A stretch of 64,000 nt of DNA from Nocardia nova SH22a (GTDB taxonomy: Bacteria > Actinomycetota > Actinomycetes > Mycobacteriales > Mycobacteriaceae): the NCBI RefSeq assembly GCF_000523235.1, contig NZ_CP006850.1, forward strand, positions 6,820,001 through 6,884,000. Reading direction: 5' to 3'. Positions 1 through 64,000 of the stretch are shown here, piece after piece. How positions within the stretch are numbered: the first letter of the stretch is position 1; every line of letters starts with the position of its first letter. A program made the position numbers and the translations under genes. The notes beneath the pieces are model-generated. The model was not told the DNA's origin. It was given only the letters and a program-made list of their open reading frames with translations, and searched no databases.

Positions 1-326
1 GCGGTGCCGTCGAAGACGTAGTCGGTGGAGATGTGCACCAGCCGCGCCCCGGTCTCCCGGCAGCGGGCCGCCAGGATCGCGGGACCGGTCGCATTGACGG
101 CCAGCGCCGCACCACGATCGGACTCGGCGGCGTCGACCGCGGTGTAGGCGGCGCAGTTGAGGACCACATCGCCCGGCCGCACGGCCGCCGCGACCGCGTC
201 CCCGTCGGTGATGTCGAGATCGGCACGGCCCAGGGCGACCGCTTCCGGCGCACGGGCCACGAGGGCGCGGCCGAGCTGTCCACCGGCGCCGGTGATCACG
301 ATCCGGGACTGAGAAACGGGGCTCAC
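1..326 (-). CDS. rmlD: dTDP-4-dehydrorhamnose reductase RmlD (partial)
   Basis: This is the N-terminal 108 codons of the enzyme that makes the last step of dTDP-L-rhamnose synthesis, the donor of the rhamnose linker between arabinogalactan and peptidoglycan. The gene runs off the left edge. The GTG start (complement 324-326) opens with SPVSQSRIVITGAGGQLG, a Rossmann dinucleotide loop GAGGQLG. It is followed by LNCAAYTAVD and, at the edge, HISTDYVFDG, both hallmarks of RmlD. It is divergent from the LCP ligase gene, as Rv3266c is from Rv3267 in M. tuberculosis. The identification rests on these motifs plus synteny. Confidence 0.88.
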   Translation of the reverse strand, partial: MSPVSQSRIVITGAGGQLGRALVARAPEAVALGRADLDITDGDAVAAAVRPGDVVLNCAAYTAVDAAESDRGAALAVNATGPAILAARCRETGARLVHISTDYVFDGT

Positions 327-487
327 CCGGCAAGTCTGGCACGCCGCGCCATCAGCGGTTCAGCGGTACGGGCAGTGGGGTTGACTAGCCTCCAAAGCGG
401 GAACCCACACCTCGGCGCCTGCCGGATCCGTCCGCGTGGCCGAGTTCCCGAACGGGGGTCGATCGCGAAGTGGAAAAGGAATATCGA

Positions 488-2044
488 GTGCCGCAGAACA
501 GAAGTGCATCGTCGCCGCGGCCGCGCGGCGCCGGTGCACCGCTGGCAGGCGGTCGCGTCCCGCGTGCCCGTGGTGTGCGCCCCGTCGCGGGACCGCCGGT
601 GAACCGGCCCGGGCGGATCCTCGCCGTCGCCGCGGCGGCCGTGGTCTTCATCGTGACCGGCTTCGGCTGGCACAGCGTCGACTCACTCGTCTCGGGCATC
701 GAGCGGATCGGCAATCTCGGCCTGGGCGGCGGCCACGACGGCGCGGTCGACATTCTGATGGTCGGCATCGACAGCCGCACCGACGCGCACGGCAATCCGC
801 TCAGCGACCAGGAGCGGGCCATGTTGCACGCCGGGGACGAGGTGGGCACCAACACCGACACCATCGTGCTGATCCGGGTGCCCAACGACGGCAGTTCGGC
901 GACCGCGATCTCGGTGCCGCGCGACTCGTACGTCGATATTCCGGGACTCGGCAAGGGCAAGATCAATTCCGCCTACGGCGCGACCAAGGAGGCCGCCCGG
1001 CAGAAGCTGGCCGATCAGGGGCTCTCGGATTCGCAGATCGAGGAGAAGTCCACCCAGGCGGGCAGGCAGGCGCTGATCAAGTCGGTGGCCAATCTCACCG
1101 GGATCACCGTCGATCACTACGCCGAGGTGGGCCTGCTCGGATTCGTGCTGCTCACCGATGCCGTGGGCGGCGTCCAGGTCTGTCTGAACAATCCGGTCGA
1201 CGAACCGCTGTCGGGTGCGGATTTCCCTGCTGGAGAACAGCGCCTGAGCGGGCCGCAGGCCTTGAGTTTCGTGCGGCAGCGCCACGATCTGCCGCGCGGG
1301 GACATCGATCGGATCGTGCGGCAGCAGGTGTTCATGGCCTCGCTGGTCAATCAATCGCTCAATGCCAAGATCCTGGCCAATCCCGGAAAACTGCGGGAAC
1401 TCAGCGATGCCGTCGGCCGCACCATCGTGCTGGACAAGGGCTGGGACGTGGTGTCGTTCATGCACCAGTTGCAGGATCTGTCCGGCGGCAAGGTGAACTT
1501 CGAGACCATCCCGGTGCAGAACCTCGACGCCACCACCTCCGACGGCGAATCGGTGGTGAAGGTGGATCCCAAGGCGGTCAAATCGTTCGTGGCGGCGGCG
1601 GTCGGCGGGAAGAGCGATGAGCACAGGGATTCCGACGCGGTGGCGCCGGACACGGTCACGACCGATGTGTACAACTCCGGGAGTACATCGGGGCTGGCCA
1701 CTCAGGTGGCACAGGCGTTGACGGGCAAGGGTTTCCACACCGGGAGCGTGGCCAACTGGACGGGTGAACCGGTGCGCAGCAGCCGGGTCCTCGCGGCGTC
1801 CACCTCGGATGCGAAGGCGAAAGCGGTGGCCGAGGCGCTCGGCGGGCTCACCGTGATCGCCGATCCGGAACTGTCGCAGGGCGCGATCCGCGTCGTCCTC
1901 GCCGATGACTACTCTGGTCCGGGCTCGGACGCGGGCTCGCTGTTCGATCTGTCGGGTACCTCGCAGACCTCCGGCGCCCCGACACCGGTACCGCCCGCGC
2001 CACCCATCGATGCAGGCCAGAACGGACCGAAATGCGTGAACTGA
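488..2044 (+). CDS. LytR-CpsA-Psr (LCP) family cell-wall glycopolymer ligase with LytR_C domain
   Basis: Predicted membrane-anchored phosphotransferase that attaches arabinogalactan or a similar polymer to peptidoglycan. A short basic cytoplasmic tail precedes one membrane helix (AVAAAAVVFIVTGFGW). The extracellular LCP domain shows DILMVGIDSR, TDTIVLIRV, AISVPRDSYVDIPG, KINSAYG and the Arg-rich motif FVRQRHDLPRGDIDRIVRQQ. A LytR_C domain (TTDVYNSGSTSGLA onward) and a Pro-rich tail complete it. The GTG at 488 has AAAAGGA seven bases upstream. An in-frame GTG at 470 is the alternative. By gene order it is the counterpart of Rv3267 (Lcp1), which is family knowledge and not tested here. Its 3' end overlaps the next gene by 13 bp, so the two are probably cotranscribed. 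Confidence 0.9.
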   Translation: MPQNRSASSPRPRGAGAPLAGGRVPRARGVRPVAGPPVNRPGRILAVAAAAVVFIVTGFGWHSVDSLVSGIERIGNLGLGGGHDGAVDILMVGIDSRTDAHGNPLSDQERAMLHAGDEVGTNTDTIVLIRVPNDGSSATAISVPRDSYVDIPGLGKGKINSAYGATKEAARQKLADQGLSDSQIEEKSTQAGRQALIKSVANLTGITVDHYAEVGLLGFVLLTDAVGGVQVCLNNPVDEPLSGADFPAGEQRLSGPQALSFVRQRHDLPRGDIDRIVRQQVFMASLVNQSLNAKILANPGKLRELSDAVGRTIVLDKGWDVVSFMHQLQDLSGGKVNFETIPVQNLDATTSDGESVVKVDPKAVKSFVAAAVGGKSDEHRDSDAVAPDTVTTDVYNSGSTSGLATQVAQALTGKGFHTGSVANWTGEPVRSSRVLAASTSDAKAKAVAEALGGLTVIADPELSQGAIRVVLADDYSGPGSDAGSLFDLSGTSQTSGAPTPVPPAPPIDAGQNGPKCVN

Positions 2045-2748
2045 ACGACACTCTCACCGATGCCCTGCTGGGTCCGATCCTCGCGCGCGAACCCGCGGCG
2101 CCGCGGATCACGCACTACGACGACAGCACCGGCGCCCGGATCGAGCTGTCGGCCCTCACGCTGGCGAACTGGGCGGCCAAGACCGCCAATATGATTCGCG
2201 ACGAATTCGGGCTGGCGCCCGGAGCCCGGGTGGCGGTCCTGCTGCCCGCGCACTGGCAGACCGCCGCGGTACTGCTGGGCTGCTGGTGGGCCGGGACCGA
2301 GGTGGTGCTGCGCCCCGACGCCGACGCCGAACTCGCGCTGGCGTGGGCGCCACGGCTCGACGAGACCGCCGACATTGCGGAGGTGGCAGCGCTGTCGCTC
2401 GACGCGATGGGCGGCCCGGTCCGGGATCTGCCGCCCGGCGTCACCGATTTCGCGACCTCGGTGCGCGGGCACGGCGACCAGTTCCGCCCCGCCGGTGCGG
2501 GCCCCGCACTCGACGGTGACGATGTCGCGAAGACGCTGGCCGCCGCCCGCGGTTCCGCCGAACGGCAGGGGTTCGGACCGGCCGATCGGGTGCTGTCGAC
2601 CACCGGCTGGGACACCCCCACCGAACTGATCGACGGACTGCTCGCGGTCTACGCCGCCGGCGCCTCCCTGGTGCAGGTCACCGCCGCCGATCCGGCGAAG
2701 CTGCCGCAGCGGATCGAATCCGAGCGGGTGACGATTCAGCGCGGCTGA
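2032..2748 (+). CDS. TIGR03089 family protein (AMP-binding-like N-terminal fragment)
   Basis: A 238-residue actinobacterial protein resembling only the N-terminal part of acyl-CoA synthetases. GARIELSALTLANWAAKTANMI and PGARVAVLLPAHWQTAAVLLGCWWAG match the first beta-alpha units of AMP-binding enzymes. There is no P-loop YTSGTTG motif and no C-terminal subdomain, so catalysis as an adenylating enzyme is unlikely. This is the normal size for the TIGR03089 family and not a truncation. It overlaps the LCP gene by 13 bp, as the equivalent gene follows Rv3267 in mycobacteria. Its function is unknown; the conserved position suggests a cell-envelope role. Confidence 0.8.
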   Translation: MRELNDTLTDALLGPILAREPAAPRITHYDDSTGARIELSALTLANWAAKTANMIRDEFGLAPGARVAVLLPAHWQTAAVLLGCWWAGTEVVLRPDADAELALAWAPRLDETADIAEVAALSLDAMGGPVRDLPPGVTDFATSVRGHGDQFRPAGAGPALDGDDVAKTLAAARGSAERQGFGPADRVLSTTGWDTPTELIDGLLAVYAAGASLVQVTAADPAKLPQRIESERVTIQRG

Positions 2749-2751
2749 ACT

Positions 2752-2818
2752 CCTACCCCGGTAGGGCACGACGATCCACCCGGAGACCGTTTTCGCCCCG
2801 TCGCGGTCTCCGTACTGT
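2752..2818 (+). promoter_or_regulatory. Candidate P450 promoter with upstream palindrome
   Basis: A 14-bp near-perfect palindrome, CCTACCCCGGTAGG with six of seven base pairs, lies at 2752-2765 just after the TIGR03089 stop codon. A TAnnnT -10-like box, TACTGT, is at 2813-2818, about 30 bp before the P450 start. The palindrome could be an operator or a weak terminator, but it has no T-run. Nothing besides position ties it to the P450. Confidence 0.3.
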
Positions 2819-2847
2819 GGAATTCAGCAGACCGACGACGAACGGGG

Positions 2848-4152
2848 ATGGCAATGACGCCACAGCACTGGTTCCGGTGGTTGGTGGTACAGGGAACGCC
2901 ACGGCTGGTCCTGAAGACGTACGCGCGCCGCGGCGAGCCCGTCGCGCAGCTGATGTCGAGTCCGGAGGCGGTGCGCGATCCGATACCGCTGCTGGAATCG
3001 GTGCGCGCGCGGGGACGGCTGGTGCACTCGCCGTTCGGCTGGACCAGCGCCGATCACGAGGTCATCCGGACGGTCCTGCGCGACAACAGCTTCGGAGTGG
3101 CGGCGGCCGAGGGATTCGTCCCCACTCCCCTGCGCCCGCTGCTGGACCGGGTGGAGTTGCCGCCGAATCCGGTGCAGCCGCCGTCGATGCTGGTGATCGA
3201 TCAGCCGGAGCACACCCGGATGCGCAAGCCGGTGGCCTCGGCGTTCACACCGCGGGCGATCAGGCGGCTGCAGGATCGCGTCGAATCGGTCACGGCCGAA
3301 CTGCTCGACGCGCTCCCGCCGGGCGGTGCGGCGGATCTGGTGGCCGACTACGCCGCGCAGGTGCCGATCGCGATCATCTCCGAAATGCTCGGCTTCCCCG
3401 ACGCCGACCGCAAGCGCTTCCTGGCCTGGGGTGACGCTGTGTCGCCCATGCTCGACATCGGGATCAGCTGGCGGACCACGCGGGCGGCTTCGGCGGCGAT
3501 CGTCGAGATGGACGGTTATCTCGACGCGCACATCGCCCGGCTGCGCCGTGAGCCGGGCGAGGACATTCTGTCCGGCCTGGTCGCCTCGGGTGACCTGGAC
3601 GACCGGGAACTGAAGGCCTCCGCGACCCTGCTGATGGGCGCCGGATTCGAAACCACGGTCAATCTGATCAGCAACGGCGTTGTGCAGCTGGTGAACCATC
3701 GCGAACAGCTGAACCGGCTGCTCGCGGAGCCGGAGCTGTGGCCGAACGCGGTCGAGGAGGTGCTGCGCTTCGACTCACCGGTGCAGAACACCGGGCGCAT
3801 CGCCGGTCACGACACCGAACTGGCCGGTGTGCATATCCGCAAGGGCAGCACGGTCGTGCTGTCGCTGTCGGGCGCCAATCGCGATCCGGCCGTCTTCGCC
3901 GAGCCGCATCGATTCGATGTCGCCCGCGCCAATGCCAAGGACCATCTGACCTTCTCCAGCGGAATCCACGCCTGCCTCGGCGCCAGCCTGGCCCGGATGG
4001 AGGGAGTGCACGCGCTGCGGGCATTGTTCGAGCGGTTCCCGGATCTGGTGCTCGCGGGCACGCCGCAGCGGCGGCCGCTGTTCACCCTGCACGGATACAG
4101 CCGGCTGCCGGTCGTGCTGGGACAGCGCGCGGCACAGACCAGCGGCGTGTGA
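2848..4152 (+). CDS. Cytochrome P450
   Basis: Soluble bacterial P450 of 434 residues, the usual length. The I-helix oxygen-activation motif AGFETT is at 265-270, the K-helix ExxR (EVLR) at 304-307, and the heme-binding loop FSSGIHACLG at 369-378 with Cys376 as the thiolate ligand. The substrate is unknown. No ferredoxin or ferredoxin reductase gene lies nearby, so electrons must come from a redox partner elsewhere. The start is ATG 2848 after ACGGGG; ATG 2854 is an alternative. It converges with the esterase gene, leaving only 6 bp between stop codons. Confidence 0.95.
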   Translation: MAMTPQHWFRWLVVQGTPRLVLKTYARRGEPVAQLMSSPEAVRDPIPLLESVRARGRLVHSPFGWTSADHEVIRTVLRDNSFGVAAAEGFVPTPLRPLLDRVELPPNPVQPPSMLVIDQPEHTRMRKPVASAFTPRAIRRLQDRVESVTAELLDALPPGGAADLVADYAAQVPIAIISEMLGFPDADRKRFLAWGDAVSPMLDIGISWRTTRAASAAIVEMDGYLDAHIARLRREPGEDILSGLVASGDLDDRELKASATLLMGAGFETTVNLISNGVVQLVNHREQLNRLLAEPELWPNAVEEVLRFDSPVQNTGRIAGHDTELAGVHIRKGSTVVLSLSGANRDPAVFAEPHRFDVARANAKDHLTFSSGIHACLGASLARMEGVHALRALFERFPDLVLAGTPQRRPLFTLHGYSRLPVVLGQRAAQTSGV

Positions 4153-4158
4153 TCGGAC

Positions 4159-5734
4159 TCAGCTGAAGCCGACCGCCTCGTCGCCCCACGCGGTGTGCAG
4201 ATCGTGGTCGGGATCGTCGACGACCCGGTCGGCGGAGTCGACGACCAGTGTGGTGCGGGTGGATTCGCGATAGGGCGGCCAGTGTTTGGAACCGTCCAGC
4301 GCCGCGGGCACACCGTGTTCGGCGAAGGCGAGCCAGCGCCGCATCATCCGCCCCGACTATCTCCATAGCCGCCTTGCGACCGCCGAGCCAGAAGGTCGGA
4401 TCGTGGTCGAAGGAACCGAAATTGCCGAAGATGTACGGCAATTCGGTGGCGTGCCCCGCACCGACGCGCGCGGCCTTCAGCATCGGGGTGGCCTGGTCGA
4501 AGCGGTACATCCAGGTGCGGCTGTGCCGGGAGTGCGCGTCGGCGACCCAGTGCGCGGGCATCCGGAACGCGGCGTCGGTGGACATCGCCAGCGCACCGCG
4601 GGTCTTGGCCAGATCCGGATAGGCGGAGGTGATCTCGGCGATCCGCTCGGGCGACAGCCCCGGATGCTCACCGGCGACGGCATTGAGCATGGCGTTCACC
4701 GCGTCGGGCGTGACCGGCATGATCGGCGACCGGAACAACCGGAACAGCGAGGCCTCGTCCCGGTTGGTGCCGATGATCAGCGGCACCCGGTGCGAGCGGC
4801 CCTGCTGGAAGCGGTCGGTGGGATAGGTCGGCAGCAGATCGCCGTCGACCACCGGTGCGGCGGCGAGCCGTCCCGGTGACTGCATCGGCACCTCGTCGAG
4901 CAGGATGCCCGCCGCCTCCACGATCCGCTCGATCGGGCATTCCAGCAGTTCGGCGGCGCGCTCGGGCGGCAGATCCAGCAGTTCGAGGAAGCGGTTCGCC
5001 ACCCCGGCCGCCCGGTCCGGGCCGAAGACGGTAGTGGCGGGCGGGCTCTGCGCGATGGCGCGATGGAACAGGCCCGCGGCCCGCGGGGAGGTGAGCAGCG
5101 CGGTCACGCATCCGGCGCCCGAGGATTCCCCGAAGACGGTCACATTGCCCGGATCGCCACCGAAGGCCGCGGCGTTGTCGCGCACCCATTCCAGTGCCGC
5201 GATCTGATCGTGCAGGCCCAGATTGGGGACGAATTCGTCACCCAGCGAGGACAGATCGAGGAAGCCGAGCGCGCCGAGCCGGTAGTTGACCGCCACCACG
5301 ACCACATCGCCGGTCTCGACCATCCGGCGGCCGTCGTAGATCGCCTGGGCGGCGGTGCCCAGGCAGTAGGCGCCGCCGTGCAACCACACCATCACCGGGC
5401 GCGGCTGGACCGGTTCGGCGGCCGGGGCCCAGACGTTGACCCACAGGCAGTCCTCGCCCATCCGCAGACCCGAGTCCACCGGGACCATATCGCCCATGCT
5501 CTGCGGGGCGATCTCACCGAATTCGGTGCAGTCGCGCACTCCGGACCAGGGCTCGGGCGGTTGCGGGCGCGCGAACCGGGCGGGGCCCGCGGGGGCCGCC
5601 GCATAGGGGATGCTGCGCCAGGCGTGCACGGATCCCTCGCGGAATCCGCGTACCGTGCCACTGGTGATGTGGGCGACGGGTCCTTCACCGAGTGAGTCCT
5701 CGGCCGGGGTCGCCTCGAAGAATTGAGTGCTCAT
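4159..5734 (-). pseudogene. Type-B carboxylesterase interrupted by a +1 frameshift
   Basis: Secreted-type or cytosolic alpha/beta-hydrolase of the carboxylesterase/cholinesterase family. The first ~460 residues are intact: oxyanion-hole HGG at 119-121, nucleophile elbow GESSG with Ser204, the GTNRDE acid region, and GAGHATELPYIFGN with the catalytic His. After AAMEIVG the frame is lost at a run of four C (4351-4354 on the plus strand). Removing one base joins the frame to MRRWLAFAEHGVP and a normal C-terminus ending at 4159, for 524 residues in total. Without correction the reading frame continues to 4082, into the P450 gene, with an unrelated Arg-rich tail. The start is ATG 5734 with GAGGAGG. 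It may be a real pseudogene or a homopolymer sequencing error. Confidence 0.85.
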
Positions 5735-5791
5735 CTCGCACCTCCTCGTACTCCCTGTACCGAGAGTACGTCCGAGATCATGATGTCGGCG

Positions 5792-6064
5792 TCATCCTCG
5801 GTCGATGTGGCCGAGGTCGCGGTCGGGGTCGATCCGGTCGCGCACGCGCTGTTTGAGCCGGGCGACATCGGGAAATCCACCGTCCGCCTTGCGGTCCCAG
5901 ATCTGCTCGTCGTCCACGGTGATCCGGAAGATCCCGCCGGTTCCGGGCACCAGGGCCACCTCGTCGAGGTCGGTGCCGAAAGTGCTGAGCAGCTCCTGTG
6001 CCACCCAACCGGCCCGCAGCAGCCACCGGCATTGCGTGCAATATTCGATCGCGATTCGCGCCAT
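5792..6064 (-). CDS. SelT/SelW/SelH-like (Rdx family) thioredoxin-fold protein
   Basis: A 90-residue protein opening with RIAIEYCTQCRWLLRAGW, the CxxC redox site of the Rdx family at residues 9-12. Here both positions are Cys and not selenocysteine. GTGGIFRITVDDEQIWDRK and GGFPDVARLKQRVRD match the family's second half. The role is presumed thiol redox; the partner is unknown. It lies 57 bp upstream of the esterase on the same strand. A TAGGGT box ends 7 bp before the ATG and no Shine-Dalgarno is visible, so the transcript may be leaderless. Confidence 0.85.
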   Translation of the reverse strand: MARIAIEYCTQCRWLLRAGWVAQELLSTFGTDLDEVALVPGTGGIFRITVDDEQIWDRKADGGFPDVARLKQRVRDRIDPDRDLGHIDRG

Positions 6065-6071
6065 GGCTGCG

Positions 6072-6077
6072 ACCCTA
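6072..6077 (-). promoter_or_regulatory. -10 box for leaderless SelW-like gene
   Basis: TAGGGT on the minus strand fits the actinobacterial TAnnnT -10 pattern and stands 7 bp before the ATG at 6064. The transcription start would fall on or next to the start codon. No ribosome-binding sequence precedes the ATG. Confidence 0.4.
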
Positions 6078-6209
6078 CTGAGAGCGGGGCCCGCACAGTT
6101 CCCGAGCGCGGCTCGCGGAAGATTTCAGCAACTCCTTCGCTATCAGTTCTGGTCAGAATCGTTGCCAGCCATCGTAGTGATCAACGATTAGCGACCACCG
6201 GATAGGCCG

Positions 6210-6617
6210 TCACGATTCGATATCACCATCGACATATACCCACGCCCCGTTAACACGAGCAAACCTGCTGCATTCGGAAAGAACGCCGCGGGCGCCACGC
6301 ATGCGGTACAGCGCGCGGAACTCGACCGTCCCGGTGTCGTCGAACAGCCCACCGGCCCGCGTATCGAAGATCTGCAACGACACCCAGTGCTGCTCCGGAT
6401 CGAGGTCGAGTCCGCGCGGGCGGGTGCGCGGGTGCCAGCTGCGGAGCAGATACTCCCGGTCGCCGACGGCGAACGCGGTGTAGCGCGAGCGCATCAGCGC
6501 CTCGGCGGTGGGTGCGGGGCTGCTGCCGTTCAGGCGCGGGCCACAACACCCGCCGAACCGCTCTCCGCTACCGCACGGGCACCGGTCGTCGTCGCCGGGG
6601 GTCGTGATGTCGGCCAT
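6210..6617 (-). CDS. YchJ family protein with SEC-C motif (UPF0225)
   Basis: 135-residue protein of the YchJ/UPF0225 family. It starts MADITTPGDDDRCPCGSG and contains the SEC-C-like zinc motif CPCGSGERFGGCCGP. The family's helical-beta core follows: ALMRSRYTAFAVGDREYLL, SWHP, and VEFRALYRMRGARGVLSECSRF. The function is unknown; SEC-C motifs usually bind zinc and proteins. The start at 6617 is the first ATG that gives the family N-terminus. It ends the same-strand series that begins with the SMC-like ATPase, with 7 bp to the next gene upstream. Confidence 0.88.
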   Translation of the reverse strand: MADITTPGDDDRCPCGSGERFGGCCGPRLNGSSPAPTAEALMRSRYTAFAVGDREYLLRSWHPRTRPRGLDLDPEQHWVSLQIFDTRAGGLFDDTGTVEFRALYRMRGARGVLSECSRFARVNGAWVYVDGDIES

Positions 6618-6624
6618 CGGTCGA

Positions 6625-7083
6625 TTATCGCCGCCGACGTCTCGCCGCCGCCGAACGGTTCGACCTCGGCGGGCGGGGGCGGGAGAAAACCGCCGGAACA
6701 CCCGCGGTGCCGATACGGTCGAGTTCCTCGGCCAGCCGTGCCGTCTCGTCGTACCAGTCGCGCAGTTCGCCGACCGTCGGCGCGGGCTCGGAATCGAGAT
6801 GGTGCCCCGACCGCGACAGCACCGCCCACAATCCGGCCACCCGCCCGGCGAGTTCGGGTCCGGCGCAGGTCTCCAGTGCCAGCAGTTGCGCGCGCATACT
6901 GCAGCGGGCCAGCGGCGGGGAGATCCGCGCCCACAGCCCGTCCACCGCCTGTTCCAACGCGATCCGCAGGATCCAGACCGTGGCCCGCGACCACAACCCG
7001 CCCGCATCGGTCACCGTGCCGTCGAGCAGTTCCGCGGCCGCGTCCAGACGCTCGGTGACCGTCGGCCTCACGGATCGAGCCAT
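6625..7083 (-). CDS. Conserved hypothetical partner of the SMC-like ATPase
   Basis: 152-residue, mostly helical protein without a recognisable motif. It opens MARSVRPTVTERLDAAAELL and ends in an Arg-rich tail (RPRPPRSNRSAAARRRRR) that could contact nucleic acid. The start codon lies inside the 3' end of the upstream ATPase gene (16-bp overlap), which argues for translational coupling and a joint function. The Walker-type ATPase plus small helical partner resembles ATPase/accessory-subunit pairs in DNA-processing systems, but that is inference. I do not recognise the family. Confidence 0.7.
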   Translation of the reverse strand: MARSVRPTVTERLDAAAELLDGTVTDAGGLWSRATVWILRIALEQAVDGLWARISPPLARCSMRAQLLALETCAGPELAGRVAGLWAVLSRSGHHLDSEPAPTVGELRDWYDETARLAEELDRIGTAGVPAVFSRPRPPRSNRSAAARRRRR

Positions 7084-9470
7084 GTCACGAGCCGCCTGGT
7101 GTCGTCGATCAGCTCGGCAGGTGCGCGGCGGATGCGGATGTGGGCGCCGGCGGCGGCGTCGCGGACCACCGCACGGGCCCACGGCGCCTCGCGGTCGAGC
7201 AGATCGTTGAGATCGTCGACCCGGTCCGGCACGCCGAAGATGGCCAGCGACACCGTCTCCCAGGTGGTCCGCGCCCGATCGACGCGGGCCTGCACCTCGC
7301 GATGATCGATTCCGGCGGCCAGTAGTTCGCGGCGGGCGCGGGCCAGCGCGGCGGCCTCGACGGCGGATCGACAGCAGGTGATCACGAGTTCGGTCGCGAT
7401 CGCGCGCGGCAACTGGCGGGTGCGCTGCAGCGCGCGGGCATCGGCCAGATAGCGCCGGACCGGATCCTCGATCGCGCGGACCTCCACCCGGGAACGCTCG
7501 CGGCGCTGGACCTCGAGAACCGTTGCGTCCAGGCGCAATCGGCGTACCGCCTCGGACAGCCGCTCGTCGTGGGTGAACACCACGACCTGGCGGCCGCTGC
7601 GGGCGACGGCGGCCAGCACCCTGGCGAGACCGTCGACCTTGGCCGGATCCATCGCCTGCACCGGATCGTCGATCATGACGAATCCGAACGGGCTCTCGGC
7701 CACCGTGGCGCGGGGCAGGAACAGCGCCAGGCCCAGCGCGTGCAGTTCCCCTTGGCTCATGACGCCCAGTGCGGTGCCGTCGGTGTCGTCGACGGTGACG
7801 TCGAGCAGCACCTTGCGGCTGGCTCCGGCGTTGCCCTGCAGGCGAATCGCGCCCAGATCCACATTGCTGCGCTGGCGCAACCCGCCCCAGATGCGGCGGG
7901 CGTGGTCGGCCAGCGGGGCCATCCGCTCGTCCCGCAATCCGGCGGCCGCAGACTTCAGCCATTCCTCGGCGCGGCGGACCGTCCGCAGTTCCGGATCGGC
8001 TGCGGCGACCAGTCGCGCCTCGTGCAACCAGGCCGCGATCCGCGGCACCAGCGGAGTCCACACCGCATCGATCCGGTCGAGTTCCTTGTGTACCGCGCGC
8101 TGCAACGCCTCCAGCCGGACCGCGAGGTCGGCGTGTGCCGTGCGCAGGCGCGCCGCGGCGGCCGGTTCGAGTCCGGCCAGTGCGGACCATCCGGTCCAGG
8201 CGCGGTGCACGTCGGCCGGATCGATATTCGGTGCGGCCGCCATCGAATCCAGTTCCGCCGGAACGGGTTCGATCAGGGCGCGGGCGGCGGCGACCGCCTC
8301 GTCCAGTTCGGCGCGCGCGCCGGTGTACGCGACCGCGCGCTGTTCGGCCTCGGCGATCCGGGCCGTGGCATCGGCGCGCCAGGCCGCGTCCAGGGCGCCG
8401 TGACCGCAGACCGGGCAGGGACAGCCCGCCGCCGCGTCCGCGTGCTCGACCGCGCGCCGCAGCAGATCCACCACGCGCAGCCCGGATTCCGGATCCCCCG
8501 CCGCGGAGTCGGCCAGCCGAGCGGCGGCCTGTTCGACTGCGGTGGCGGCGGCATCGACCTGCGCGGCGGGGGGAAGTTCCAGCCGGACGATGGCCTGCAA
8601 TGCCGCCACCCCGCCCGGATCGTGGCGCACACCGGCCAGTTCGCGCGCGATCTCCGCCAGATCCGGTGCGGCGGCGCGCAACAGGGCGGCGACCCGTTCG
8701 GCGCGATCGTCGGCGATGGTGGTGAGTTCCGCGAGCAGGGCGTGGCGCGCGTCCCGGGACTGCTTGGCCGCGCGTTCCAATTCGATTCGGCGCGTGCGGG
8801 TTCGGTCGAGGGCGGCGCTGACGTCGTCGAGGCCGAGCAACCGGTGCAGCGCGTCGAACAGATCGCTCGGCCGTCCGTCGGCGACCGCGCCGAGTTCGCT
8901 GTAGGACAGGAAGGGGCGGTAGAGCTCCATGGCGGATTCCCAGTCGCCGACCCGGAATTCCCCGTCGGCGCGGCCCTCGCGCCATCTGGTCCAGGCGCCG
9001 CCGGGCAATTCGTCGGTGTCCGACCACTCCCGCTGGATCGAGTAGTCGCCGGTCTCCGCCGAGACCACATCGACGGTGATGCGAGTGGTGCTGTCGCAGT
9101 GCATGTTCCGCCAGCCCGCGCGCCAGACGGCCGATCGGCCCTCCCAGCGCCGGTTCACTCCCGTCAGCGCCACTTCGACGGCTTCGGCGAAACTCGACTT
9201 ACCCGAACCGTTGCGGCCCACCACGAGCGTCAGTCCCGGGCCCGGCGCGATCGGCAGCACCGCCTCCGGGCCGATACCGCGAAATCCGCGAACGTGGACC
9301 GCGCGCAGGAACAGCCCCGACTGCGGCGTCGCACCACCGGATTCCGGCGGTTCCCCCAGGGCGGCGAGTACGGTGTGGGCGACATCCGGGCCGATCGAGG
9401 AATCCGCGCGCAACCGTGCCGAAACCAGATCGCGCAGGCGCGGTGTGGATTCCCCCTCCCCTTGCCCCAC
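7068..9470 (-). CDS. Rad50/SMC-like AAA ATPase with zinc-hook motif
   Basis: 800-residue ABC-type ATPase. Walker A GRNGSGKS is at 85-92, after FLRAVHVRGFRGI typical of RecF/Rad50-like proteins. The signature-like MSQGELHALGLAL is at 571-583, Walker B FVMIDDPVQAMD at 597-608 and an H-loop VVVFTHDE at 629-636. The middle is rich in Ala, Leu, Glu and Arg, compatible with coiled coil, and carries CPCPVCG at 350-356, a CxxC zinc-hook-like apex. The C-terminal ~150 residues are extra. The GTG start at 9470 has AGGAGGGG just upstream (9473-9480). It probably acts in DNA repair or DNA surveillance. It is divergent from the SWIM/MoxR/VWA set. Confidence 0.85.
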   Translation of the reverse strand: MGQGEGESTPRLRDLVSARLRADSSIGPDVAHTVLAALGEPPESGGATPQSGLFLRAVHVRGFRGIGPEAVLPIAPGPGLTLVVGRNGSGKSSFAEAVEVALTGVNRRWEGRSAVWRAGWRNMHCDSTTRITVDVVSAETGDYSIQREWSDTDELPGGAWTRWREGRADGEFRVGDWESAMELYRPFLSYSELGAVADGRPSDLFDALHRLLGLDDVSAALDRTRTRRIELERAAKQSRDARHALLAELTTIADDRAERVAALLRAAAPDLAEIARELAGVRHDPGGVAALQAIVRLELPPAAQVDAAATAVEQAAARLADSAAGDPESGLRVVDLLRRAVEHADAAAGCPCPVCGHGALDAAWRADATARIAEAEQRAVAYTGARAELDEAVAAARALIEPVPAELDSMAAAPNIDPADVHRAWTGWSALAGLEPAAAARLRTAHADLAVRLEALQRAVHKELDRIDAVWTPLVPRIAAWLHEARLVAAADPELRTVRRAEEWLKSAAAGLRDERMAPLADHARRIWGGLRQRSNVDLGAIRLQGNAGASRKVLLDVTVDDTDGTALGVMSQGELHALGLALFLPRATVAESPFGFVMIDDPVQAMDPAKVDGLARVLAAVARSGRQVVVFTHDERLSEAVRRLRLDATVLEVQRRERSRVEVRAIEDPVRRYLADARALQRTRQLPRAIATELVITCCRSAVEAAALARARRELLAAGIDHREVQARVDRARTTWETVSLAIFGVPDRVDDLNDLLDREAPWARAVVRDAAAGAHIRIRRAPAELIDDTRRLVTWLDP

Positions 9471-9841
9471 GGCCCCTCCTGGCTTCACACGACACGTCGG
9501 GGCGAGGCTACCGGAGAACCGGCCCGGGCGGGGCGCATGGCCATCGGCCGGGGTGAACCGTCCGATGGCCACCCCTCGGCCGTCCCGGCCGGGCAGTTCC
9601 ACGGTTTTCACCCACGAGGGGTGGCTCGGTCCAGCCGAACAGGTCAGAATGCCAGATCCAGCGATCTTGCACAAGTTGACGAGCGATCTCAATCGCGTTC
9701 CGGGACAGCGGGATTCATATCCGCTACCGGCTGGCGAATCCGATTCACCGGTCACCGGGGCGGTGTGCGCGGACGCGGCGCGCGATCGGTGTCGGTGGGG
9801 TCGGGTACAAATCCGGAGGTAACGAACGAACGGGGGAACAC
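9471..9841. other. 371-bp divergent intergenic region with nested inverted repeats
   Basis: Separates the SMC-like gene (minus) from the SWIM gene (plus). TGGCCATCGG (9538-9547) pairs perfectly with CCGATGGCCA (9562-9571). GCCACCCCTCG (9568-9578) pairs perfectly with CGAGGGGTGGC (9615-9625). The two hairpins share bases 9568-9571 and so cannot both form in full. On the minus strand TTGTGC and CATTCT, spaced 17 bp (about 9649-9677), could be a weak promoter placing both hairpins in the leader of the SMC-like gene. No convincing gene is seen here. Confidence 0.45.
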
Positions 9842-12688
9842 GTGAGCAGATCTCCGGCGGCGGTGCCCACTGTCACCGCCGACAATGTCCTGGCCCTGGC
9901 ACCCGACGCCGCCGTGCTCGAGGCGGCGCGGGCGCTGGCCGGAGCGTGGCGGCAGACCGGCCGTCACGGCACCGCGCTGTGGGGTCTGTGCGCGGGTGGC
10001 GGAGCCGATCCGTATCGGACCGTCGTCGATCTGTCCGGACCGGCGTATCACTGTTCCTGCCCCAGCCGGAAATTTCCCTGCAAACATGCGCTGTCGCTAC
10101 TGCTGCTCCGATCACGGGACGAGGTCGCCGAGGCCGATGCGCCGGTGGGGTTCGCGGCCGAATGGCTCGCGGCGCGGCCGCGCGGCACGAGTACCCACGG
10201 AACCGGGCAGTCGACCCTGGAGCGGCGGCGTGCCCGGGTCGATGCCGGGCTGCGGGATCTCGAGACCTGGCTCGCGGATCAGATCCGTACCGGTCTGGCA
10301 CAGGCCGATCATTCGGCATCGGCGCTGGAGGCGGTGGCCGCGCGGATGGTCGACGCGCAGGCGCCCGGCGTCGCCGCCGCGCTGCGCCAACTCCCACGTC
10401 GGCTGCTCGGCAACGACGAGTGGCCCGCCGTTCTGCTCAGCGAGTACGCCCGGCTGCATCTGCTCGTCGGCGCCCATCGACGGCTCGGCGAACTGCGTCC
10501 GGAGCAGGCCGCGGGTGTGCGCGCCCACATCGGATATCCGGTCAGGTCCGACGATGTCCGCACGGGCACGCCCGCGGTCCGTGACCACTGGATGGTGCTC
10601 GGCGTCCGGATCACCGAGGAGGAGCGGGTCTTCAGCCGCCGCGCCCTGTTGCGCGGGCGCTACACCCGGCGATGGGCGCAGGTGATCGAGCACAATTTCG
10701 GCAGTGCGAGTTTTGCCGGGGAACGTCCGGTCCCCGGCACCATGGCCGAGAGCGACCTGCACTTCTATCCGGCCGCGGTGCCGTTGCGCGCGGTCCGGGG
10801 CGCGTATCACGAACTCGCGCAACCGTTCACGACGCTGGCCTGCGACTCCGCGACGATCGCCGATCAGCTCGCGGATCATGCCCGTGCCCTGGGGATCGAT
10901 CCGTGGTTGCGCAGCCATCCGATGGTGCTGACCGCGGTGAGCCCCACCTTCGGCGACGGCGGCTGGTATCTGGCAGAAGCGGACGGGACCGCGTTGCCGC
11001 TCGCCGCGAGCGTGGAGGTGCCGTGGCGGCTGATCGGCCTGTCCGGAGGACATCCGCTGACGGTCGTCGGTGAGTGGACCGCGGCCGGGCTGATACCGCT
11101 CGCGGCGCTCGTGAACGGCGAGATGGTCGATGTGGAACCCGGAACATCGCTCGGCACACCGGCTCCGGGCACGGCCGTGTCGGCGGCCGCCGAGGCGATC
11201 GTGCCGACGGCACTGCTCGGCACCGCCCGCCGTCCTCTGGATCCGGCCCGGCTGGCGCACACGGTCGCCACGGCACTGCGACCTGCCGATCCGGAACACA
11301 CCCTGCTCGACGCGGCGATGCTGCAGGAGCTCTACCACCGTGGTGGCGCGGTACCCGGGCACGCCCAACCGCTCACTCCGGCCGAGTCGGACGATCGGCT
11401 GCTGCTGCCCGCCGCCGCGGCCCGTCGCCTGCGCGATCTGGTCGCCGGGAACTCGCCGATGCTCGCGGAGTGGTTCGCGGCCGCACTGCCCCGCGATCCA
11501 CGCGCACCCGACGCGCTGTGCGCCGAATTGCTGGAGGCCGCCAGAACCCAGCCCGCCCTGCGTGATTCGCTGCTGCGGCTGACCGGCGCGCGGGGCCGCT
11601 GGCTGGCGGCGCTGCATCCGCGTTGGCGTCCGATGCTGCGCGCGGGTGACGACGATCCCCGGGTGTGGACGCACGGGCGTCCGGCGGAACGGCGGAACTG
11701 GCTGGCGGCCGTGCGCGGCCGCGACGCCGCGGCCGCCCGGGCGGCGCTGGCCGAGACCTGGAGCCGCGAACCCGCGCGCGGACGCGCCGAACTGCTCGCC
11801 GTGCTGGCCAACGGCCCAGAGCTCGCCGACGAGGCACTGCTCGAGATGGGCCTCGACGACACCCGCGCCGAGGTGCGCCGCGTCGCCGCCGATCTTCTCG
11901 CCCGGCTGCCGGATTCGGCGTACTGCGCCCGGATGCGCGAGCGGGCGCGGCGCTGGGTGCGCGTCCGGTCCGGGGCCCTGCTGCCCGAACTACCGGAGGA
12001 GCTGGGCGAATCCGCTCGGCGCGACGGGCTCACCGACCGGCTGGATCCGGTGGCCTATCGTCGCGACGGCGGCGTCGATATCGACGCCGAACGGCTCCGC
12101 CGCCTGATGGCCGCCACCCCGCTGGACCATTGGACCTCGCTGTGTGGTTCGGCCGCGGCAGCCACCGCCCTGCACCTGTCCGACGACATCCTCGGGCCGG
12201 TGTGCGCGGGCTGGTCCGAAGCCGCACTCGCCCAACGCGATTCATCCTGGGCGGCGCACTTGTTCGAGGTGCTGACCACCACCCCGACCCTCGGCGCGGA
12301 TCCGCGGCTGCGCCAGGAACTGTTCGGATTGCTGCCGCTCGACCACCGCGTCCGCTATCTGTGCGGCCTGGACTCCAGCTGGCTGGCCGAAGTGGAACTG
12401 CTGCTGCCAGCGCTGGCGCATCCCTGGCCGCAACCGGTGGCCGATCATGTGGTCCGGCTGCTGCTCGACCGCGCCCAGCTGGCCCAGGCGCGCCCCGGCG
12501 CGGCCGGGCTGTCGCCCGCGTCCTACCGCACCCTGCTGCGCAGCGCCACGATCCACTTCCCGGTCCCCGCCTCGCGGGCGGTCGCCACCGCGGCCCGGCT
12601 GTGCGGAGATCCGCACTGGCACAGCGCTTTCGATCAACTCACCGACGGACTGACCCAACGCCTCCGGATGCTCGAGGAGCTCGCATGA
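9842..12688 (+). CDS. SWIM zinc-finger protein fused to a DUF5691-like domain
   Basis: 948-residue protein. The SWIM zinc finger CxCx6CxH is complete: Cys71, Cys73, Cys80, His82 in YHCSCPSRKFPCKH. SWIM domains bind DNA or proteins. Residues to about 440 belong to the SWIM-protein part. The second half, from about EAIVPTALLGTARRPLDP to the end, resembles DUF5691, with repeated helical segments (LADEALLEMGLDDTRAEVRR). In related actinobacteria these two parts are, as I recall, usually separate neighbours, so this looks like a fusion. The start is GTG 9842 after GGGGGAACAC. It overlaps the MoxR gene by ATGA, a sign of coupled translation. Role in the set: a likely recognition or scaffold component (inference). 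Confidence 0.85.
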   Translation: MSRSPAAVPTVTADNVLALAPDAAVLEAARALAGAWRQTGRHGTALWGLCAGGGADPYRTVVDLSGPAYHCSCPSRKFPCKHALSLLLLRSRDEVAEADAPVGFAAEWLAARPRGTSTHGTGQSTLERRRARVDAGLRDLETWLADQIRTGLAQADHSASALEAVAARMVDAQAPGVAAALRQLPRRLLGNDEWPAVLLSEYARLHLLVGAHRRLGELRPEQAAGVRAHIGYPVRSDDVRTGTPAVRDHWMVLGVRITEEERVFSRRALLRGRYTRRWAQVIEHNFGSASFAGERPVPGTMAESDLHFYPAAVPLRAVRGAYHELAQPFTTLACDSATIADQLADHARALGIDPWLRSHPMVLTAVSPTFGDGGWYLAEADGTALPLAASVEVPWRLIGLSGGHPLTVVGEWTAAGLIPLAALVNGEMVDVEPGTSLGTPAPGTAVSAAAEAIVPTALLGTARRPLDPARLAHTVATALRPADPEHTLLDAAMLQELYHRGGAVPGHAQPLTPAESDDRLLLPAAAARRLRDLVAGNSPMLAEWFAAALPRDPRAPDALCAELLEAARTQPALRDSLLRLTGARGRWLAALHPRWRPMLRAGDDDPRVWTHGRPAERRNWLAAVRGRDAAAARAALAETWSREPARGRAELLAVLANGPELADEALLEMGLDDTRAEVRRVAADLLARLPDSAYCARMRERARRWVRVRSGALLPELPEELGESARRDGLTDRLDPVAYRRDGGVDIDAERLRRLMAATPLDHWTSLCGSAAAATALHLSDDILGPVCAGWSEAALAQRDSSWAAHLFEVLTTTPTLGADPRLRQELFGLLPLDHRVRYLCGLDSSWLAEVELLLPALAHPWPQPVADHVVRLLLDRAQLAQARPGAAGLSPASYRTLLRSATIHFPVPASRAVATAARLCGDPHWHSAFDQLTDGLTQRLRMLEELA

Positions 12689-13788
12689 CCACCATCGACA
12701 CCCCGCCCGCCGATCTGCTGCGCCCGCACGCCGAACAGGTGTACGCCGATGAACTGGCCGCGCTGGCGGCGGCCGACGACCGCCCGCGCCCGCCGTCGTG
12801 GCGGCTGTCGCCCTGGGCGGTGGTGACCTATCTGCTCGGCGGCGCCCTTTCCGACGGCACCGTCATCACACCCAAGTACGTCGGCCCGCGCAGGCTCATG
12901 GAGGTCGCGGTCGCCACCCTGGCCACCGATCGCGCACTGCTGCTGCTCGGCGTTCCGGGCACCGCCAAAACCTGGGTGTCGGAACATCTTTCCGCCGCGA
13001 TCAGCGGATCGTCCACCCTGCTGATCCAGGGCACCTCCGGCACCGCCGAGGAGGCCGTCCGATACGGCTGGAACTACGCCCGGCTGCTCGCCGAGGGCCC
13101 CACCGACGGCGCCCTGGTGCCCTCCCCGGTCATGACGGCGATGCGCACCGGCGCGATCGCCCGGGTCGAGGAGCTCACCCGCATCCCGTCCGATGTCCAG
13201 GACGCGCTCATCACCGTGCTGTCGGAGAAGACGCTGCCGGTGCCCGAACTCGGTATCGAGGTGCAGGCGGCCAAGGGCTTCAACGTCATCGCCACCGCCA
13301 ATGATCGCGATCGCGGCGTCAACGAACTGTCCTCGGCGCTGCGCCGCCGGTTCAACACCGTGGTGCTGCCGCTGCCCGCGGCCGAGGAGGACGAGGTGTC
13401 GATCGTGACCCGGCGCGTCGAACAACTCGGCGCCACACTGCAATTGCCGCCGATCCCCGCCGCGGCCGAGGAGATCCGGCGCGTGGTGCGGGTGTTCCGG
13501 GAACTGCGGTCGGGCATCACCGCCGACGGGCGCACCAAGCTCAAATCCCCCTCCGGCACCCTGTCGACCGCCGAGGCGATCTCGGTCGTCACCAACGGCA
13601 TCGCGCTCGCGGCGCATTTCGGTGACGGCGTCCTGCGCGCCGGTGACGTCGCGGGCGCGGTCCTGGGCGCCGTGATCAAGGACCCGGTGGCCGACGGCGT
13701 GGTGTGGACCGAATACCTCGAGGCCGTCGTGCGCGAGCGCCCCGACTGGTCCGACTTCTACCGTGCGTGCCGTGAGGTGCACGGATGA
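12685..13788 (+). CDS. MoxR-type AAA+ ATPase
   Basis: 367-residue AAA+ ATPase of the MoxR group, remodelling ATPases that act with VWA proteins. Walker A GVPGTAKT is at 89-96, the Walker B region IARVEEL at 158-164, sensor-1 ATAND at 203-207 and an Arg-finger region SSALRRRFN at 216-224. Walker B carries VEEL where a classical site reads DE, as seen in many MoxR relatives. The ATG is embedded in the stop of the SWIM gene and the 3' end overlaps the DUF5682 gene by ATGA, so all three are made from one message. It probably uses ATP to load or remodel a partner together with the VWA protein (family-based inference). Confidence 0.93.
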   Translation: MTTIDTPPADLLRPHAEQVYADELAALAAADDRPRPPSWRLSPWAVVTYLLGGALSDGTVITPKYVGPRRLMEVAVATLATDRALLLLGVPGTAKTWVSEHLSAAISGSSTLLIQGTSGTAEEAVRYGWNYARLLAEGPTDGALVPSPVMTAMRTGAIARVEELTRIPSDVQDALITVLSEKTLPVPELGIEVQAAKGFNVIATANDRDRGVNELSSALRRRFNTVVLPLPAAEEDEVSIVTRRVEQLGATLQLPPIPAAAEEIRRVVRVFRELRSGITADGRTKLKSPSGTLSTAEAISVVTNGIALAAHFGDGVLRAGDVAGAVLGAVIKDPVADGVVWTEYLEAVVRERPDWSDFYRACREVHG

Positions 13789-16007
13789 GTGAATCCGCCC
13801 TCGATGAACCGCGCACCCGCGTCTTCGGAATCCGCCACCACGGACCGGGTTCGGCCCGCTCGCTGAACTGGGCACTGCGGCGCTTCGAGCCCGACGCCAT
13901 CCTGATCGAGGGCCCCGCCGACGCCGATCCCCTGACCGGGTTCGTGGCCGCCGACGGGATGGCGCCGCCGGTCGCGCTGCTCGCCTACACTCCGAACGAT
14001 CCGTCCCGGGCCGCGTTCTGGCCGTTCGCGGTCTTCTCGCCGGAATGGCAGGCACTGCGGTACGCGGCCGAAAAGCAGGTGCCCGTGCACTTCTGCGATC
14101 TGCCCGCCGCCAGCACCCTCGCCCGCGAGGACGATTCGCCCGGCGACCGCGGCGATCCCCTGGCCTCGCTGGCCGCCGCCGGTGGATACGACGATCCGGA
14201 ACGCTGGTGGGACGCCGTCGTCGAATCCACCGCCGATCCGGAAGGCGACGGCAGCGAGATCTTCGACGCCATCACCGAGGCGATGACGGAACTTCGTGCC
14301 GCGGAGAGCGATTCGGTGGACGCGCACACATTGCGCCGCGAGGCGTACATGCGGCAGACCATGCGCAAGGCCGTCAAGGGCGGCGCCCGCAGGCTCGCGG
14401 TGGTGTGCGGCGCGTTCCACGCACCCGCGCTGGCGGGCGGCCTCGGCCCGGCCGCACCGGACGCCCGGCTCCTCAAGGGCCTGCCCAAGGTGAAGACCAC
14501 CCTCACCTGGGTGCCGTGGACACATTCCCGGCTGGCCGGAGCATCGGGTTACGGCGCGGGCATCGGCTCGCCGGGCTGGTACCACCACCTGTTCACCCAG
14601 CCGCGGGATCCGGTCGCGCGCTGGCTGACCCGGGTCGCCGGAGCATTGCGCGCCCGCGATCTGCCGGTGTCCAGTGCGCACATCATCGAATCCGTGCGGC
14701 TGGCCGACACCCTCGCCGCGCTGCGCGGTCGGCCCGGGCCGGGACTGTCCGAGGTCACCGATGCCACCCGGGCCGTGTTGTGCGACGGCGACGAGGCCGT
14801 GCTGCGCTACATCAGCGACGAACTGGTCGTGGGCGAGGCGCTGGGATCGGTACCCGACGACATGCCCATGGTCCCGCTCGACGCCGATCTGCGAGCCCGG
14901 GCACGGACCCTGCGCCTGCCGCAGCAGGCGGCGGTCAGGCAGCTGGATCTGGATCTGCGCACGGAGCGGGACGTGGCTCGTTCTCATCTGCTGCACCGGC
15001 TGCGGCTGCTCGGAATCGACTGGGGGAAACCGGTTTCCGGTGATGTGCGCAATACCGGCACCTTCCGGGAGTCCTGGTCGCTGCGCTGGGAGCCCACCCT
15101 GCCGGTCGCGGTGATCGAGGCTTCACGCTGGGGTACCACCGTCCGCGGTGCGGCCGAGGCGAAGATCCTCGACCGGGTGCGGTCCGCGGACGCCTCGGTC
15201 GGCGATATCGGCGCGGCACTGGAGACGGCACTGCTGGCCGATCTGGGCGGGGCGGTCGACGGACTCGTCGCCCGGCTCGAGGAGGCCGCCGCCCTCGATC
15301 ACGATGTCACCCATCTGCTCGCCGCACTGCCGGGCCTGATCCGCACCCTGCGCTACGGCGATGTGCGCAGTACCGATGTCGACGCACTGGGCCGGGTGGC
15401 CGACGGGCTGCTGATCCGCATCTGCGCCGGGCTGCCAGGCGCCGTCACCGGAGTCGACACCGACGCCGCGACCCGGCTGCGCGGCCTGATCGACAGCACG
15501 CACGTCGCGATCGCCACCCGCGACGATCCGCACGCCACCGAGATGTGGACGACGGCCCTGCACCGGCTCGCCGACCGGGACGATGTGCACGGCGCGCTGG
15601 CCGGCCGCGCGGTGCGGCTGCTGTGCGATGCGGGAATCATCGCCGACGAGGAGTCCGCGCGGCGGTTGTCGGCGGCGCTGTCGATCGGCCACGATCCGGC
15701 GGACAAGGCCGCCTGGATCGACGGCTTCCTCGGCGGGCGCGGGCTGCTGCTGGTCCACGATCGAGACCTGCTGCGGCGCATCGACTCCTGGCTGCGCGGG
15801 CTCGACGAGGACCGGTTCGTCGCCACCCTGCCGCTGCTGCGCCGAACCTTCGGCGCCTTCGAGGCCGGTGAACGCCAGGCCATCGGCCGGGCGGTCCGCG
15901 AGGGCACACCGGTCCACGTCGGCCCCCGCGTCCACACCGGTGTGGACGCCGAGCGCGGCCTGCTCGCCCTGCGCGCGGCCACCGAAATACTGGCGGCCAC
16001 ACGATGA
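13785..16007 (+). CDS. DUF5682 family protein with TraB/EreA-like motifs
   Basis: 740-residue protein of unknown activity that accompanies MoxR/VWA genes in many actinobacteria. The N-terminal ~220 residues show an ordered motif set: GIRHHGPGSA (15-24), LIEGP (40-44), REAYMRQTMRKA (185-196) and VVCGAFHAP (207-215). His, Glu, Arg and final His occur in the same order as in the TraB/ChaN/erythromycin-esterase-like fold. I infer a metal-dependent hydrolase or protease domain. The remaining ~500 residues are Leu/Ala/Arg-rich and probably helical, with no motif I know. It overlaps the MoxR gene by ATGA. The VWA gene follows after 157 bp. Confidence 0.85.
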   Translation: MSESALDEPRTRVFGIRHHGPGSARSLNWALRRFEPDAILIEGPADADPLTGFVAADGMAPPVALLAYTPNDPSRAAFWPFAVFSPEWQALRYAAEKQVPVHFCDLPAASTLAREDDSPGDRGDPLASLAAAGGYDDPERWWDAVVESTADPEGDGSEIFDAITEAMTELRAAESDSVDAHTLRREAYMRQTMRKAVKGGARRLAVVCGAFHAPALAGGLGPAAPDARLLKGLPKVKTTLTWVPWTHSRLAGASGYGAGIGSPGWYHHLFTQPRDPVARWLTRVAGALRARDLPVSSAHIIESVRLADTLAALRGRPGPGLSEVTDATRAVLCDGDEAVLRYISDELVVGEALGSVPDDMPMVPLDADLRARARTLRLPQQAAVRQLDLDLRTERDVARSHLLHRLRLLGIDWGKPVSGDVRNTGTFRESWSLRWEPTLPVAVIEASRWGTTVRGAAEAKILDRVRSADASVGDIGAALETALLADLGGAVDGLVARLEEAAALDHDVTHLLAALPGLIRTLRYGDVRSTDVDALGRVADGLLIRICAGLPGAVTGVDTDAATRLRGLIDSTHVAIATRDDPHATEMWTTALHRLADRDDVHGALAGRAVRLLCDAGIIADEESARRLSAALSIGHDPADKAAWIDGFLGGRGLLLVHDRDLLRRIDSWLRGLDEDRFVATLPLLRRTFGAFEAGERQAIGRAVREGTPVHVGPRVHTGVDAERGLLALRAATEILAATR

Positions 16008-16164
16008 TCCGGTCATCGAACAGCCGCCGACCGGCGAACACACGACCGGCCCTCGGTGCGACCGGGAGTGCCGCAGAACACAAGAGGCACCGTGAGCGAC
16101 GATCGCGTCGCGGCTCGCGATGCCGACCGGGTGCGGGTGGCCCGCATGAATACAGGAGCAGGCG

Positions 16165-17328
16165 ATGACGACATCGGACGACGAGCAGGCCCGGCGCTGG
16201 CGGCTGGTACTCGGCGCACCCGCCGAATCCGGTGTGGGCGGGCTGTCTTCGGCCACCGACACCGCGATGGATCACGCGCTGTCGGCGCTCTACAACGACG
16301 ACGAGCAGACCCCCTCCGCGAAACGTGCGGCGGGCCTGAGCGGCTCCGCGCCGAAAGTGGCGCGGTGGCTGGGCGATATCCGCACGTACTTCCCGTCGAC
16401 CGTGGTGGAGGTGATGCAGCGCGATGCCGTCGATCGGCTGCAACTGGCCCAGCTGCTGCTCGAACCGGAACTGCTCGAGGCCGTCGAGCCCGATGTCCAG
16501 CTCGTCGGCACCCTGCTCACCCTGAACCGGGTGATGCCCGAAACCACCCGCGCCACAGCACGAGTCGTGATCGAGAAGGTGGTCGGCGATATCGAACGGC
16601 GGCTGGCCGCGCGCACCGTCGCCGCGGTGTCCGGTGCGATCGATCGCGCCGCCCGGGTGACCCGGCCGCGCCTGCGCGATATCGACTGGGATCGCACCAT
16701 CCGCCGCAATCTCGCCCACTACCTGCCCGAACATCGCACCGTGGTTCCCGAGCGGCTGGTGGGCTACGGACGCCGGGCACAGGCGGTACACCGCGAGGTG
16801 GTGCTGGCGGTCGACCAATCCGGTTCCATGGCCGCCAGCGTGGTCTACGCCTCGGTGTTCGGCGCGGTGCTGGCATCGATCCGGTCGCTGCGGACCTCGC
16901 TGGTGGTATTCGACACCGCCGTGGTGGATCTCACGGAGCACCTGTCGGATCCGGTGGATGTGCTCTTCGGCACACAACTCGGCGGCGGGACCGATATCAA
17001 CCGGGCCGTCGCCTACTGCGCGCAGTTGCTCACCCGGCCCGCGGATTCGCTGTTCATCCTGATCTCCGACCTGTACGAAGGCGGTGTCCGCGACGAGATG
17101 GTGCGCCGGATCGCCGCGATGAAGGAGGCGGGCGTCCAGGTCCTGGTGCTGCTGGCCCTGTCCGACGAGGGCGCCCCGGCCTACGACCACGACAATGCCG
17201 CGTCCCTGTCGGCCCTCGGCGTTCCCGCCTTCGCCTGCACTCCGGACCGCTTTCCGGATCTGCTGTCGATCGCACTCGACCGTGGCGATGTGCACGGCTG
17301 GGCTCGGGCCCGGGCGAACCGGCGCTGA
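16165..17328 (+). CDS. VWA domain protein (MIDAS intact) of the MoxR set
   Basis: 387-residue protein with a helical N-terminal half and a von Willebrand A domain from about residue 208. The metal-ion-dependent adhesion site is complete: DQSGS at 217-221, Thr276 in GGGTD and Asp302 in ILISDLYEGG. It belongs to the CoxE/VWA-containing group that pairs with MoxR ATPases. It presumably binds the target through the bound metal while MoxR supplies force. The ATG has AGGAG upstream. The 157-bp gap after the DUF5682 gene holds no clear promoter, so I place it in the same operon. It has no signal peptide and is probably cytosolic. Confidence 0.92.
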   Translation: MTTSDDEQARRWRLVLGAPAESGVGGLSSATDTAMDHALSALYNDDEQTPSAKRAAGLSGSAPKVARWLGDIRTYFPSTVVEVMQRDAVDRLQLAQLLLEPELLEAVEPDVQLVGTLLTLNRVMPETTRATARVVIEKVVGDIERRLAARTVAAVSGAIDRAARVTRPRLRDIDWDRTIRRNLAHYLPEHRTVVPERLVGYGRRAQAVHREVVLAVDQSGSMAASVVYASVFGAVLASIRSLRTSLVVFDTAVVDLTEHLSDPVDVLFGTQLGGGTDINRAVAYCAQLLTRPADSLFILISDLYEGGVRDEMVRRIAAMKEAGVQVLVLLALSDEGAPAYDHDNAASLSALGVPAFACTPDRFPDLLSIALDRGDVHGWARARANRR

Positions 17329-17482
17329 ACGAACCCGGCGAAAGGGGTTGCCATTCCACGACTCTCACGTTCATCGGCACCACGGCGCGCTCACCTGCGG
17401 TTCCGTCCGCCGACACCGGAACCGGCCGGAGGAGACCGGGCCCACATCGGCGGGCCGCGCGGCGGCGCGGAATCCGACGCGA

Positions 17483-17488
17483 TAACTT
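17483..17488 (+). promoter_or_regulatory. -10 box for leaderless zinc-ribbon gene
   Basis: TAACTT lies 6 bp before the GTG at 17495, the spacing expected for a leaderless transcript. It suggests that this gene has its own promoter and is not merely the tail of the MoxR/VWA operon. Confidence 0.4.
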
Positions 17489-17494
17489 GGACGG

Positions 17495-18097
17495 GTGTTG
17501 AAGAATTCCGTGGCCACGACGGCAGGAGCATGGCGGGTATCCGACGACACCACGGTGTCATTTCGTGAGGCAGCGGTGGCCTGGGCATTGGCCGCACATG
17601 CCGAACTGGCCGAAACCGCGACCGGGTACGGGCATTTCATCACAGTGAACGAGTTGGCGGAGCGGGTCCAGGACGTGTCCGGTATCCACACCGAGGCGCC
17701 CACCCGGACGTGGATGGCCGCGATTCTGCGCAAGGTCGCACGGCGTTGCCACGGCGCCGGTGAACCGCCGCTGACCGCACTGTGTGTCCGCCAGAACCAC
17801 ACCGTCGGTGACGACTACAAATACGTGCTCGAACTCGCGGGGCTGCCGATTCCGGAGGATCTGGAACTGCACGCCGCCTACGCCCGCTGGCAGTGCTATC
17901 AGCACTACGGCGCCGAGATGCCAGCCGAGATCGGGGTTCCCCCGCTGACCCCGAAGGTCGACGCCCGCCGACGCGGCCGCGGCACCACGAAAACCGCTGC
18001 CGCACCGGAGGAGAAGTCCGCCGAACCGCGTCCGGCCGTGTGCTCGCAGTGCTTCATCCAGCTGCCCGCGGGCGGCGTGTGCCAGTACTGCGTCTGA
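17495..18097 (+). CDS. Hypothetical protein with C-terminal zinc ribbon
   Basis: 200-residue soluble protein that I do not recognise. Residues ~20-140 look like a folded helical domain (VSFREAAVAWALAAHAELAE, WMAAILRKVARRCHGAGEPP). A basic Ala/Thr-rich linker follows, then CSQCFIQLPAGGVCQYC, a compact four-Cys zinc ribbon at the very end. Such an arrangement often means DNA, RNA or protein binding, but no specific role can be assigned. It lies 166 bp downstream of the VWA gene on the same strand and is followed by a strong hairpin at 18105-18140. The GTG start is chosen because a TAnnnT box sits 6 bp upstream. Confidence 0.75.
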   Translation: MLKNSVATTAGAWRVSDDTTVSFREAAVAWALAAHAELAETATGYGHFITVNELAERVQDVSGIHTEAPTRTWMAAILRKVARRCHGAGEPPLTALCVRQNHTVGDDYKYVLELAGLPIPEDLELHAAYARWQCYQHYGAEMPAEIGVPPLTPKVDARRRGRGTTKTAAAPEEKSAEPRPAVCSQCFIQLPAGGVCQYCV

Positions 18098-18104
18098 GAA
18101 TCCG

Positions 18105-18140
18105 CGGTGTGGCGGTGGCGTGAGCGCCACCGCCACACCG
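18105..18140. terminator. Perfect 16-bp hairpin between convergent genes
   Basis: CGGTGTGGCGGTGGCG (18105-18120) pairs base for base with 18125-18140 around a TGAG loop. It sits between the stop of the zinc-ribbon gene (plus) and the stop of the FtsX permease gene (minus), so it can terminate both. There is no long T-run, which is common for high-GC actinobacterial terminators. Confidence 0.75.
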
Positions 18141-18142
18141 GA

Positions 18143-20662
18143 TCACAGATCGGCGATGGCCGCCAGCGGTGGTGTGCGCGCGGCACGGACGGCAGGCCAC
18201 AGTGCCGCCAGCACACCGACCACCGCGGAACCGATCAGCATGCCCACGATCTGTCCCCAGGGCACGGTGATCGTGCTCAAGCCCAGATCCGACAACGTCC
18301 GCAGGAATCCGACACCGAGGCCGAGGCCGAGCACCACCCCGACCACGGCGCCGAACACCGCGATCAGCACGGATTCCAGATAGATGGTGCGGCGCACCTG
18401 CGGCCGTTGCATTCCGACCGCGCGCAACATCCCGATCTCGCGTCGTCGCTCGACCACCGACAGGGCGAGCGTATTGACGATGCCCAGAATCGCGATCACC
18501 ACCGCGAGCGCCAGCAATCCGTACAGGATCGCGAGCATGGTGTTGATCTGGCGGCCCTGCGCACCCTTGAACTCGTCGCGGTCCTGCACCTGAACCACCA
18601 CATAGGAGGCCGTCGCCTTCTCCAGCTCACCGCGCATGGCGGTGATGTCGGCTCCCGCATCGGCCTTGACCAGCGCGATCAGATCGGTCCGGAAGGCCAC
18701 CGGCATCACCTGGTTGTACAGATCCGGCGCCACCACCAGCGAGCCCAGCAGCTGGTTGTCGGCATACACGCCCGCCACCGCCACCGTGAACTTCTTGTTG
18801 TCCACACTGGAGACCTCGACCCGATCACCCGCATGCCAATTGCGTTCGCGCGCTTCGGTTTCCGAGACGAGGACGGAGTCGCCGCTCAGCGCGTCGGTCC
18901 CCTGCTTCATGGTGAAGTGCAGCACGCTGCCCATGGGCGCGTCCGGTGACGATCCGGTCACCTGATCCTCGCCGACCCGCAGCGCGACACCGCGGAAGGC
19001 GACCACATTCGCGACATCGGGCACCTGCCGGGCCGCCTCGGCCGCGCCCGGCGGTACCCCGATCATCGGCGGCCCGGCCAGGATGTAATCCGCGTTCACG
19101 CCTTTGTCCACCAGATCGCCGACACTGGCCTTCGCCGACGCGCCGAGCATGCCGATCGCCGAGACCAGCATCAGTCCCAGGGTGAGCGCGAAGGCCGTGG
19201 CCGCCGTGCGCCGCGGATTGCGGACCGCGTTGTTGCGGGCCATCGCACCTACCGGGCCGAACGGCCGCACCAGCAGCGCGAGTGCGCTCACCACCGGCCG
19301 TGACAGTGCCGGTGAGGCGAACAGGACGGCGAAGATCAGTGCGGCCGCGCCGATTCCGACCGTGGCCGCCGCACCACCACCGGTGTTGCGGGCGCCCAGA
19401 ACCACCACGACCACGCCGATCACCGCCAGCACGGCGCCGACGACGGTCCGTACCCGCAGCGATTCCCCGGTCGAGGCGAACTCCTCGCGCATCGCCTCCA
19501 CGGGTGGAATCTTGGCCGCCCGGCGGGCGGGGGCGTAGGCGCTGGCCACCGTCACCACCAGCCCGATGGCGATCGCCGCGAGCACGGTGCGCGGCAGCAC
19601 CTGCATGGTTCCGGTGGGCAGTCCCAGATCGAAGGCGTTCAGCAGGGCCGACAGTCCGAATGCCAGGCCGATCCCACCGGCCAGTCCGAGCAGACTGCCG
19701 ATGAGCCCGATCACGAACGCCTCCGACACCACCGACAACCCGACCTGCCGTCGCCCGGCGCCCACCGCGCGCAACAGAGCGAGCTCCCGCAGCCGTTGCG
19801 CCACGATCATCGAGAACGTGTTGTAGATGATGAACGTGCCGACCAGCAGCGCGATCGCACCGAAGGCCAGCAGGAAGTAGTTGACGAACTTCAGCGCGTT
19901 GCCGACCTGCTCCTTCAGATCGGCGCGCACCTGATCGCCGTCGTGCACCTCGTAGTCCGGCACCGTTCGCGCGATCCGGTCGCGCAGCGTATCGGCCGAA
20001 ACGCCCGGCGCCGCGGCCACATCCACGTAGGCGACGTGCTCACCGTCGGTGAACAGATCCCGGGCCTGCCCGTCGGCCAGCAGCAGACCGACGAATCCGC
20101 CGGAATCGCCGGAGAGGTCGTAGATACCGCTGACGGTCATATCGATGGTGCCGCGCGCGGGCACGAGCACCGTGGCCTTGTCGCCCACATGCAGGCCCGC
20201 CCGCTCGGCGCCGCCGGAATTGATCGCGACCTGCCCCGGGGTCACCGGAGCCACGCCGTCGACGAAACGCTCCGGCTCGGCGACCGCGCGATCCGGCGGC
20301 AGATACGAGCGCCCGAAACTCGGCGCCCCACCGGTCTGCACGGCATGCCCGTCCTTCAGCAGCACGACCGGCCCCTGCACCGCCGGTGCGACCGCGCGCA
20401 CCCCGTTCACATTCGCGACGGTGGCGACGACATCGTTCGGAACCCCCAGGGACTGAGCGTGTTTCGGCTCGACCCGGACGTCCACCCCCTTGGCCTGATC
20501 GGCGAAGATACCGTCGAAGGTGCGTTGCAGGGTATCGGTGAACACGAACGAGCCCGCGACGAACGCGGTCCCGAGCACCACCGAGAGCAGCGTGAGCGCG
20601 AGCCGCACCTTGTGCGCGGCCAGATTGCGCAAGACCACCTTGCGCATAGGAGACCCGGCCAC
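18143..20662 (-). CDS. FtsX-like ABC transporter permease (two FtsX domains)
   Basis: 839-residue permease. A first membrane helix (LTLLSVVLGTAFVAGSFVF) is followed by a large extracellular domain (about 45-245), three helices, a second unit with FtsX-type helices near the middle (ALILAVLFASPALS and onward), another extracellular domain, and a final three-helix bundle (LALAVVIAILGIVNTLALSVVERRREIGMLRAVGMQ). The motif ERRREIGMLRAVG is typical of MacB/FtsX permeases. The family moves lipids, lipoproteins or drugs across or out of the membrane. The GTG start lies immediately after the TAA of the ATPase gene, whose last codons supply GGAGGGA as ribosome-binding site. The two genes form one transporter. 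Confidence 0.93.
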   Translation of the reverse strand: MAGSPMRKVVLRNLAAHKVRLALTLLSVVLGTAFVAGSFVFTDTLQRTFDGIFADQAKGVDVRVEPKHAQSLGVPNDVVATVANVNGVRAVAPAVQGPVVLLKDGHAVQTGGAPSFGRSYLPPDRAVAEPERFVDGVAPVTPGQVAINSGGAERAGLHVGDKATVLVPARGTIDMTVSGIYDLSGDSGGFVGLLLADGQARDLFTDGEHVAYVDVAAAPGVSADTLRDRIARTVPDYEVHDGDQVRADLKEQVGNALKFVNYFLLAFGAIALLVGTFIIYNTFSMIVAQRLRELALLRAVGAGRRQVGLSVVSEAFVIGLIGSLLGLAGGIGLAFGLSALLNAFDLGLPTGTMQVLPRTVLAAIAIGLVVTVASAYAPARRAAKIPPVEAMREEFASTGESLRVRTVVGAVLAVIGVVVVVLGARNTGGGAAATVGIGAAALIFAVLFASPALSRPVVSALALLVRPFGPVGAMARNNAVRNPRRTAATAFALTLGLMLVSAIGMLGASAKASVGDLVDKGVNADYILAGPPMIGVPPGAAEAARQVPDVANVVAFRGVALRVGEDQVTGSSPDAPMGSVLHFTMKQGTDALSGDSVLVSETEARERNWHAGDRVEVSSVDNKKFTVAVAGVYADNQLLGSLVVAPDLYNQVMPVAFRTDLIALVKADAGADITAMRGELEKATASYVVVQVQDRDEFKGAQGRQINTMLAILYGLLALAVVIAILGIVNTLALSVVERRREIGMLRAVGMQRPQVRRTIYLESVLIAVFGAVVGVVLGLGLGVGFLRTLSDLGLSTITVPWGQIVGMLIGSAVVGVLAALWPAVRAARTPPLAAIADL

Positions 20663-21427
20663 TTATCCCTCCAGCGACTTCATCCGGTCCAGCACCGAAT
20701 CCGCCGTCGGATCGCGTAATTCGTCGACGATGCGGCCGTCGGCGAGGAAGATCACGCGGTCGGCGTAGGAGGCGGCATGGGGTTCGTGGGTGACGATGAC
20801 GACCGTCTGGCCGAATTCGTCGACCGCGGCCCGCAGGATCGACAACACCTCACCCGACGAGCGCGAATCGAGATTTCCGGTGGGCTCGTCACCGAAGATG
20901 ATGTCGGGCCGCCCCACCAGCGCTCGCGCGCAGGCCACGCGCTGCTGCTGGCCGCCGGACAGCTCACTGGGCCGGTGGTCCAGCCGGTCCCGCAGGCCGA
21001 GCCGGTCGATCACCGTGTCCAGCCACTCCCGGTCCGGGTCGCGGCCCGCGATGTCCAGCGGCAGCGTGATGTTCTCCAGGGCGGTGAGCGTCGGCACCAG
21101 ATTGAAGGCCTGGAAGACGAAGCCGATCCGATCGCGGCGCAGCTTGGTCATCTGTTTGTCCGACAGCCCGGTCAGCGCGGTGTCACCGATGGACACGGTT
21201 CCGGAGGTGGCACTGTCCAGTCCGGCCAGACAGTGCATGAGGGTGGATTTACCGGAACCGGAGGGTCCCATGATCGCGGTGAACTCCCGCGGGGCGAATT
21301 CGGCGGACACTCCGTCGAGCGCGCGGACCTGCGTGTCTCCGGAGCCGTACAGCTTCGTCAGGTCGGTGGCGCGTGCCGCGAATGTCGCCACCGCGGTGGT
21401 TTCGGTGCCCAGGGCATCGGCAGTCAT
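20663..21427 (-). CDS. ABC transporter ATP-binding protein (MacB/LolD type)
   Basis: 254-residue ATPase partner of the FtsX-like permease. Walker A GPSGSGKST is at 54-62, Q-loop VFQAFNLVPTLTALENI near 104-120, signature LSGGQQQRVACARAL from 156, and Walker B IIFGDEPTGNLD at 176-187. The LVPTLTALEN and TGNLD motifs are typical of the LolD/MacB ATPase group. ATG 21427 is preferred; an in-frame TTG at 21445 is possible. The stop codon abuts the permease start. The 110-bp gap to the kinase gene contains no strong signal that I can name. Confidence 0.94.
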   Translation of the reverse strand: MTADALGTETTAVATFAARATDLTKLYGSGDTQVRALDGVSAEFAPREFTAIMGPSGSGKSTLMHCLAGLDSATSGTVSIGDTALTGLSDKQMTKLRRDRIGFVFQAFNLVPTLTALENITLPLDIAGRDPDREWLDTVIDRLGLRDRLDHRPSELSGGQQQRVACARALVGRPDIIFGDEPTGNLDSRSSGEVLSILRAAVDEFGQTVVIVTHEPHAASYADRVIFLADGRIVDELRDPTADSVLDRMKSLEG

Positions 21428-21537
21428 GTCCACCAGTCTGGTCAAGACCGGCGACCCGCGCCATCAGGAATATCCCCCAATACTCGGGACGCACCCTCAT
21501 CCTGAGGACGCACCCCTTCCAGGGGCGCCGATCCCGA

Positions 21538-22737
21538 TCAGCTCGACACGGCCGCCAGGATCAGCAGCACCACGAGCAGCAACACCACCGTGCCGACGAT
21601 GATCCCGACGATCAGGCCGGTATTGGACTTGGCCTGCGGCGGCGGAGGCCGGTAACCGTAGGGCTGGTTGTACTGCCCGGCGGTGCCGTAACCGGGCCGC
21701 ACCTGATTCATCGGAGGCATCTGATGCATGGGCCGCATCCCGGTGTTGGGCGGCGGCGCCATCGGGCGCGCCACATTCGGGATCGGCTGTCCGGTGTGCG
21801 GATTCGGCGCCAGCGGAGTGCCCGGCCCGGTGGGCGGGCGTCCCTGGGTGGGCATGGGCGGCCCGGTGTAAGGGCGCCCGACCGTCGGCATGCGCGGCGC
21901 GCTGACCGGTGACACCGCCTGTTTGGCGGCGGCGGCGAAGTCGGCGCACGAGTCGAACCGGTCGGCGGCGCGCTTCGACATCGCCTTGTTCAGTACCGCG
22001 TCCAGTCCGGCGGGCAGGCCGGGGCGCACACTGCTCAGGGTCGGCGGCGGTCCCTGCAGGTGCCCGCGAATCACCGCGGCCGGATTCGGCGCGTTGAACG
22101 GGCCCCGGCCGGTGAACAGCCAGAACAGGCTGCAGGCAAGGGAATACTGGTCCGAGCGCCCGTCGAGTTGCGCACCGGTGAGCTGTTCCGGTGAGGCATA
22201 GGCCAGGGTCGCGGTGAAGGTTCCAGTCTGGGTCAGATGTCCGCCGTCGTCGCGCAGCCGCGCGATGCCGAAGTCGGTGAGGTAGACCCGCTCGCCCTTC
22301 CCGCCGGTGGACCGGGCCAGCAGCATGTTGCCCGGCTTCACATCGCGGTGCATGACGCCGTTGCCGTGCGCGTAGTCCAGCGCCTCGGCGACCTCGGCGA
22401 TGATCTGCACCGCCCGCTCGGGCGGCAATTTCTGCGGATCCACGCTCGAGGCGTCGATACCGTCGATGAACTGCATGGAGATCCAGAGCTGGCCGTCCTC
22501 TAGGCCGCGGTCGTAGACCGTGACGACCTTGGGATGATCGAGCTGCGCGACGAGATCGGCCTCCCGCTCGAACCGGGCGCGGATCTCGGGATCGGCGACC
22601 ATCTCCCGGTTCAGCAGCTTCAGCGCCGTCATCCGGGGCAGTCTCGGATGTTTGGCCAGATAGACCTGACCCATACCACCGCGGCCCAACAGTCGTTCGA
22701 TGACGTAGCCCGCGAACACATCGCCGCTTGCCAGCAT
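21538..22737 (-). CDS. Membrane-anchored Ser/Thr protein kinase (PknB-like)
   Basis: 399-residue Hanks-type kinase. Gly-rich loop GRGGMGQV is at 18-25, catalytic Lys40, Glu59, HRDVKPGN at 130-137 with Asp132, and DFG at 155-157. The activation segment TGTFTATLAYASPEQL contains Thr residues in the position where PknB autophosphorylates. After residue ~265 comes a Pro/Met-rich linker. A single C-terminal membrane helix (GLIVGIIVGTVVLLLVVLLI) ends the protein with no PASTA domain, so the sensor is either absent or in a partner. The ATG has GGGAG upstream. It is divergent from the endonuclease IV gene. Confidence 0.95.
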   Translation of the reverse strand: MLASGDVFAGYVIERLLGRGGMGQVYLAKHPRLPRMTALKLLNREMVADPEIRARFEREADLVAQLDHPKVVTVYDRGLEDGQLWISMQFIDGIDASSVDPQKLPPERAVQIIAEVAEALDYAHGNGVMHRDVKPGNMLLARSTGGKGERVYLTDFGIARLRDDGGHLTQTGTFTATLAYASPEQLTGAQLDGRSDQYSLACSLFWLFTGRGPFNAPNPAAVIRGHLQGPPPTLSSVRPGLPAGLDAVLNKAMSKRAADRFDSCADFAAAAKQAVSPVSAPRMPTVGRPYTGPPMPTQGRPPTGPGTPLAPNPHTGQPIPNVARPMAPPPNTGMRPMHQMPPMNQVRPGYGTAGQYNQPYGYRPPPPQAKSNTGLIVGIIVGTVVLLLVVLLILAAVSS

Positions 22738-22828
22738 GCCCCGCTCCCAATTCCCGTCCCGGATCCGGAGAAACCATAGCAGTACGCCGACCGGGCGTCC
22801 GGCGCCGCAACTTGTCGGCGCCGACGGC

Positions 22829-22834
22829 TACCCT
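22829..22834 (+). promoter_or_regulatory. -10 box for leaderless endonuclease IV gene
   Basis: TACCCT ends 6 bp before ATG 22841, with no Shine-Dalgarno between them. This fits a leaderless transcript and helps choose the start over the longer open frame beginning at 22736. Confidence 0.45.
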
Positions 22835-22840
22835 GCTGTC

Positions 22841-23611
22841 ATGCGCATTGGAGCACACGTCCGGCAAGACAGTGATCCGATCGGCTTCGGCGAGCGGCTG
22901 GGCGCCGATGTCATCCAGATGTTCGTGGTGGATCCGCAGAGCTGGGACAAACCGCAACCGCATCCGCAGGCCGAGGAGATCAAGGCCAGCCCGATCGATG
23001 TGGTCGTGCATTCCACGTACCAGATCAACGTGGCCAGTACGAACAACCGGCTGCGCATGCCCTCACGCAACGCGGTGGCCCAGCAGGCCCGGGCCGCCGC
23101 CGATCTGGGCGCCTTCGGCCTGGTCGTCCACGGCGGGCACGTCCGCTCGGATGCCGAGGTCGAAGCCGGAATCGTCAACTGGCGCAAGCTGTTCGAACGT
23201 CAGCAGGACAAGGGCGGCTTCGCGGTGCCGATTCTGGTGGAGAACACCGCGGGCGGAAATCACGCCATGGCACGGCATTTCGATTCCATCGCCCGGCTGT
23301 GGGACGCGATCGGCGATTTCGGGGCCGGATTCTGCCTGGACACCTGCCATGCCTGGGCCGGTGGTGAGGAACTGGTCGGCGTGGTCGACCGTATCCGCGC
23401 GATCACCGGCCGCATCGATCTGGTGCACCTGAACTCCTCGCGCGACGATTTCAACTCCGGCGCCGACCGGCACGCGAACTTCGCCGACGGCACCATCGAC
23501 CCGCAGTTGCTGGCCGAGGTCTGCCGCACCGCGGGCGCGCCCGTGGTCCTGGAGACACCGGCCGAAGGCGTCGCCGAGGACCTGGCCTACCTGCGCGAAC
23601 ATCTCGGCTGA
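22841..23611 (+). CDS. nfo: Endonuclease IV-type AP endonuclease
   Basis: 256-residue TIM-barrel enzyme that cuts DNA at abasic sites in base-excision repair. MRIGAHVRQ, STYQINVASTNNRLRMPSR, VVHGGHV, VENTAGG, CLDTCHAWAGG and DRHANFADGTID are the zinc-binding and active-site segments of the family. The length matches the mycobacterial enzyme End (Rv0670 type) and not the longer E. coli protein. HLNSSRDD has Ser where the family usually has Asp (HLNDS), a small deviation. The ATG is chosen from the leaderless -10 box and the conserved N-terminus. Confidence 0.9.
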   Translation: MRIGAHVRQDSDPIGFGERLGADVIQMFVVDPQSWDKPQPHPQAEEIKASPIDVVVHSTYQINVASTNNRLRMPSRNAVAQQARAAADLGAFGLVVHGGHVRSDAEVEAGIVNWRKLFERQQDKGGFAVPILVENTAGGNHAMARHFDSIARLWDAIGDFGAGFCLDTCHAWAGGEELVGVVDRIRAITGRIDLVHLNSSRDDFNSGADRHANFADGTIDPQLLAEVCRTAGAPVVLETPAEGVAEDLAYLREHLG

Positions 23612-23716
23612 GCCCGCGCGGGCGTCCGGTTTCCGATCGCGCTGACCGTAAACCTGGTCGCGCCCGGACCGCGATGGTGTGCTCGAACCACAGCAAGTTC
23701 GAGCGAAAGGCCCACC

Positions 23717-24646
23717 ATGTCAGTCGATCACGCAGCAGCGTCCGTGTCCGTGCGTCAACTGGGCACCCACATCGGCGCACAGATCGACGGTGTGCGTCTC
23801 GGCGGCGATCTCGCTCCCGAGACGGTCGCGGCCATCCGCGCGGCCCTCAACAAGCACAAGGTGATCTTCTTCCGCGATCAGCAGCACCTCACCGAGGACG
23901 CGCAGTACGAATTCGCCGAACTGCTCGGCAGCCCCACGACCCCGCATCCCACGGTCACCTCCAAGGGGGTGAAGAGTCTGGCGATCGATTCCCAGCACGG
24001 CCGGGCCAACAGCTGGCACACCGATGTCACCTTCGTCGACCGGATCCCGAAGGCGTCGATTCTGCGGGCGGTCACGCTGCCCAGCTACGGCGGCTCGACC
24101 ACCTGGGCCTCCACGGTCGCGGCCTACGAGTCGCTGCCCGATTCGCTCAAGCGCCTGGCCGAGAGCCTGCGGGCCGTGCACACCAACAAGTACGACTACG
24201 CCGCGTCCCAGGTGGATCGCCCGAACCAGCGGTCCCAGGCCTACCGCGACGAATTCGAGTCGACCTACTACGAGACCGAACATCCGCTCGTCCGGGTGCA
24301 CCCGGAAACCGGTGAGCGCGCTCTGCTGCTCGGCCACTTCGTCAAGCAGATCGTCGGGCTGACCGGTAACGAGTCGCACGCGCTGTTCCGGCTGTTCCAG
24401 GACCGGGTGACCCGGCTCGAGAACACCACCCGCTGGAACTGGTCGCTCGGCGACGTCGCGATCTGGGACAACCGCGCGACCCAGCACTACGCGATCGACG
24501 ACTACGACGGCGCCGAGCACCGCAAGCTGACCCGGATCACGCTGGCCGGGGATATCCCGGTGGGTGTGGACGGCCGTCCCAGCACCATCATCGCCGGTAA
24601 CGCCGAGCACTACTCGATCGTCGACGAGGTCGCCCAGGCGGCCTGA
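23717..24646 (+). CDS. TauD/TfdA-type Fe(II)/2-oxoglutarate dioxygenase
   Basis: 309-residue dioxygenase. The iron triad is His101 and Asp103 (SWHTDVTF) with His257 ([10 protein letters not shown]). Arg273 in LTRITL is the 2-oxoglutarate contact. [13 protein letters not shown] and [14 protein letters not shown] match the taurine/alkyl-sulfatase branch. Overall it resembles the mycobacterial alkyl sulfatase Rv3406 and AtsK, so oxidative cleavage of alkyl sulfates or sulfonates for sulfur supply is the best guess. The GAAAGG before the ATG at 23717 is a reasonable ribosome-binding site. The CoA-transferase gene follows after 32 bp, but a shared pathway is not obvious. Confidence 0.92.
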
Positions 24647-24678
24647 CCGCCACCACCGGCCGGTGGTTGAATCTGGGT

Positions 24679-25890
24679 ATGGAGATTCGACCGCTGGCCG
24701 GCGTTCGGGTGCTGGAGCTGGGCAACTACATCGCGGCGCCCACCGCGGGCCGCATCCTCGGCGATTTCGGGGCCGAGGTGATCAAGGTCGAGCGCCCGAA
24801 AACCGGTGACGAGCTACGCAATTGGCGTCTCTACGGCGGCGACACCTCGATGCTCTACCGCACCGTCAATCGCAACAAGAAGTCCATCACCCTGGATCTG
24901 CGCACCGAGGCGGGCCGGGCGATCGTGCTGGATCTGGTCCGGCACTGCGATGTGCTGCTGGAGAACTTCCGGCCCGGGATGCTGGAGAAATGGGGCCTGG
25001 GGCCGGAGGTACTGGACGAGGTCAATCCGGATCTGGTCATCACCCGCATCTCCGCCTACGGCCAGACCGGGCCGCTGTCACAGCGCCCGGGTTTCGCCGC
25101 GGTGGCCGAGGCGGTCGGCGGGCTGCGCGAACTGGTCGGCGATCCGGACCGCCCGCCCGTGCGGGTCGGCGTCTCCATCGGCGATTCGATCGCCGGGGTG
25201 TACGCCGCCTTCGGCACCGTGCTCGCACTGTTCCAGCGCAAGCAGGTCGATGAGCGAATCCCGTTGCCGCAGCGCATCATCGATGTGGCGCTCAACGAGT
25301 CGATCCTGTCGGTGATGGAGTCGCTGGTCCCCGACTACGAGGCGTACGGCATCAACCGGCAGCGGGTCGGCGGGCGGATGGAGGGTATCGCGCCCAGTAA
25401 CGCCTATCCGTGTTCCGACGGCACCAGCATCATCATCGGCGGTAACGGCGACGCGATCTTCCAGCGCTACATGCAGGTCATCGAACGCCCCGATCTGGCC
25501 GAGGACCCCGAACTCCAGGACAACGCCGGACGCTGGCGCCATCGCGACCGCCTCGACGCCGCGATCGCCGAGTGGACCGAGCGCCGCACCCGCGACGAGG
25601 CGCTGGCCGTCCTCGAGCAGGCGGGCATTCCGAGCGGGCCGATCTACACCGCCGCCGATATCGTCGGCGACGAACAATACCGGGCGCGCAATATGATTCA
25701 GCGTTTCCCGGTCGATGTGGGCGAGGACGAACCCCGCCAGGTCGCCTTCACCGGCATCGTCCCGGTGATCGGCGATCGCTCGCTGCCCATCCGCACCGTC
25801 GGCCCGGACCTCGGCGAACACACCCGCGAGGTGCTGTCGGACCTGCTGGGCATGTCGGATGCCGATATCGATGCTCTGGGCCGACCATGA
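24679..25890 (+). CDS. CaiB/BaiF family (class III) CoA-transferase
   Basis: 403-residue enzyme that moves CoA between carboxylic acids. PLAGVRVLELGNYIAAPTAG, LGDFGAEVIKVERP, ENFRPGMLEKWGL and the catalytic Asp169 in GVSIGDSIAGVY define the family. The substrate is unknown. The next gene encodes an HMG-CoA-lyase-like enzyme, so the pair may activate and then cleave a branched hydroxy-dicarboxylic acid (HMG, citramalate or similar). ATG 24679 fits the family N-terminus; a TTG at 24667 is possible. Confidence 0.93.
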   Translation: MEIRPLAGVRVLELGNYIAAPTAGRILGDFGAEVIKVERPKTGDELRNWRLYGGDTSMLYRTVNRNKKSITLDLRTEAGRAIVLDLVRHCDVLLENFRPGMLEKWGLGPEVLDEVNPDLVITRISAYGQTGPLSQRPGFAAVAEAVGGLRELVGDPDRPPVRVGVSIGDSIAGVYAAFGTVLALFQRKQVDERIPLPQRIIDVALNESILSVMESLVPDYEAYGINRQRVGGRMEGIAPSNAYPCSDGTSIIIGGNGDAIFQRYMQVIERPDLAEDPELQDNAGRWRHRDRLDAAIAEWTERRTRDEALAVLEQAGIPSGPIYTAADIVGDEQYRARNMIQRFPVDVGEDEPRQVAFTGIVPVIGDRSLPIRTVGPDLGEHTREVLSDLLGMSDADIDALGRP

Positions 25891-26128
25891 ACTGCCGGAC
25901 GAATTCCCTCGTGCCGCACCCGCACTGTCGGGAACAGGCCCGGCGGCGTCGCGGCGGCCCACTGAGTCCCGAGAGTGTGCCCGACTTCGAACCGCCCACC
26001 GTGATCGGTGGCGGCGACCGAACGGAGACCGGGCAGCGGCTATCGCGATGGTCCGCGATGAGAGAGGCGCGCGCGACGGATCACCGAATCCGCCGGGTGC
26101 GGCCGACCCGAATGGTTCAGGAGGCGTG

Positions 26129-27061
26129 ATGAGCGAGGATATCTCTGCCGGTCTGCGCGATGTGACCCTGCGCGACGGCCTGCAGCTCACCGGGAAGGTG
26201 CTGCCCACCGAGCACAAGGTGGAGATCGCGCGCACCCTGCTCGGCCTGGGCGTGCCGGAACTGGAGATCGGCTCGATGGCCCGCCCGGATCTGGTGCCGC
26301 CGATGGCCAACAGCCTGGATGTGGTCGCCGCGCTGAGTCCCGAGGAACTGCGACGCTGCTGGGTGTGGGTCGCCACTCCCCGGCAGGTCGCGCGGGCCGC
26401 CGAGGCCGGGGTCCGGAATTTCCAGTACTGCCTGTCGGTGTCGGACGCGCACAACAAGGCCAATATCGGCCGCACCGCCGAGGACAGCGTGGCCGCCATG
26501 CCGGAGGCGATCCGCCTGACCGAAGAGGTGGGCGGATCCATCCAGCTGTGCCTGGCGACCTCGTTCACCTGCCCCTTCGACGGACCGGTCGATCCGGAGC
26601 GGGTCCTGGCCATCGCCGCCGATCCCCGCACCGACGGCGCCGCCGACATCGTCATCGCCGATACCCTGGGCCAGGCATATCCGGCACAGGTCCATGCCCT
26701 CATCGCCGCCGTTCGGTCACGAACCCCGCAGCGCCGCATCCTCTTTCACGGCCACGACACCTGGGGGATGGGTGTCGCGAACTCGCTCGCCGCGCTGACC
26801 GCCGGAGCCGACGCGGTGGACGGTTCGCTGGGCGGTCTCGGCGGCTGCCCCTTCGCCCCCGGCGCCAGCGGCAATACCGCCAGCGAGGACATCCTGTTCG
26901 CGACGCGCCCGGATTGGTTCACTCCCGAGACACTCGCGACGATGGTCGACCTCACCGAGCGTCTGCTGTCGGACCTGAACGAGCCCAACCGCTCACGCAC
27001 CGCCGAGGGCGCCCGCTCCGAGGCCCGCGCCTTCGAATGGGTCGTTCCACGGCCGAATTAG
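26129..27061 (+). CDS. Hydroxymethylglutaryl-CoA lyase-like protein
   Basis: 310-residue TIM-barrel lyase of the HMGL-like family. It shows the catalytic RDGLQ at 15-19, the metal-binding HGHDTWG at 207-213 and the Cys-containing signature GGLGGCPFAPGASGN at 235-249 with Cys240, equivalent to the catalytic Cys of HMG-CoA lyases. The N-terminus is slightly atypical (LRDVTLRDGLQ; EVGPRDGLQ is usual). It probably splits a hydroxyacyl-CoA made by the upstream CoA-transferase. CAGGAGGCG precedes the ATG. The 238-bp gap to the CoA-transferase gene holds no clear gene. Confidence 0.92.
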   Translation: MSEDISAGLRDVTLRDGLQLTGKVLPTEHKVEIARTLLGLGVPELEIGSMARPDLVPPMANSLDVVAALSPEELRRCWVWVATPRQVARAAEAGVRNFQYCLSVSDAHNKANIGRTAEDSVAAMPEAIRLTEEVGGSIQLCLATSFTCPFDGPVDPERVLAIAADPRTDGAADIVIADTLGQAYPAQVHALIAAVRSRTPQRRILFHGHDTWGMGVANSLAALTAGADAVDGSLGGLGGCPFAPGASGNTASEDILFATRPDWFTPETLATMVDLTERLLSDLNEPNRSRTAEGARSEARAFEWVVPRPN

Positions 27062-27120
27062 GGCTCTGCCCAGCCTGGTTCGTTCCCGAAACGCCTTGCC
27101 GCCGGACGCGGACCGCTGTC

Positions 27121-27876
27121 CTAGCCGGCGCCTCCCGCGGCGTCGTCCAGCCCCATGCGGGCGATGATGCCGTCGAGCAGGCAGCGAAGTGTCCAGACGA
27201 CAGGATCGTCGGGGCCGGAGCCGGTTCGCCCGTGGAACCAGCGCGCGAAAGCGGGATGGCGGCCGTCGGCGAGCAGCGGCTCCACCAGCGGCCGGGCCGC
27301 CGCGGCGAGCTGATCGTCGGTGGCCAGATCCACCCGGGCGCGCATGCGTTGCTCCTCCGCCGATTGCAGGGCGGCGCCGAACAGATGGCCGTCCACCGCG
27401 CCGGTCAGCAACGACATATCGTCGGCGGACAGGCCGAGCGGTTCGAGCAGGGCGAAGCGGAAGTCGAAGTAGCGCAACGCGTTCGGCCCCAGCGGCGGCC
27501 GGGTGTGGACGAGTTCGCCGAACCACAGGTGGCGCTGGATCACCGCCCAGGTGTCCAAGGCGACACGTTCCAGTGCGCTGCGCCAGTCCACCGCGCTGTC
27601 CCGGCCGGATGATTCCGGCAGCGGGATCTCGCCGTAGACGGCGTCGATCATCAGATCGACCAGACCGTCCTTACTGCCCACATACCGGTACAGCGACATC
27701 GGCGTTGACGCCCCCACCGCCTGCGCGACCCGTCGCATGGTCAGTGCGCGTGCGCCTTCCGCGTCGGCGATCGTCATCGCCGCACGCAGGATTCCGGCGC
27801 GGCTGAGCGTCGTGGTCGGCCGTCCCGGCGGTTCCGGCAGCGTCCAGATCAACGGTCCGGGTACCTCGTCTGCCAC
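27121..27876 (-). CDS. TetR/AcrR family transcriptional regulator
   Basis: 251-residue regulator. After a short extension, the DNA-binding domain spans ~25-78: LSRAGILRAAMTIADAEG, then RRVAQAVGASTPMSLYRYVGSKDGLVDLM, the typical TetR helix-turn-helix. The ligand domain is Leu/Ala-rich with many Arg and resembles TetR proteins with the larger C-terminal domain. The GTG at 27876 is preceded by AAGGAGG; an upstream open frame to 28011 lacks this signal. It is divergent from the FAD monooxygenase. Two palindromes in the 48-bp gap and the first monooxygenase codons are its likely operator, giving autorepression and control of the neighbour. Confidence 0.92.
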   Translation of the reverse strand: MADEVPGPLIWTLPEPPGRPTTTLSRAGILRAAMTIADAEGARALTMRRVAQAVGASTPMSLYRYVGSKDGLVDLMIDAVYGEIPLPESSGRDSAVDWRSALERVALDTWAVIQRHLWFGELVHTRPPLGPNALRYFDFRFALLEPLGLSADDMSLLTGAVDGHLFGAALQSAEEQRMRARVDLATDDQLAAAARPLVEPLLADGRHPAFARWFHGRTGSGPDDPVVWTLRCLLDGIIARMGLDDAAGGAG

Positions 27877-27910
27877 CTCGTTCACCTCCTTGCCGGAATT
27901 CAACCATTGG

Positions 27911-27941
27911 TGTACAACGTACACATGATGTACGACGTACA
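27911..27941. promoter_or_regulatory. Double operator TGTACnnnGTACA between TetR and monooxygenase genes
   Basis: Two copies of the 13-bp palindrome TGTAC-N3-GTACA lie at 27911-27923 (centre AAC) and 27929-27941 (centre GAC), 18 bp centre to centre. The first extends to GTGTAC...GTACAC. The second overlaps the start codons of the monooxygenase (ATG 27925/27928). Spacing close to two helical turns suggests cooperative binding of two TetR dimers on the same DNA face. Confidence 0.7.
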
Positions 27942-29478
27942 CGAACCACCTGTACTGATCGTCGGCGGCGGCCTCACCGGCCTCACCGCCGCCCTGTTCC
28001 TGCGGTATCACGGCGTGCCGTCGGTACTGGTCGAACGCCGTTCGACCACCTCGCCGCAGCCCAAGGCGCGCCGTATCAACATCCGCACCATGGAGCTGTT
28101 CCGGCAGATCGGCATCGCCGGGGAGGTCGAGGCGGCCGCCGCCGACCTGGCCGGATATCAGGCGATGGCCGCGGGCCCGACCCTGGCACAGGCCGAACGA
28201 CTCCCCTTCACCCTGCCGGGCGGTCTGCCGGACTGGGATGCGATCACACCGTCAGCGGCCTGTCTGTGCTCCCAGGATCTGCTGGAGCCGACGCTGCGCG
28301 CACTGGCCGAGACCCGGGGCTGCGATATCCGCTTCGGTGTCGAATGCGTCGAATTCGACGAGACCGCAACGGGTGTCACCGCCACCCTGCGCACCGGCGA
28401 CGGGGTCGAGACCCTGTCGGCCTCGTATCTGATCGCCGCCGACGGCGCCCACAGCCCGATCCGGCGGCGCCTCGGAATCGGCCGCCACGGTCGCGGCAGC
28501 CTCGGCAGCGCGGTGAACGTCTACTTCCGGGCGGACCTGTCGGAGTTGGTGCGCGGCCGCGAATTCAACCTCTGCCAGATCGAGAACGACCGTGTTCCAG
28601 GCGCTTTCGCGAGTATCGACGGCTCCCGGCGCTGGCTGTTCACGAGTTCGGCGACACCGGATCGCGCGCCCGAGCAGTGGCCCGCGCTGTTGCGCGAGGC
28701 CATCGGCGCCGATGTCGAACTCGAGGTGCTGAGCGTATTGCCCTGGGAGTCCGGCATGTTCGTGGCCGACCATTTCGGTGCGGGACGCGTCTTCCTCGCC
28801 GGTGACAGCGCTCATGTCATGCCGCCCTACGCAGCCGCGGGCGCCAACACCGGAATCCAGGACGGTCACAATCTGGCCTGGAAGCTCGCGATGGTGCTCG
28901 GCGGTCACGCACCGGCAGCCCTGCTGGACAGCTACGACCGGGAACGCCGCCCGGTCGGCCGATACATCGCGGATCAGTCCAGCATCCGAACGGCGAACCT
29001 ACGCACCATGACTCACGAATCCACCGACGGCACCCCGCTCGCCGACCCGATCGCGCTGATCCTCGGAACCCGCTACCCCGAGGGCGCCTTCGTGGACGAC
29101 GGCAGCCCGCACACCATGGCGCGGCTGGACCTGACCGGCCGCCCCGGCACCCGGCTCCCGCACCGCTTCCTCGCCGACGGCCGATCCACCCTCGATCTGA
29201 TCGGGCGGAACTTCGCACTCCTGCTCGGACCGGATGCCCCTGCCCCGCAATCGGGTTCGCACTCCATCGACATCGTGCGCATGGACCGCGACTGGTGCGC
29301 CACGGTCGGTTCCACGCCGTCCGGCTCCCTTCTGGTCCGCCCCGATCAGGTGGTCGCGTGGCGGACACCGGTCGCTCCGGAGGATCCGGACGCGACAGTG
29401 GCCCGGATCTGGGATCCGATCCTCGGCGGCGGCACGGCGAGAGCTGGATCACCCGAGCTTGACCTCGAGTCGAGTTGA
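27925..29478 (+). CDS. FAD-dependent aromatic-type monooxygenase
   Basis: 517-residue flavoprotein of the PheA/TetX-like group. FAD-binding VLIVGGGLTGL starts near residue 10, the DG motif (AADGAHSPIRRRLGI) near 171 and the GD motif (AGDSAHVMPPYAAAGANTG) near 291. A C-terminal thioredoxin-like region (about 400-517) completes the usual length. It hydroxylates a phenol, polyketide or drug; rifamycin monooxygenases belong to this group, but no substrate can be assigned from sequence. The start at ATG 27925 or 27928 lies inside the operator and has no Shine-Dalgarno. Control is most likely by the divergent TetR protein. A SnoaL-like gene follows. Confidence 0.93.
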   Translation: MMYDVHEPPVLIVGGGLTGLTAALFLRYHGVPSVLVERRSTTSPQPKARRINIRTMELFRQIGIAGEVEAAAADLAGYQAMAAGPTLAQAERLPFTLPGGLPDWDAITPSAACLCSQDLLEPTLRALAETRGCDIRFGVECVEFDETATGVTATLRTGDGVETLSASYLIAADGAHSPIRRRLGIGRHGRGSLGSAVNVYFRADLSELVRGREFNLCQIENDRVPGAFASIDGSRRWLFTSSATPDRAPEQWPALLREAIGADVELEVLSVLPWESGMFVADHFGAGRVFLAGDSAHVMPPYAAAGANTGIQDGHNLAWKLAMVLGGHAPAALLDSYDRERRPVGRYIADQSSIRTANLRTMTHESTDGTPLADPIALILGTRYPEGAFVDDGSPHTMARLDLTGRPGTRLPHRFLADGRSTLDLIGRNFALLLGPDAPAPQSGSHSIDIVRMDRDWCATVGSTPSGSLLVRPDQVVAWRTPVAPEDPDATVARIWDPILGGGTARAGSPELDLESS

Positions 29479-29523
29479 GCTTCTACGTTGAGATCACCCG
29501 AAGATCACACCGAGGAGCCCACC

Positions 29524-29958
29524 ATGACGACACGCCCCAGCCTCGACAACCCCGCCGAGCGCACCGCCGCTCAGCGGGTGGCCGCCCATCTCGCCGCGGA
29601 GCTGCAGCGAGCGGGCGAGACCGGCGACGCGGATCTGTACGACAACTCCTTCGCCGCCGACGTGCTGTGGGGTACACCGTTCGGCGCCACCGTCATCGGC
29701 TACGACACGCTCAACTCGATCCACCACAAGCTGATGTCCGCACAGGTGGCGCCGCAGTCGGTGTTCGAGGTCGTCAACGCGAGCAGCCCGGCTCCCGGCG
29801 TCGTCGTCACCCAGATCCGCCGCCGGGCCACCGATCCCGAGGGGTTCTCGGAAATGGCCATGTACGTCCTGGTGGAGCGGGACGGGCAGTGGTGGCTGGC
29901 GGCCGCCCAGAACACCCCTGTGGACCTGCAGAAGTCGGCACTGGCCCGGGCTTCGTAA
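29524..29958 (+). CDS. SnoaL-like / SgcJ-EcaC family protein
   Basis: 144-residue protein of the NTF2-like fold: AAHLAAELQRAGETGDADLYDNSFAADVLWGTPFG, then FSEMAMYVLVERDGQWWLAAAQNTPV. It matches the SgcJ/EcaC group of small proteins often found next to monooxygenases in secondary metabolism. It may protect or modify the same compound as the upstream flavoenzyme. It starts at ATG 29524 after GAGGAG, 45 bp after the monooxygenase stop, so the two probably share a transcript under TetR control. Confidence 0.85.
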   Translation: MTTRPSLDNPAERTAAQRVAAHLAAELQRAGETGDADLYDNSFAADVLWGTPFGATVIGYDTLNSIHHKLMSAQVAPQSVFEVVNASSPAPGVVVTQIRRRATDPEGFSEMAMYVLVERDGQWWLAAAQNTPVDLQKSALARAS

Positions 29959-30032
29959 CTCGGCGGCACCGACCGTGAGCGCGGATGCCTCGACACGGCA
30001 GAGGGATTCGATCACACCATCCGGACGGACCG

Positions 30033-30071
30033 GGATGACCACGGTGCAGACTCGTCGCACCGTGGTCATCC
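30033..30071. terminator. 15-bp perfect hairpin between convergent genes
   Basis: GGATGACCACGGTGC... at 30033-30047 pairs perfectly with 30057-30071 around a 9-base loop. It lies between the SnoaL-like gene (plus, ends 29958) and a small membrane protein gene (minus, ends 30136). There is no T-run. Confidence 0.65.
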
Positions 30072-30135
30072 GTCCCAGTCCTCGAGCATCTCGTGCCGGA
30101 AGTGCGGGCGGCCGGGGCCTGAAAACGGCCGAGCC

Positions 30136-30387
30136 TCAGGCGGATCCGTGTCCGTCGGCCCGCAACTTCAGCAGGATCAGCCCTGCGGTACACGCCAGAA
30201 TCAGTCCGGCGACGGTGATTTCGACTCGCAGGCCCGCGATGCCGAGCACCGCTCCCACCAACCCACCCAGGAAGATCAACCAGGCCGCGATGCGGGCTGT
30301 GATCGACCATGCGGTGCGGCTGGATTCGGCGCCGACCGAATCGCCCCGCGACACCGCTCGCGTGGGGGATGTCGAATAAGCTCCCAT
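30136..30387 (-). CDS. Small two-helix membrane protein
   Basis: 83-residue protein with a polar N-terminus and two hydrophobic helices (TARIAAWLIFLGGLVGAVLGIAG and ITVAGLILACTAGLILL) separated by a short loop, ending in a charged tail. It resembles many small actinobacterial integral membrane proteins of unknown role. GAGGAG lies 5 bp before ATG 30387. It is monocistronic, with convergent and divergent neighbours. Confidence 0.75.
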   Translation of the reverse strand: MGAYSTSPTRAVSRGDSVGAESSRTAWSITARIAAWLIFLGGLVGAVLGIAGLRVEITVAGLILACTAGLILLKLRADGHGSA

Positions 30388-30670
30388 CACTACTCCTCGA
30401 TGACGCCCACCGAGACGTTCGAAACGTCAGTTTCACCCGGCAAATTACATGCGTCGCATTTGTAACTCCGCTCACACGGTACGTCGCCGTGACCGAAACG
30501 CCACGCGACACGTGCCCGCAACACGCCGGAAGTTACCATTTCGATATGTGAAACAATGGCGCTTCACGTTACTCTCCGGTATCTTGCGGTCCATCCGTGC
30601 GCCTGGCCGCGCCCGGCGGATCTCGGTACTGTGAGGCCACTCGGAAACAGTTTGAGGGAGCACCACATCC
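30388..30670. other. Divergent intergenic region with small palindromes
   Basis: 283 bp, noticeably less GC-rich than its surroundings, between the small membrane protein gene and the Thr-rich protein gene. It contains a perfect 11-bp palindrome ATGCGTCGCAT (30449-30459) nested in TTACA...TGTAA (30445-30465), an inverted repeat GAAAC-GTCA-GTTTC (30421-30434), and a TACTGT -10-like box near 30630. These are possible control sites for either gene. No gene is seen. Confidence 0.35.
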
Positions 30671-31198
30671 ATGGACGACAGGGCGGGCACGGGGGATGGC
30701 GAACCGGACATCCCGGACCGCCTGAACATGAAGGTGGCAGGTCCCGCGATCGCCGCCGGAGCGGTATCGCTGGGGTTGGTGTTGATCGGCGCCTGCGGCA
30801 TCGGGCACAAGGACGTCTATGTCGCCCCGCCGCCGCTGGCGGCCGACCTGCAGGTGGCCTCGACGCCGATCAAGCGCAGCGGCACCACGACCACGCCGCA
30901 GGTTCAGATTCCGCCGTCGCCGTCGTGGCGGGTGGCGGCCAACACCCCGGCGCGCCGGACCACCACTTCGAGCACCGCGACGAGTACGACCACCACGGCC
31001 CCCGGCTACACGCCGTACGCGCCGTACACGCCGCCGACGACGACCGAATCCACGACGACCACCACCGAGACGTACGACGACGATCCCTACGATCGAGATC
31101 CGTACGGCGACACCACCACGACGCCGCGCCACACCACGCACTCGGCCGACGAATCCGATCCGGGCCTGCCGACCACAGAGGCCGACGAGGGCAACTGA
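30671..31198 (+). CDS. Thr/Pro-rich exported protein, probable lipoprotein
   Basis: 175-residue protein with one hydrophobic segment followed by a low-complexity Thr/Pro/Tyr/Asp-rich tail (for example TPYAPYTPPTTTESTTTTTE) ending acidic. From ATG 30671 the hydrophobic stretch begins at residue ~22. If translation starts at the in-frame ATG 30728, the protein opens MKVAGPAIAAGAVSLG and reaches the lipobox LIGAC, a textbook lipoprotein signal with the lipidated Cys at position 23. GGGAG supports the longer start. No enzymatic motif is seen; a surface role is likely. Confidence 0.7.
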   Translation: MDDRAGTGDGEPDIPDRLNMKVAGPAIAAGAVSLGLVLIGACGIGHKDVYVAPPPLAADLQVASTPIKRSGTTTTPQVQIPPSPSWRVAANTPARRTTTSSTATSTTTTAPGYTPYAPYTPPTTTESTTTTTETYDDDPYDRDPYGDTTTTPRHTTHSADESDPGLPTTEADEGN

Positions 31199-31213
31199 CC
31201 GGTCGCGGCGACG

Positions 31214-31254
31214 AAAAAGGTGGCGGCCCCGCGATTTCCGCGCGGACCGCCACC
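31214..31254 (-). terminator. Intrinsic terminator of the acyl-CoA dehydrogenase pair
   Basis: GGTGGCGG (31219-31226) pairs with CCGCCACC (31247-31254), with further pairing inside. Read on the minus strand, the hairpin is followed at once by five U (31218-31214), a classic rho-independent terminator 18 bp after the dehydrogenase stop codon. Confidence 0.7.
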
Positions 31255-31271
31255 GGTTCCTGACGTCGTGA

Positions 31272-32402
31272 TCAGAGTTCGGCCAGGCCGTACTCTCCCA
31301 CGCGGGCGCTGAGCGCACCCAGATGTTCGCGCCTGCCGCCGAGGGTCTGATCGACGGCGGTGAGCCGGGCGACGTAGTGGCTCACCGGATATTCGGTGGT
31401 GATGCCGATACCGCCGTGCATCTGCACCGCTTCCTGGCCGATGTGCCGTGCGCCCCGGCCGACCTGGAGCCGGGCCCGGGACAGGGCCGTCGCGTCGACG
31501 GCGCCCTCGGCGAGCGAGGCGGTCGCGTAGTAGCTCATGCTGCGGGCCAGTTCCAGGGAGACGTACATGTCCGCGGCCCGCTGGGTCAGCGTCTGGAACT
31601 TCGACAGGGTGACCCCGAACTGCTTGCGGGTCTTCAGATATTCGGTGGTGAGCCGCATGGCCTCACCCATCGCGCCGACCGACTCCGCGCACAGGCTCGC
31701 CTGTGCGGTCGCGACCGCCTCGGTGACCGCGGCCTCGGCGTCCGCGGCCGCGTCGCCGAGCAGTTCGGCCGGGGCCGAGGCGAATTCGATCCGGGCGCCG
31801 CGACGCTCGTCGAACGTCCGGTACGGCGTGCGGGTGACGCCCTCGGCTTCGGCGGCCACCAGGAACACCCGGAGCGCACCGTCGTCGCCGCGCGCGGTGA
31901 CGACCAGCTCGTCGGCGCAATCACCGTGCGGCACCCGGCTTTTCACGCCGGTCAGGCGGTAGCCGTCACCGTCCGCGGTGGCGGTGGCGCTCACCTCGAG
32001 ATCCGGCCAGCGCGCACCTGCCTCCTCGTGCGCGAAGGCCAGCAGCCGGGTGCCGCCGGTCACCTCGGGCAGGATGCGCTGCCGCTGTTCGGCCGAGCCC
32101 AGCGTGGCGATCAGGCCGCCCGGCAGCAGCACCGCGTCCAGCAGCGGCTCGGGCGCCAGCGCACGGCCCACCTCCTCCATGACGACCATGGTCTCCACGG
32201 GTCCCGCGCCGACACCGCCGTCGTCCTCGCTGAAACTCAGTCCCAGCACACCCAATTCGGCCAGCTGTGACCAGACCTCGCGGCTCCAGCCGAGTTCGGT
32301 GTCTAGTACCTTCAGCCGGTTCTCCGCGTCGTAGGTACGGGCCAGCAGATCACGCACCGTGTCGCGCAGCATGACCTGTTCATCGGTGAGATCGAAATCC
32401 AT
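31272..32402 (-). CDS. Acyl-CoA dehydrogenase, small-subunit type
   Basis: 376-residue FAD enzyme of the acyl-CoA dehydrogenase family. It starts MDFDLTDEQVMLRDTVRDLL and has the C-terminal helices VGRGARHIGQEAVQMHGGIGITTEYPVSHYVARL. The usual catalytic Glu near the end (YEGT-type motif) is not seen. Many mycobacterial FadE proteins work as alpha2beta2 pairs with one incomplete subunit. This gene lies 9 bp downstream of a second dehydrogenase, so I infer a heterotetramer, as in FadE28/FadE29. The substrate is probably a bulky acyl-CoA (steroid or branched acid). It ends at a strong terminator. Confidence 0.92.
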   Translation of the reverse strand: MDFDLTDEQVMLRDTVRDLLARTYDAENRLKVLDTELGWSREVWSQLAELGVLGLSFSEDDGGVGAGPVETMVVMEEVGRALAPEPLLDAVLLPGGLIATLGSAEQRQRILPEVTGGTRLLAFAHEEAGARWPDLEVSATATADGDGYRLTGVKSRVPHGDCADELVVTARGDDGALRVFLVAAEAEGVTRTPYRTFDERRGARIEFASAPAELLGDAAADAEAAVTEAVATAQASLCAESVGAMGEAMRLTTEYLKTRKQFGVTLSKFQTLTQRAADMYVSLELARSMSYYATASLAEGAVDATALSRARLQVGRGARHIGQEAVQMHGGIGITTEYPVSHYVARLTAVDQTLGGRREHLGALSARVGEYGLAEL

Positions 32403-32411
32403 GGCTGCGCC

Positions 32412-33581
32412 TCACAATCCGAGGATGGTGGAGGCGATGATGGTGCGCTGCACCTCGTTCGAGCCTCCGTAGATGCTGGTCTTGCGGTAGTTCAGATAGG
32501 TCGGGCCGGTGCGCTGCGCCCAATCGGGTCCGGCGGTGTCGGCGCCGACCGGCAGCGCGTCCGGGCCCGCGACGTCGAGCATCAGCTCGGTGGCCGCCTG
32601 CTGCAGTTCGGTGCCGCGCAACTTCAGCACCGACGAGACCGGATTCGGTTTGCCCTCGGCGGAATTGGCGACCACGCGCAGCAGCGTCAGCTCCAGCGCG
32701 AGCAGTTCGTTCTCCAGCTCCGCGACGCGCGAGGCGAACACCGGATCCTCGAGCAGGGTGCCCGAGCCCGACTTGATCTGCGCCGCATGCTCCTTGGCGG
32801 TCGCGACGACGACCTTGGTGCGGCCGACACCGGCGATCCCGGTGCGCTCGTTGCCGAGCAGGAACTTCGCGTAGGTCCAGCCCATGTTCTCCTCGCCGAC
32901 CAGCTGATCGGCGGGAACGCGCACGTTCTCGAAGAAGACCTCGTTCACCTCGTGGTGCCCGTCGATCAGCTTGATCGGGCGCACGGTGACCCCGGGGGAA
33001 TTCACGTCGAACAGCAGCATGGAGATGCCTGCCTGCTTCTTCGGCGCGTTCGGGTCGGTGCGGACCAGGCAGAAGATCCAGTCGGCGTACTGGGCCAGGG
33101 TGGTCCAGATCTTCTGGCCGTTGACGATGTAGGAATCACCGTCGCGCACGGCGGTGGTGCGCAGCGAGGCGAGATCGGATCCGGCGTCCGGCTCGGAGAA
33201 GCCCTGGCACCACCAGATGTCCAGCGACGCGGTCGGCGGGAGGAAACGCTGCTTGAGTTCCTCGGAACCGAACTGCGCGATCACCGGGCCGATCATGTTC
33301 GCGTTGAAAGTCAGCGGCTCCGGCACACAGGCCAGCTGCATCTCGTCTTCCCAGATGTGGCGCTGCATGGAGGTCCAGTCCTGGCCACCCCACTGCGCCG
33401 GCCACTTCGGCACCGCGATTCCCTTGCCGTGCAGCAGTTTATGGGCGGTAACTATGTCGTCGCGGGAGAGTTCCCGGCCGTTTTTGACCTTGTCCCGGAT
33501 TTCCGCCGGAATCTCGGTCCGAAAGAACGTACGCAGATCATCCCGGAAGGCCACCTCATCGGGTGACAGGGCAAGTTTCAT
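32412..33581 (-). CDS. Acyl-CoA dehydrogenase, large-subunit type
   Basis: 389-residue acyl-CoA dehydrogenase. MKLALSPDEVAFRDDLRTFF, WWCQGFSEPDAGSDLASLRT (FAD and substrate-binding region), FCLVRTDPNAPKKQAG and the C-terminal YRKTSIYGGSNEVQRTIIA are family motifs. The C-terminal motif reads YGGSNEVQ, so the glutamate of the YEGT motif in short-chain enzymes is absent. First gene of a two-gene operon with the smaller dehydrogenase. GGTGGGAG lies about 6 bp before ATG 33581 (ATG 33587 is possible). A 23-bp palindrome 20-42 bp upstream is a probable operator. Confidence 0.93.
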   Translation of the reverse strand: MKLALSPDEVAFRDDLRTFFRTEIPAEIRDKVKNGRELSRDDIVTAHKLLHGKGIAVPKWPAQWGGQDWTSMQRHIWEDEMQLACVPEPLTFNANMIGPVIAQFGSEELKQRFLPPTASLDIWWCQGFSEPDAGSDLASLRTTAVRDGDSYIVNGQKIWTTLAQYADWIFCLVRTDPNAPKKQAGISMLLFDVNSPGVTVRPIKLIDGHHEVNEVFFENVRVPADQLVGEENMGWTYAKFLLGNERTGIAGVGRTKVVVATAKEHAAQIKSGSGTLLEDPVFASRVAELENELLALELTLLRVVANSAEGKPNPVSSVLKLRGTELQQAATELMLDVAGPDALPVGADTAGPDWAQRTGPTYLNYRKTSIYGGSNEVQRTIIASTILGL

Positions 33582-33958
33582 GGGCATCTCCCACCGTATT
33601 CGTAGGTTCGAATCGAATCTACGCTCCGAACCGAACCGCTCGTCGACCGGATCATAAACGACGAATCGCGCGAAACACCGCGATCCCCAGCTACCGAACA
33701 CCCTTGGTTACCGACGCGTACTCTTAGGTTGCCGCGAAAAGGGCGCAGCCTGCGGAATTCTCCCGGAATTCAATAAGTTAATTGCGATTCGCATCCGGTG
33801 CGGGGAAGCTTCGATGCGGCGAGCACGGATCGCGGCCCTCTCGGCCGGAGCCGCCGCATTTTGCCATCTCGGCAACGTTTCTTGCCAGCATCTCGGATCC
33901 GGAGTGATGCTCGAATCCGGGTGCCGCATCCGGCCCCGACGACGCGACGAGGAGTTCC
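33582..33958. other. Divergent intergenic region
   Basis: 377 bp between the dehydrogenase operon (minus) and the methyltransferase gene (plus). It holds the 23-bp palindrome listed separately, a stretch of lower GC around 33700-33790 (TACTCTTAGGTT, CAATAAGTTAATTG) that may contain promoters, and CGAGGAG before the methyltransferase ATG. No coding signal stands out. Confidence 0.5.
33601..33623. promoter_or_regulatory. 23-bp palindromic operator candidate for the acyl-CoA dehydrogenase operon
   Basis: The 23 bases at 33601-33623 run CGTAGGTTCGA then ATCGAATCTACG. They form an inverted repeat with 10 of 11 arm positions paired, the exception being 33606/33618. The site sits 20-42 bp upstream of ATG 33581, where a repressor would block the promoter. 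The size fits a TetR- or FadR-type regulator. The regulator gene is not adjacent. Confidence 0.6.
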
Positions 33959-34624
33959 ATGTCCACCACATCCCCCGCCGACACCTCCCCCACCGAACCC
34001 GCCGTGTTCTGGGAGCAGCGCTACCGCGACAGCGACCGGGTCTGGAGCGGCAACCCCAATCCCCTGCTGGTCCGCGAGACCAGCGGCCTGCGTCCCGGCC
34101 GGGCCCTCGATCTGGGCTGCGGCGAGGGCGCCGACGCGGTCTGGCTGGCCGGACAGGGCTGGCAGGTGGTCGGCGTCGACATCTCCGCGACCGCTCTCAC
34201 CCGTGCCGCCGCCCATGCCGAACAGGCCGGGGTCGCCGATCGCGTCACCTGGGAGCGCCACGAACTCGGGATCGGTTTCCCGGAGGGCCGGTTCGATCTG
34301 GTCAACGCGCAGTTCCTGCAGTCGCCGGTGGCCCTGGATCAGGACGGGGTGCTGCGTCGCGCCGCGGCGGCCGTGGCGCCCGGCGGGACCCTGCTGATCG
34401 TCATGCACGCCGAGTGGCCGACCTGGATGACCCCGGAGGAGTATCCCTTCGACGCCGAATTCCCCACTCGGGACGGCGTTTTGCGCAGCCTGAACCTCTC
34501 CGGCGACTGGACCACCGTCACGCTGGAGGCGGTGGAACGGGCGATCACCGCACCCGACGGCCGCGAGGGCACCCGCGCCGACAATGTGTGGCGGCTGACC
34601 CGCGCGGCGGACGCGCGGGACTAG
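33959..34624 (+). CDS. Class I SAM-dependent methyltransferase
   Basis: 221-residue methyltransferase. VFWEQRYRDSDRVWSGNPN precedes the SAM-binding motif I LDLGCGEGADAVWLA (about residues 51-65). Motif II (VVGVDIS) and motif IV region (FDLVNAQFLQSP) follow. The family includes tellurite-resistance-like and thiol methyltransferases; the substrate is not clear. It starts at ATG 33959 after GAGGAG. Its stop codon overlaps that of the helicase gene on the other strand by 4 bases (CTAG), so the two mRNAs are complementary at their 3' ends. Confidence 0.92.
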   Translation: MSTTSPADTSPTEPAVFWEQRYRDSDRVWSGNPNPLLVRETSGLRPGRALDLGCGEGADAVWLAGQGWQVVGVDISATALTRAAAHAEQAGVADRVTWERHELGIGFPEGRFDLVNAQFLQSPVALDQDGVLRRAAAAVAPGGTLLIVMHAEWPTWMTPEEYPFDAEFPTRDGVLRSLNLSGDWTTVTLEAVERAITAPDGREGTRADNVWRLTRAADARD

Positions 34625-36498
34625 CTGCGGGGCTTGCGGCGGTCGTGCTTGCGGCCGCCCTCCCGGCGCGGGCCGCGGCCGATCGGCCGATGCGACGGCG
34701 GGCCCTGATCGAGCTGCAGCTGGATCAGCACACCGCTGATCCTGGTCCGGCGCAACGCGTCCAGGGTCTCCGACGGCAGATCGGCGGGCAGTTCCACCAG
34801 GCTGTGGTCGGGCCGGATGCTGATATGACCGAAGTCGCTGCGACGCAGCCCGCCCTCGTTGGCGATGGCGCCGACGATCGCACCGGGAACGACGCGGTGG
34901 CGCTTACCGACCGCGATCCGGTAGGTCGCCATGTCGGCGCCGGTGGCACGGTGGCGCTGGGGACCTTCGGACCGGCGCTCACGCTCCTCGCGAGGGGCGC
35001 GTTCACGGCGGGGCGGCCGGATCGGCTCGGCCTCGGGCTCCATGAAGAAGTTCTCGCCGTCGTGACCGCCGATCGCCAGGGCGGCGGCGATATCGGCCAG
35101 CGGGATGTTGTGCTCGGCCTCGTAGTCCTCGATGAGCTTGCGGAACAGCGCGAGATTCGGCGAGGCGAGATTCTCGGTGATCGCATCGTGGAACTTGACC
35201 ACGCGCTGGGCGTTCACATCGTCGACGCTGGGCAGCTGCATCTCGGTCAGCGGCTGGCGGGTGGCGCGTTCGATGGCGTCGAGCAGGCGGCGCTCGCGGG
35301 GCGCGACGAACAGCAGCGCCTCACCCGTGCGCCCGGCACGTCCGGTGCGGCCGATGCGGTGCACATAGGACTCGGTGTCGTGCGGGATGTCGTAGTTGAC
35401 CACGTGCGAGATGCGGTCGACATCGAGTCCGCGGGCGGCCACATCGGTGGCGACCAGGATGTCGAGGGTGCCGGACTTCAGCTGGCCGATGGTGCGTTCG
35501 CGCTGGTTCTGCGCGATGTCACCGTTGATGGCCGCGGCCGAGTATCCACGGGCGCGCAACTTCTCGGCCAGCTCCTCGGTGGCCTGTTTGGTACGCACGA
35601 AGATGATCATCGCCTCGAACGGCTCGACCTCGAGGATACGAGTCAGCGCGTCCAGTTTGCGCTGGTAGGAGACGTGGACCCAGCGCTGGGTGATGTTGGT
35701 GTTGGTCGAGGTCTTGGACTTGACCGTGATCTCGACCGGATCCTTCAGATACTGCTTGGAGATCTTGCGGATCACCGACGGCATGGTCGCCGAGAACAGC
35801 GCGACCTGCTTTTCGGCCGGAGTGTCACGCAGGATGCGCTCGACGTCCTCCTGGAAACCCATCTTCAGCATCTCGTCGGCCTCGTCGAGGACCAGATACC
35901 GCAGCTGAGTCAGATCGAGGGTGCCGCGCTCGAGGTGGTCGATGACACGACCGGGCGTGCCGACCACGACCTGCGCGCCGCGCCGCAGACCCTGCAGCTG
36001 CACCGCGTAGTTCTGGCCGCCGTAGATCGGCAGCACGTGGATGCCCGGCAGGTGCGCCGAGTACCGGCCGAACGCCTCGGCGACCTGGATCGCCAGTTCG
36101 CGAGTGGGGGCCAGGACCAGCGCCTGCGGCGGCTTGGGCCGCTTGTCCAGGCCCATCAGGATCGGGATGGCGAAGGCGGCGGTCTTACCGGTACCGGTCT
36201 GGGCGAGACCGACGACATCGGCGCCGGACAGCAGCGGCGGAATGGTGGCCGCCTGGATCGGCGACGGCGACTCGTACCCGACGTCGGCGATGGCCGCGAG
36301 CAGCCGATCGTCGATGCCGAGATCGGCGAACGTCGGTTCGGACACCTCGGCCGCGCCCGATTCGGACGCGGCGGGCGCCGCACTCCCGTCGCGGTACCCG
36401 GTGGCGGCGTCCGCGGGACCTTCGTGGTTGCGCTCGTCTGCGCCTTCGGGCCTGTCGTCCCCGCCGCTGGGTACGCTGTCGACCGATGAGTTGTTCAT
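34621..36498 (-). CDS. DEAD-box ATP-dependent RNA helicase (DeaD/CsdA type)
   Basis: 625-residue RNA helicase with all family motifs: Q-motif (TFADLGI...SPIQAATIP), motif I AQTGTGKT, PTRELAIQ, TPGR, motif II DEAD (VLDEADEML), SATMP, and motifs IV-VI (ARGLDVD, YVHRIGRTGRAG). The C-terminal part has a DbpA-like RNA-binding domain (YRIAVGKRHRVVPGAIVGAI, GHISIRPDHSLVELP) and a basic tail. It unwinds RNA in ribosome assembly or decay, often cold-induced. The acidic/Ala-rich N-terminus is likely disordered. A TAAACT box lies 10 bp before ATG 36498, giving only a very short leader. Confidence 0.96.
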   Translation of the reverse strand: MNNSSVDSVPSGGDDRPEGADERNHEGPADAATGYRDGSAAPAASESGAAEVSEPTFADLGIDDRLLAAIADVGYESPSPIQAATIPPLLSGADVVGLAQTGTGKTAAFAIPILMGLDKRPKPPQALVLAPTRELAIQVAEAFGRYSAHLPGIHVLPIYGGQNYAVQLQGLRRGAQVVVGTPGRVIDHLERGTLDLTQLRYLVLDEADEMLKMGFQEDVERILRDTPAEKQVALFSATMPSVIRKISKQYLKDPVEITVKSKTSTNTNITQRWVHVSYQRKLDALTRILEVEPFEAMIIFVRTKQATEELAEKLRARGYSAAAINGDIAQNQRERTIGQLKSGTLDILVATDVAARGLDVDRISHVVNYDIPHDTESYVHRIGRTGRAGRTGEALLFVAPRERRLLDAIERATRQPLTEMQLPSVDDVNAQRVVKFHDAITENLASPNLALFRKLIEDYEAEHNIPLADIAAALAIGGHDGENFFMEPEAEPIRPPRRERAPREERERRSEGPQRHRATGADMATYRIAVGKRHRVVPGAIVGAIANEGGLRRSDFGHISIRPDHSLVELPADLPSETLDALRRTRISGVLIQLQLDQGPPSHRPIGRGPRREGGRKHDRRKPRS

Positions 36499-36549
36499 AT
36501 TGACCAGCAGTTTAATGCCTCACGGTGGCCGCCCGGACCATCGGGCCAA

Positions 36550-36555
36550 TACGGT
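36550..36555 (+). promoter_or_regulatory. -10 box for leaderless nitrilase-family gene
   Basis: TACGGT ends 7 bp before ATG 36563, with no Shine-Dalgarno sequence. A leaderless transcript would start at or next to the ATG, which supports the long N-terminal extension being translated. Confidence 0.45.
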
Positions 36556-36562
36556 GAGACGT

Positions 36563-37645
36563 ATGCAACCGCAGCAGCCGCCCTCGCGAGCCGTTCCGGA
36601 AACCGCCGAAACCCTGCGGCCCACCGCATCTGCGCCCGATGGGACGAATTCCGCCCCCGCCGACACTCCGCACGCGAGTGACGAAACCGACACCTCCACG
36701 CCGCCTCCGGCGACGGCGGCGACCGGCTCGATCGTGATCGGCTACTCGGCCACCGCGGAGACCGGACACTCCGTTCGGGCCGGCGCGGTGGGCCTCGGGG
36801 AACGGCCCGCCGCACAACCGGCCGCCCACGCCGAGCCGCCGCCTCCCGTCGACATCGCGGTCGTGCAGTTCGGGCCCTACACCGACAAGGCGGCCAATCT
36901 GGCGGCACTGCGCGGGCATGTCCGCGCCGCCGCCGAACTCGGCGCGAAAGTGGTTGTGGCGCCGGAATACTCGATGTTCGCGGTGAAGCGCCTGGATCAG
37001 CGGGTGGTCGCGGCGGCGGAACCGCTGACCGGCGCGTGGGTGAGCGAATTGCGCGGGCTCGCCGCCGAATTCGGCGTGCACGTGGTGGCCGGTGTGGTCG
37101 AGTCCGCGGGCGGGGCCGATGCCGATCGGGTCCACAACACGCTGGTCGCCGCCGCTCCGGACGCCGAATTCGCGGCGATCTACCGCAAGGTGCACCTCTA
37201 CGACGCCTTCGGTTTCCGGGAATCGGAGGTGGTGGCGCCGGGCGCCATCGAAGCACCCGCGATATTCACCGTGGACGGGGTGAGCTTCGGCCTGCAGACC
37301 TGCTTCGATCTGCGGTTCCCCGAGGGCTGCCGCCGCATCGCGGCGGCGGGCGCGCAGGTGCTTCTACTTCCGGCGCAATGGATTCCGGGGCCCGGCAAGC
37401 TGGATCAGTGGACCACGTTGCTGCGCGCGCGTGCGATCGAGAACACGGTCTACGTGGCCGCGGCCGATCATTGCGCCCCACGGGGTGCGGGCGCGTCGAT
37501 GATCATCGACCCGGCCGGTCACCTGCTGGCCGAACTGGGCGAGGCGGACGGCATCGCCACCGGCCGCATCGATCTCGATCACCTGCGGCAGATCCGCACC
37601 ACCAATCCCAGTCTGAGCCTGCGCAGGTTCACCATCGAGCCATAG
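36563..37645 (+). CDS. Carbon-nitrogen hydrolase (nitrilase superfamily) with disordered N-terminal extension
   Basis: 360-residue amidase-type enzyme. The Glu-Lys-Cys triad is Glu135 (PEYSMF), Lys209 (YRKVHLYD) and Cys247 (QTCFDLRFPE). The catalytic domain begins only at residue ~96 (PVDIAVVQFGPY). The first 95 residues are Pro/Ala/Thr-rich and look disordered. The leaderless -10 box at 36550-36555 supports the long start; an internal start near residue 90 would give the usual ~265-residue size. The ending IRTTNPSLSLRR resembles Nit2/deaminated-glutathione amidase relatives. The true substrate is unknown. Confidence 0.9.
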   Translation: MQPQQPPSRAVPETAETLRPTASAPDGTNSAPADTPHASDETDTSTPPPATAATGSIVIGYSATAETGHSVRAGAVGLGERPAAQPAAHAEPPPPVDIAVVQFGPYTDKAANLAALRGHVRAAAELGAKVVVAPEYSMFAVKRLDQRVVAAAEPLTGAWVSELRGLAAEFGVHVVAGVVESAGGADADRVHNTLVAAAPDAEFAAIYRKVHLYDAFGFRESEVVAPGAIEAPAIFTVDGVSFGLQTCFDLRFPEGCRRIAAAGAQVLLLPAQWIPGPGKLDQWTTLLRARAIENTVYVAAADHCAPRGAGASMIIDPAGHLLAELGEADGIATGRIDLDHLRQIRTTNPSLSLRRFTIEP

Positions 37646-37657
37646 ACTGAGGTCACG

Positions 37658-38299
37658 ATGATCTATCCGGATCGCTGGGTGGCCGGTCGCACGCTGGGTG
37701 AGTCGCTGCTGCATCTGCGGGCGTCGCATCCGCTCGTGCTGGGGCTGCCGCGCGGCGGGGTTCCGGTCGCCGCGGCGGTCCGCGAGGTTCTCGGCGGGGA
37801 CCTCGATGTCCTGCTGGTGCGCAAACTCGGCGTGCCCTGGCAGCCCGAACTGGCGATGGGCGCCATCGGCGAGGACGGGGTGCGGGTACTCAACGACGAT
37901 GTGGTCGGGCAGACGGGGGTGCGCACCGATCAGATCGCCGCGGTGGAGGCGCGCGAGCGGGCGGAGCTGTCGCGGCGCCAGGCCGTCATCCGGGCGCGGG
38001 TGCCGCGGCAGCCGATACGCGATCGGACCACGGTGATCGTCGACGACGGGATGGCCACCGGCGCGACCATGGCGGCGGCCTGCCGGGTGGCCCGCGGGTG
38101 CCGCCCGCGCCGGATCGCCGTGGCGGTGCCGGTGGCCTCGATCGAAGCGGTGGACCGGGTGCGCGAACTGGCCGGCGAGACGGTCTGCCCACTGATCCCG
38201 CGCTCGCTCGGCGGCGTCGGCGGCGCCTACCGCGACTTCCATCAACTCGGCGACGAGGAGATGCTCACCGTGCTGTGCGCCGGCGAGCCGGAGCACTGA
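37658..38299 (+). CDS. Phosphoribosyltransferase-domain protein
   Basis: 213-residue protein of the type-I phosphoribosyltransferase fold. LVLGLPRGGVPVAAAVREVLGG and LLVRKLGVPWQPELAMGAI open the fold. The PRPP-binding loop is VIVDDGMATGATM near residues 125-137, with acidic residues followed by a Thr-containing turn. Such stand-alone proteins are common in actinobacteria and their base substrate is unknown. It is 12 bp downstream of the amidase gene, so probably cotranscribed. Confidence 0.88.
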   Translation: MIYPDRWVAGRTLGESLLHLRASHPLVLGLPRGGVPVAAAVREVLGGDLDVLLVRKLGVPWQPELAMGAIGEDGVRVLNDDVVGQTGVRTDQIAAVEARERAELSRRQAVIRARVPRQPIRDRTTVIVDDGMATGATMAAACRVARGCRPRRIAVAVPVASIEAVDRVRELAGETVCPLIPRSLGGVGGAYRDFHQLGDEEMLTVLCAGEPEH

Positions 38300-38311
38300 G
38301 CATCGCGCGAA

Positions 38312-38851
38312 TCAGTCCGTGCCCGCATCGATCTCGGTGATCCCCTCCCGATGACGGCGGCCGAGTTCGGCGTAGTAGCCGGGGTTGATCCGGACCCATT
38401 CCGCCGCCTGCGTACCGGCGACGGGCCCCTTGCCCCGGGCGGGCGAACCCACGGCCAGCATGCCGTCGGGAATCTCGGTTCCGGGCGAGACCAGGGAGTG
38501 CGCGGCGATCACCGCACCGGCGCCGATCGTGGCCAGATCCAGCACGGTGGCGCCGTTGCCGACCATCGCCTCGGCGCCGACACTGGCCCCGTGCAGCACC
38601 ACGCCGTGCGCGATGGTGGCGCCCGGCCCCACCTCGACCGGCACCTCCGGCGCGGTATGGATGACGCTGTTGTCCTGCACATTCGCGCTCTCGCGGACGA
38701 TGATCGGGGCCAGGTCGGCGCGCAGCACCGCGCCGTACCAGATCGAGGCCCGGGCCTCGACCCGCACATCGCCGATCAGGGTGGCGGTGGGCGCGACGAA
38801 CGCGGCCGGATCCACCTGCGGGCGCTTACCTTCGAATTCGTAGCAGGGCAC
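38312..38851 (-). CDS. Gamma-carbonic anhydrase family protein
   Basis: 179-residue left-handed beta-helix protein built of hexapeptide repeats (TLIGDV, ASIWYG, TVLDLATIGAGAVIAA). Zinc ligand candidates His65 (NSVIHT), His82 and His87 (IAHGVVLHG) are all present, so carbonic anhydrase activity is possible, though many homologues are inactive or of other function. The GTG start at 38851 lies 6 bp after the EspG stop, at the end of a five-gene minus-strand operon. Why it accompanies ESX-type genes is unclear. Confidence 0.9.
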   Translation of the reverse strand: MPCYEFEGKRPQVDPAAFVAPTATLIGDVRVEARASIWYGAVLRADLAPIIVRESANVQDNSVIHTAPEVPVEVGPGATIAHGVVLHGASVGAEAMVGNGATVLDLATIGAGAVIAAHSLVSPGTEIPDGMLAVGSPARGKGPVAGTQAAEWVRINPGYYAELGRRHREGITEIDAGTD

Positions 38852-38857
38852 GGTTTC

Positions 38858-39616
38858 TCACCATTCGTCGTTCTCGGCGACCAGTCGTTCCGCGGCCGTG
38901 ACGATCGGACGCAACTGAGCGGCAAAGGTTTCCGCCGTCACACCGAGGATGTCCACGTCCTTGCGGGTGCGCACGACGTAGCGGCCGTCGTCCGCGACGT
39001 CCATCCAGCACAGCACGCCCAGCGGCCGCACACTGTCGTCGGCGCGCCGGGCCGAGACGACGATCTGGCCGATTCCGTCGCGCGGCTGTTTGAGCAGCCG
39101 CCGCATCCGCGCGGTGGTCGACGGCCCCGCGACCGGCACCGTGACCAGATCCCGGCTGTCCTCGCGCACCCGGTCCAGTGGCGCCGTCCGGCGCGGCTGG
39201 GCGCCGGGCGCATTCTCCGGAAGCAGCGAAACCACCCGGGCCGCGAAGGATTTCGCGTTGCCGACGAACAGCCGGACGTCGCCACCGCGATCGGCCGCGG
39301 CGCCGGGGCGCTGGGCGGCCACCACGGTGACCTGCCCGGATGACGCGCCCAGCACCCGCACCGGATCGGCGCCGTGCTCGCCGAAGACCTCGATCAGAAC
39401 GGCGGGGCGGGCCAGGATCCGCAATGCCGCCTCCAGATCGGGATCCAGGCAGGTCTCGGACCATTCGGTCAGTCCGGGCAGTTGTGCCGCACGTTCCACA
39501 CTGTCGCGGGCCGACAGCCGCACCGCGAGCGGATACGGAATGCGGTCACCGTCGATACGCTGCCAGGCCAGGGCGAACTGATCGGGGGTCAGGGTCCATC
39601 TCACCGCGGCGTCCAC
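38858..39616 (-). CDS. ESX secretion-associated protein, EspG family
   Basis: 252-residue cytosolic chaperone of type VII secretion. EspG binds PE/PPE-type heterodimers and keeps them soluble until export. WTLTPDQFALAWQRI (5-19), LPGLTEWSETCLDPDLEAALRILARP and the alternating strands up to RYVVRTRKDVDILGVT match the family. The GTG start (39616) is 12 bp after the PPE-like gene, the expected chaperone-client arrangement. No esx or ecc gene is in the window, so it would serve an ESX system elsewhere. Confidence 0.85.
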   Translation of the reverse strand: MDAAVRWTLTPDQFALAWQRIDGDRIPYPLAVRLSARDSVERAAQLPGLTEWSETCLDPDLEAALRILARPAVLIEVFGEHGADPVRVLGASSGQVTVVAAQRPGAAADRGGDVRLFVGNAKSFAARVVSLLPENAPGAQPRRTAPLDRVREDSRDLVTVPVAGPSTTARMRRLLKQPRDGIGQIVVSARRADDSVRPLGVLCWMDVADDGRYVVRTRKDVDILGVTAETFAAQLRPIVTAAERLVAENDEW

Positions 39617-39628
39617 CGCGCCCGGCGC

Positions 39629-40978
39629 TCAGTCATCCTCGGACCATTCCCCCAGGACGGGCGGCGTGGTCGGATCGAGCCGCCCGACCAGGTCACCGCC
39701 GGGTTCGGCCGGTTCCAGGAAGGTCGGCTCGTCCTCGAACTCGGAATAGTAGTCCTCGTCTTCTTCGTACTCGTCGTCCTCGCGGCGGACCGGTTTCAGC
39801 GCGACGGGCGGACTCTGGCGCACCGCGTCACCCGCGGCGAACGCGCCACCGGCCAGACCGCCCACGACACCGGCGCCCATCCCGGATATCGCGTCGCCGC
39901 TGGGACCGTGATCCTGGTCGCGGTCGTGTCTCTTGTCGCGGCCGTCCTGCTCGGAGTTCTGCGAATTCGAAGCCGGAGCGGTGCTGCTGGCCGGAGCCAC
40001 CCGAACGGCCGCCGGAGCCACCGGCGCCGACGGAGAGGGCGGCGCGGCCGACGAGGAGTTCGCCGGTGGCACAACGGGATTCGACGCCACGACCACGGGC
40101 TCACCGGGTACCGCCGCGGCGGGAGCGACGGTGGGCGGCACCGCGGCGGCGGGCGCCGGAGCGACCGGCACCGCGGCGGCCGGAGCGGTCGCGGCGGCCG
40201 GCGCCACCGGTGCGGGATCGTCGGCGTCCGGCTGCGCGGGGACGTCCGGCCGATCCGCGGAGGGAGCGGCCGCGGGCTGGGCATCGGGCCGGATTTCCGT
40301 GGTGGGCACCACCTTCGGCGCGACGGCGGTACCGGTAAGGTCCGCGCTGCCGCCACCGGGTGCGGTCGGATCCGGGCCGGGTTGCCCCATCGCCGGATTC
40401 GGATACATGCTGCCCTCGGGGAAGGCCGGGACATCGTCACCGGTACGCAGGAAGACTCCCGTGTACACGGTGTCCATCACGCGGACCGCGTCCTGGCGCA
40501 GATTCTCGGCGCTCTTCTGCTGCTCGGTGTTCGCGGTGGCCTGTTTGGGATCCAGTAGTGCCGCTTCCAGATTCGGCGTGAACACACTCGGCTGCGACAC
40601 CGTGGCGCGCAATGTCTCGGCAGCGTCGTTGGCCTGTCCGAGCCGCTGGCCGACAACCGCCATCACATCCGACAGCTGCTGGCCCAGTTCCTCGAAGGCG
40701 GTGACGGCCTCGGCCGCCAGTTGCGCCGCCCCACCGCGCCAGCCGTCGGCGATGGCGCCACGGATCTCCGCATGCGCCGACTGCACCGCCTCGGCCACCC
40801 CGGCCGCCGACCCCTGCCACGCCTGCCTGCCCTGGGTCAGGACCTCGGGCCGCAGTTCCAGCACGCCGCGCTGGATATCGGAATGGGTGAGGTTGTCGAA
40901 CACCTCGACGGTCGGCGCGTAGGCCGGATCGGTGTGCCCCTGCACCGGCGGCGTGCCGTTACCGCTGAGCCTATGCAT
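39629..40978 (-). CDS. PPE/WXG-like type VII secretion substrate with Ala/Pro linker and acidic tail
   Basis: 449-residue protein. Residues ~30-175 are helical and resemble the PPE/WXG hairpin: VLTQGRQAWQGSAAGVAEAV, IADGWRGGAAQLAAEAVTAF with a W-x-G turn, and GQQLSDVMAVVGQRLGQA. A ~200-residue Ala/Pro/Val low-complexity region follows. The C-terminus is strongly acidic (REDDEYEEDEDYYSEFEDE). It starts at ATG 40978, overlapping the preceding small gene by 8 bp, and is followed by EspG, its likely chaperone. It is probably exported by an ESX system. Confidence 0.78.
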   Translation of the reverse strand: MHRLSGNGTPPVQGHTDPAYAPTVEVFDNLTHSDIQRGVLELRPEVLTQGRQAWQGSAAGVAEAVQSAHAEIRGAIADGWRGGAAQLAAEAVTAFEELGQQLSDVMAVVGQRLGQANDAAETLRATVSQPSVFTPNLEAALLDPKQATANTEQQKSAENLRQDAVRVMDTVYTGVFLRTGDDVPAFPEGSMYPNPAMGQPGPDPTAPGGGSADLTGTAVAPKVVPTTEIRPDAQPAAAPSADRPDVPAQPDADDPAPVAPAAATAPAAAVPVAPAPAAAVPPTVAPAAAVPGEPVVVASNPVVPPANSSSAAPPSPSAPVAPAAVRVAPASSTAPASNSQNSEQDGRDKRHDRDQDHGPSGDAISGMGAGVVGGLAGGAFAAGDAVRQSPPVALKPVRREDDEYEEDEDYYSEFEDEPTFLEPAEPGGDLVGRLDPTTPPVLGEWSEDD

Positions 40979-41405
40979 GGCCGACCCCCACCGGTTGCGA
41001 CGGTGACACCGTGACCGCGGGCGGCACGGTGCGCGCGAGTGCGGCGGCGGAATCGCCATCGTGCTGGACGTAGGCCGCCGCGGCGGCGCGCAGGGTCTGC
41101 GCGAGTTGCCGTGCGGCAGCGGCGTATTCCTGCAACCGCTCCACCGCGTCGGCGGCCTTGCCCTCGAATCCGCCACGCAGTGCGGCGCCGGAATCGAAAC
41201 CACCGAAGCCGGGCAGCGCGGTGGCCGGGGCCAGCGCCCGGATCTGTTGTTCGATCTGCTCGGCGAGGGTCTCGTAGCGGCGTGCGCAGCGTTCGTGTGT
41301 GCCGTCACCGACGAGTACGCCGTCGATCCACAACCGGCCGTCCTCGACCGCCTGGGCCAGCACACCGACATCGGTGCGCAGATCACCCGCCTCGTGCGTC
41401 TGCAT
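40971..41405 (-). CDS. Small helical ESX-associated protein
   Basis: 144-residue, mostly helical protein: MQTHEAGDLRTDVGVLAQAV, YETLAEQIEQQIRAL and AADAVERLQEYAAAARQLAQ. It resembles the small partner proteins (PE/WXG100 or EspC-like type VII targets) that pair with PPE-type proteins. GGGGG precedes the ATG. It overlaps the PPE-like gene by 8 bp, consistent with a coexpressed heterodimer. No signal peptide. I cannot name the exact family. Confidence 0.72.
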   Translation of the reverse strand: MQTHEAGDLRTDVGVLAQAVEDGRLWIDGVLVGDGTHERCARRYETLAEQIEQQIRALAPATALPGFGGFDSGAALRGGFEGKAADAVERLQEYAAAARQLAQTLRAAAAAYVQHDGDSAAALARTVPPAVTVSPSQPVGVGHA

Positions 41406-41420
41406 CGCGGTCCCCCTTTC

Positions 41421-42074
41421 TCAACCCACGTACGCGGTGCCGGAACGGTGGTCCGCCACCTCGCGGATCCACTCGGCGATATCCGCGGTGACCGCGGCAC
41501 GCACCGGCTCGTGCAGCAAATCGTGCCCGGCATCCGGGTACTCGTGCAACCCCACTCGCGGATACCGGACCGTCCAGTCCCGAACGGCATCGACGGGCGC
41601 GCGGCGGTCGTCGACGCCGTGCAGCGCCAGAATCGGTAGATCCGGCGGCGGTCCGGCGGCCGGATCGACGGCCCGCCGCGGAGTTCCGGTCAGCACCAGC
41701 GCGAGACATCCGGACAGCTCCGGGCGCGCGGCGGCCGCCAGGCAGGTGGCCGCACCGAGCGAGTGGCCCGCGAGGACGAAGGGCACCTCCGGGTGATCGC
41801 CGCGCGCCCGCTCGGCCAGCAGCACCGCGTCGGCGGCGAGCTCGGCGAGGGTTCCGGGCGCGTCCGGATCCCCCTCGCTCAGGCCCTGCCCCGAGGTGTC
41901 GAGGCATCGGGTCTCGATATCGCGGCGGCTCAGGGCCCGCCCGAACAGGTGGTAGTGCCCGCTGTGCTGGCCCGTCCCCGGCAGGAATCCGACGATCACC
42001 GCGGGCCTCGGACTCTCCGCCTGCCAGCATCGGTAGTGGAGACGTCCGCGAGCGCCCTGGAAGTACGGCATCAC
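41421..42074 (-). CDS. Alpha/beta hydrolase (lysophospholipase-like)
   Basis: 217-residue hydrolase. The nucleophile elbow GHSLGAATC (about residues 103-111), acid residue region HGVDDRRAP and catalytic His in DAGHDLLHEP form a full triad. The N-terminus (VIVGFLPGTGQHSGHYHLFG) matches monoglyceride lipase/lysophospholipase-like enzymes. First gene of the ESX-associated operon, 15 bp ahead of the small helical protein. It may act on lipids; substrate unknown. The start is GTG 42074 or the adjacent ATG. Confidence 0.9.
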   Translation of the reverse strand: MMPYFQGARGRLHYRCWQAESPRPAVIVGFLPGTGQHSGHYHLFGRALSRRDIETRCLDTSGQGLSEGDPDAPGTLAELAADAVLLAERARGDHPEVPFVLAGHSLGAATCLAAAARPELSGCLALVLTGTPRRAVDPAAGPPPDLPILALHGVDDRRAPVDAVRDWTVRYPRVGLHEYPDAGHDLLHEPVRAAVTADIAEWIREVADHRSGTAYVG

Positions 42075-42213
42075 ACCATTGTTCGCGATCGCGGGCGCGC
42101 GAGCGATCCGAGCCCGATCTCCGACACGCCCCCCTCACGCCACGCCGTGCGACCTCGAAAGATTACGCTGTGCGCAACTCGGGACGCAGGCGGTGGGTCG
42201 GCCGCGTGCGGGG

Positions 42214-45200
42214 ATGCGGAACTCAGGAAGGCCGCGATTGATTCTGTTCGGCGATCGTGTCGTGTGCAGCACCGACGACCTCGTGGTTGCGGCGCGCTGC
42301 GAATTCGCGCTGCTGCGTGCGCTCGATACCGAACTGGGCCTTGTCTTCTCGCCCTCCCCCGATGTTTCCGAGAGATCCGGCGCCGCGGGCCTGCGGCTCG
42401 GTGCGCAAGGGGTTCCGGCCGAGACCTTCGAGGATCTGTCCGCCGATTTCGGTGACGCGCTGGTGCGGATCGAGCCGCCCACCACTCCGGCCCTCGCGGA
42501 GTGGTCGCGCGCACACGAGGCGACCGTGGCCGCCCTGCGCGCCGGTGCCCCCGCGGTCGCGGGCGCGGTCCTGTTCGACGGCGAATTCGCGGCCGGATGC
42601 GCCGTCGTCGTCCGCTCCGAGCGCGCGCTCGTCCTGTACGTCCACACCACCGGCTCCGACATCGCGGCGCTGATGGAGGCGGCGGCCTGCGCGCGGATGC
42701 TGCGCGAGAACGGGTTCGGCGTCGATCCGATTGTGCACATGCGGAATTCGGCGGGCGCGGAAGTGATCCACGACCTGTCCGCGGCCGAAACCGTCTACGC
42801 CGCACGGCGAATGCGGCTCCGAACGATACTCGCGGCGAAACAGGACGAACTGCTGCCCGTGCAGTGGGGCGACCGCCGCTATCTCGCCTGCGGACACTGC
42901 GCGCGCTGCACCGCGGAACTGGTCGCCCAGCGGGATCTGCTGCTGGTGGCCGGTATGCGGCCCGCGGTCCGGGCGCAGTTGCGCGATGCCGGTATCACCA
43001 CCGTCGACCGCCTCGCCTCGGCCGATTCCGCGGTGACCGGGATCCCGGCGCCGACCCTGTCGATGCTGCGACGACAGGCCGAGCTGCGGTTGCGGCGGGA
43101 ACACTCCGGCGATACCGCCTACGTGGTCACCGACGCGACGGCGTTCGGCGAACTCGCCGCCGCGGACGCCGGTGACGTCTTCGTCTCGGTGGCCGGGCCG
43201 GTGGTCGGGGTCGGGGTGACCGCGCGCGGCGCCGACGGCGGAGAGGGCGTATTCCTGTTCCACGCCTTCACCATCCACGATCCGGTGGCACTGCTGGAAT
43301 TCCTCGCCGATCGCCAGCAGCAATACCCGCAATTGCGGATCTACCACTACTGCTCGCCGATCCGCACCCTGCTGGCCGATCTGTGCGCACGCTGCGGCGC
43401 GGACGAGGACACCTCCGACGATCTGCTCGGCGCACTGCTGGATCTGTATCCGATCGTCCGCTCGGCGGTACTGATCGGCGCCCGTTCCTACGCCCTGCCG
43501 GAGGTCCTGGAACTGCTCGACGCCGGGACCACCCCCGGCGGAACCGATCTCGAATCCGCCTGCGCCGCAACGCTGCGGCTGCGCGATCGGCTGGCGGAGC
43601 TGGCGGCCGAACACGACATCCGGCCGCAGCCGGTGCCCCGCGGCGCGGGCGCCGAACAACCCAGCGCGGTCGAGGCGGCGCTGCGCGAATTCGCCTTCGA
43701 CTACGACGAATCCCGCAGTTCCGCCCAGCAGGCCGCGGCGCTGATGGCCGCCGTCCTGGGGTACCACCGCCGCGAACGTTTGCCGCTGCACTGGGCACAC
43801 GAGGACCGCCTGCACCGCCCGATCGGCGAATGGGCCGACACCGCAGGGGTTCTCGTCGCCGACTGGGCCGGTGTCGACGCGAAATGGCAGCACACCGACG
43901 ACCGGCCGATGCGGCGTTATCTCACGCTCACCGGACGTCTCGGTACCGGTCGCCCGCCGCCGCCCGGTACGGCGGTGCGCACGCTCTACGACGGCCACGT
44001 CCCCGATCTGCCCGCCACCCCCGGCCGTCGCGTCACGGCGGCGGCCACCGTCCTGGGCTGCGCACTGGACGACAACTTCGACGATGTGATCCGGGTGGAG
44101 GAGATCCTGCCACCGGGCTGCGCGCCCTACGACGAACTGCCGGTCGCGATCGTGCCCGATCCGCCGGGGCCCGACGAGAATCTGGAACGCACACTGGCCG
44201 CGGTCGCACACCAACTGCTGGTCAGCCTGCCCGAGGTGCCCCGCACCGCGGTCTTCGACCTGTTGTGCCGACGCAGGCCGCGGTTGCGTTCCGGCGGTGC
44301 GCTGCCGGAGGTGTTCGGCGATTACGCCGCCGCCGTCACCGCCGCACTGCTGGATCTGGACGACTCGTATCTCGCCGTGCAGGGGCCGTCCGGAACCGGG
44401 AAGACCGATACCACCGCACGAGTCGTCGAACGCCTGGTCACCCGCTACAAGTGGCGGGTCGGCATTGTGGCGCAATCGCATTCGGCCGCCGAGTCGCTGC
44501 TGGACGCGGTGGTCCGGGTGGGGGTGCTGCCCGAGCTGGTCGCGAAATCGGATGTGCACACGGTGGCGCCCGAATGGCTGGGCATCGCCGCCGACCGCTA
44601 TCCCCGCTTTCTGGACAATGCGGTGAACGGCTGCGTGATCGGCGGTCTGCCACCCGATTTCACCGATCCCGAGCAGGTGGCGCCCGCGAGCCTGGATCTG
44701 CTGGTGATCGCCGATGCCGGGTATTTCCCCCTGGCACAGGCCATCGCGGCCGGTGCGGCGGCACGGAATCTGCTGCTGCTCGGCGATCCGGCCCCGCTGC
44801 CGGGTACCGGCCTGCATCCGGAGCGGGTGCACGATTCGGCGCTCGGCCGGATCGTGGGCGACAACCCCACGCTGCCACCGGATTTCGGGTATTTTCTGGA
44901 GCGCACCTGGCGGATGCATCCGCAGCTGTGCGGGCCGGTGTCGCGGCTGCGCTACGGCAATCGGCTGCGTTCCAACGAAACCGTCACGCTGGCACGCGAA
45001 CTCGAGGATGTGCCGCCCGGAATCCGGATGGTCCCGGTCGAACATCACGGCAACAGCACCGAATCCGCCGAGGAGGCCCGCGAGATCGTGCGGCAGGTGC
45101 GCGGACTCCTGGGGTGCACCTGGCGTCAGGGGGTGCCGGCGCGGCGGCTGCATCCGCACGACATCCTGGTGGTCACGCCGTATCACGCCCAGGTCGCGCG

Positions 45201-45492
45201 GATTCGAACCCTGTTGTCGCGGGCCCGGATCGAGGATGTGGTGGTGGGTACCGCCGACCGGTTCCGCGGCCGCGAGGCCACCGTCGTGCTGATCTCCATG
45301 ACCACCTCGTCGCCGGGGGACGCACCGGACGGCATGGACGAACTGCTGTCGCGGCACTGGCTGACCACCGCGGTCTCGCGGGCGATGTGGTCGGCCGTCG
45401 TCGTCGCCTCACCGCTGCTCACCGACTATCTGCCCGAGACTCCCGGGCAGCTGGCCGAACTGGCCGCCTTCCTGGAACTGACCGGCGGCTGA
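42214..45492 (+). CDS. TM0106-type RecB-like nuclease fused to SF1 helicase
   Basis: 1092-residue DNA-processing enzyme. The N-terminal ~450 residues resemble the TM0106 RecB-like nuclease family: VVCSTDDLVVAARCEFALL, and a Cys cluster CGHCARC (226-232) that may bind an Fe-S cluster or zinc. The C-terminal half is a superfamily-1 helicase: Walker A GPSGTGKTDT near 726, DAGYFPLAQA as a modified motif II, and RFRGREATVVLISMTTSS / TTAVSRAM as motifs V-VI. It is related to Dna2/Cas4-like nuclease-helicases in repair or defence. ATG 42214 is preferred; TTG 42238 with AGGAAGG is an alternative. It stands alone, with convergent and divergent neighbours. Confidence 0.88.
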   Translation: MRNSGRPRLILFGDRVVCSTDDLVVAARCEFALLRALDTELGLVFSPSPDVSERSGAAGLRLGAQGVPAETFEDLSADFGDALVRIEPPTTPALAEWSRAHEATVAALRAGAPAVAGAVLFDGEFAAGCAVVVRSERALVLYVHTTGSDIAALMEAAACARMLRENGFGVDPIVHMRNSAGAEVIHDLSAAETVYAARRMRLRTILAAKQDELLPVQWGDRRYLACGHCARCTAELVAQRDLLLVAGMRPAVRAQLRDAGITTVDRLASADSAVTGIPAPTLSMLRRQAELRLRREHSGDTAYVVTDATAFGELAAADAGDVFVSVAGPVVGVGVTARGADGGEGVFLFHAFTIHDPVALLEFLADRQQQYPQLRIYHYCSPIRTLLADLCARCGADEDTSDDLLGALLDLYPIVRSAVLIGARSYALPEVLELLDAGTTPGGTDLESACAATLRLRDRLAELAAEHDIRPQPVPRGAGAEQPSAVEAALREFAFDYDESRSSAQQAAALMAAVLGYHRRERLPLHWAHEDRLHRPIGEWADTAGVLVADWAGVDAKWQHTDDRPMRRYLTLTGRLGTGRPPPPGTAVRTLYDGHVPDLPATPGRRVTAAATVLGCALDDNFDDVIRVEEILPPGCAPYDELPVAIVPDPPGPDENLERTLAAVAHQLLVSLPEVPRTAVFDLLCRRRPRLRSGGALPEVFGDYAAAVTAALLDLDDSYLAVQGPSGTGKTDTTARVVERLVTRYKWRVGIVAQSHSAAESLLDAVVRVGVLPELVAKSDVHTVAPEWLGIAADRYPRFLDNAVNGCVIGGLPPDFTDPEQVAPASLDLLVIADAGYFPLAQAIAAGAAARNLLLLGDPAPLPGTGLHPERVHDSALGRIVGDNPTLPPDFGYFLERTWRMHPQLCGPVSRLRYGNRLRSNETVTLARELEDVPPGIRMVPVEHHGNSTESAEEAREIVRQVRGLLGCTWRQGVPARRLHPHDILVVTPYHAQVARIRTLLSRARIEDVVVGTADRFRGREATVVLISMTTSSPGDAPDGMDELLSRHWLTTAVSRAMWSAVVVASPLLTDYLPETPGQLAELAAFLELTGG

Positions 45493-45512
45493 CTTCGGGG
45501 CTCAGCCGAAGT
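45492..45512. terminator. Short hairpin shared by convergent genes
   Basis: ACTTCGG (45492-45498) pairs with CCGAAGT (45506-45512) around a 7-base loop. It overlaps the 3' ends of the nuclease-helicase gene and the PLP-enzyme gene, and could end both transcripts. Confidence 0.45.
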
Positions 45513-46677
45513 TGCGGCCCTCACCGCGATAGGTGGGCACCTCGGTACGCCGGTCGTCGGCGTCGACGATCTGGATCCGGTCGAAACGCTCGCAGAGCTC
45601 ACCGGCCTTGGCGTGCCGCAGCCACACCCGATCGCCGACCTTCAGCTCCGCGGCGCCGGTGAACGGGGTCTGCACCTCTCCCGCCCCCTCGGTGCCGATC
45701 AGGCGTAGCCCCTTGGGCCACACCGGTTTCGGCACCCTGGACGCCCCCGCCGGACCGGAGGCGATATAGCCACCGGCGAACGCGGTCGCGATATCGGGAG
45801 CCGGCCGGCGCAATACCGGCAACGCGAAGAACAGTGCGGGCCGGGGCGTGAACGACCGGTAGCCGTCGAACAGCGTCGGCACGTACAGGCCGGACCCGGC
45901 GGTCACCTCGGTGACCTCGGGCGCGCCGACACTCACCTCGATCGATCCGCTACCACCGCTGTTGACGATCTCGAGCGCACCGGCCACCGAGCGCACCGCG
46001 TCCAGCACCCGCGTACGGCGGGAACCGATTTCGGATGCCGACAGCCGCTTGACCACGCGCACAGCGGGATTCGTATCGGGCAGCCCGGCGATCTGGGCCT
46101 CGTAGGTCATCACGCCGACCACCCGGAAGCCGCGGTCGCGGGCCGCGCGGGCGAGTCGCTCGGCCTGTTCCGGCGTGCGGATCGGCGAGCGGCGCACACC
46201 CAGATGCAGGGGGCCGATCCGGAGCGAGGCGTCGACGTCCAGGCAGATCCGGGGCGCGGCCGTGGTGCCGATCGCGGACCGGATCAGGTCCAGTTGCGCC
46301 ACATCGTCGACCATCAGCGTGACCGAGTCGAGCAGTGTCGCGTCTGCGCCCAGTTCGGCCAGCGCGGATCGGTCGACGGTGGGATAGCCGAGCAGGACAT
46401 CGCGTGCGCCGTGCCCCGCCAGCCACAGCGCCTCGCGCAGCGAATAGGACATGATCCCGGCGAAGCCGCCGTGCGCGGTGAGGTCGGACCCGAGCACTTC
46501 CTCGAGGACCGCGCGGCAGCGCACGGACTTGCTCGCCACCCGGATCGGCACACCGCGCGCCCGGCGCACGAGATCGGCGGCATTGGCGCGCAGGGCACTC
46601 AGATCCAGCGCGGCCAGTGGCGGATCAAGATCGGCGGTGGCGGCATGCAGGTCGGCGATCTGCGACGTATCTGTCAC
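45502..46677 (-). CDS. D-threonine aldolase / amino-acid deaminase-like PLP enzyme
   Basis: 391-residue fold-type III PLP enzyme (alanine-racemase N-terminal barrel). Lys50 in IRVASKSVR is the Schiff-base lysine. The C-terminal metal-binding segment RHAKAGELCERFDR (His and Cys) is typical of D-threonine aldolase and D-serine dehydratase. The family cleaves or deaminates beta-hydroxy D-amino acids; substrate unknown. Opens with GTG (MTDTSQIADLHAATADLDPP). No partner gene is evident. The gene before it on the same strand is a TetR-like protein on the other side of a 54-bp gap. Confidence 0.9.
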   Translation of the reverse strand: MTDTSQIADLHAATADLDPPLAALDLSALRANAADLVRRARGVPIRVASKSVRCRAVLEEVLGSDLTAHGGFAGIMSYSLREALWLAGHGARDVLLGYPTVDRSALAELGADATLLDSVTLMVDDVAQLDLIRSAIGTTAAPRICLDVDASLRIGPLHLGVRRSPIRTPEQAERLARAARDRGFRVVGVMTYEAQIAGLPDTNPAVRVVKRLSASEIGSRRTRVLDAVRSVAGALEIVNSGGSGSIEVSVGAPEVTEVTAGSGLYVPTLFDGYRSFTPRPALFFALPVLRRPAPDIATAFAGGYIASGPAGASRVPKPVWPKGLRLIGTEGAGEVQTPFTGAAELKVGDRVWLRHAKAGELCERFDRIQIVDADDRRTEVPTYRGEGRNFG

Positions 46678-46731
46678 GACAACCAGCCAATCACGAAACT
46701 GGTCAGACGTCCAGGTATTGCCGGATCGAGA

Positions 46732-47211
46732 TCAGAGGTCGACGGCCTTCGTGGTCAGCGTCGAGACCAGATCGTCGAAGACCACCAGGGTGGTCTCGTC
46801 GTCACAATCGGCCAGCCAGCGCAGGATGGTCCCCTGCATGACGGCCACGACGTAGGCGGCGATCGCCTCGACCGGCTCGATCCACTGCGTCTGCGAGCGC
46901 TCGGCACACAGTTGCAGATAGGCCGCGACCTCGGTGTCCAGATCACGGAACAGGGCCGAGACCGCCGGATCGGCGACACAGTCGGCCCGGCCGTCCCAGC
47001 GCCTGCGTAATGCGGCGATGGTGGCCTCGAGCGTGCGGACCTGCCGTTCCGGCGTCGCCTTGATCGCAGGCCACAACGCACTCACACCGGCATGCAGAAG
47101 GACTCGCAACGCCCGGGTGCCGGTGCAATCGATGGCGGCGTACGCCGTATCGACGGCCTCCTGCACGGCCGGCCGGGGCCGGGTCCCAATCATCTCTCCA
47201 CTAGCGCTCAA
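46732..47211 (-). CDS. TetR-like ligand-domain protein lacking a visible HTH
   Basis: About 159 residues from TTG 47211 (GGGAG six bases upstream); ATG 47193 is an alternative, and the frame is open to 47331. The sequence (RALRVLLHAGVSALW, RQVRTLEATIAALRRRW, AIAAYVVAVMQGTILRWLADCDDE) looks like the helical C-terminal domain of a TetR regulator. Upstream residues do not form the N-terminal helix-turn-helix in any frame I checked by eye. It may be a decayed regulator or a stand-alone helical protein. Confidence 0.5.
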   Translation of the reverse strand: MSASGEMIGTRPRPAVQEAVDTAYAAIDCTGTRALRVLLHAGVSALWPAIKATPERQVRTLEATIAALRRRWDGRADCVADPAVSALFRDLDTEVAAYLQLCAERSQTQWIEPVEAIAAYVVAVMQGTILRWLADCDDETTLVVFDDLVSTLTTKAVDL

Positions 47212-47573
47212 CGACGACTCCCTCGGCGAAGGAACGCGCGCACCTTGCCAGCGCGGCTCCATCAACGGGTATCGGATCTGTGGCGATCTCTTCCGAGATC
47301 GGCCTCGGGCGACCCGTTCAACATCCGTCAATGTTAGAGGCTATTCGGGGATGGCGACCAGGTTCGATGGGTCATTCCGGACTGAAAGAATGTTTTCGTT
47401 ACCACTTCGGCACCCGATGTTCGGAGTCGCCCGAGCGGATCGGCCACGGTCAGCGTGCCTGCCGACGGAGCCCAAACCCAGAGCACTCTACGGCCCGGAA
47501 GGCGGAATCGTTATATCGATGTGGGCGAGCCCACACGTCATCGAACGCCGTCGCGCCCTGTCGATACCGCGGA

Positions 47574-47579
47574 TAACCT
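47574..47579 (+). promoter_or_regulatory. -10 box for leaderless phosphatase gene
   Basis: TAACCT ends 6 bp before GTG 47586, with no ribosome-binding site between. The 254-bp gap upstream (47332-47585) shows no gene. Confidence 0.45.
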
Positions 47580-47585
47580 GGAATC

Positions 47586-48326
47586 GTGAGCATCGCGCGC
47601 CCCGATCATCTCCACATTTCCGGCACCTTCAACTATCGCGACGTCGGCGGGCTGCGCACGACGAGCGGCACGAAGATCCGCGGGGGCGTTCTGCTCCGAT
47701 CGGCCCAGCTGTGCCAACTCGACGAGCGCGGGCACAGCACACTGCGGCAGCTGGGCGTCACCACGGTCCACGATCTGCGCGGCCCGGCCGAGGCGGATCG
47801 GATGGGCATCGACCTGCTGCCCGCGGGGATCCGGCTGGAACTGACCCCCTTCGATTCCGCGATCGGCACCGCGCCCCCGCACGAGGGTGGCGCGGACCGC
47901 GGCGGCCATCTGGATCTGACGGCCGTGTACGCCGCCTTCCCGTCGATGCCCGAGGTCGGTGTCGCACTGACGGCGATGGCACAGTCGCTGGCCCGGGGCG
48001 ACGGCGCGGTCCTGGTGCACTGCGCGGCGGGTAAGGATCGCACCGGCTGGGCGATCGCCACCCTGCTGCGCGCGGTCGGCGTCACCGAGGACGACATCCT
48101 TGCCGACTACCTGCTCAGCAATGACGCGGTCGACTCGCTGGCCGCGGACGTGGCCCGCAATTCCGGCGGCACGCTGCCGCCCGCGCTGCTCGGGGTGAGC
48201 ATGGAGTACCTGGCGGCCGGTACCGAGGCCATGCACCGGCTGCACGGCGGTCTCGACGGATACCTCGAGGCCATCGGGTTCACACCCGAACTGCGCACCG
48301 CATTGCACGCGCGCATGCTGGAGTGA
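47586..48326 (+). CDS. Tyrosine-protein phosphatase, PtpB-like
   Basis: 246-residue phosphatase of the PtpB / YwqE-independent lipid-tyrosine phosphatase group. It opens with the family signature GTFNYRDVGGLRTTSG. The P-loop is HCAAGKDRTG with nucleophile Cys146 and Arg152; the Lys in the loop is typical of PtpB-like enzymes that also act on phosphoinositides. The general acid probably lies in the preceding SMPEVG-region loop. The GTG start is set by the leaderless -10 box. No signal peptide is seen; mycobacterial PtpB is nevertheless exported. Confidence 0.92.
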   Translation: MSIARPDHLHISGTFNYRDVGGLRTTSGTKIRGGVLLRSAQLCQLDERGHSTLRQLGVTTVHDLRGPAEADRMGIDLLPAGIRLELTPFDSAIGTAPPHEGGADRGGHLDLTAVYAAFPSMPEVGVALTAMAQSLARGDGAVLVHCAAGKDRTGWAIATLLRAVGVTEDDILADYLLSNDAVDSLAADVARNSGGTLPPALLGVSMEYLAAGTEAMHRLHGGLDGYLEAIGFTPELRTALHARMLE

Positions 48327-48344
48327 CGGTGTGACGCACCGCAC

Positions 48345-49607
48345 TCACTCGGCGCGATGCACCATGCCGTCGGTATCGATGCTGACCTGATTGCCGGTGT
48401 GGAACCAGCTGCCGGTGAAACGGGACTCGGTGGTCTGCGGGTCGTTCCAGTAGCGGCGGGTGACATTCGGCCCGCGGCACAGCAATTCACCGCTGCCGCC
48501 ACCGGCCCGCGGCCCCCACAGCGCCAATTCCGTACCGCCGAACGGGAATCCGAGCAGATCACTGCCGGAGGTCGCACCGCCGTCCACGAGCGCCAGGCCG
48601 ATACCGCTGGTTTCGGTCGCACCCCAGACCGACCACTGCCGGGCCAGCGGGAACACCTCCCGCAGCGCCGTGGACACCAGATCGGCCGTCCCGGCGGCGG
48701 TGGCGGCGAGTTCGGCCCGATGGCCCGCACTGCACACCTGACGCACGCCCTCGGCGCGCACACCGGCCAGTGTCGGCAGCAGACCCGCGAAGATGCGCGG
48801 GGTCGCGGCCACCATGTCGATGCGCTCGGTGAGCAGGGTCTCCGCGACCATCGCCGGATCGGGGGCCAGCACCACGGTGCCGCCGACCGCGAAGGTCGGC
48901 AGCAGCTGATCCACACACCCGCTGGCGTGGGCCAGCGGCAGCAGCACGAGATTGCGCAGGCCGTCGGTGGGCAGATCGAAGGCGCCGACCACCGACCGCA
49001 CCGCGGACAGCAGATTCTCGTTGGTCAACTCGACCCCGCGCGGACCGCTCTCCTCGGCCGCGTTCGGGACCGTCCGGTCGGCGAGGCCGCTGGTGTAGCA
49101 GAGCAGTGCCAGCTCCCCGAGGGAGGCGCCGTCGTCGATGAAGGAGGCGCCGTCTGGCAGATCCGCGTAACCGGCCTCCGGCCCGCCGCCGTCGAGGACG
49201 AAATCCGCACAGCTGTCCGCGAGCACCTGCGCGGCGACGGCCTCGGGCAGACCGTCGTGCACCAGCACCGGCACCGCACCCGACAGCAGCGCACCGAGGA
49301 ACGCCTGCACCCAGCGCGCGCCCACCGGCATCCGCACCGCGACCCGGTCGCCGTAGCCGATGCCGTGCTCCTGTAGTCCGCCCGCGATGCGGGACGCGGA
49401 GTGCCACAGCTCCCGATAGGTCAGCCGCGGCCCTCCGACCTCCACGACGGCCTCGCGCGCGGAGAAGGCGTGCACCTGAACATCGAGTAGTTCGGTGAGT
49501 GCCGGATTCAGGTTGCCGTAGCGAAGTACGCCATCGGCCCCGCGCGCAAGAGGGTTGCCACACCACGGAATTCGCATCTGCGGATATTCGATCAGAAGCT
49601 GCGCCAT
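48345..49607 (-). CDS. Truncated, P-loop-altered AMP-binding (acyl-CoA synthetase-like) protein
   Basis: 420-residue protein of the adenylate-forming family that ends at SWFHTGNQVSIDTDGMVHRAE, before the ~100-residue mobile C-terminal subdomain that carries the catalytic lysine. The ATP-binding P-loop, normally YTSGTTGRPKGV, reads YTSGLADRTV...GPRGVELTNENLL with an insertion. TGD of the hinge region is TGN. The convergent phosphatase gene occupies the following 19 bp onward, so the missing part is not encoded next to it. WGATETSG is conserved. Ligase activity is doubtful; it may bind acyl-adenylates or have lost function. CCGGAGGG precedes the ATG. Confidence 0.8.
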   Translation of the reverse strand: MAQLLIEYPQMRIPWCGNPLARGADGVLRYGNLNPALTELLDVQVHAFSAREAVVEVGGPRLTYRELWHSASRIAGGLQEHGIGYGDRVAVRMPVGARWVQAFLGALLSGAVPVLVHDGLPEAVAAQVLADSCADFVLDGGGPEAGYADLPDGASFIDDGASLGELALLCYTSGLADRTVPNAAEESGPRGVELTNENLLSAVRSVVGAFDLPTDGLRNLVLLPLAHASGCVDQLLPTFAVGGTVVLAPDPAMVAETLLTERIDMVAATPRIFAGLLPTLAGVRAEGVRQVCSAGHRAELAATAAGTADLVSTALREVFPLARQWSVWGATETSGIGLALVDGGATSGSDLLGFPFGGTELALWGPRAGGGSGELLCRGPNVTRRYWNDPQTTESRFTGSWFHTGNQVSIDTDGMVHRAE

Positions 49608-49631
49608 CAGTCCCTCCGGATGCCTCGTTGT

Positions 49632-49650
49632 ACAGGCACCTGTGACTATA
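49632..49650 (-). promoter_or_regulatory. -10 box and 12-bp palindrome before the AMP-binding gene
   Basis: On the minus strand TATAGT (49650-49645) is a strong -10 match. The palindrome ACAGG-CA-CCTGT (49632-49643) covers the expected start of transcription, where a repressor would act. The AMP-binding gene begins at 49607. Confidence 0.4.
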
Positions 49651-49700
49651 TGACGCAGATCACAATCATGTGGGGTTAGGCGCTAAAGATGTCCGGCCGA

Positions 49701-50495
49701 TCACCGCCCGGTGTAGCTCGCCTTCCCCGGACCGAGCTCGAGGAAGCTGCGGACGCCGCCTCGCAGATCCTCGGTGTCGAACAGTTCGCCGGACACCTCC
49801 GGGGTGACCGAATCCGCGTGCGCCACACCGCCGGAACGCCACGCGGCGATGATCTGCTTGGTGGCGGCGTGCGCGCGGGTGGGGCCGTCGGCGAGCCGGG
49901 CCGCCAGCGCGCGGGCGGCGGTGTCGACGTCGTCGTGCACCGCGTTGACCACACCCCACTCGGCCATCGTCGCCGCGTCGTAGAGATCACCTGTCATGAC
50001 CAGTTCCCGCGCCCGGCCGGAACCGGCGCGCTCGGCCAGTCGCTGCGGGCCGCCCATCGACGGCGTCAGGCCGACCACGGTTTCCACCAGCCCGAACTTC
50101 GCCTTCGGCCCGGCCAGCAGCACATCGCAGGCCAGCGAGATCTCGAAGGCCGCGGTGAGGGTGAGGCCGTGCGCGGCGAAGATCACCGGGCAGGGCAGCT
50201 CCTCGATCGGGTGGATGATCCGATCGAACAGCCGCTGCCACAGTTCGGCGCCCTGCGCCACGGTCAGCCCGTCGAATTCGTGCACGTCGACGCCGCCGGA
50301 GACGACCTTGCCCTCCGCGCGCAGCAGCAACGCGCGCGGCGGATTCGCGGTCAGCTCCGCGAGATCGTCGGCGAGCGACTCCAGCAGCGCCGAATCGAAC
50401 AGGTTCAGCGGCGGGTGGTCGATGGTGAGGATCGCGAGTTGCGCGCCGGCCTCGGTCTCGGTCCGTTCCAGCCGGGTGGGTTTCGAATCGCTCAT
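49701..50495 (-). CDS. Enoyl-CoA hydratase/isomerase (crotonase) family protein
   Basis: 264-residue crotonase-fold protein. Oxyanion-hole segments are LLLRAEGKVVSGGVDVHEF (about 57-75) and AAHGLTLTAAFEISLACD. The catalytic-loop segment is FGLVETVVGLTPSMGG, with Glu in the position used by hydratases, and KFG and QRLAER follow. The double catalytic Glu pattern is incomplete, so reaction type (hydratase, isomerase or hydrolase) is open. Genes on both sides are acyl-CoA-like or detoxifying, but no operon is clear. Confidence 0.88.
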   Translation of the reverse strand: MSDSKPTRLERTETEAGAQLAILTIDHPPLNLFDSALLESLADDLAELTANPPRALLLRAEGKVVSGGVDVHEFDGLTVAQGAELWQRLFDRIIHPIEELPCPVIFAAHGLTLTAAFEISLACDVLLAGPKAKFGLVETVVGLTPSMGGPQRLAERAGSGRARELVMTGDLYDAATMAEWGVVNAVHDDVDTAARALAARLADGPTRAHAATKQIIAAWRSGGVAHADSVTPEVSGELFDTEDLRGGVRSFLELGPGKASYTGR

Positions 50496-50583
50496 CGGGC
50501 GAATCTATCCAGATCCCCGGCGATCCGGTACCCCCGCCCATCGGTCCGCCCGGGCAGTCGGTGGTGTCTGACACACTGGTGCG

Positions 50584-51621
50584 GTGAGCACCTCGCCGAC
50601 CGAGAACGCCGGTTCGAGTACCGCGACGTATGTCGAGCCGGGCGAATTCAAACGGGACACCAACTACATCACCACGCGCATCACCGCCGACGGCCGCGAC
50701 GGCTACCCGGTCGAGCCGGAGCGCTACCGGCTGATCGCGGCGCGGGCCTGTCCGTGGGCCAACCGCACACTCATCGTGCGGCGGTTGCTCGGTCTGGAAC
50801 AGGCGATCTCGCTCGGGTCGTGCGGGCCCACCCACGATCAGCGCAGCTGGACCTTCGATCTCGACCCCGGCGAGGTGGACCCGGTGCTCGGCATCCACTT
50901 CCTGCGCGACGCCTATCTGGCGCGCGATCCGGAGTATCCGCGGGGCATCACCGTCCCGGCGATCGTCGACATCCCCTCCGGGCAGGTGGTCACCAACGAC
51001 TACGCGCGGATCACCCTGGATTTCTCCACCGAGTGGACGCAGTTTCACCGCGCGGGCGCACCGCGGTTGTATCCCGAGGATCTGCGCGCAGAGATCGATC
51101 GGGTGAATCGCCGGGTCTACACCGAGGTCAACAACGGCGTGTACCGCTGCGGATTCGCCGGTGACCAGGCCGCCTACGACGCCGCCTACGACCGGCTGTT
51201 CACCGCGCTGGACTGGCTGTCGGAGCGGTTGAGCACCCAGCGCTATCTGGTCGGCGACACCATCACCGAGGCGGATGTCCGGCTGTTCACGACGCTGGTG
51301 CGGTTCGACCCGGTCTATCACGGGCATTTCAAATGCAACCGCGAGAAGCTCACCGAACAGCCGGTGCTGTGGGCGTACGCGCGCGATCTGTTCCAGACGC
51401 CCGGATTCGGCGACACCGTCGACTTCACCCAGATCAAACGGCACTACTACGTCGTGCACCGGGACATCAATCCCACCGGGATCGTGCCGAAGGGCCCGGA
51501 ACTGTCGGGCTGGCTCACCCCGCACGGCCGGGAGTCGCTGGGCGGCAGGCCCTTCGGTGACGGCACGCCGCCGCCACCGCCGCTGCCGCCGGAACGGGTC
51601 CCGGCCGCCGACGGTGCCTGA
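50584..51621 (+). CDS. Glutathionyl-hydroquinone reductase-like (Xi-class GST) protein
   Basis: 345-residue thioredoxin-fold plus helical GST protein. The active-site motif ARACPWANR has Cys56, the signature of glutathionyl-hydroquinone reductases. Further family blocks are TVPAIVDIPSGQVVTNDY, VNNGVYRCGFA and LSTQRYLVGDTITEADVRLFTTLVRFDPVYHGHFKCN. Actinobacteria of this type make mycothiol and no glutathione, so it likely reduces mycothiol-conjugated or free hydroquinones. The ~40-residue C-terminal tail is Pro-rich. It starts with GTG. Confidence 0.93.
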   Translation: MSTSPTENAGSSTATYVEPGEFKRDTNYITTRITADGRDGYPVEPERYRLIAARACPWANRTLIVRRLLGLEQAISLGSCGPTHDQRSWTFDLDPGEVDPVLGIHFLRDAYLARDPEYPRGITVPAIVDIPSGQVVTNDYARITLDFSTEWTQFHRAGAPRLYPEDLRAEIDRVNRRVYTEVNNGVYRCGFAGDQAAYDAAYDRLFTALDWLSERLSTQRYLVGDTITEADVRLFTTLVRFDPVYHGHFKCNREKLTEQPVLWAYARDLFQTPGFGDTVDFTQIKRHYYVVHRDINPTGIVPKGPELSGWLTPHGRESLGGRPFGDGTPPPPPLPPERVPAADGA

Positions 51622-51624
51622 GCC

Positions 51625-52038
51625 TCAGTGCGGCGTTCCGGCGTAGGTGCCGAAACTCCAGGAGACGCCCTCGGGGTCCTGGCAGGTGAATCCACGGGAG
51701 CCGTAGTCCTCGTCGCGGAGTTCGCGGACGATGGTCGCCCCGGCCGCGCGGGCGCGCTCGTAGAGGCCGTCCGGATCGTCGATCACGACGTAGACCGAGC
51801 CGCTGCCCGGCTTCTGTTCGCAGAGTACGGAGTCCTCACGAGCCGTGCCGAGCATGATCCCGCCGCCGCCGGGCCAGCCGAGTTCGGCGTGTTCGACCAC
51901 GTCGCCGGAGCCGTAGCGGGCCAGTTCGACGAAGCCGAAGGCACGCTGCAGGAAGTCGATGGCGGCCGGTGCGTCCCGGTAGGTGAAGGACGGCCACAGG
52001 GGTGTGGTTGTGGTTGTGGTGTTGGTTGTATCGGTCAT
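51625..52038 (-). CDS. VOC (glyoxalase/bleomycin-resistance) family protein
   Basis: 137-residue vicinal-oxygen-chelate protein: FTYRDAPAAIDFLQRAFGFVELARY, DVVEHAELGWPGGGGIMLG, VYVVIDDPDGLYERARAAG, and the ending FTCQDPEGVSWSFGTY. Metal ligands His and Glu are in place. An unusual Thr run follows the N-terminus (TTNTTTTTT), encoded by a small repeat near 52000-52025. The start ATG 52038 overlaps the AraC gene stop by ATGA, so the regulator and this protein are cotranscribed. Confidence 0.88.
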   Translation of the reverse strand: MTDTTNTTTTTTPLWPSFTYRDAPAAIDFLQRAFGFVELARYGSGDVVEHAELGWPGGGGIMLGTAREDSVLCEQKPGSGSVYVVIDDPDGLYERARAAGATIVRELRDEDYGSRGFTCQDPEGVSWSFGTYAGTPH

Positions 52039-52895
52039 GTCCGCAAGCCTTCCTCGCCCGGTGGCCGGTCGTCTTGGACGAATGGGAACACCTCCCGCGC
52101 ACGCCAGACCGAGGGCGGCGCACCGGCCAGTTCGCGCCACTCCCGGGCCATGTGCGCCTGGTCGTAGTAGCCGGTCGCGGCGGCGACCTCGGCGACACTC
52201 ACCTCCGGGCGGCGCAGCATGCGGTGCGAGACCTCGAACCGGGTCAGCCGCGCGGCCTCCTTCGGCGTGATACCGAATTCCGCCGTGAAGCGGCCCGCGA
52301 GATGCCTTCTGCTCCAGCCGATATCGCGTGCGACGCCGCCGACCGCGGGCGCACCCGCGGGATCGGTCAGCAGCCGCCAGGCCCGCCGGAGATTGGCGTC
52401 CTGCTCGAGCCTGCGCGGATCGACGGCGGCGGCCCGGGCGCCGAAGACCTCGTCCAGCACGGCGAATCGCACCCGCCAATCGGAGGTCGCGGCGATGCGC
52501 TCGCGCACCCGCTCGGCCTCCGGCCCCAGCAGGTCCGACAGATCAACGAGCCATTCGCCCAGTTCACCTGCCGGAATACCGAACAACGCCCGCGCGCCCA
52601 GCGGGGTCACCGCCAGCTGGATACCGTGCTGATATCCGTTGTGCGCGATGAGCGTGGGCCGCAATGTGAGACCGCCCGCCAGTGCGTCCCAACGGCCACC
52701 GGGCTGATCGGGATGTGAGCACACCGGCACATCGATCGGCTCGTCGATGGTGAGGATGACCGTGATCGCGGTACCGGGCATACCCACGTGCACCCCGGGA
52801 TCGAAACCGCGCAGCAGATATCCCGCGTACGGCCCGAGAAACGGCCGCAGCGACGGGGCCGGTAACCGGCGCGCTCCCGCGGAGACACCACTCAC
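52035..52895 (-). CDS. AraC/XylS family transcriptional regulator
   Basis: 286-residue regulator with an N-terminal sensing domain and a C-terminal double helix-turn-helix: ARDIGWSRRHLAGRFTAEFGITPKEAARLTRFEVSHRML and VSVAEVAAATGYYDQAHMAREWRELAGAPPSVWR. This is the family's DNA-binding signature. It forms a two-gene unit with the VOC protein, which it probably controls together with itself. GTG 52895 is chosen because TACGGT (52908-52903, minus strand) stands 7 bp upstream, a leaderless pattern. GTG 52904 is the alternative. Confidence 0.92.
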   Translation of the reverse strand: MSGVSAGARRLPAPSLRPFLGPYAGYLLRGFDPGVHVGMPGTAITVILTIDEPIDVPVCSHPDQPGGRWDALAGGLTLRPTLIAHNGYQHGIQLAVTPLGARALFGIPAGELGEWLVDLSDLLGPEAERVRERIAATSDWRVRFAVLDEVFGARAAAVDPRRLEQDANLRRAWRLLTDPAGAPAVGGVARDIGWSRRHLAGRFTAEFGITPKEAARLTRFEVSHRMLRRPEVSVAEVAAATGYYDQAHMAREWRELAGAPPSVWRAREVFPFVQDDRPPGEEGLRT

Positions 52896-53068
52896 CCCTC
52901 CCACCGTAGGCGCGGGCCGGTCGCCGCGGAACCAGGGCCGGTCGCCGTTCGTTGCCCGATCGACGGCCGCGCGGTCCGGAGACGGCCGTCGGGGCGCGGC
53001 CGCGCAGGACGCCGGAGGCGCCGCACCACTAGAGTTTGTGCGACCGGACGAGAGGGGTGCGTTAGGCG

Positions 53069-53794
53069 ATGTTCGACAGCGGCGTGGAAAAGGCCGTGCG
53101 ATCTCTGCTGGACAACGGGGCGCAATTGCAGGCGCCCGCGGTCGCGAAATATGTCGACCGGTATCGCCGGGCCCACCCGGACGACAGTCCGGCCCAGATC
53201 CTCGATCGGCTGGAGAAGATCTACCTCACCACCGTCACCGGAAGCGGTACCGCGGTGGGCGCGACCGCCGCGGTTCCCGGCGTGGGCACCCTCGCCTCGA
53301 TCGCGGCCATGAGCGCGGAGACCACCTTCTTCCTCGAGGCCTCGGCGGTGTACACCCTCGCCGTGGCCGCCGTGCACGGTGTCGCTCCCGAGGACAAGGA
53401 GCGGCGGCGGGCACTGGTGCTCGCGGTGGTGCTGGGCGATGCGGGCAAGGACATCGTGCAGCAGAGCGTGGGCCATTCGGCGAAGAACTGGGGCACCCTG
53501 CTCGCCGACCGGATTCCGGGGATCGGCCGCATGAACGATTCGCTGATGAAGCGTTTCATCGTGCAGTTCATCGCCAAACGCAGCGCGCTGATGTTCGGCA
53601 AGGTGCTGCCCGCCGGAATCGGCGCGGCCATCGGCGGATTCGGCAACCGCGCCATCGGAAAGGCCGTGATCGGCAACGCTCGCAAGGCATTCGGTCCCGC
53701 GCCGCAGCGCTGGCCCGCCCGCGGCGCCGTCGTCGACGCGGATCCGCTACCGGCACTGGACCGCTCGCCCGCCGACACCGCCGAGCAGCGATGA
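53069..53794 (+). CDS. Conserved hypothetical protein, glycine-rich helical core
   Basis: 241-residue protein that I do not recognise with certainty. GSGTAVGATAAVPGVGTLAS and AMSAETTFFLEASAVYTLAVAAVHG form a Gly/Ala-rich hydrophobic core that may be membrane-associated; LPAGIGAAIGGFGNRAIGKAVIG is a second such segment. It has some likeness to EcsC-type proteins. TAGAGT at 53030-53035 and GAGAGGGG before the ATG look like its promoter and ribosome site. The stop overlaps the next ABC ATPase gene by ATGA, so it may be an accessory part of that transporter. Confidence 0.7.
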   Translation: MFDSGVEKAVRSLLDNGAQLQAPAVAKYVDRYRRAHPDDSPAQILDRLEKIYLTTVTGSGTAVGATAAVPGVGTLASIAAMSAETTFFLEASAVYTLAVAAVHGVAPEDKERRRALVLAVVLGDAGKDIVQQSVGHSAKNWGTLLADRIPGIGRMNDSLMKRFIVQFIAKRSALMFGKVLPAGIGAAIGGFGNRAIGKAVIGNARKAFGPAPQRWPARGAVVDADPLPALDRSPADTAEQR

Positions 53795-54714
53795 GCGCGG
53801 CTCGGTCGCTCGCCCTGTCCGCCACCGGACTGGGGGTGCGGTTCGAGGGCGTGGCCGCGGTCCGCGATGTGGAGTTCTCGGTACCGGCCGGTACCACGGC
53901 GGCGCTGGTCGGCCCGCCGGGATCGGGCAAGACGACGGTGCTGGAGACGCTGCTCGGACTGACCCGGCCCGACGCCGGAGCGGTCCGGGTGACACGCGAC
54001 GGCGGGGTGGGCGCGGTGCTGCAGCCGCGCGGTCTGCATCCGGCCCGGACGGTGCGGGCGCAGCTGCGCATCCAGGCCGCCGCGGCCGGTGTCGGCGACG
54101 ACCGGGTGGATGCGGTTCTGGCCGCACTGCGCCTGCGCGACGTCGCCGGAACCCGGGTCCGCGAGACATCCGAAGGGCAGCAGAGCCGCCTCGCGCTGGC
54201 ACAGGCGCTGCTCGCCGATCCGCGCGTGCTGATTCTCGACGACCCGTTCGCGGGATCCGATCCCGCCGAGCGCGGCTGGCTCTCCGAACATCTGCGCGCG
54301 CACGCCCGGCGCGGCGGCACCACGCTGTTCACCTCGCGCAGCCTGGCCGCCGCGGTGCCGATCTGCGATCAGGTGATCGTGCTGTCGGCCGGTTCGATCG
54401 CCTATCAGGGCAGTCCACGGCGGCTGCGGCGCAATCACCCCGATCGTCTCGTCGTCTCGACATCGAGCGCGATCTCCCTGGCCACGACGCTGGCCGCCCA
54501 GGGTTTCACCGATGCGGTGATGCGCCCGGACGGCCGCCTCGCCATCGGTGACGCGTCGCCGGAGGAGATCCGCGCGGCGGCGGCCCTGGCGAACGTCCAT
54601 CTCGGCGAGCTGGTGTCCGAGCCGGTTCATCCGGATCGGGTGCTGGCCATACTCACCGGCTCGACCGCACCGGCCTATCCGTCCCCCGCCCCTGCCACCT
54701 ACGGACCGCGATGA
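53791..54714 (+). CDS. ABC transporter ATP-binding protein
   Basis: 307-residue ATPase. Walker A GPPGSGKTT is near residues 38-46. The signature is degenerate, SEGQQSRLALAQALL, and Walker B ends LILDDPFAG with Asp in place of the usual catalytic Glu. This may slow ATP hydrolysis. The C-terminal ~100 residues beyond the ATPase core are extra. It overlaps both neighbours by ATGA and forms an exporter of the DrrA/DrrB kind with the following permease. Confidence 0.88.
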   Translation: MSAARSLALSATGLGVRFEGVAAVRDVEFSVPAGTTAALVGPPGSGKTTVLETLLGLTRPDAGAVRVTRDGGVGAVLQPRGLHPARTVRAQLRIQAAAAGVGDDRVDAVLAALRLRDVAGTRVRETSEGQQSRLALAQALLADPRVLILDDPFAGSDPAERGWLSEHLRAHARRGGTTLFTSRSLAAAVPICDQVIVLSAGSIAYQGSPRRLRRNHPDRLVVSTSSAISLATTLAAQGFTDAVMRPDGRLAIGDASPEEIRAAAALANVHLGELVSEPVHPDRVLAILTGSTAPAYPSPAPATYGPR

Positions 54715-55505
54715 TCCTGCCGACCCTGCCGACCGTCCCCGTCGAGGTCACCCGGGCCGCGACCGCCGAGCTCCGCAAGATCACCGCGGTGCGATCGGGC
54801 CGGTTGCTGCCACCGATCCTCGCGGTGGTGGGATTCTTCCTCGCCGCCGCCTTCGCGGTCGGGGGTTCCGGACCGCAGCAGGACGAGGCCCTGGCGACCG
54901 GGACCGTGACGATCGGGCTGTATCTGGCGATCGCGGTGGCGGTGGGCGCCGCGGCGATCTGCGGGGCGGTCGGCGCCGGTGACGAGTATCGCTATCGCAG
55001 TATCGGCATCACGGCACTGTTCACGCCCGACCGGGATCTGCTGTTCGGCGCGAAAGTCGGTGTGGCCGCGGCGTATTCGCTGGTGGTGGCCGCCTGCGCC
55101 GAGGTGGGCGCCCTCATCGGGCTGCTGGCCTTCGGACGGGGATCGGTCGAATTCGGCTGGCGGCTGACCGGGGTGTTCGGCGGCGGGCTCCTGGCCGCGG
55201 TCTGCTGGGGCGTCATCGGCGCGGGGCTCGGACTGCTGCTGCGGTCACCGAATCTGGCCGTGGTCGCGATGGCGGGCTGGCTGTTCATTCTGGAACCGCT
55301 GGTCTGGCTGATCACGAAGGGAGCCGGCATCGCCGGTGTGGCGGTGCTGCTGCCGGGGTCGGCGACCATCGGCACGGTCGCGGTCGGATCGTTCTCCGAC
55401 AGTCCCTGGCTGCCGCCGAACGCGGCCTCCGCGGTGGTGCTCGTGATCTGGGCCGTCCTGGCGGGGGCGGGCGGCTGGTGGTATCTGCGCTCGCACGACA
55501 TCTGA
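54711..55505 (+). CDS. ABC-2-type transporter permease
   Basis: 264-residue integral membrane protein with about six hydrophobic helices: LLPPILAVVGFFLAAAFAV, TIGLYLAIAVAVGAAAICGA, YSLVVAACAEVGALIGLLAF, GVFGGGLLAAVCWGVIGAGLG, AVVAMAGWLFILEPLVWLI, and a final helix ending in SHDI. It partners with the upstream ATPase (ATGA overlap). Its cargo is unknown. Confidence 0.85.
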   Translation: MILPTLPTVPVEVTRAATAELRKITAVRSGRLLPPILAVVGFFLAAAFAVGGSGPQQDEALATGTVTIGLYLAIAVAVGAAAICGAVGAGDEYRYRSIGITALFTPDRDLLFGAKVGVAAAYSLVVAACAEVGALIGLLAFGRGSVEFGWRLTGVFGGGLLAAVCWGVIGAGLGLLLRSPNLAVVAMAGWLFILEPLVWLITKGAGIAGVAVLLPGSATIGTVAVGSFSDSPWLPPNAASAVVLVIWAVLAGAGGWWYLRSHDI

Positions 55506-55514
55506 TCGCGAGCG

Positions 55515-55543
55515 ATTCTTCCCACACGGGGTGCGGGAAGAAT
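55515..55543. terminator. Imperfect 13-bp stem hairpin before the fused ABC exporter
   Basis: ATTCTTCCC (55515-55523) pairs with GGGAAGAAT (55535-55543); inside, CAC pairs with GTG around a GGG loop. It lies 10 bp after the permease stop and 36 bp before the next start. It may be a terminator without a T-run, or an operator for the exporter gene. Confidence 0.5.
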
Positions 55544-55578
55544 TCGGTGTCGGAGCGCGTCGGTACCGTCGAATCGAC

Positions 55579-58500
55579 ATGAACGACACCGAGACCGGCA
55601 CCATCGACCCGCGGCGAGGTCGATCGGAGGGCACCCAGGCCGCACCATCCGGCACCGCGGAGGTACGCGGTGGCTGGCTGCGACGGCTGTGGACGGCCTG
55701 CCGCGCGCATTCGGGCCTGCTGGCGGGCGTGATCCTCGCGGTGGTCGCGGGCGCGGGCGCCGAATCGGCGGCGCCGCTGGCCGCGAAGGCCGCCCTGGAC
55801 CGGGCCCGGGTGGGTGATGTCGCGGCCCTGGCGCCGATCGCCGGTGTGCTGGTGGCGCTGGCTCTGGCCCGATTCGCCGCGACCTACGGCCGCCGCTGGC
55901 TGGCCGGTCGGCTGGCGCTCGATGTTCAGCACGAAGTGCGGGTCGATCTGCTGACGGCCCTGCATCGTTACGACGGCCCACGTCAGGATCGGCTGCGCAC
56001 CGGGCAGGTGGTGTCGCGATCGATCAGCGATCTGCAACTGGTCCAGGGACTGCTCGCCATGGCGCCGCTGTCGGCGGCCGCGCTGTTGATCTTCGTCTTC
56101 GCCGCGGCCGCGATGCTGGTGCTGTCGCCGCCCTTGGCGCTGGTGTCGCTGCTGACGGTGCCGGTCCTCGGTCTCGTCGTGTACCGGGTGCGGCCCAAAC
56201 TGCACGCCGCCACCTGGACGGCACAGCAGCGGGCCGCGGATCTGGCCCAGCACGTCGAGGAGACCGTCACCGGGGTGCGGGTGGTGAAGGGATTCGGCCA
56301 GGAATCGCGCATGGTGCGGATCCTGGCGGACCATGGGCGCCGGTTGTACGCGCATCGGATGCGCGCGGCCCGGATCGATTCGCTGTTCGCGCCGACCGTC
56401 TCGGCGATTCCGCAGGCCGGGCTCGTGATCGTGATCGCGCTCGGCGGTGTGCTGGCCCTGCATTCGGTGATCGGCGTCGGCACCTTCCTTGCCTTCGCCA
56501 CGTACGTGACGATGATGGCCTCCAGCACGCGGATCCTGTCCAGCGTCCTCGTCATGGCCCAGCTGACCCGGGCGGCCGCCGAGCGCGTCTACCAGGTCAT
56601 CGACGAGGCGCCCGCCACCGTGGACCCGCCCGATCCGCAGCCGCTGCCGGAGGGTCCGCTCGGCCTGCGGATCCAGGGCCTGACGTTCGGATTCGAACCC
56701 GGCCGCCCGGTGCTGCACGAGCTCGATCTCACCGTGCGGCCCGGCGAGACGGTCGCGGTCATCGGCCCGGCCGGGTCCGGCAAATCCACGCTGACCCTGC
56801 TGCTCCCCCGCTTCCACACTCCGGAATCCGGGCACATCTCCCTGTTCGGCGCCGGCTCGGACGGTACGACCGGAGTCGACATCTCGCGGGTACGAGCGAA
56901 CGATCTGCGCGCGGCGGTCGGCGTGGTCTTCGACGAGCCGTTCCTGTTCTCCGACACCATCGCCGCCAATATCGCCCTGGGGCGGCCGGATGCCGGGGCC
57001 GACGAGATCCGCGCGGCGGCCACCATGGCCGCCGCCGACGAGTTCATCCAGGCCCTGCCCGACGGCTACGACACCGTCGTCGGCGAGCGCGGCCTCACCC
57101 TGTCCGGCGGTCAGCGCCAGCGGCTCGCCCTGGCCCGCGCCCTGCTCGCCGATCCGCGCATCCTGATCCTGGACGACGCCACCTCCGCGGTGGACGCGGT
57201 GACCGAGGCCGCGATCTTCGACGCCCTGCCCGCGCACGGCCGCACCACCCTGATCCTGGCCCACCGCGAATCGACGCTGGCGCATGCCGATCGCGTCGTC
57301 CGGCTGCCCGTGCCCGCCGCGGCCGAACCGGCCGTCGTGCCCGGCTTCGTGCCCGCACTCGCCGACGCGGCCATCTTCGCCCCGGAACTGTCCACGGTGA
57401 CCGGGCAGATCGCGGATCTCCCGGCGCCCGAACAAGATCCGGCGCGCGAGGAACCCGACGCGCCGCCGGAGATGCGGGCCGCGCTGGCGAGCCTCGCTCC
57501 GCCGACCGAACAACCCGGGCTCGACGACGACGAGCTCGAGCGGCCGGATCCGCACTTCCGGCTGGTACGCCTGCTGCGGCCGGTGCGCTGGCTGCTGGCG
57601 ATCGTGGTCACGCTGCTGGCGATCGATGCCGTGATCAGCGTGGCCTTCCCGGCGCTGACCAGGTTCGCCCTCGACAACGGCGTCGGGCAGCATCGCGAAT
57701 CGGCGCTGGTGGCCGCCGTGGTCGCGGGAGTGGTCCTGGTGATCGCGAGCTGGATCGTCGAGGCGGCGGGCACCCGGCTGTCGGCGCGCGGCGGCGAGCG
57801 GGTCCTCTACGGTCTGCGGGTGCGCAGTTACGCACATCTGCAACGGCTGGGTCTGGACTACTACGAACGCGAACTGTCCGGCCGCATCATGACCCGGATG
57901 ACCACCGACATCGATGCCCTGTCGACCTTCCTGCAGACGGGTCTGACCACCGCGTTGATCAGCATCGTCACGGTCGCGGGAATCGTCGTGGCGCTGTTGG
58001 TGATCGATGCGTCGCTGGCCGTGGTGGTCTTCGTCGCGCTGCCGCCGCTACTCGCCGCGACGCTGGTCTTCCGGCGGATATCGGCCTCGGCGTATTCGGC
58101 GTCGCGGGAACGGGTCGCCACGGTCAACGCCGACTTCCAGGAGAACGTGGCCGGGCTGCGCGCCACCCAGGCCTACCGGCACGAGGCCGCGGCCGCCGAC
58201 CGCTTCACCGACTATTCCGACGCCTACCGCCGAGCTCGGTTGCGGGCCCAGCGCGCCATCGCGATCTACTTCGCCTTCGTCCTGGCCTGGGCGGATCTGG
58301 CGCAGGCCGCGGTGGTGTACCTGGGGGCGCGCGAGGTGGCGCACGGCACGACCACCGCGGGCACCCTGGTGGCCTTCGTGCTCTATCTGAGCCTGCTGTT
58401 CGGGCCGATCACCCAGCTCTCCCAGGTGTTCGACGGATATCAGCAGGCGCGGGTGGGCCTGCAGCGCATCGAGACGCTGCTGCACACCGAATCGTCGATC

Positions 58501-59346
58501 GCCCCGGATCCCGAGGTGCCGGTGGTCATCGGCGAACATCTGCGCGGTGAGATCCGCTTCGACGATGTCACCTTCCGCTATCCCGACGCGAAAAAGCCCG
58601 CGCTGGAACGGGTCTCACTGCATGTCCCGGCCGGATCGACCGTGGCCCTGGTCGGGGCGACCGGGGCGGGCAAGTCGACGGTCGTCAAGCTGCTGGCCCG
58701 GCTCTACGACCTGCCCCGCGCCGATTCGGGCGCCATCCGCGTGGACGATGTGGATATCCGCGACTATCGGCTCGCGACGTTCCGTTCACGGCTCGGCGTG
58801 GTCCCTCAGGAAGCTCACCTGTTCAGCGGCGACATTGCCAGCAACATTGCATTCGGGAAACCTTTCGCCACGCCCGGGGAAATCGCGCGCGCCGCGGCGG
58901 GGGTGGGTGCGCTGGAGATGATCGAGGGCCTGCCACACGGTATGTCGCAGCCGGTCGGCGAGGGCGGTCGCGGACTGTCCGCCGGTCAGCGGCAGTTGAT
59001 CGCCCTGGCCCGCGCCGAACTGGTCGATCCGGACCTGTTGCTGCTGGATGAGGCCACGGCCGTACTCGATCCGGCGAATGAGGAGAAGGTGCTGGTAGCG
59101 AGCCGATCGCTGGCTCGCGGGCGCACCACGGTGATCGTCGCGCACCGGCTCGCCACCGCCGCGCGGGCCGATCGGATCGCCGTTGTGGCGCAGGGTCGCA
59201 TCGTGGAATTCGGCTCCCACGAACAGCTGCTGGCCGAGCGCGGAATCTATAACCGACTCTGGGAGGCAGCCGATTCCGGGGAAGGAATATTCTCGGACGA
59301 GGACGAGTCGTCACCTATGAGGCTGGGTCTGCCCGGCGGCCGTTAA
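55579..59346 (+). CDS. Fused heterodimer-type ABC multidrug exporter
   Basis: 1255-residue transporter with two complete halves, each a six-helix domain and an ATPase, as in mycobacterial Rv0194. ATPase 1: Walker [10 protein letters not shown] near 396, signature [16 protein letters not shown] near 508, Walker [13 protein letters not shown] with Asp in place of catalytic Glu (about 532), and LAHRES. ATPase 2: Walker [10 protein letters not shown] near 1026, signature LSAGQRQ near 1133, Walker [13 protein letters not shown] with Glu at about 1158, and AHRLAT. So one composite site is degenerate and the other consensus, the normal asymmetric arrangement. A TACCGT box lies 9 bp before ATG 55579, giving almost no leader. 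Confidence 0.95.
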
Positions 59347-59548
59347 CCGGGCAGTGGCGCGCGATGTGCGACCGATGACGGCGGGCGGGGAGAACCGGAA
59401 AAAGGACCCACGCCTGCCGCGCCGGGGCACGGAACCGGGGCTGGGCCTATCCTCGGAAAGGGCGCATCGGCGCGAATCGCACCGATCCCCGTGCCGGGCA
59501 CGTCACAAACGTCGCAGCGCGAAGAACGAAATGAGGCGAACACCTGCT

Positions 59549-62500
59549 GTGAGCAGCTCAACATCCCAGTTCGGACAGAACCAGTGGCTCGTCGACGAGA
59601 TGTACCAGAAGTACAAGCAAGATCCGTCGTCAGTCGATGAGAGCTGGCACGAGTTCCTCGCCGACTACACACCGGAAGCGCCGGGTGAGATAGCCAACAG
59701 CACGCCCGCCGACTCCGCTCCCACCGCCGCACCGGCCGCACCGGCACCGGCCGCCACGAATTCCGGCAAGGCCGCACCGAAGACCGCGCCCACCCCAGCA
59801 CCGGCACCGGCTCCGGCGCCCTCCGCCCCGGCCGCCACCGCTCCGGCGGCGCCGAAGACCGTGGCCGCCGCATCGGCCGCGGCGGCACCGCCGCAGGCGC
59901 GGACGGCCAGCACCACCCCCGCACCGACCTCCAACGCCGCACCGGCCAAGAGCGCACCGGCCGAACCGGCCGCCGACGAATCCAAGGTGCTGCGCGGCCC
60001 GGCCGCGGCGATCGTCAAGAACATGTCGTCGTCGCTCACCATCCCGACCGCGACCAGTGTGCGCGCCATCCCGGCGAAGCTGATGATCGACAACCGTCTG
60101 GTCATCAACAACCACCTGGCCCGCACCCGCGGCGGCAAGATCTCGTTCACCCACTTACTGGGTTATGCGATCGTGCAGGCGGTCAAGGCGTTCCCGAACA
60201 TGAACCGCCACTTCGCCGAGGTCGACGGCAAGCCGAACTCGGTCACCCCGGCGCACACCAATCTCGGCCTGGCGATCGACCTTCCGGGCAAGGACGGCAA
60301 CCGCACCCTCGTGGTCGCCGCCATCAAGAACACCGAGTCGATGTCGTTCGCGCAGTTCCACAGCGCCTACGAGGACATCGTGCGCCGCGCCCGCGACGGC
60401 AAGCTCGGCGCCGACGACTTCTCCGGCGTCACCATCTCGCTGACCAACCCGGGCACCATCGGCACCAACCACTCGGTGCCGCGGCTGATGCCCGGCCAGG
60501 GCGCGATCATCGGCGCGGGCGCCATGGAGTACCCGGCCGAGTTCCAGGGCATGAGCGATCAGCAGCTCGCCGAGATCGGTATCGGCAAGCTGATGACGCT
60601 GACCTCCACCTACGACCACCGCATCATCCAGGGCGCGGAGTCCGGTGATTTCCTGCGCACCATCCACAACCTGCTGATCTCCGACGAGTTCTTCGACGAG
60701 ATCTTCCACGGCATGGGTGTGCCCTACGAGCCGGTCCGCTGGCGCAAGGACATCAAAGAGCGCGGCGTCGACAAGAGCGTGCGCGTCCAGGAGCTGATCG
60801 CGGCGTACCGCAGTCGCGGCCACCTGATGGCCGACACCGATCCGCTGCGGCTGGTCAAGGACAAGTTCCGCAGCCACCCCGACCTCGACGTCACCCAGCA
60901 CGGCCTGACCCTGTGGGATCTGGACCGCGAATTCAACGTCGCGGGCTTCCACGGCCAGGAGCGGATGAAGCTGCGCGACGTGCTGTCGGTGCTGCGCGAC
61001 GCGTACTGCCGCCACGTGGGCGTGGAGTACACCCACATCCTGGAAACCGAAGAGCTGCAATGGATCCAGGACCGGGTCGAGCAGAAGCACGAGAAGCCGA
61101 CGGTCGCCCAGCAGAAGTACATCCTGTCCCGGCTGAACGCGGCCGAGGCGTTCGAGACCTTCCTGCAGACCAAGTACGTCGGCCAGAAGCGGTTCTCGCT
61201 GGAGGGCGCCGAGTCCTCCATTCCGATGATGGACGCCGTGATCGACCAGTGCGCCGAGCACGGGCTCGACGAGGTCGTCATCGGTATGCCGCACCGCGGC
61301 CGACTCAACGTGCTGGCCAATATCGTCGGCAAGCCGTACTCGCAGATCTTCACCGAGTTCGAGGGCAACATGAACCCGGCCGCCACCCACGGCTCGGGCG
61401 ATGTGAAGTACCACCTCGGCGCGCACGGCACCTACATCCAGATGTTCGGCGACAACGACATCGAGGTCTCGCTGACGGCCAACCCGTCACACCTCGAGGC
61501 CGTCGATCCCGTGCTGGAGGGTCTGGTTCGCGCCAAGCAGGACCTGCTCACCAAGGAAGACCTGGTCACCAAGGGCGAGGAGGCGCGCACCTTCTCCGTC
61601 GTGCCGCTGATGCTGCACGGTGACGCGGCCTTCGCCGGTCAGGGTGTGGTCGCCGAGACGCTGAACCTGTCCGGCCTGCGCGGCTACCGTGTCGGCGGCA
61701 CCGTGCACATCGTGGTGAACAACCAGATCGGTTTCACCACCGCACCGGAGAACAGCCGCTCCACCGAGTACTCCACCGATATCGCCAAGTCGATCGGTGC
61801 GCCGATCTTCCACGTCAACGGCGACGATCCGGAGGCCTGCACCTGGGTGGCGCGCCTGGCGACCGACTTCCGCGAGCAGTTCCACAAGGACGTCGTCATC
61901 GACCTGATCTGCTACCGCCGCCGCGGTCACAACGAGGGCGACGACCCGTCGATGACCCAGCCGTACATGTACGACGTCATCGACACCAAGCGCAGCGTCC
62001 GCAAGTCCTACACCGAATCTCTGATCGGTCGTGGCGACATCTCGATGAAAGAGGCCGAGGACGCCCTGCGCGACTACCAAGGTCAGCTGGAGCGGGTGTT
62101 CAACGAGGTCCGCGAGCTCGAGAAGTACCCGCCGGAGCCGAGCGAATCGGTCGAGGAGGAGCAGACCGTGCCGGGCACCGTCGTCACCGCGGTCGACAAG
62201 TCCGTGCTGCAACGCATCGGCGACGCCTTCCTGGGTGTCCCGGAGGGCTTCAGCGTGCATCCGCGCGTGAAGCCGGTGCTGGAGCGCCGTCGCGAGATGG
62301 CCTACGAGGGCAAGATCGACTGGGCCTTCGCCGAGTTGCTGGCCTTCGGCACACTGATCGACGAGGGTCGTGCCGTGCGCTTGACCGGTCAGGACTCGCG
62401 CCGCGGCACCTTCACCCAGCGGCATTCGGTGATCATCGACCGCAAGACCGGTGGTGAGTACACTCCGCTGCACAACATCGGCAGCGAGAATCCGGGCTGG

Positions 62501-63358
62501 TTCGCGGTACACGACTCGGCGCTGAGCGAATTCGCCGCGGTCGGTTTCGAATACGGCTACTCGCTGGGCAATCCGGATGCGCTGGTGCTCTGGGAGGCGC
62601 AGTTCGGCGACTTCGTCAACGGCGCGCAGTCGATCATCGACGAATTCATCTCCTCCGGTGAGGCCAAGTGGGGTCAGCTGTCGGAGGTCGTGCTGCTGCT
62701 GCCGCACGGTCACGAAGGACAGGGCCCCGACCACACCTCCGGCCGGATCGAGCGGTTCCTGCAGCTGTGCGCCGAGGGTTCGATGACGGTGGCGGTCCCC
62801 TCCACCCCCTCGAACTACTTCCACCTGTTGCGCCGCCACGCCCTCGACGGCATCCGCCGTCCGCTGATCGTCTTCACCCCGAAGTCGATGCTGCGCAACA
62901 AGGCCGTGGTCTCCAATGTCGAGGACTTCACCGACGCGAAGTTCCGCTCGGTGCTCGAGGAGCCCACCTACGAGAGCGGCGACGGCGACCGCAACAAGGT
63001 CACCCGGATCCTGCTCACCAGCGGCAAGCTGTACTACGAGCTGGTCGCGGAGAAGAACAAGAAGAACCGCGAGGATGTGGCGATCATCCGCATCGAGCAG
63101 CTCTACCCGATTCCGTCCTACCGGCTGAACGAGAAGCTCTCGACCTACCCGAACGCCACCGATATCGCGTGGGTCCAGGAGGAACCGGCCAACCAGGGTG
63201 CGTGGCCGTTCTTCGGCCTGAACCTGCCGGAGATCCTGCCGGAGCGGTTCACCAAGCTGCGCCGCATCTCGCGTCGCGCCATGTCGGCCCCGTCCTCGGG
63301 TTCGTCGAAGGTGCACGCGGTGGAGCAGCAGGAGATCGTCGACGAGGCGTTCAGCTGA
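59549..63358 (+). CDS. kgd: Multifunctional 2-oxoglutarate decarboxylase/dehydrogenase E1 (Kgd)
   Basis: 1269-residue TCA-cycle enzyme combining an E2-like acyltransferase domain and a thiamin-diphosphate E1 decarboxylase. It opens [21 protein letters not shown], like M. tuberculosis Kgd. After an Ala/Pro/Thr-rich linker (~50-140), the E2-like domain carries [15 protein letters not shown]. The E1 part shows [50 protein letters not shown] and ends [17 protein letters not shown]. The start may be GTG 59549 or ATG 59531. A TATCCT box at 59448-59453 may be its promoter, with a ~90-nt leader. In relatives GarA binding controls this enzyme. A strong terminator follows. Confidence 0.97.
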
Positions 63359-63385
63359 CGAAACCGATGTAGCCGATCACTTCGG

Positions 63386-63426
63386 ACGCCGGGCCGGATC
63401 ACTTCGAGTGATCCGGCCCGGCGTTT
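63386..63426 (+). terminator. Rho-independent terminator after kgd
   Basis: An 18-bp perfect stem (63386-63403 with 63407-63424, loop TCG) ends in TTTGT. It lies 28 bp after the kgd stop codon. Stem length and perfect pairing make it the clearest terminator in the window. Confidence 0.9.
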
Positions 63427-63495
63427 GTCACATCCGGGCCCGCTCGATCGTCGTTGTCAGTGAAACGGGCTTGCACCCGACAACTTCCGCGCCGT

Positions 63496-63513
63496 ATATT
63501 CGGCGTGGAATAT
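63496..63513. promoter_or_regulatory. Inverted repeat upstream of the PadR gene
   Basis: ATATTC-N6-GAATAT (63496-63513) is a perfect 6-bp inverted repeat 66-84 bp before the PadR start, in an otherwise GC-rich region. It is a candidate operator for PadR autorepression. It does not match the classical PadR ATGT-N8-ACAT pattern. Confidence 0.4.
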
Positions 63514-63579
63514 TTGATGAGGGCTATGTCGGTAAGCGCGCGTAGTGTCCGGCGACAGTGATGAAGGGAGTCGTTGCCG

Positions 63580-64000
63580 ATGTCCAAGCAGCCGGGTGCC
63601 ACGTTGACGCCGCTGGCGATCTCGGTATTGGGGCTGCTGGAAGAGGATCGGATGCATCCGTACGAGATGTATCAACTGCTGCTCAAGCGCCGGAAGGACA
63701 ATCTCCTCAAGATCCGCCCCGGCTCGCTCTATCACACGGTGACCCGGCTGGCCGAACAAGGACTGGTCCAGGCCGAGGGCACCGAACGTTCGGGCAATCG
63801 GCCCGAACGCACCACCTACCGCATCACCGAAGCCGGCACCGCCGCGCTCCGGCACCGCATCGCCGAGATCGTCCGGCGGCCGGTCCGCGAGTATCCGATC
63901 TTCCCCATCGGCCTGGCGGAATCACACAACCTCCCGCTCGACGAGGCGATCACGCTGCTCACCGAGCGGATCGGCTGGCTCGACAACGACATCACCGAGC
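63580..64000 (+). CDS. PadR family transcriptional regulator (partial)
   Basis: N-terminal 140 codons, running off the right edge. TPLAISVLGLLEEDRMHPYEMYQLL is the first winged-helix segment. IRPGSLYHTVTRLAEQGLVQAEG is the recognition helix and wing, followed by ERTTYRITEAGTAALRHRIAEI. This is the PadR signature. GAAGGGAG lies 9 bp before ATG 63580. The dimerising C-terminal helices are starting at the edge (LPLDEAITLLTERIGWLDND). It probably regulates an exporter or aromatic-acid gene located beyond the window. Confidence 0.92.
   Translation, partial: MSKQPGATLTPLAISVLGLLEEDRMHPYEMYQLLLKRRKDNLLKIRPGSLYHTVTRLAEQGLVQAEGTERSGNRPERTTYRITEAGTAALRHRIAEIVRRPVREYPIFPIGLAESHNLPLDEAITLLTERIGWLDNDITE

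Follow-up and report, generated by a model that had tools for sequence, protein, structure and literature searches.

In the window, a 64,000-nucleotide stretch of Nocardia nova SH22a, SWIM, DUF5691, MoxR, DUF5682 and VWA modules form, as read from the sequence, one operon-like unit, whose ATPase, DUF5682 and VWA proteins are by their alignments homologues of E. coli YehL, YehM and YehP. By motif comparison, the unit starts with a PafBC-like motif in Nocardia and some other actinobacteria, and the DUF5682 protein probably holds a TraB/Tiki-type enzyme domain, predicted by profile alignment. On this basis we propose, with slightly less than even confidence, that the unit may encode a YehL-type machine that is induced by DNA damage and whose MoxR and VWA parts would spend ATP on driving or remodelling a TraB-like enzyme. 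The putative TraB/PrgY-like reading of DUF5682 and the DNA-damage-type promoter predicted ahead of the operon are both new here, the motif having been missed in the earlier note on this DNA.

Architecture, conservation and distribution of the gene set

Open reading frames and Pfam matches bore out the four-gene SWIM/DUF5691 - MoxR - DUF5682 - VWA set that the earlier note had described on the plus strand (Table 1). The first three frames overlap by ATGA (at 12685 and 13785), and 157 nt separate the stop of the DUF5682 gene from the VWA gene start. The SWIM, Walker A, sensor-1 and MIDAS motifs claimed to be intact were all present in the translations, sensor-1 reading ATAN and the rest of the MIDAS GGGTD and ISD. 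The Walker B region of the ATPase is RVEE, with Glu at the canonical Asp, as also in E. coli YehL (RFEE). A second, distant set was observed in the same genome.

Table 1. Features of the unit, in window positions
Feature	Position	Strand	Details
Putative RecA-independent (PafBC)-type promoter motif, GTGTCGGTG-8 nt-TACAAA	9789..9811	+	2 mismatches to consensus
SWIM-DUF5691 fusion gene	9842..12688	+	948 aa; Pfam SWIM 1.3e-5, DUF5691 3e-121
SWIM zinc motif, CSCPSRKFPCKH	10052..10087	+	C71, C73, C80, H82; read from translation
DUF5691 module, predicted helical solenoid	11198..12682	+	
MoxR AAA+ ATPase gene, YehL subfamily	12685..13788	+	367 aa; Pfam AAA_5 1.1e-37
Walker A, GVPGTAKT	12949..12972	+	read from translation
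DUF5682 gene	13785..16007	+	740 aa; Pfam DUF5682 3.2e-262
TraB/PrgY-like domain (predicted)	13797..14585	+	residues 5-267 (7-246 at default settings); hhalign
Motif I, GIRHH	13827..13841	+	H18, H19 invariant, G15 at least 90% (41 sequences including YehM and the paralogue)
Motif II, LIEGPAD	13902..13922	+	E42 invariant in 41 sequences
Motif III, RREAYM	14334..14351	+	R185, E186, M189 invariant in 41 sequences
Motif IV, CGAFHA	14406..14423	+	C208, G209, H212 invariant in 41 sequences
VWA_CoxE gene, YehP homologue	16165..17328	+	387 aa; Pfam VWA_CoxE 2e-53
MIDAS, DQSGS	16813..16827	+	read from translation

Conservation was assessed in loci from the best 80 of 390 confirmed relatives, a selection biased to close kin, 55 of which were taken into the distance correlations. 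The order SWIM, DUF5691, MoxR, DUF5682, VWA was kept in 67 of these 80 loci, and at least one module was absent in 13. Eight loci (L013, L023, L025, L052, L066, L068, L069 and L074) were incomplete and ended near a gap; L064 was cut upstream, yet also lacked VWA downstream, while L049 and L057 (DUF5691 not found in either) and likewise L075 and L076 truly or possibly depart from the five-module set. Among 149 evenly drawn Actinomycetota genomes, all 15 DUF5682 copies had genes for a YehL-type ATPase and a VWA protein beside them, with a MoxR match within 398 nt and a VWA match within 1389 nt. The neighbourhood survey called for in the earlier note thus found recurrent co-occurrence of the families, and with these two counts an accident of one genome was rejected as an explanation.

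The set was also found in E. coli (yehLMPQ), Deinococcota, Bacteroidota, Cyanobacteria, and Alpha- and Gammaproteobacteria; in a cyanobacterium, DUF5682 and MoxR lay on different contigs. The previous description of a recurrent ATP-driven MoxR/VWA set without an assigned role therefore stands, whereas its confinement to actinobacteria does not, and an actinobacteria-only system was discarded in view of the relatives in E. coli and the other phyla. DUF5682 of the main set was present in 58 of 59 Nocardia genomes, where the flanks are conserved as well (31 of 39 loci have an SMC-like neighbour). Comparison of flanking genes across genera yielded no further conserved operon genes beyond 3 clusters, nor a conserved client metalloenzyme gene of the NorQD/CoxDE kind. 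In the open-access literature, no mention of the names DUF5682 and DUF5691, no occurrence of the word yehLMPQ and no stated role for the YehL branch were found, despite its presence in E. coli K-12, and among the matches listed no relevant title linked MoxR with TraB, Tiki or EreA. The name 'YehL subfamily' occurred in one paper.

By sequence, the ATPase belongs to the YehL subfamily of MoxR, being closest to E. coli YehL (40% identical, E 2e-74, 364 alignment columns) when compared with RavA (E 0.29); its match to NorQ in the PDB was weak (E 9.7e-8). Its bpMoxR Pfam match (20.7 bits) lay below the cut-off of 27, and Pfam reported no VMAP domain in any of the four proteins; a classical VMAP ternary system was rejected. 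The available text of PMC3893208 names YehL as a MoxR AAA+ subfamily and gives it no role. In loci from the best 80 of 390 relatives, Walker A, sensor-1 and Arg-rich patterns were each found in 75 of 75 MoxR homologues, the Walker B Glu/Asp-Glu pattern in 63 of 75, the full MIDAS pattern (strict regular expression) in 66 of 77 VWA homologues, and the CxC...CxH pattern in 62 of 63 SWIM proteins covering the site. The VWA protein is 38% identical to E. coli YehP (E 4e-77), and reached E 1.8e-4 against ViaA.

The SWIM and DUF5691 content attributed to the first gene was upheld, with the correction that the gene comprises two modules, encoded separately outside Nocardia. Among the best 80 of 390 relatives, both lay in one frame in 36/36 Nocardia loci and in two frames in 32/32 non-Nocardia loci that had both, a fusion in Hymenobacter being an exception outside Nocardia. 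Sets without DUF5691 also occur. The AlphaFold2 model of the fusion protein (pLDDT 91.9) gave no Foldseek match at E <= 0.001, and its sequence matched no PDB sequence up to E 10. The only hint on SWIM as a target recognition part, the role suggested previously, was that the fold matched one chain of the ZSWIM8-CUL3-AGO2 complex.

A predicted TraB/PrgY-like domain in DUF5682

The DUF5682 protein, 31% identical to E. coli YehM, consists of a predicted N-terminal TraB/PrgY-like domain followed by a long helical C-terminal part. An enzyme domain of TraB/Tiki type is probable because hhalign gave a collinear alignment of residues 5-267 to TraB/PrgY proteins (P 1.8e-9, controls negative). The TraB/PrgY profile was built from 5 sequences: out of 28 TraB-family loci, 16 went into a GumN profile and 5 into the TraB/PrgY profile, while L133 (no partner found) and six others were left out and L097 was also unused; an Ere profile was built from 12 of 20 Ere loci. 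In the hhalign alignment, motif III corresponds to ERDxYM and motif IV to VVGAxH of TraB/PrgY, and the GxxH, Glu and second GxxH of the Tiki superfamily are all present (G15/H18, E42, G209/H212). Other Tiki enzymes carry a 2His/2Glu set whose first Glu lies two residues before the first His (available text of PMC6254334). This Glu is missing in DUF5682, I16 or R17 being found at that place, and the protein was therefore not filed as an Ere-type enzyme.

Neither the GumN profile (E 0.029) nor the Ere profile (E 0.23) matched DUF5682 significantly, and Pfam TraB matched 1 of 41 family members, at 0.13. The predicted model (pLDDT 80.3) had no Foldseek match at E <= 0.001; searches of the PDB with the single sequence and with the profile returned nothing up to E 10, and a simple hydropathy scan gave no membrane span (highest 19-residue mean 1.37). 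Two DUF5682-VWA fusions were found among the relatives, and together with the TraB/PrgY-like domain they lend support to the earlier suggestion that DUF5682 is the effector.

A putative DNA-damage promoter motif upstream of the unit

In mycobacteria, DNA-repair genes are switched on by PafBC through the RecA-NDp DNA-damage promoter motif, with the consensus tTGTCRgtg-N8-TAnnnT (available text of PMC5656591). In the window, the 3' end of the putative motif lies 30 nt ahead of the first start codon, and a perfect copy was found upstream of the second, distant set of the same genome. For the promoter test, 36 of 39 Nocardia loci could be used, together with 32 loci from elsewhere, 28 of them from other actinobacteria and 4 from other phyla; the remaining loci were cut off too close by. 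A copy with up to 2 mismatches stands upstream in 35 of 36 Nocardia loci, compared with 5 of 204 upstream control regions; the Nocardia sites do not have the final T of TAnnnT. Other actinobacterial loci had more than 2 mismatches in 15 of 28 cases (all 7 Rhodococcus at 3), and no site with up to 1 mismatch was found at L089, L091 and L092. The motif also precedes sets with another build and gene order (L004, L086, L088 and L090), and was therefore kept or gained several times. No actinobacterial SOS box was found upstream of the window operon within 3 mismatches. According to the available text of PMC5656591, MoxR1, MoxR2 and a von Willebrand factor protein were lowered in a pafBC mutant, their kinship to this set not being shown, and the words SWIM and VWA are absent from the main text.

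For other phyla, generally known damage-site consensuses were used, for Deinococcus also one seen in the literature. Weak candidates were found in Deinococcus (2 mismatches, 36 nt before the SWIM gene; equalled by 4 of 300 control windows), Hymenobacter (3 mismatches; 5/300) and Leptolyngbya (1 mismatch; 9/300). Sites in Rhizobium (239 of 300 controls as good) and Methylosinus (230/300) were no better than chance, and none was found upstream of the Thiofilum set. In E. coli, no LexA-like site was found upstream of yehL itself; one lies ahead of yehF, at a distance of about 8 kb.

Proposed mechanism, alternatives and relation to known systems

In the proposed machine, which would be cytosolic, DNA damage would switch the unit on. 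A MoxR hexamer may couple to VWA via the MIDAS site, by analogy with NorQ/NorD, and ATP hydrolysis would pull on or open the DUF5682-containing complex. DUF5682 might then hydrolyse a peptide or ester bond of a target, after the examples of Tiki and erythromycin esterase, the target being held or presented by SWIM and the DUF5691 solenoid and perhaps comprising proteins on damaged DNA. A more specific version, which we consider distinctly unlikely, has a damage-induced TraB/Tiki-type protease clear proteins (e.g. DNA-protein crosslinks) from damaged DNA; VWA would be the bridge by which the YehL-type motor gates the protease, and SWIM and solenoid would be the adaptor. In eukaryotes, the clearance of such crosslinks is shared by a segregase ATPase and a protease, and the same doubtful version would imply a parallel arrangement made from unrelated parts. 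A point against the preferred explanation is that those MoxR-VWA pairs whose function is known serve in the maturation of metalloenzymes.

Maturation of a metallo-cofactor, with MoxR and VWA inserting or removing metal or haem in DUF5682 as client and SWIM/DUF5691 as scaffold, is rather unlikely; in this account the motor would serve DUF5682 itself instead of another target, and damage induction may still hold. ChaN, of the same superfamily as TraB/Tiki, binds haem, which speaks for this account, as do the CoxE family of the VWA protein (Pfam 2e-53), the invariant His, Glu and His of DUF5682, which could bind metal, and the metal insertion described for MoxR-VWA pairs in the available texts of PMC13036017 and PMC3893208. 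However, the flanks of the operon hold no other conserved metalloenzyme gene, the ATPase falls in the YehL subfamily instead of NorQ or CoxD, and such a role does not predict a DNA-damage promoter.

The near-constant presence of main-type DUF5682 in Nocardia suggests a core role, consistent with general stress or housekeeping remodelling, in which the motor keeps a complex in shape and the promoter likeness, local to Nocardia and some relatives, is functionally meaningless. The same explanation fits Rhizobium, Methylosinus and Thiofilum, before whose sets no damage-type site was found, yet the motif ahead of differently built sets argues against it, and we regard it as improbable. That same presence, with the flanks kept inside Nocardia, counts against an anti-phage or conflict system akin to the MoxR-vWA ternary systems, in which infection or DNA damage would release DUF5682 as a toxic effector. 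The DUF5682-VWA fusions do resemble the fusions of peptidase effectors to the vWA component described in the available texts of PMC7159879 and PMC12839542, and a relative was found in 36 of 72,556 plasmid records, but only in 1 of 50,697 phage records and in 0 of 47 viral-contig candidates, and a varied effector is absent. In PADLOC, the MoxR matched only IetA (E 0.016 and 0.032) and the families for DUF5682, SWIM and VWA gave no match at E <= 1. A conflict system is thus very improbable, and the defence role left open in the earlier note was not supported.

MoxR-VWA machines are widespread, and the YehL branch is present even in E. coli K-12. The promoter motif points to when to look, namely after DNA damage, and the TraB-like reading names residues of interest (H18/H19, E42 and H212) in motifs shared with YehM. 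If the proposed damage-induced machine is real, an operon of several phyla would join the DNA-damage response of bacteria, and an ATP-driven cytosolic branch would be added to the Tiki/TraB superfamily.

Among known systems, NorQ/NorD and RavA/ViaA share with the window set the layout of a MoxR ATPase and a VWA partner, although similarity to the latter pair is weak (E 0.29 and 1.8e-4) and, unlike NorQ/NorD, the set has no reductase gene conserved alongside. The MoxR-vWA ternary conflict systems, as described in the available text of PMC7159879 (Kaur et al. 2020), likewise combine MoxR and vWA with a further protein, with an effector-vWA fusion in some loci, but have varied effectors where the window set has a constant DUF5682. 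To TraB/PrgY, DUF5682 is likened by its collinear profile and the motifs GxxH, E, R..xYM and GxxH, and differs in having no predicted membrane span and an extra long helical C-terminal part. The five-module unit, the TraB-like part and the promoter are absent from the description of the YehL subfamily in the available text of PMC3893208. The mycobacterial PafBC/RecA-NDp regulon has the same type of promoter motif as the putative one ahead of the window unit. In E. coli K-12, yehLMPQ (b2119-b2122) likewise comprises adjacent MoxR, DUF5682, VWA and SWIM genes, with DUF4132/WGR neighbours; yehQ stands last and carries two SWIM motifs, whereas the window SWIM gene, to which it has no significant similarity, comes first and is joined to a DUF5691 module, for which yehLMPQ gave no match.

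Architecture and distribution of the set

The four-gene set that the earlier note had observed in the window was confirmed in this complete genome of 8.35 Mb, whose proteins have Nocardia matches (97% in the case of a Nocardia nova protein). ATGA overlaps at 12685 and 13785 join the first three genes, and a 157-nt gap separates the DUF5682 gene from the VWA_CoxE gene. The motifs described there as intact (Walker A and sensor motifs of the ATPase, MIDAS of the VWA domain, zinc SWIM motif) were all intact when read from the translation, and the Walker B of the MoxR protein has Glu-Glu in place of Asp-Glu, as has that of YehL. The divergent neighbour (895 aa, SMC/AAA_21 ATPase domain) has relatives near the operon in no non-Nocardia genus among 80 loci, and its PADLOC hits seem to reflect similarity shared by ATPases in general.

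Coordinates of the features discussed (loci other than the window carry L-numbers)
Feature	Location	Strand	Basis or remark
SWIM + DUF5691 gene	window 9842-12688	+	Pfam
AAA_5 (MoxR) gene	window 12685-13788	+	Pfam
DUF5682 gene	window 13785-16007	+	Pfam
VWA_CoxE gene	window 16165-17328	+	Pfam
RecA-NDp-like motif GTGTCGGTG, 8 nt, TACAAA	window 9789-9811	+	2 mismatches to mycobacterial consensus
SMC-like neighbour	window 7068-9755		Pfam
Only RecA-NDp site of the window with ≤1 mismatch	window 22812-22834		away from this operon
Second set of the same genome	L004 8843-16119 (G000:C1 about 2069843-2077119)	-	distant from window operon
Perfect RecA-NDp-like motif of second set	L004 16097-16119		265 nt 5' of first gene's called start
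DUF4132 genes, sampled Actinomycetota	L088 1578-7639; L089 10884-12215		one with WGR domain
LexA-like site, E. coli	L003 447-466		13/20 positions; just 5' of yehF start
Radiation/desiccation-like motif, Deinococcus plasmid	L093 5735-5751		2 mismatches; 36 nt 5' of SWIM gene
Extra small genes between MoxR and DUF5682, plasmids of Deinococcus (L093) and Hymenobacter (L094)	L093 9759-9995; L094 8374-8985		annotated hypothetical proteins
Frames of about 2000 aa	L085 1572-7460; L087 1315-7698		directly 5' of MoxR

Genome contigs were scanned with a DUF5682 alignment, which confirmed at least 390 relatives, and the best 80 were analysed. Among these best 80 loci, the order SWIM, DUF5691, MoxR, DUF5682, VWA was found in 67, and the full set was also present in Rhodococcus, Gordonia, Cellulomonas, Nocardiopsis and Actinomadura, as well as, beyond the actinobacteria, in Leptolyngbya (Cyanobacteria) and Thiofilum (Gammaproteobacteria). 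Plasmids of Deinococcus, Hymenobacter and Rhizobium carry the same gene order, as does a Methylosinus plasmid whose VWA gene is without annotation. Only three flanking-gene clusters in the fetched loci spanned at least three genera. Pairwise distances of SWIM, MoxR, DUF5682 and VWA were correlated across 55 loci (r 0.87-0.94; 0.71-0.84 when DUF5691 was involved), as would be expected for genes travelling together, a pattern that host relatedness alone could also produce. In Mastigocoleus, DUF5682 occurred without its partners within 10 kb (L075), and a MoxR 72% identical to that of the window lay on another contig (G155, contigs C119 and C117).

An evenly drawn sample of 149 Actinomycetota genomes (117 genera) contained 15 DUF5682 copies, in 10 genomes and 7 genera. 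All 15 had a MoxR match within 398 nt (E 2.5e-69 or better) and a VWA_CoxE match within 1389 nt, while five weaker MoxR matches in the carrier genomes lay away from any copy. DUF5691 was above the cut-off in nine genomes, every one a DUF5682 carrier, at 1.2-3.3 kb from the copy, with sub-threshold matches in two further genomes. Since DUF5691 is missing at 6 of the 15 copies, MoxR, DUF5682 and VWA form the core. In three genomes of one class (G123, G104, G023) DUF5691 is opposite in strand to MoxR and about 2 kb off, so the operon is split there into divergent halves. Of 59 Nocardia genomes, all but G221 carry both a main-type DUF5682 (E below 1e-170) and DUF5691 (58 genomes each), and the matches listed contain no stop codons. 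G221 has only the second-type DUF5682, which, as the matches are read here, occurs in 22 of the 59. The second set of the window's own genome comprises an unknown 550-aa protein, VWA_CoxE, MoxR and a 927-aa DUF5682.

SWIM and DUF5691 share a single frame in all 36 Nocardia loci having both and occupy separate frames in all 32 such loci outside Nocardia; Hymenobacter has a fusion of its own (1009 aa). DUF5682 and VWA are fused in locus L085 (1266 aa; Pfam DUF5682 84-1011, VWA 1040-1261), and their matches share one 1341-aa frame in G104, which suggests contact between the two proteins. The mutually related frames of about 2000 aa belong to DUF5682-VWA fusion sets, and that of L085 had no Pfam match.

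A DNA-damage-type promoter motif upstream of the set

In mycobacteria, the promoter tTGTCRgtg-8 nt-TAnnnT (RecA-NDp) is described as controlling most damage-inducible genes (PMC5656591) and as activated by PafBC (PMC6789036). The window motif ends 30 nt 5' of the first start codon and was the sole site in 600 nt scanned around the operon start. With the spacer fixed at 8 and up to two mismatches allowed within 520 nt upstream of the unit, the motif was found in 35 of 36 Nocardia loci (exception L026), compared with 3.75% of 1440 windows drawn at random from these loci, 0/36 loci on the opposite strand and 5/204 regions upstream of other Nocardia ORFs. Over 25 distinct Nocardia sites, positions 2-5, 7-9 and TA were invariant and most spacer positions varied; the -10 part differs from the mycobacterial form in that the Nocardia sites end with A or C where TAnnnT has its final T.

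Among the 28 loci from other actinobacteria, 13 fell within the same limit: Prescottella (3/3), Nocardiopsis (5/6, two perfect), Actinomadura (2/3), Nonomuraea and Actinoallomurus (1/1 each) and Propionibacteriaceae (1/2), with none in Rhodococcus (0/7, all with three mismatches, at -117 to -119), Antrihabitans (0/2) or Gordonia, Cellulomonas and Catellatospora (0/1 each); in other phyla the count was 0/4. Nine loci (L004, L085-L092; gene maps being rough calls) were scanned on both strands at up to one mismatch, and seven sites appeared in six of them. In L085, L086, L087, L088 and L004 a site stands upstream of the first gene of the set, and in L090 two sites flank the divergent SWIM and MoxR halves; L089, L091 and L092 had none on either strand. 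Judged from these promoter sequences, the Nocardia set is quite probably under DNA-damage control.

The damage reading is also consistent with observations elsewhere, namely the LexA-like site at E. coli yehF, the appearance of molR among LexA-regulated genes, and Deinococcus WGR/DUF4132 genes, which are reported to go up when DdrO is lost (PMC8533742). WGR/DUF4132 neighbours fit it as well: the DUF4132 genes of L088 and L089 lie beside MoxR-DUF5682-VWA sets, and yehF/yehI are such neighbours in E. coli. Counting against it, no LexA-like site was found upstream of E. coli yehL, and no damage-type site better than chance upstream of the Rhizobium, Methylosinus and Thiofilum sets. For the Deinococcus plasmid motif, 4 of 300 control windows were equally good.

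Proposed mechanism and alternatives

MoxR-VWA pairs in general act in ATP-dependent client remodelling. DUF5682 is the constant third component beside them here, and the trigger is probably DNA damage. The best reading, a tentative one, is that DUF5682 is an enzyme put to work by the MoxR-VWA motor; that it is instead a metalloenzyme which the motor matures seems unlikely. A defence system is improbable, given that DUF5682 is present in nearly every Nocardia genome, that flanks are conserved within the genus (SMC-like neighbour at 31 of 39 loci), and that no defence model matched beyond IetA (E 0.016). Relatives were also found in just 1 of 50,697 phage records and 0 of 47 viral-contig candidates; plasmid records contained them in 36 of 72,556 cases, some of these records being several megabases long. 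The earlier proposal of an ATP-driven system in protein quality control or defence is supported in part, widened, and moved towards a DNA-damage response. For the set, the outcome is a testable enzyme assignment (DUF5682) and a testable trigger (DNA damage).

Relation to E. coli yehLMPQ

No mention of DUF5682 or DUF5691 was found in the open-access literature, and the term yehLMPQ was absent from that searched; the passages available from PMC3893208 name seven MoxR subfamilies, YehL among them, without giving a role for it. The genes yehL, yehM, yehP and yehQ are consecutive in E. coli K-12 MG1655. By BLASTP, the window MoxR matched YehL (40% identity, E 2e-74), DUF5682 matched YehM (31%, E 4e-41) and VWA matched YehP (38%, E 3e-77), and the SWIM proteins of the two sets gave no significant alignment. 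The other E. coli MoxR pair, in contrast, is distant from the window proteins (RavA E 0.29, ViaA E 1.8e-4). The window set is classed as a variant of the YehL-type MoxR-VWA machine.
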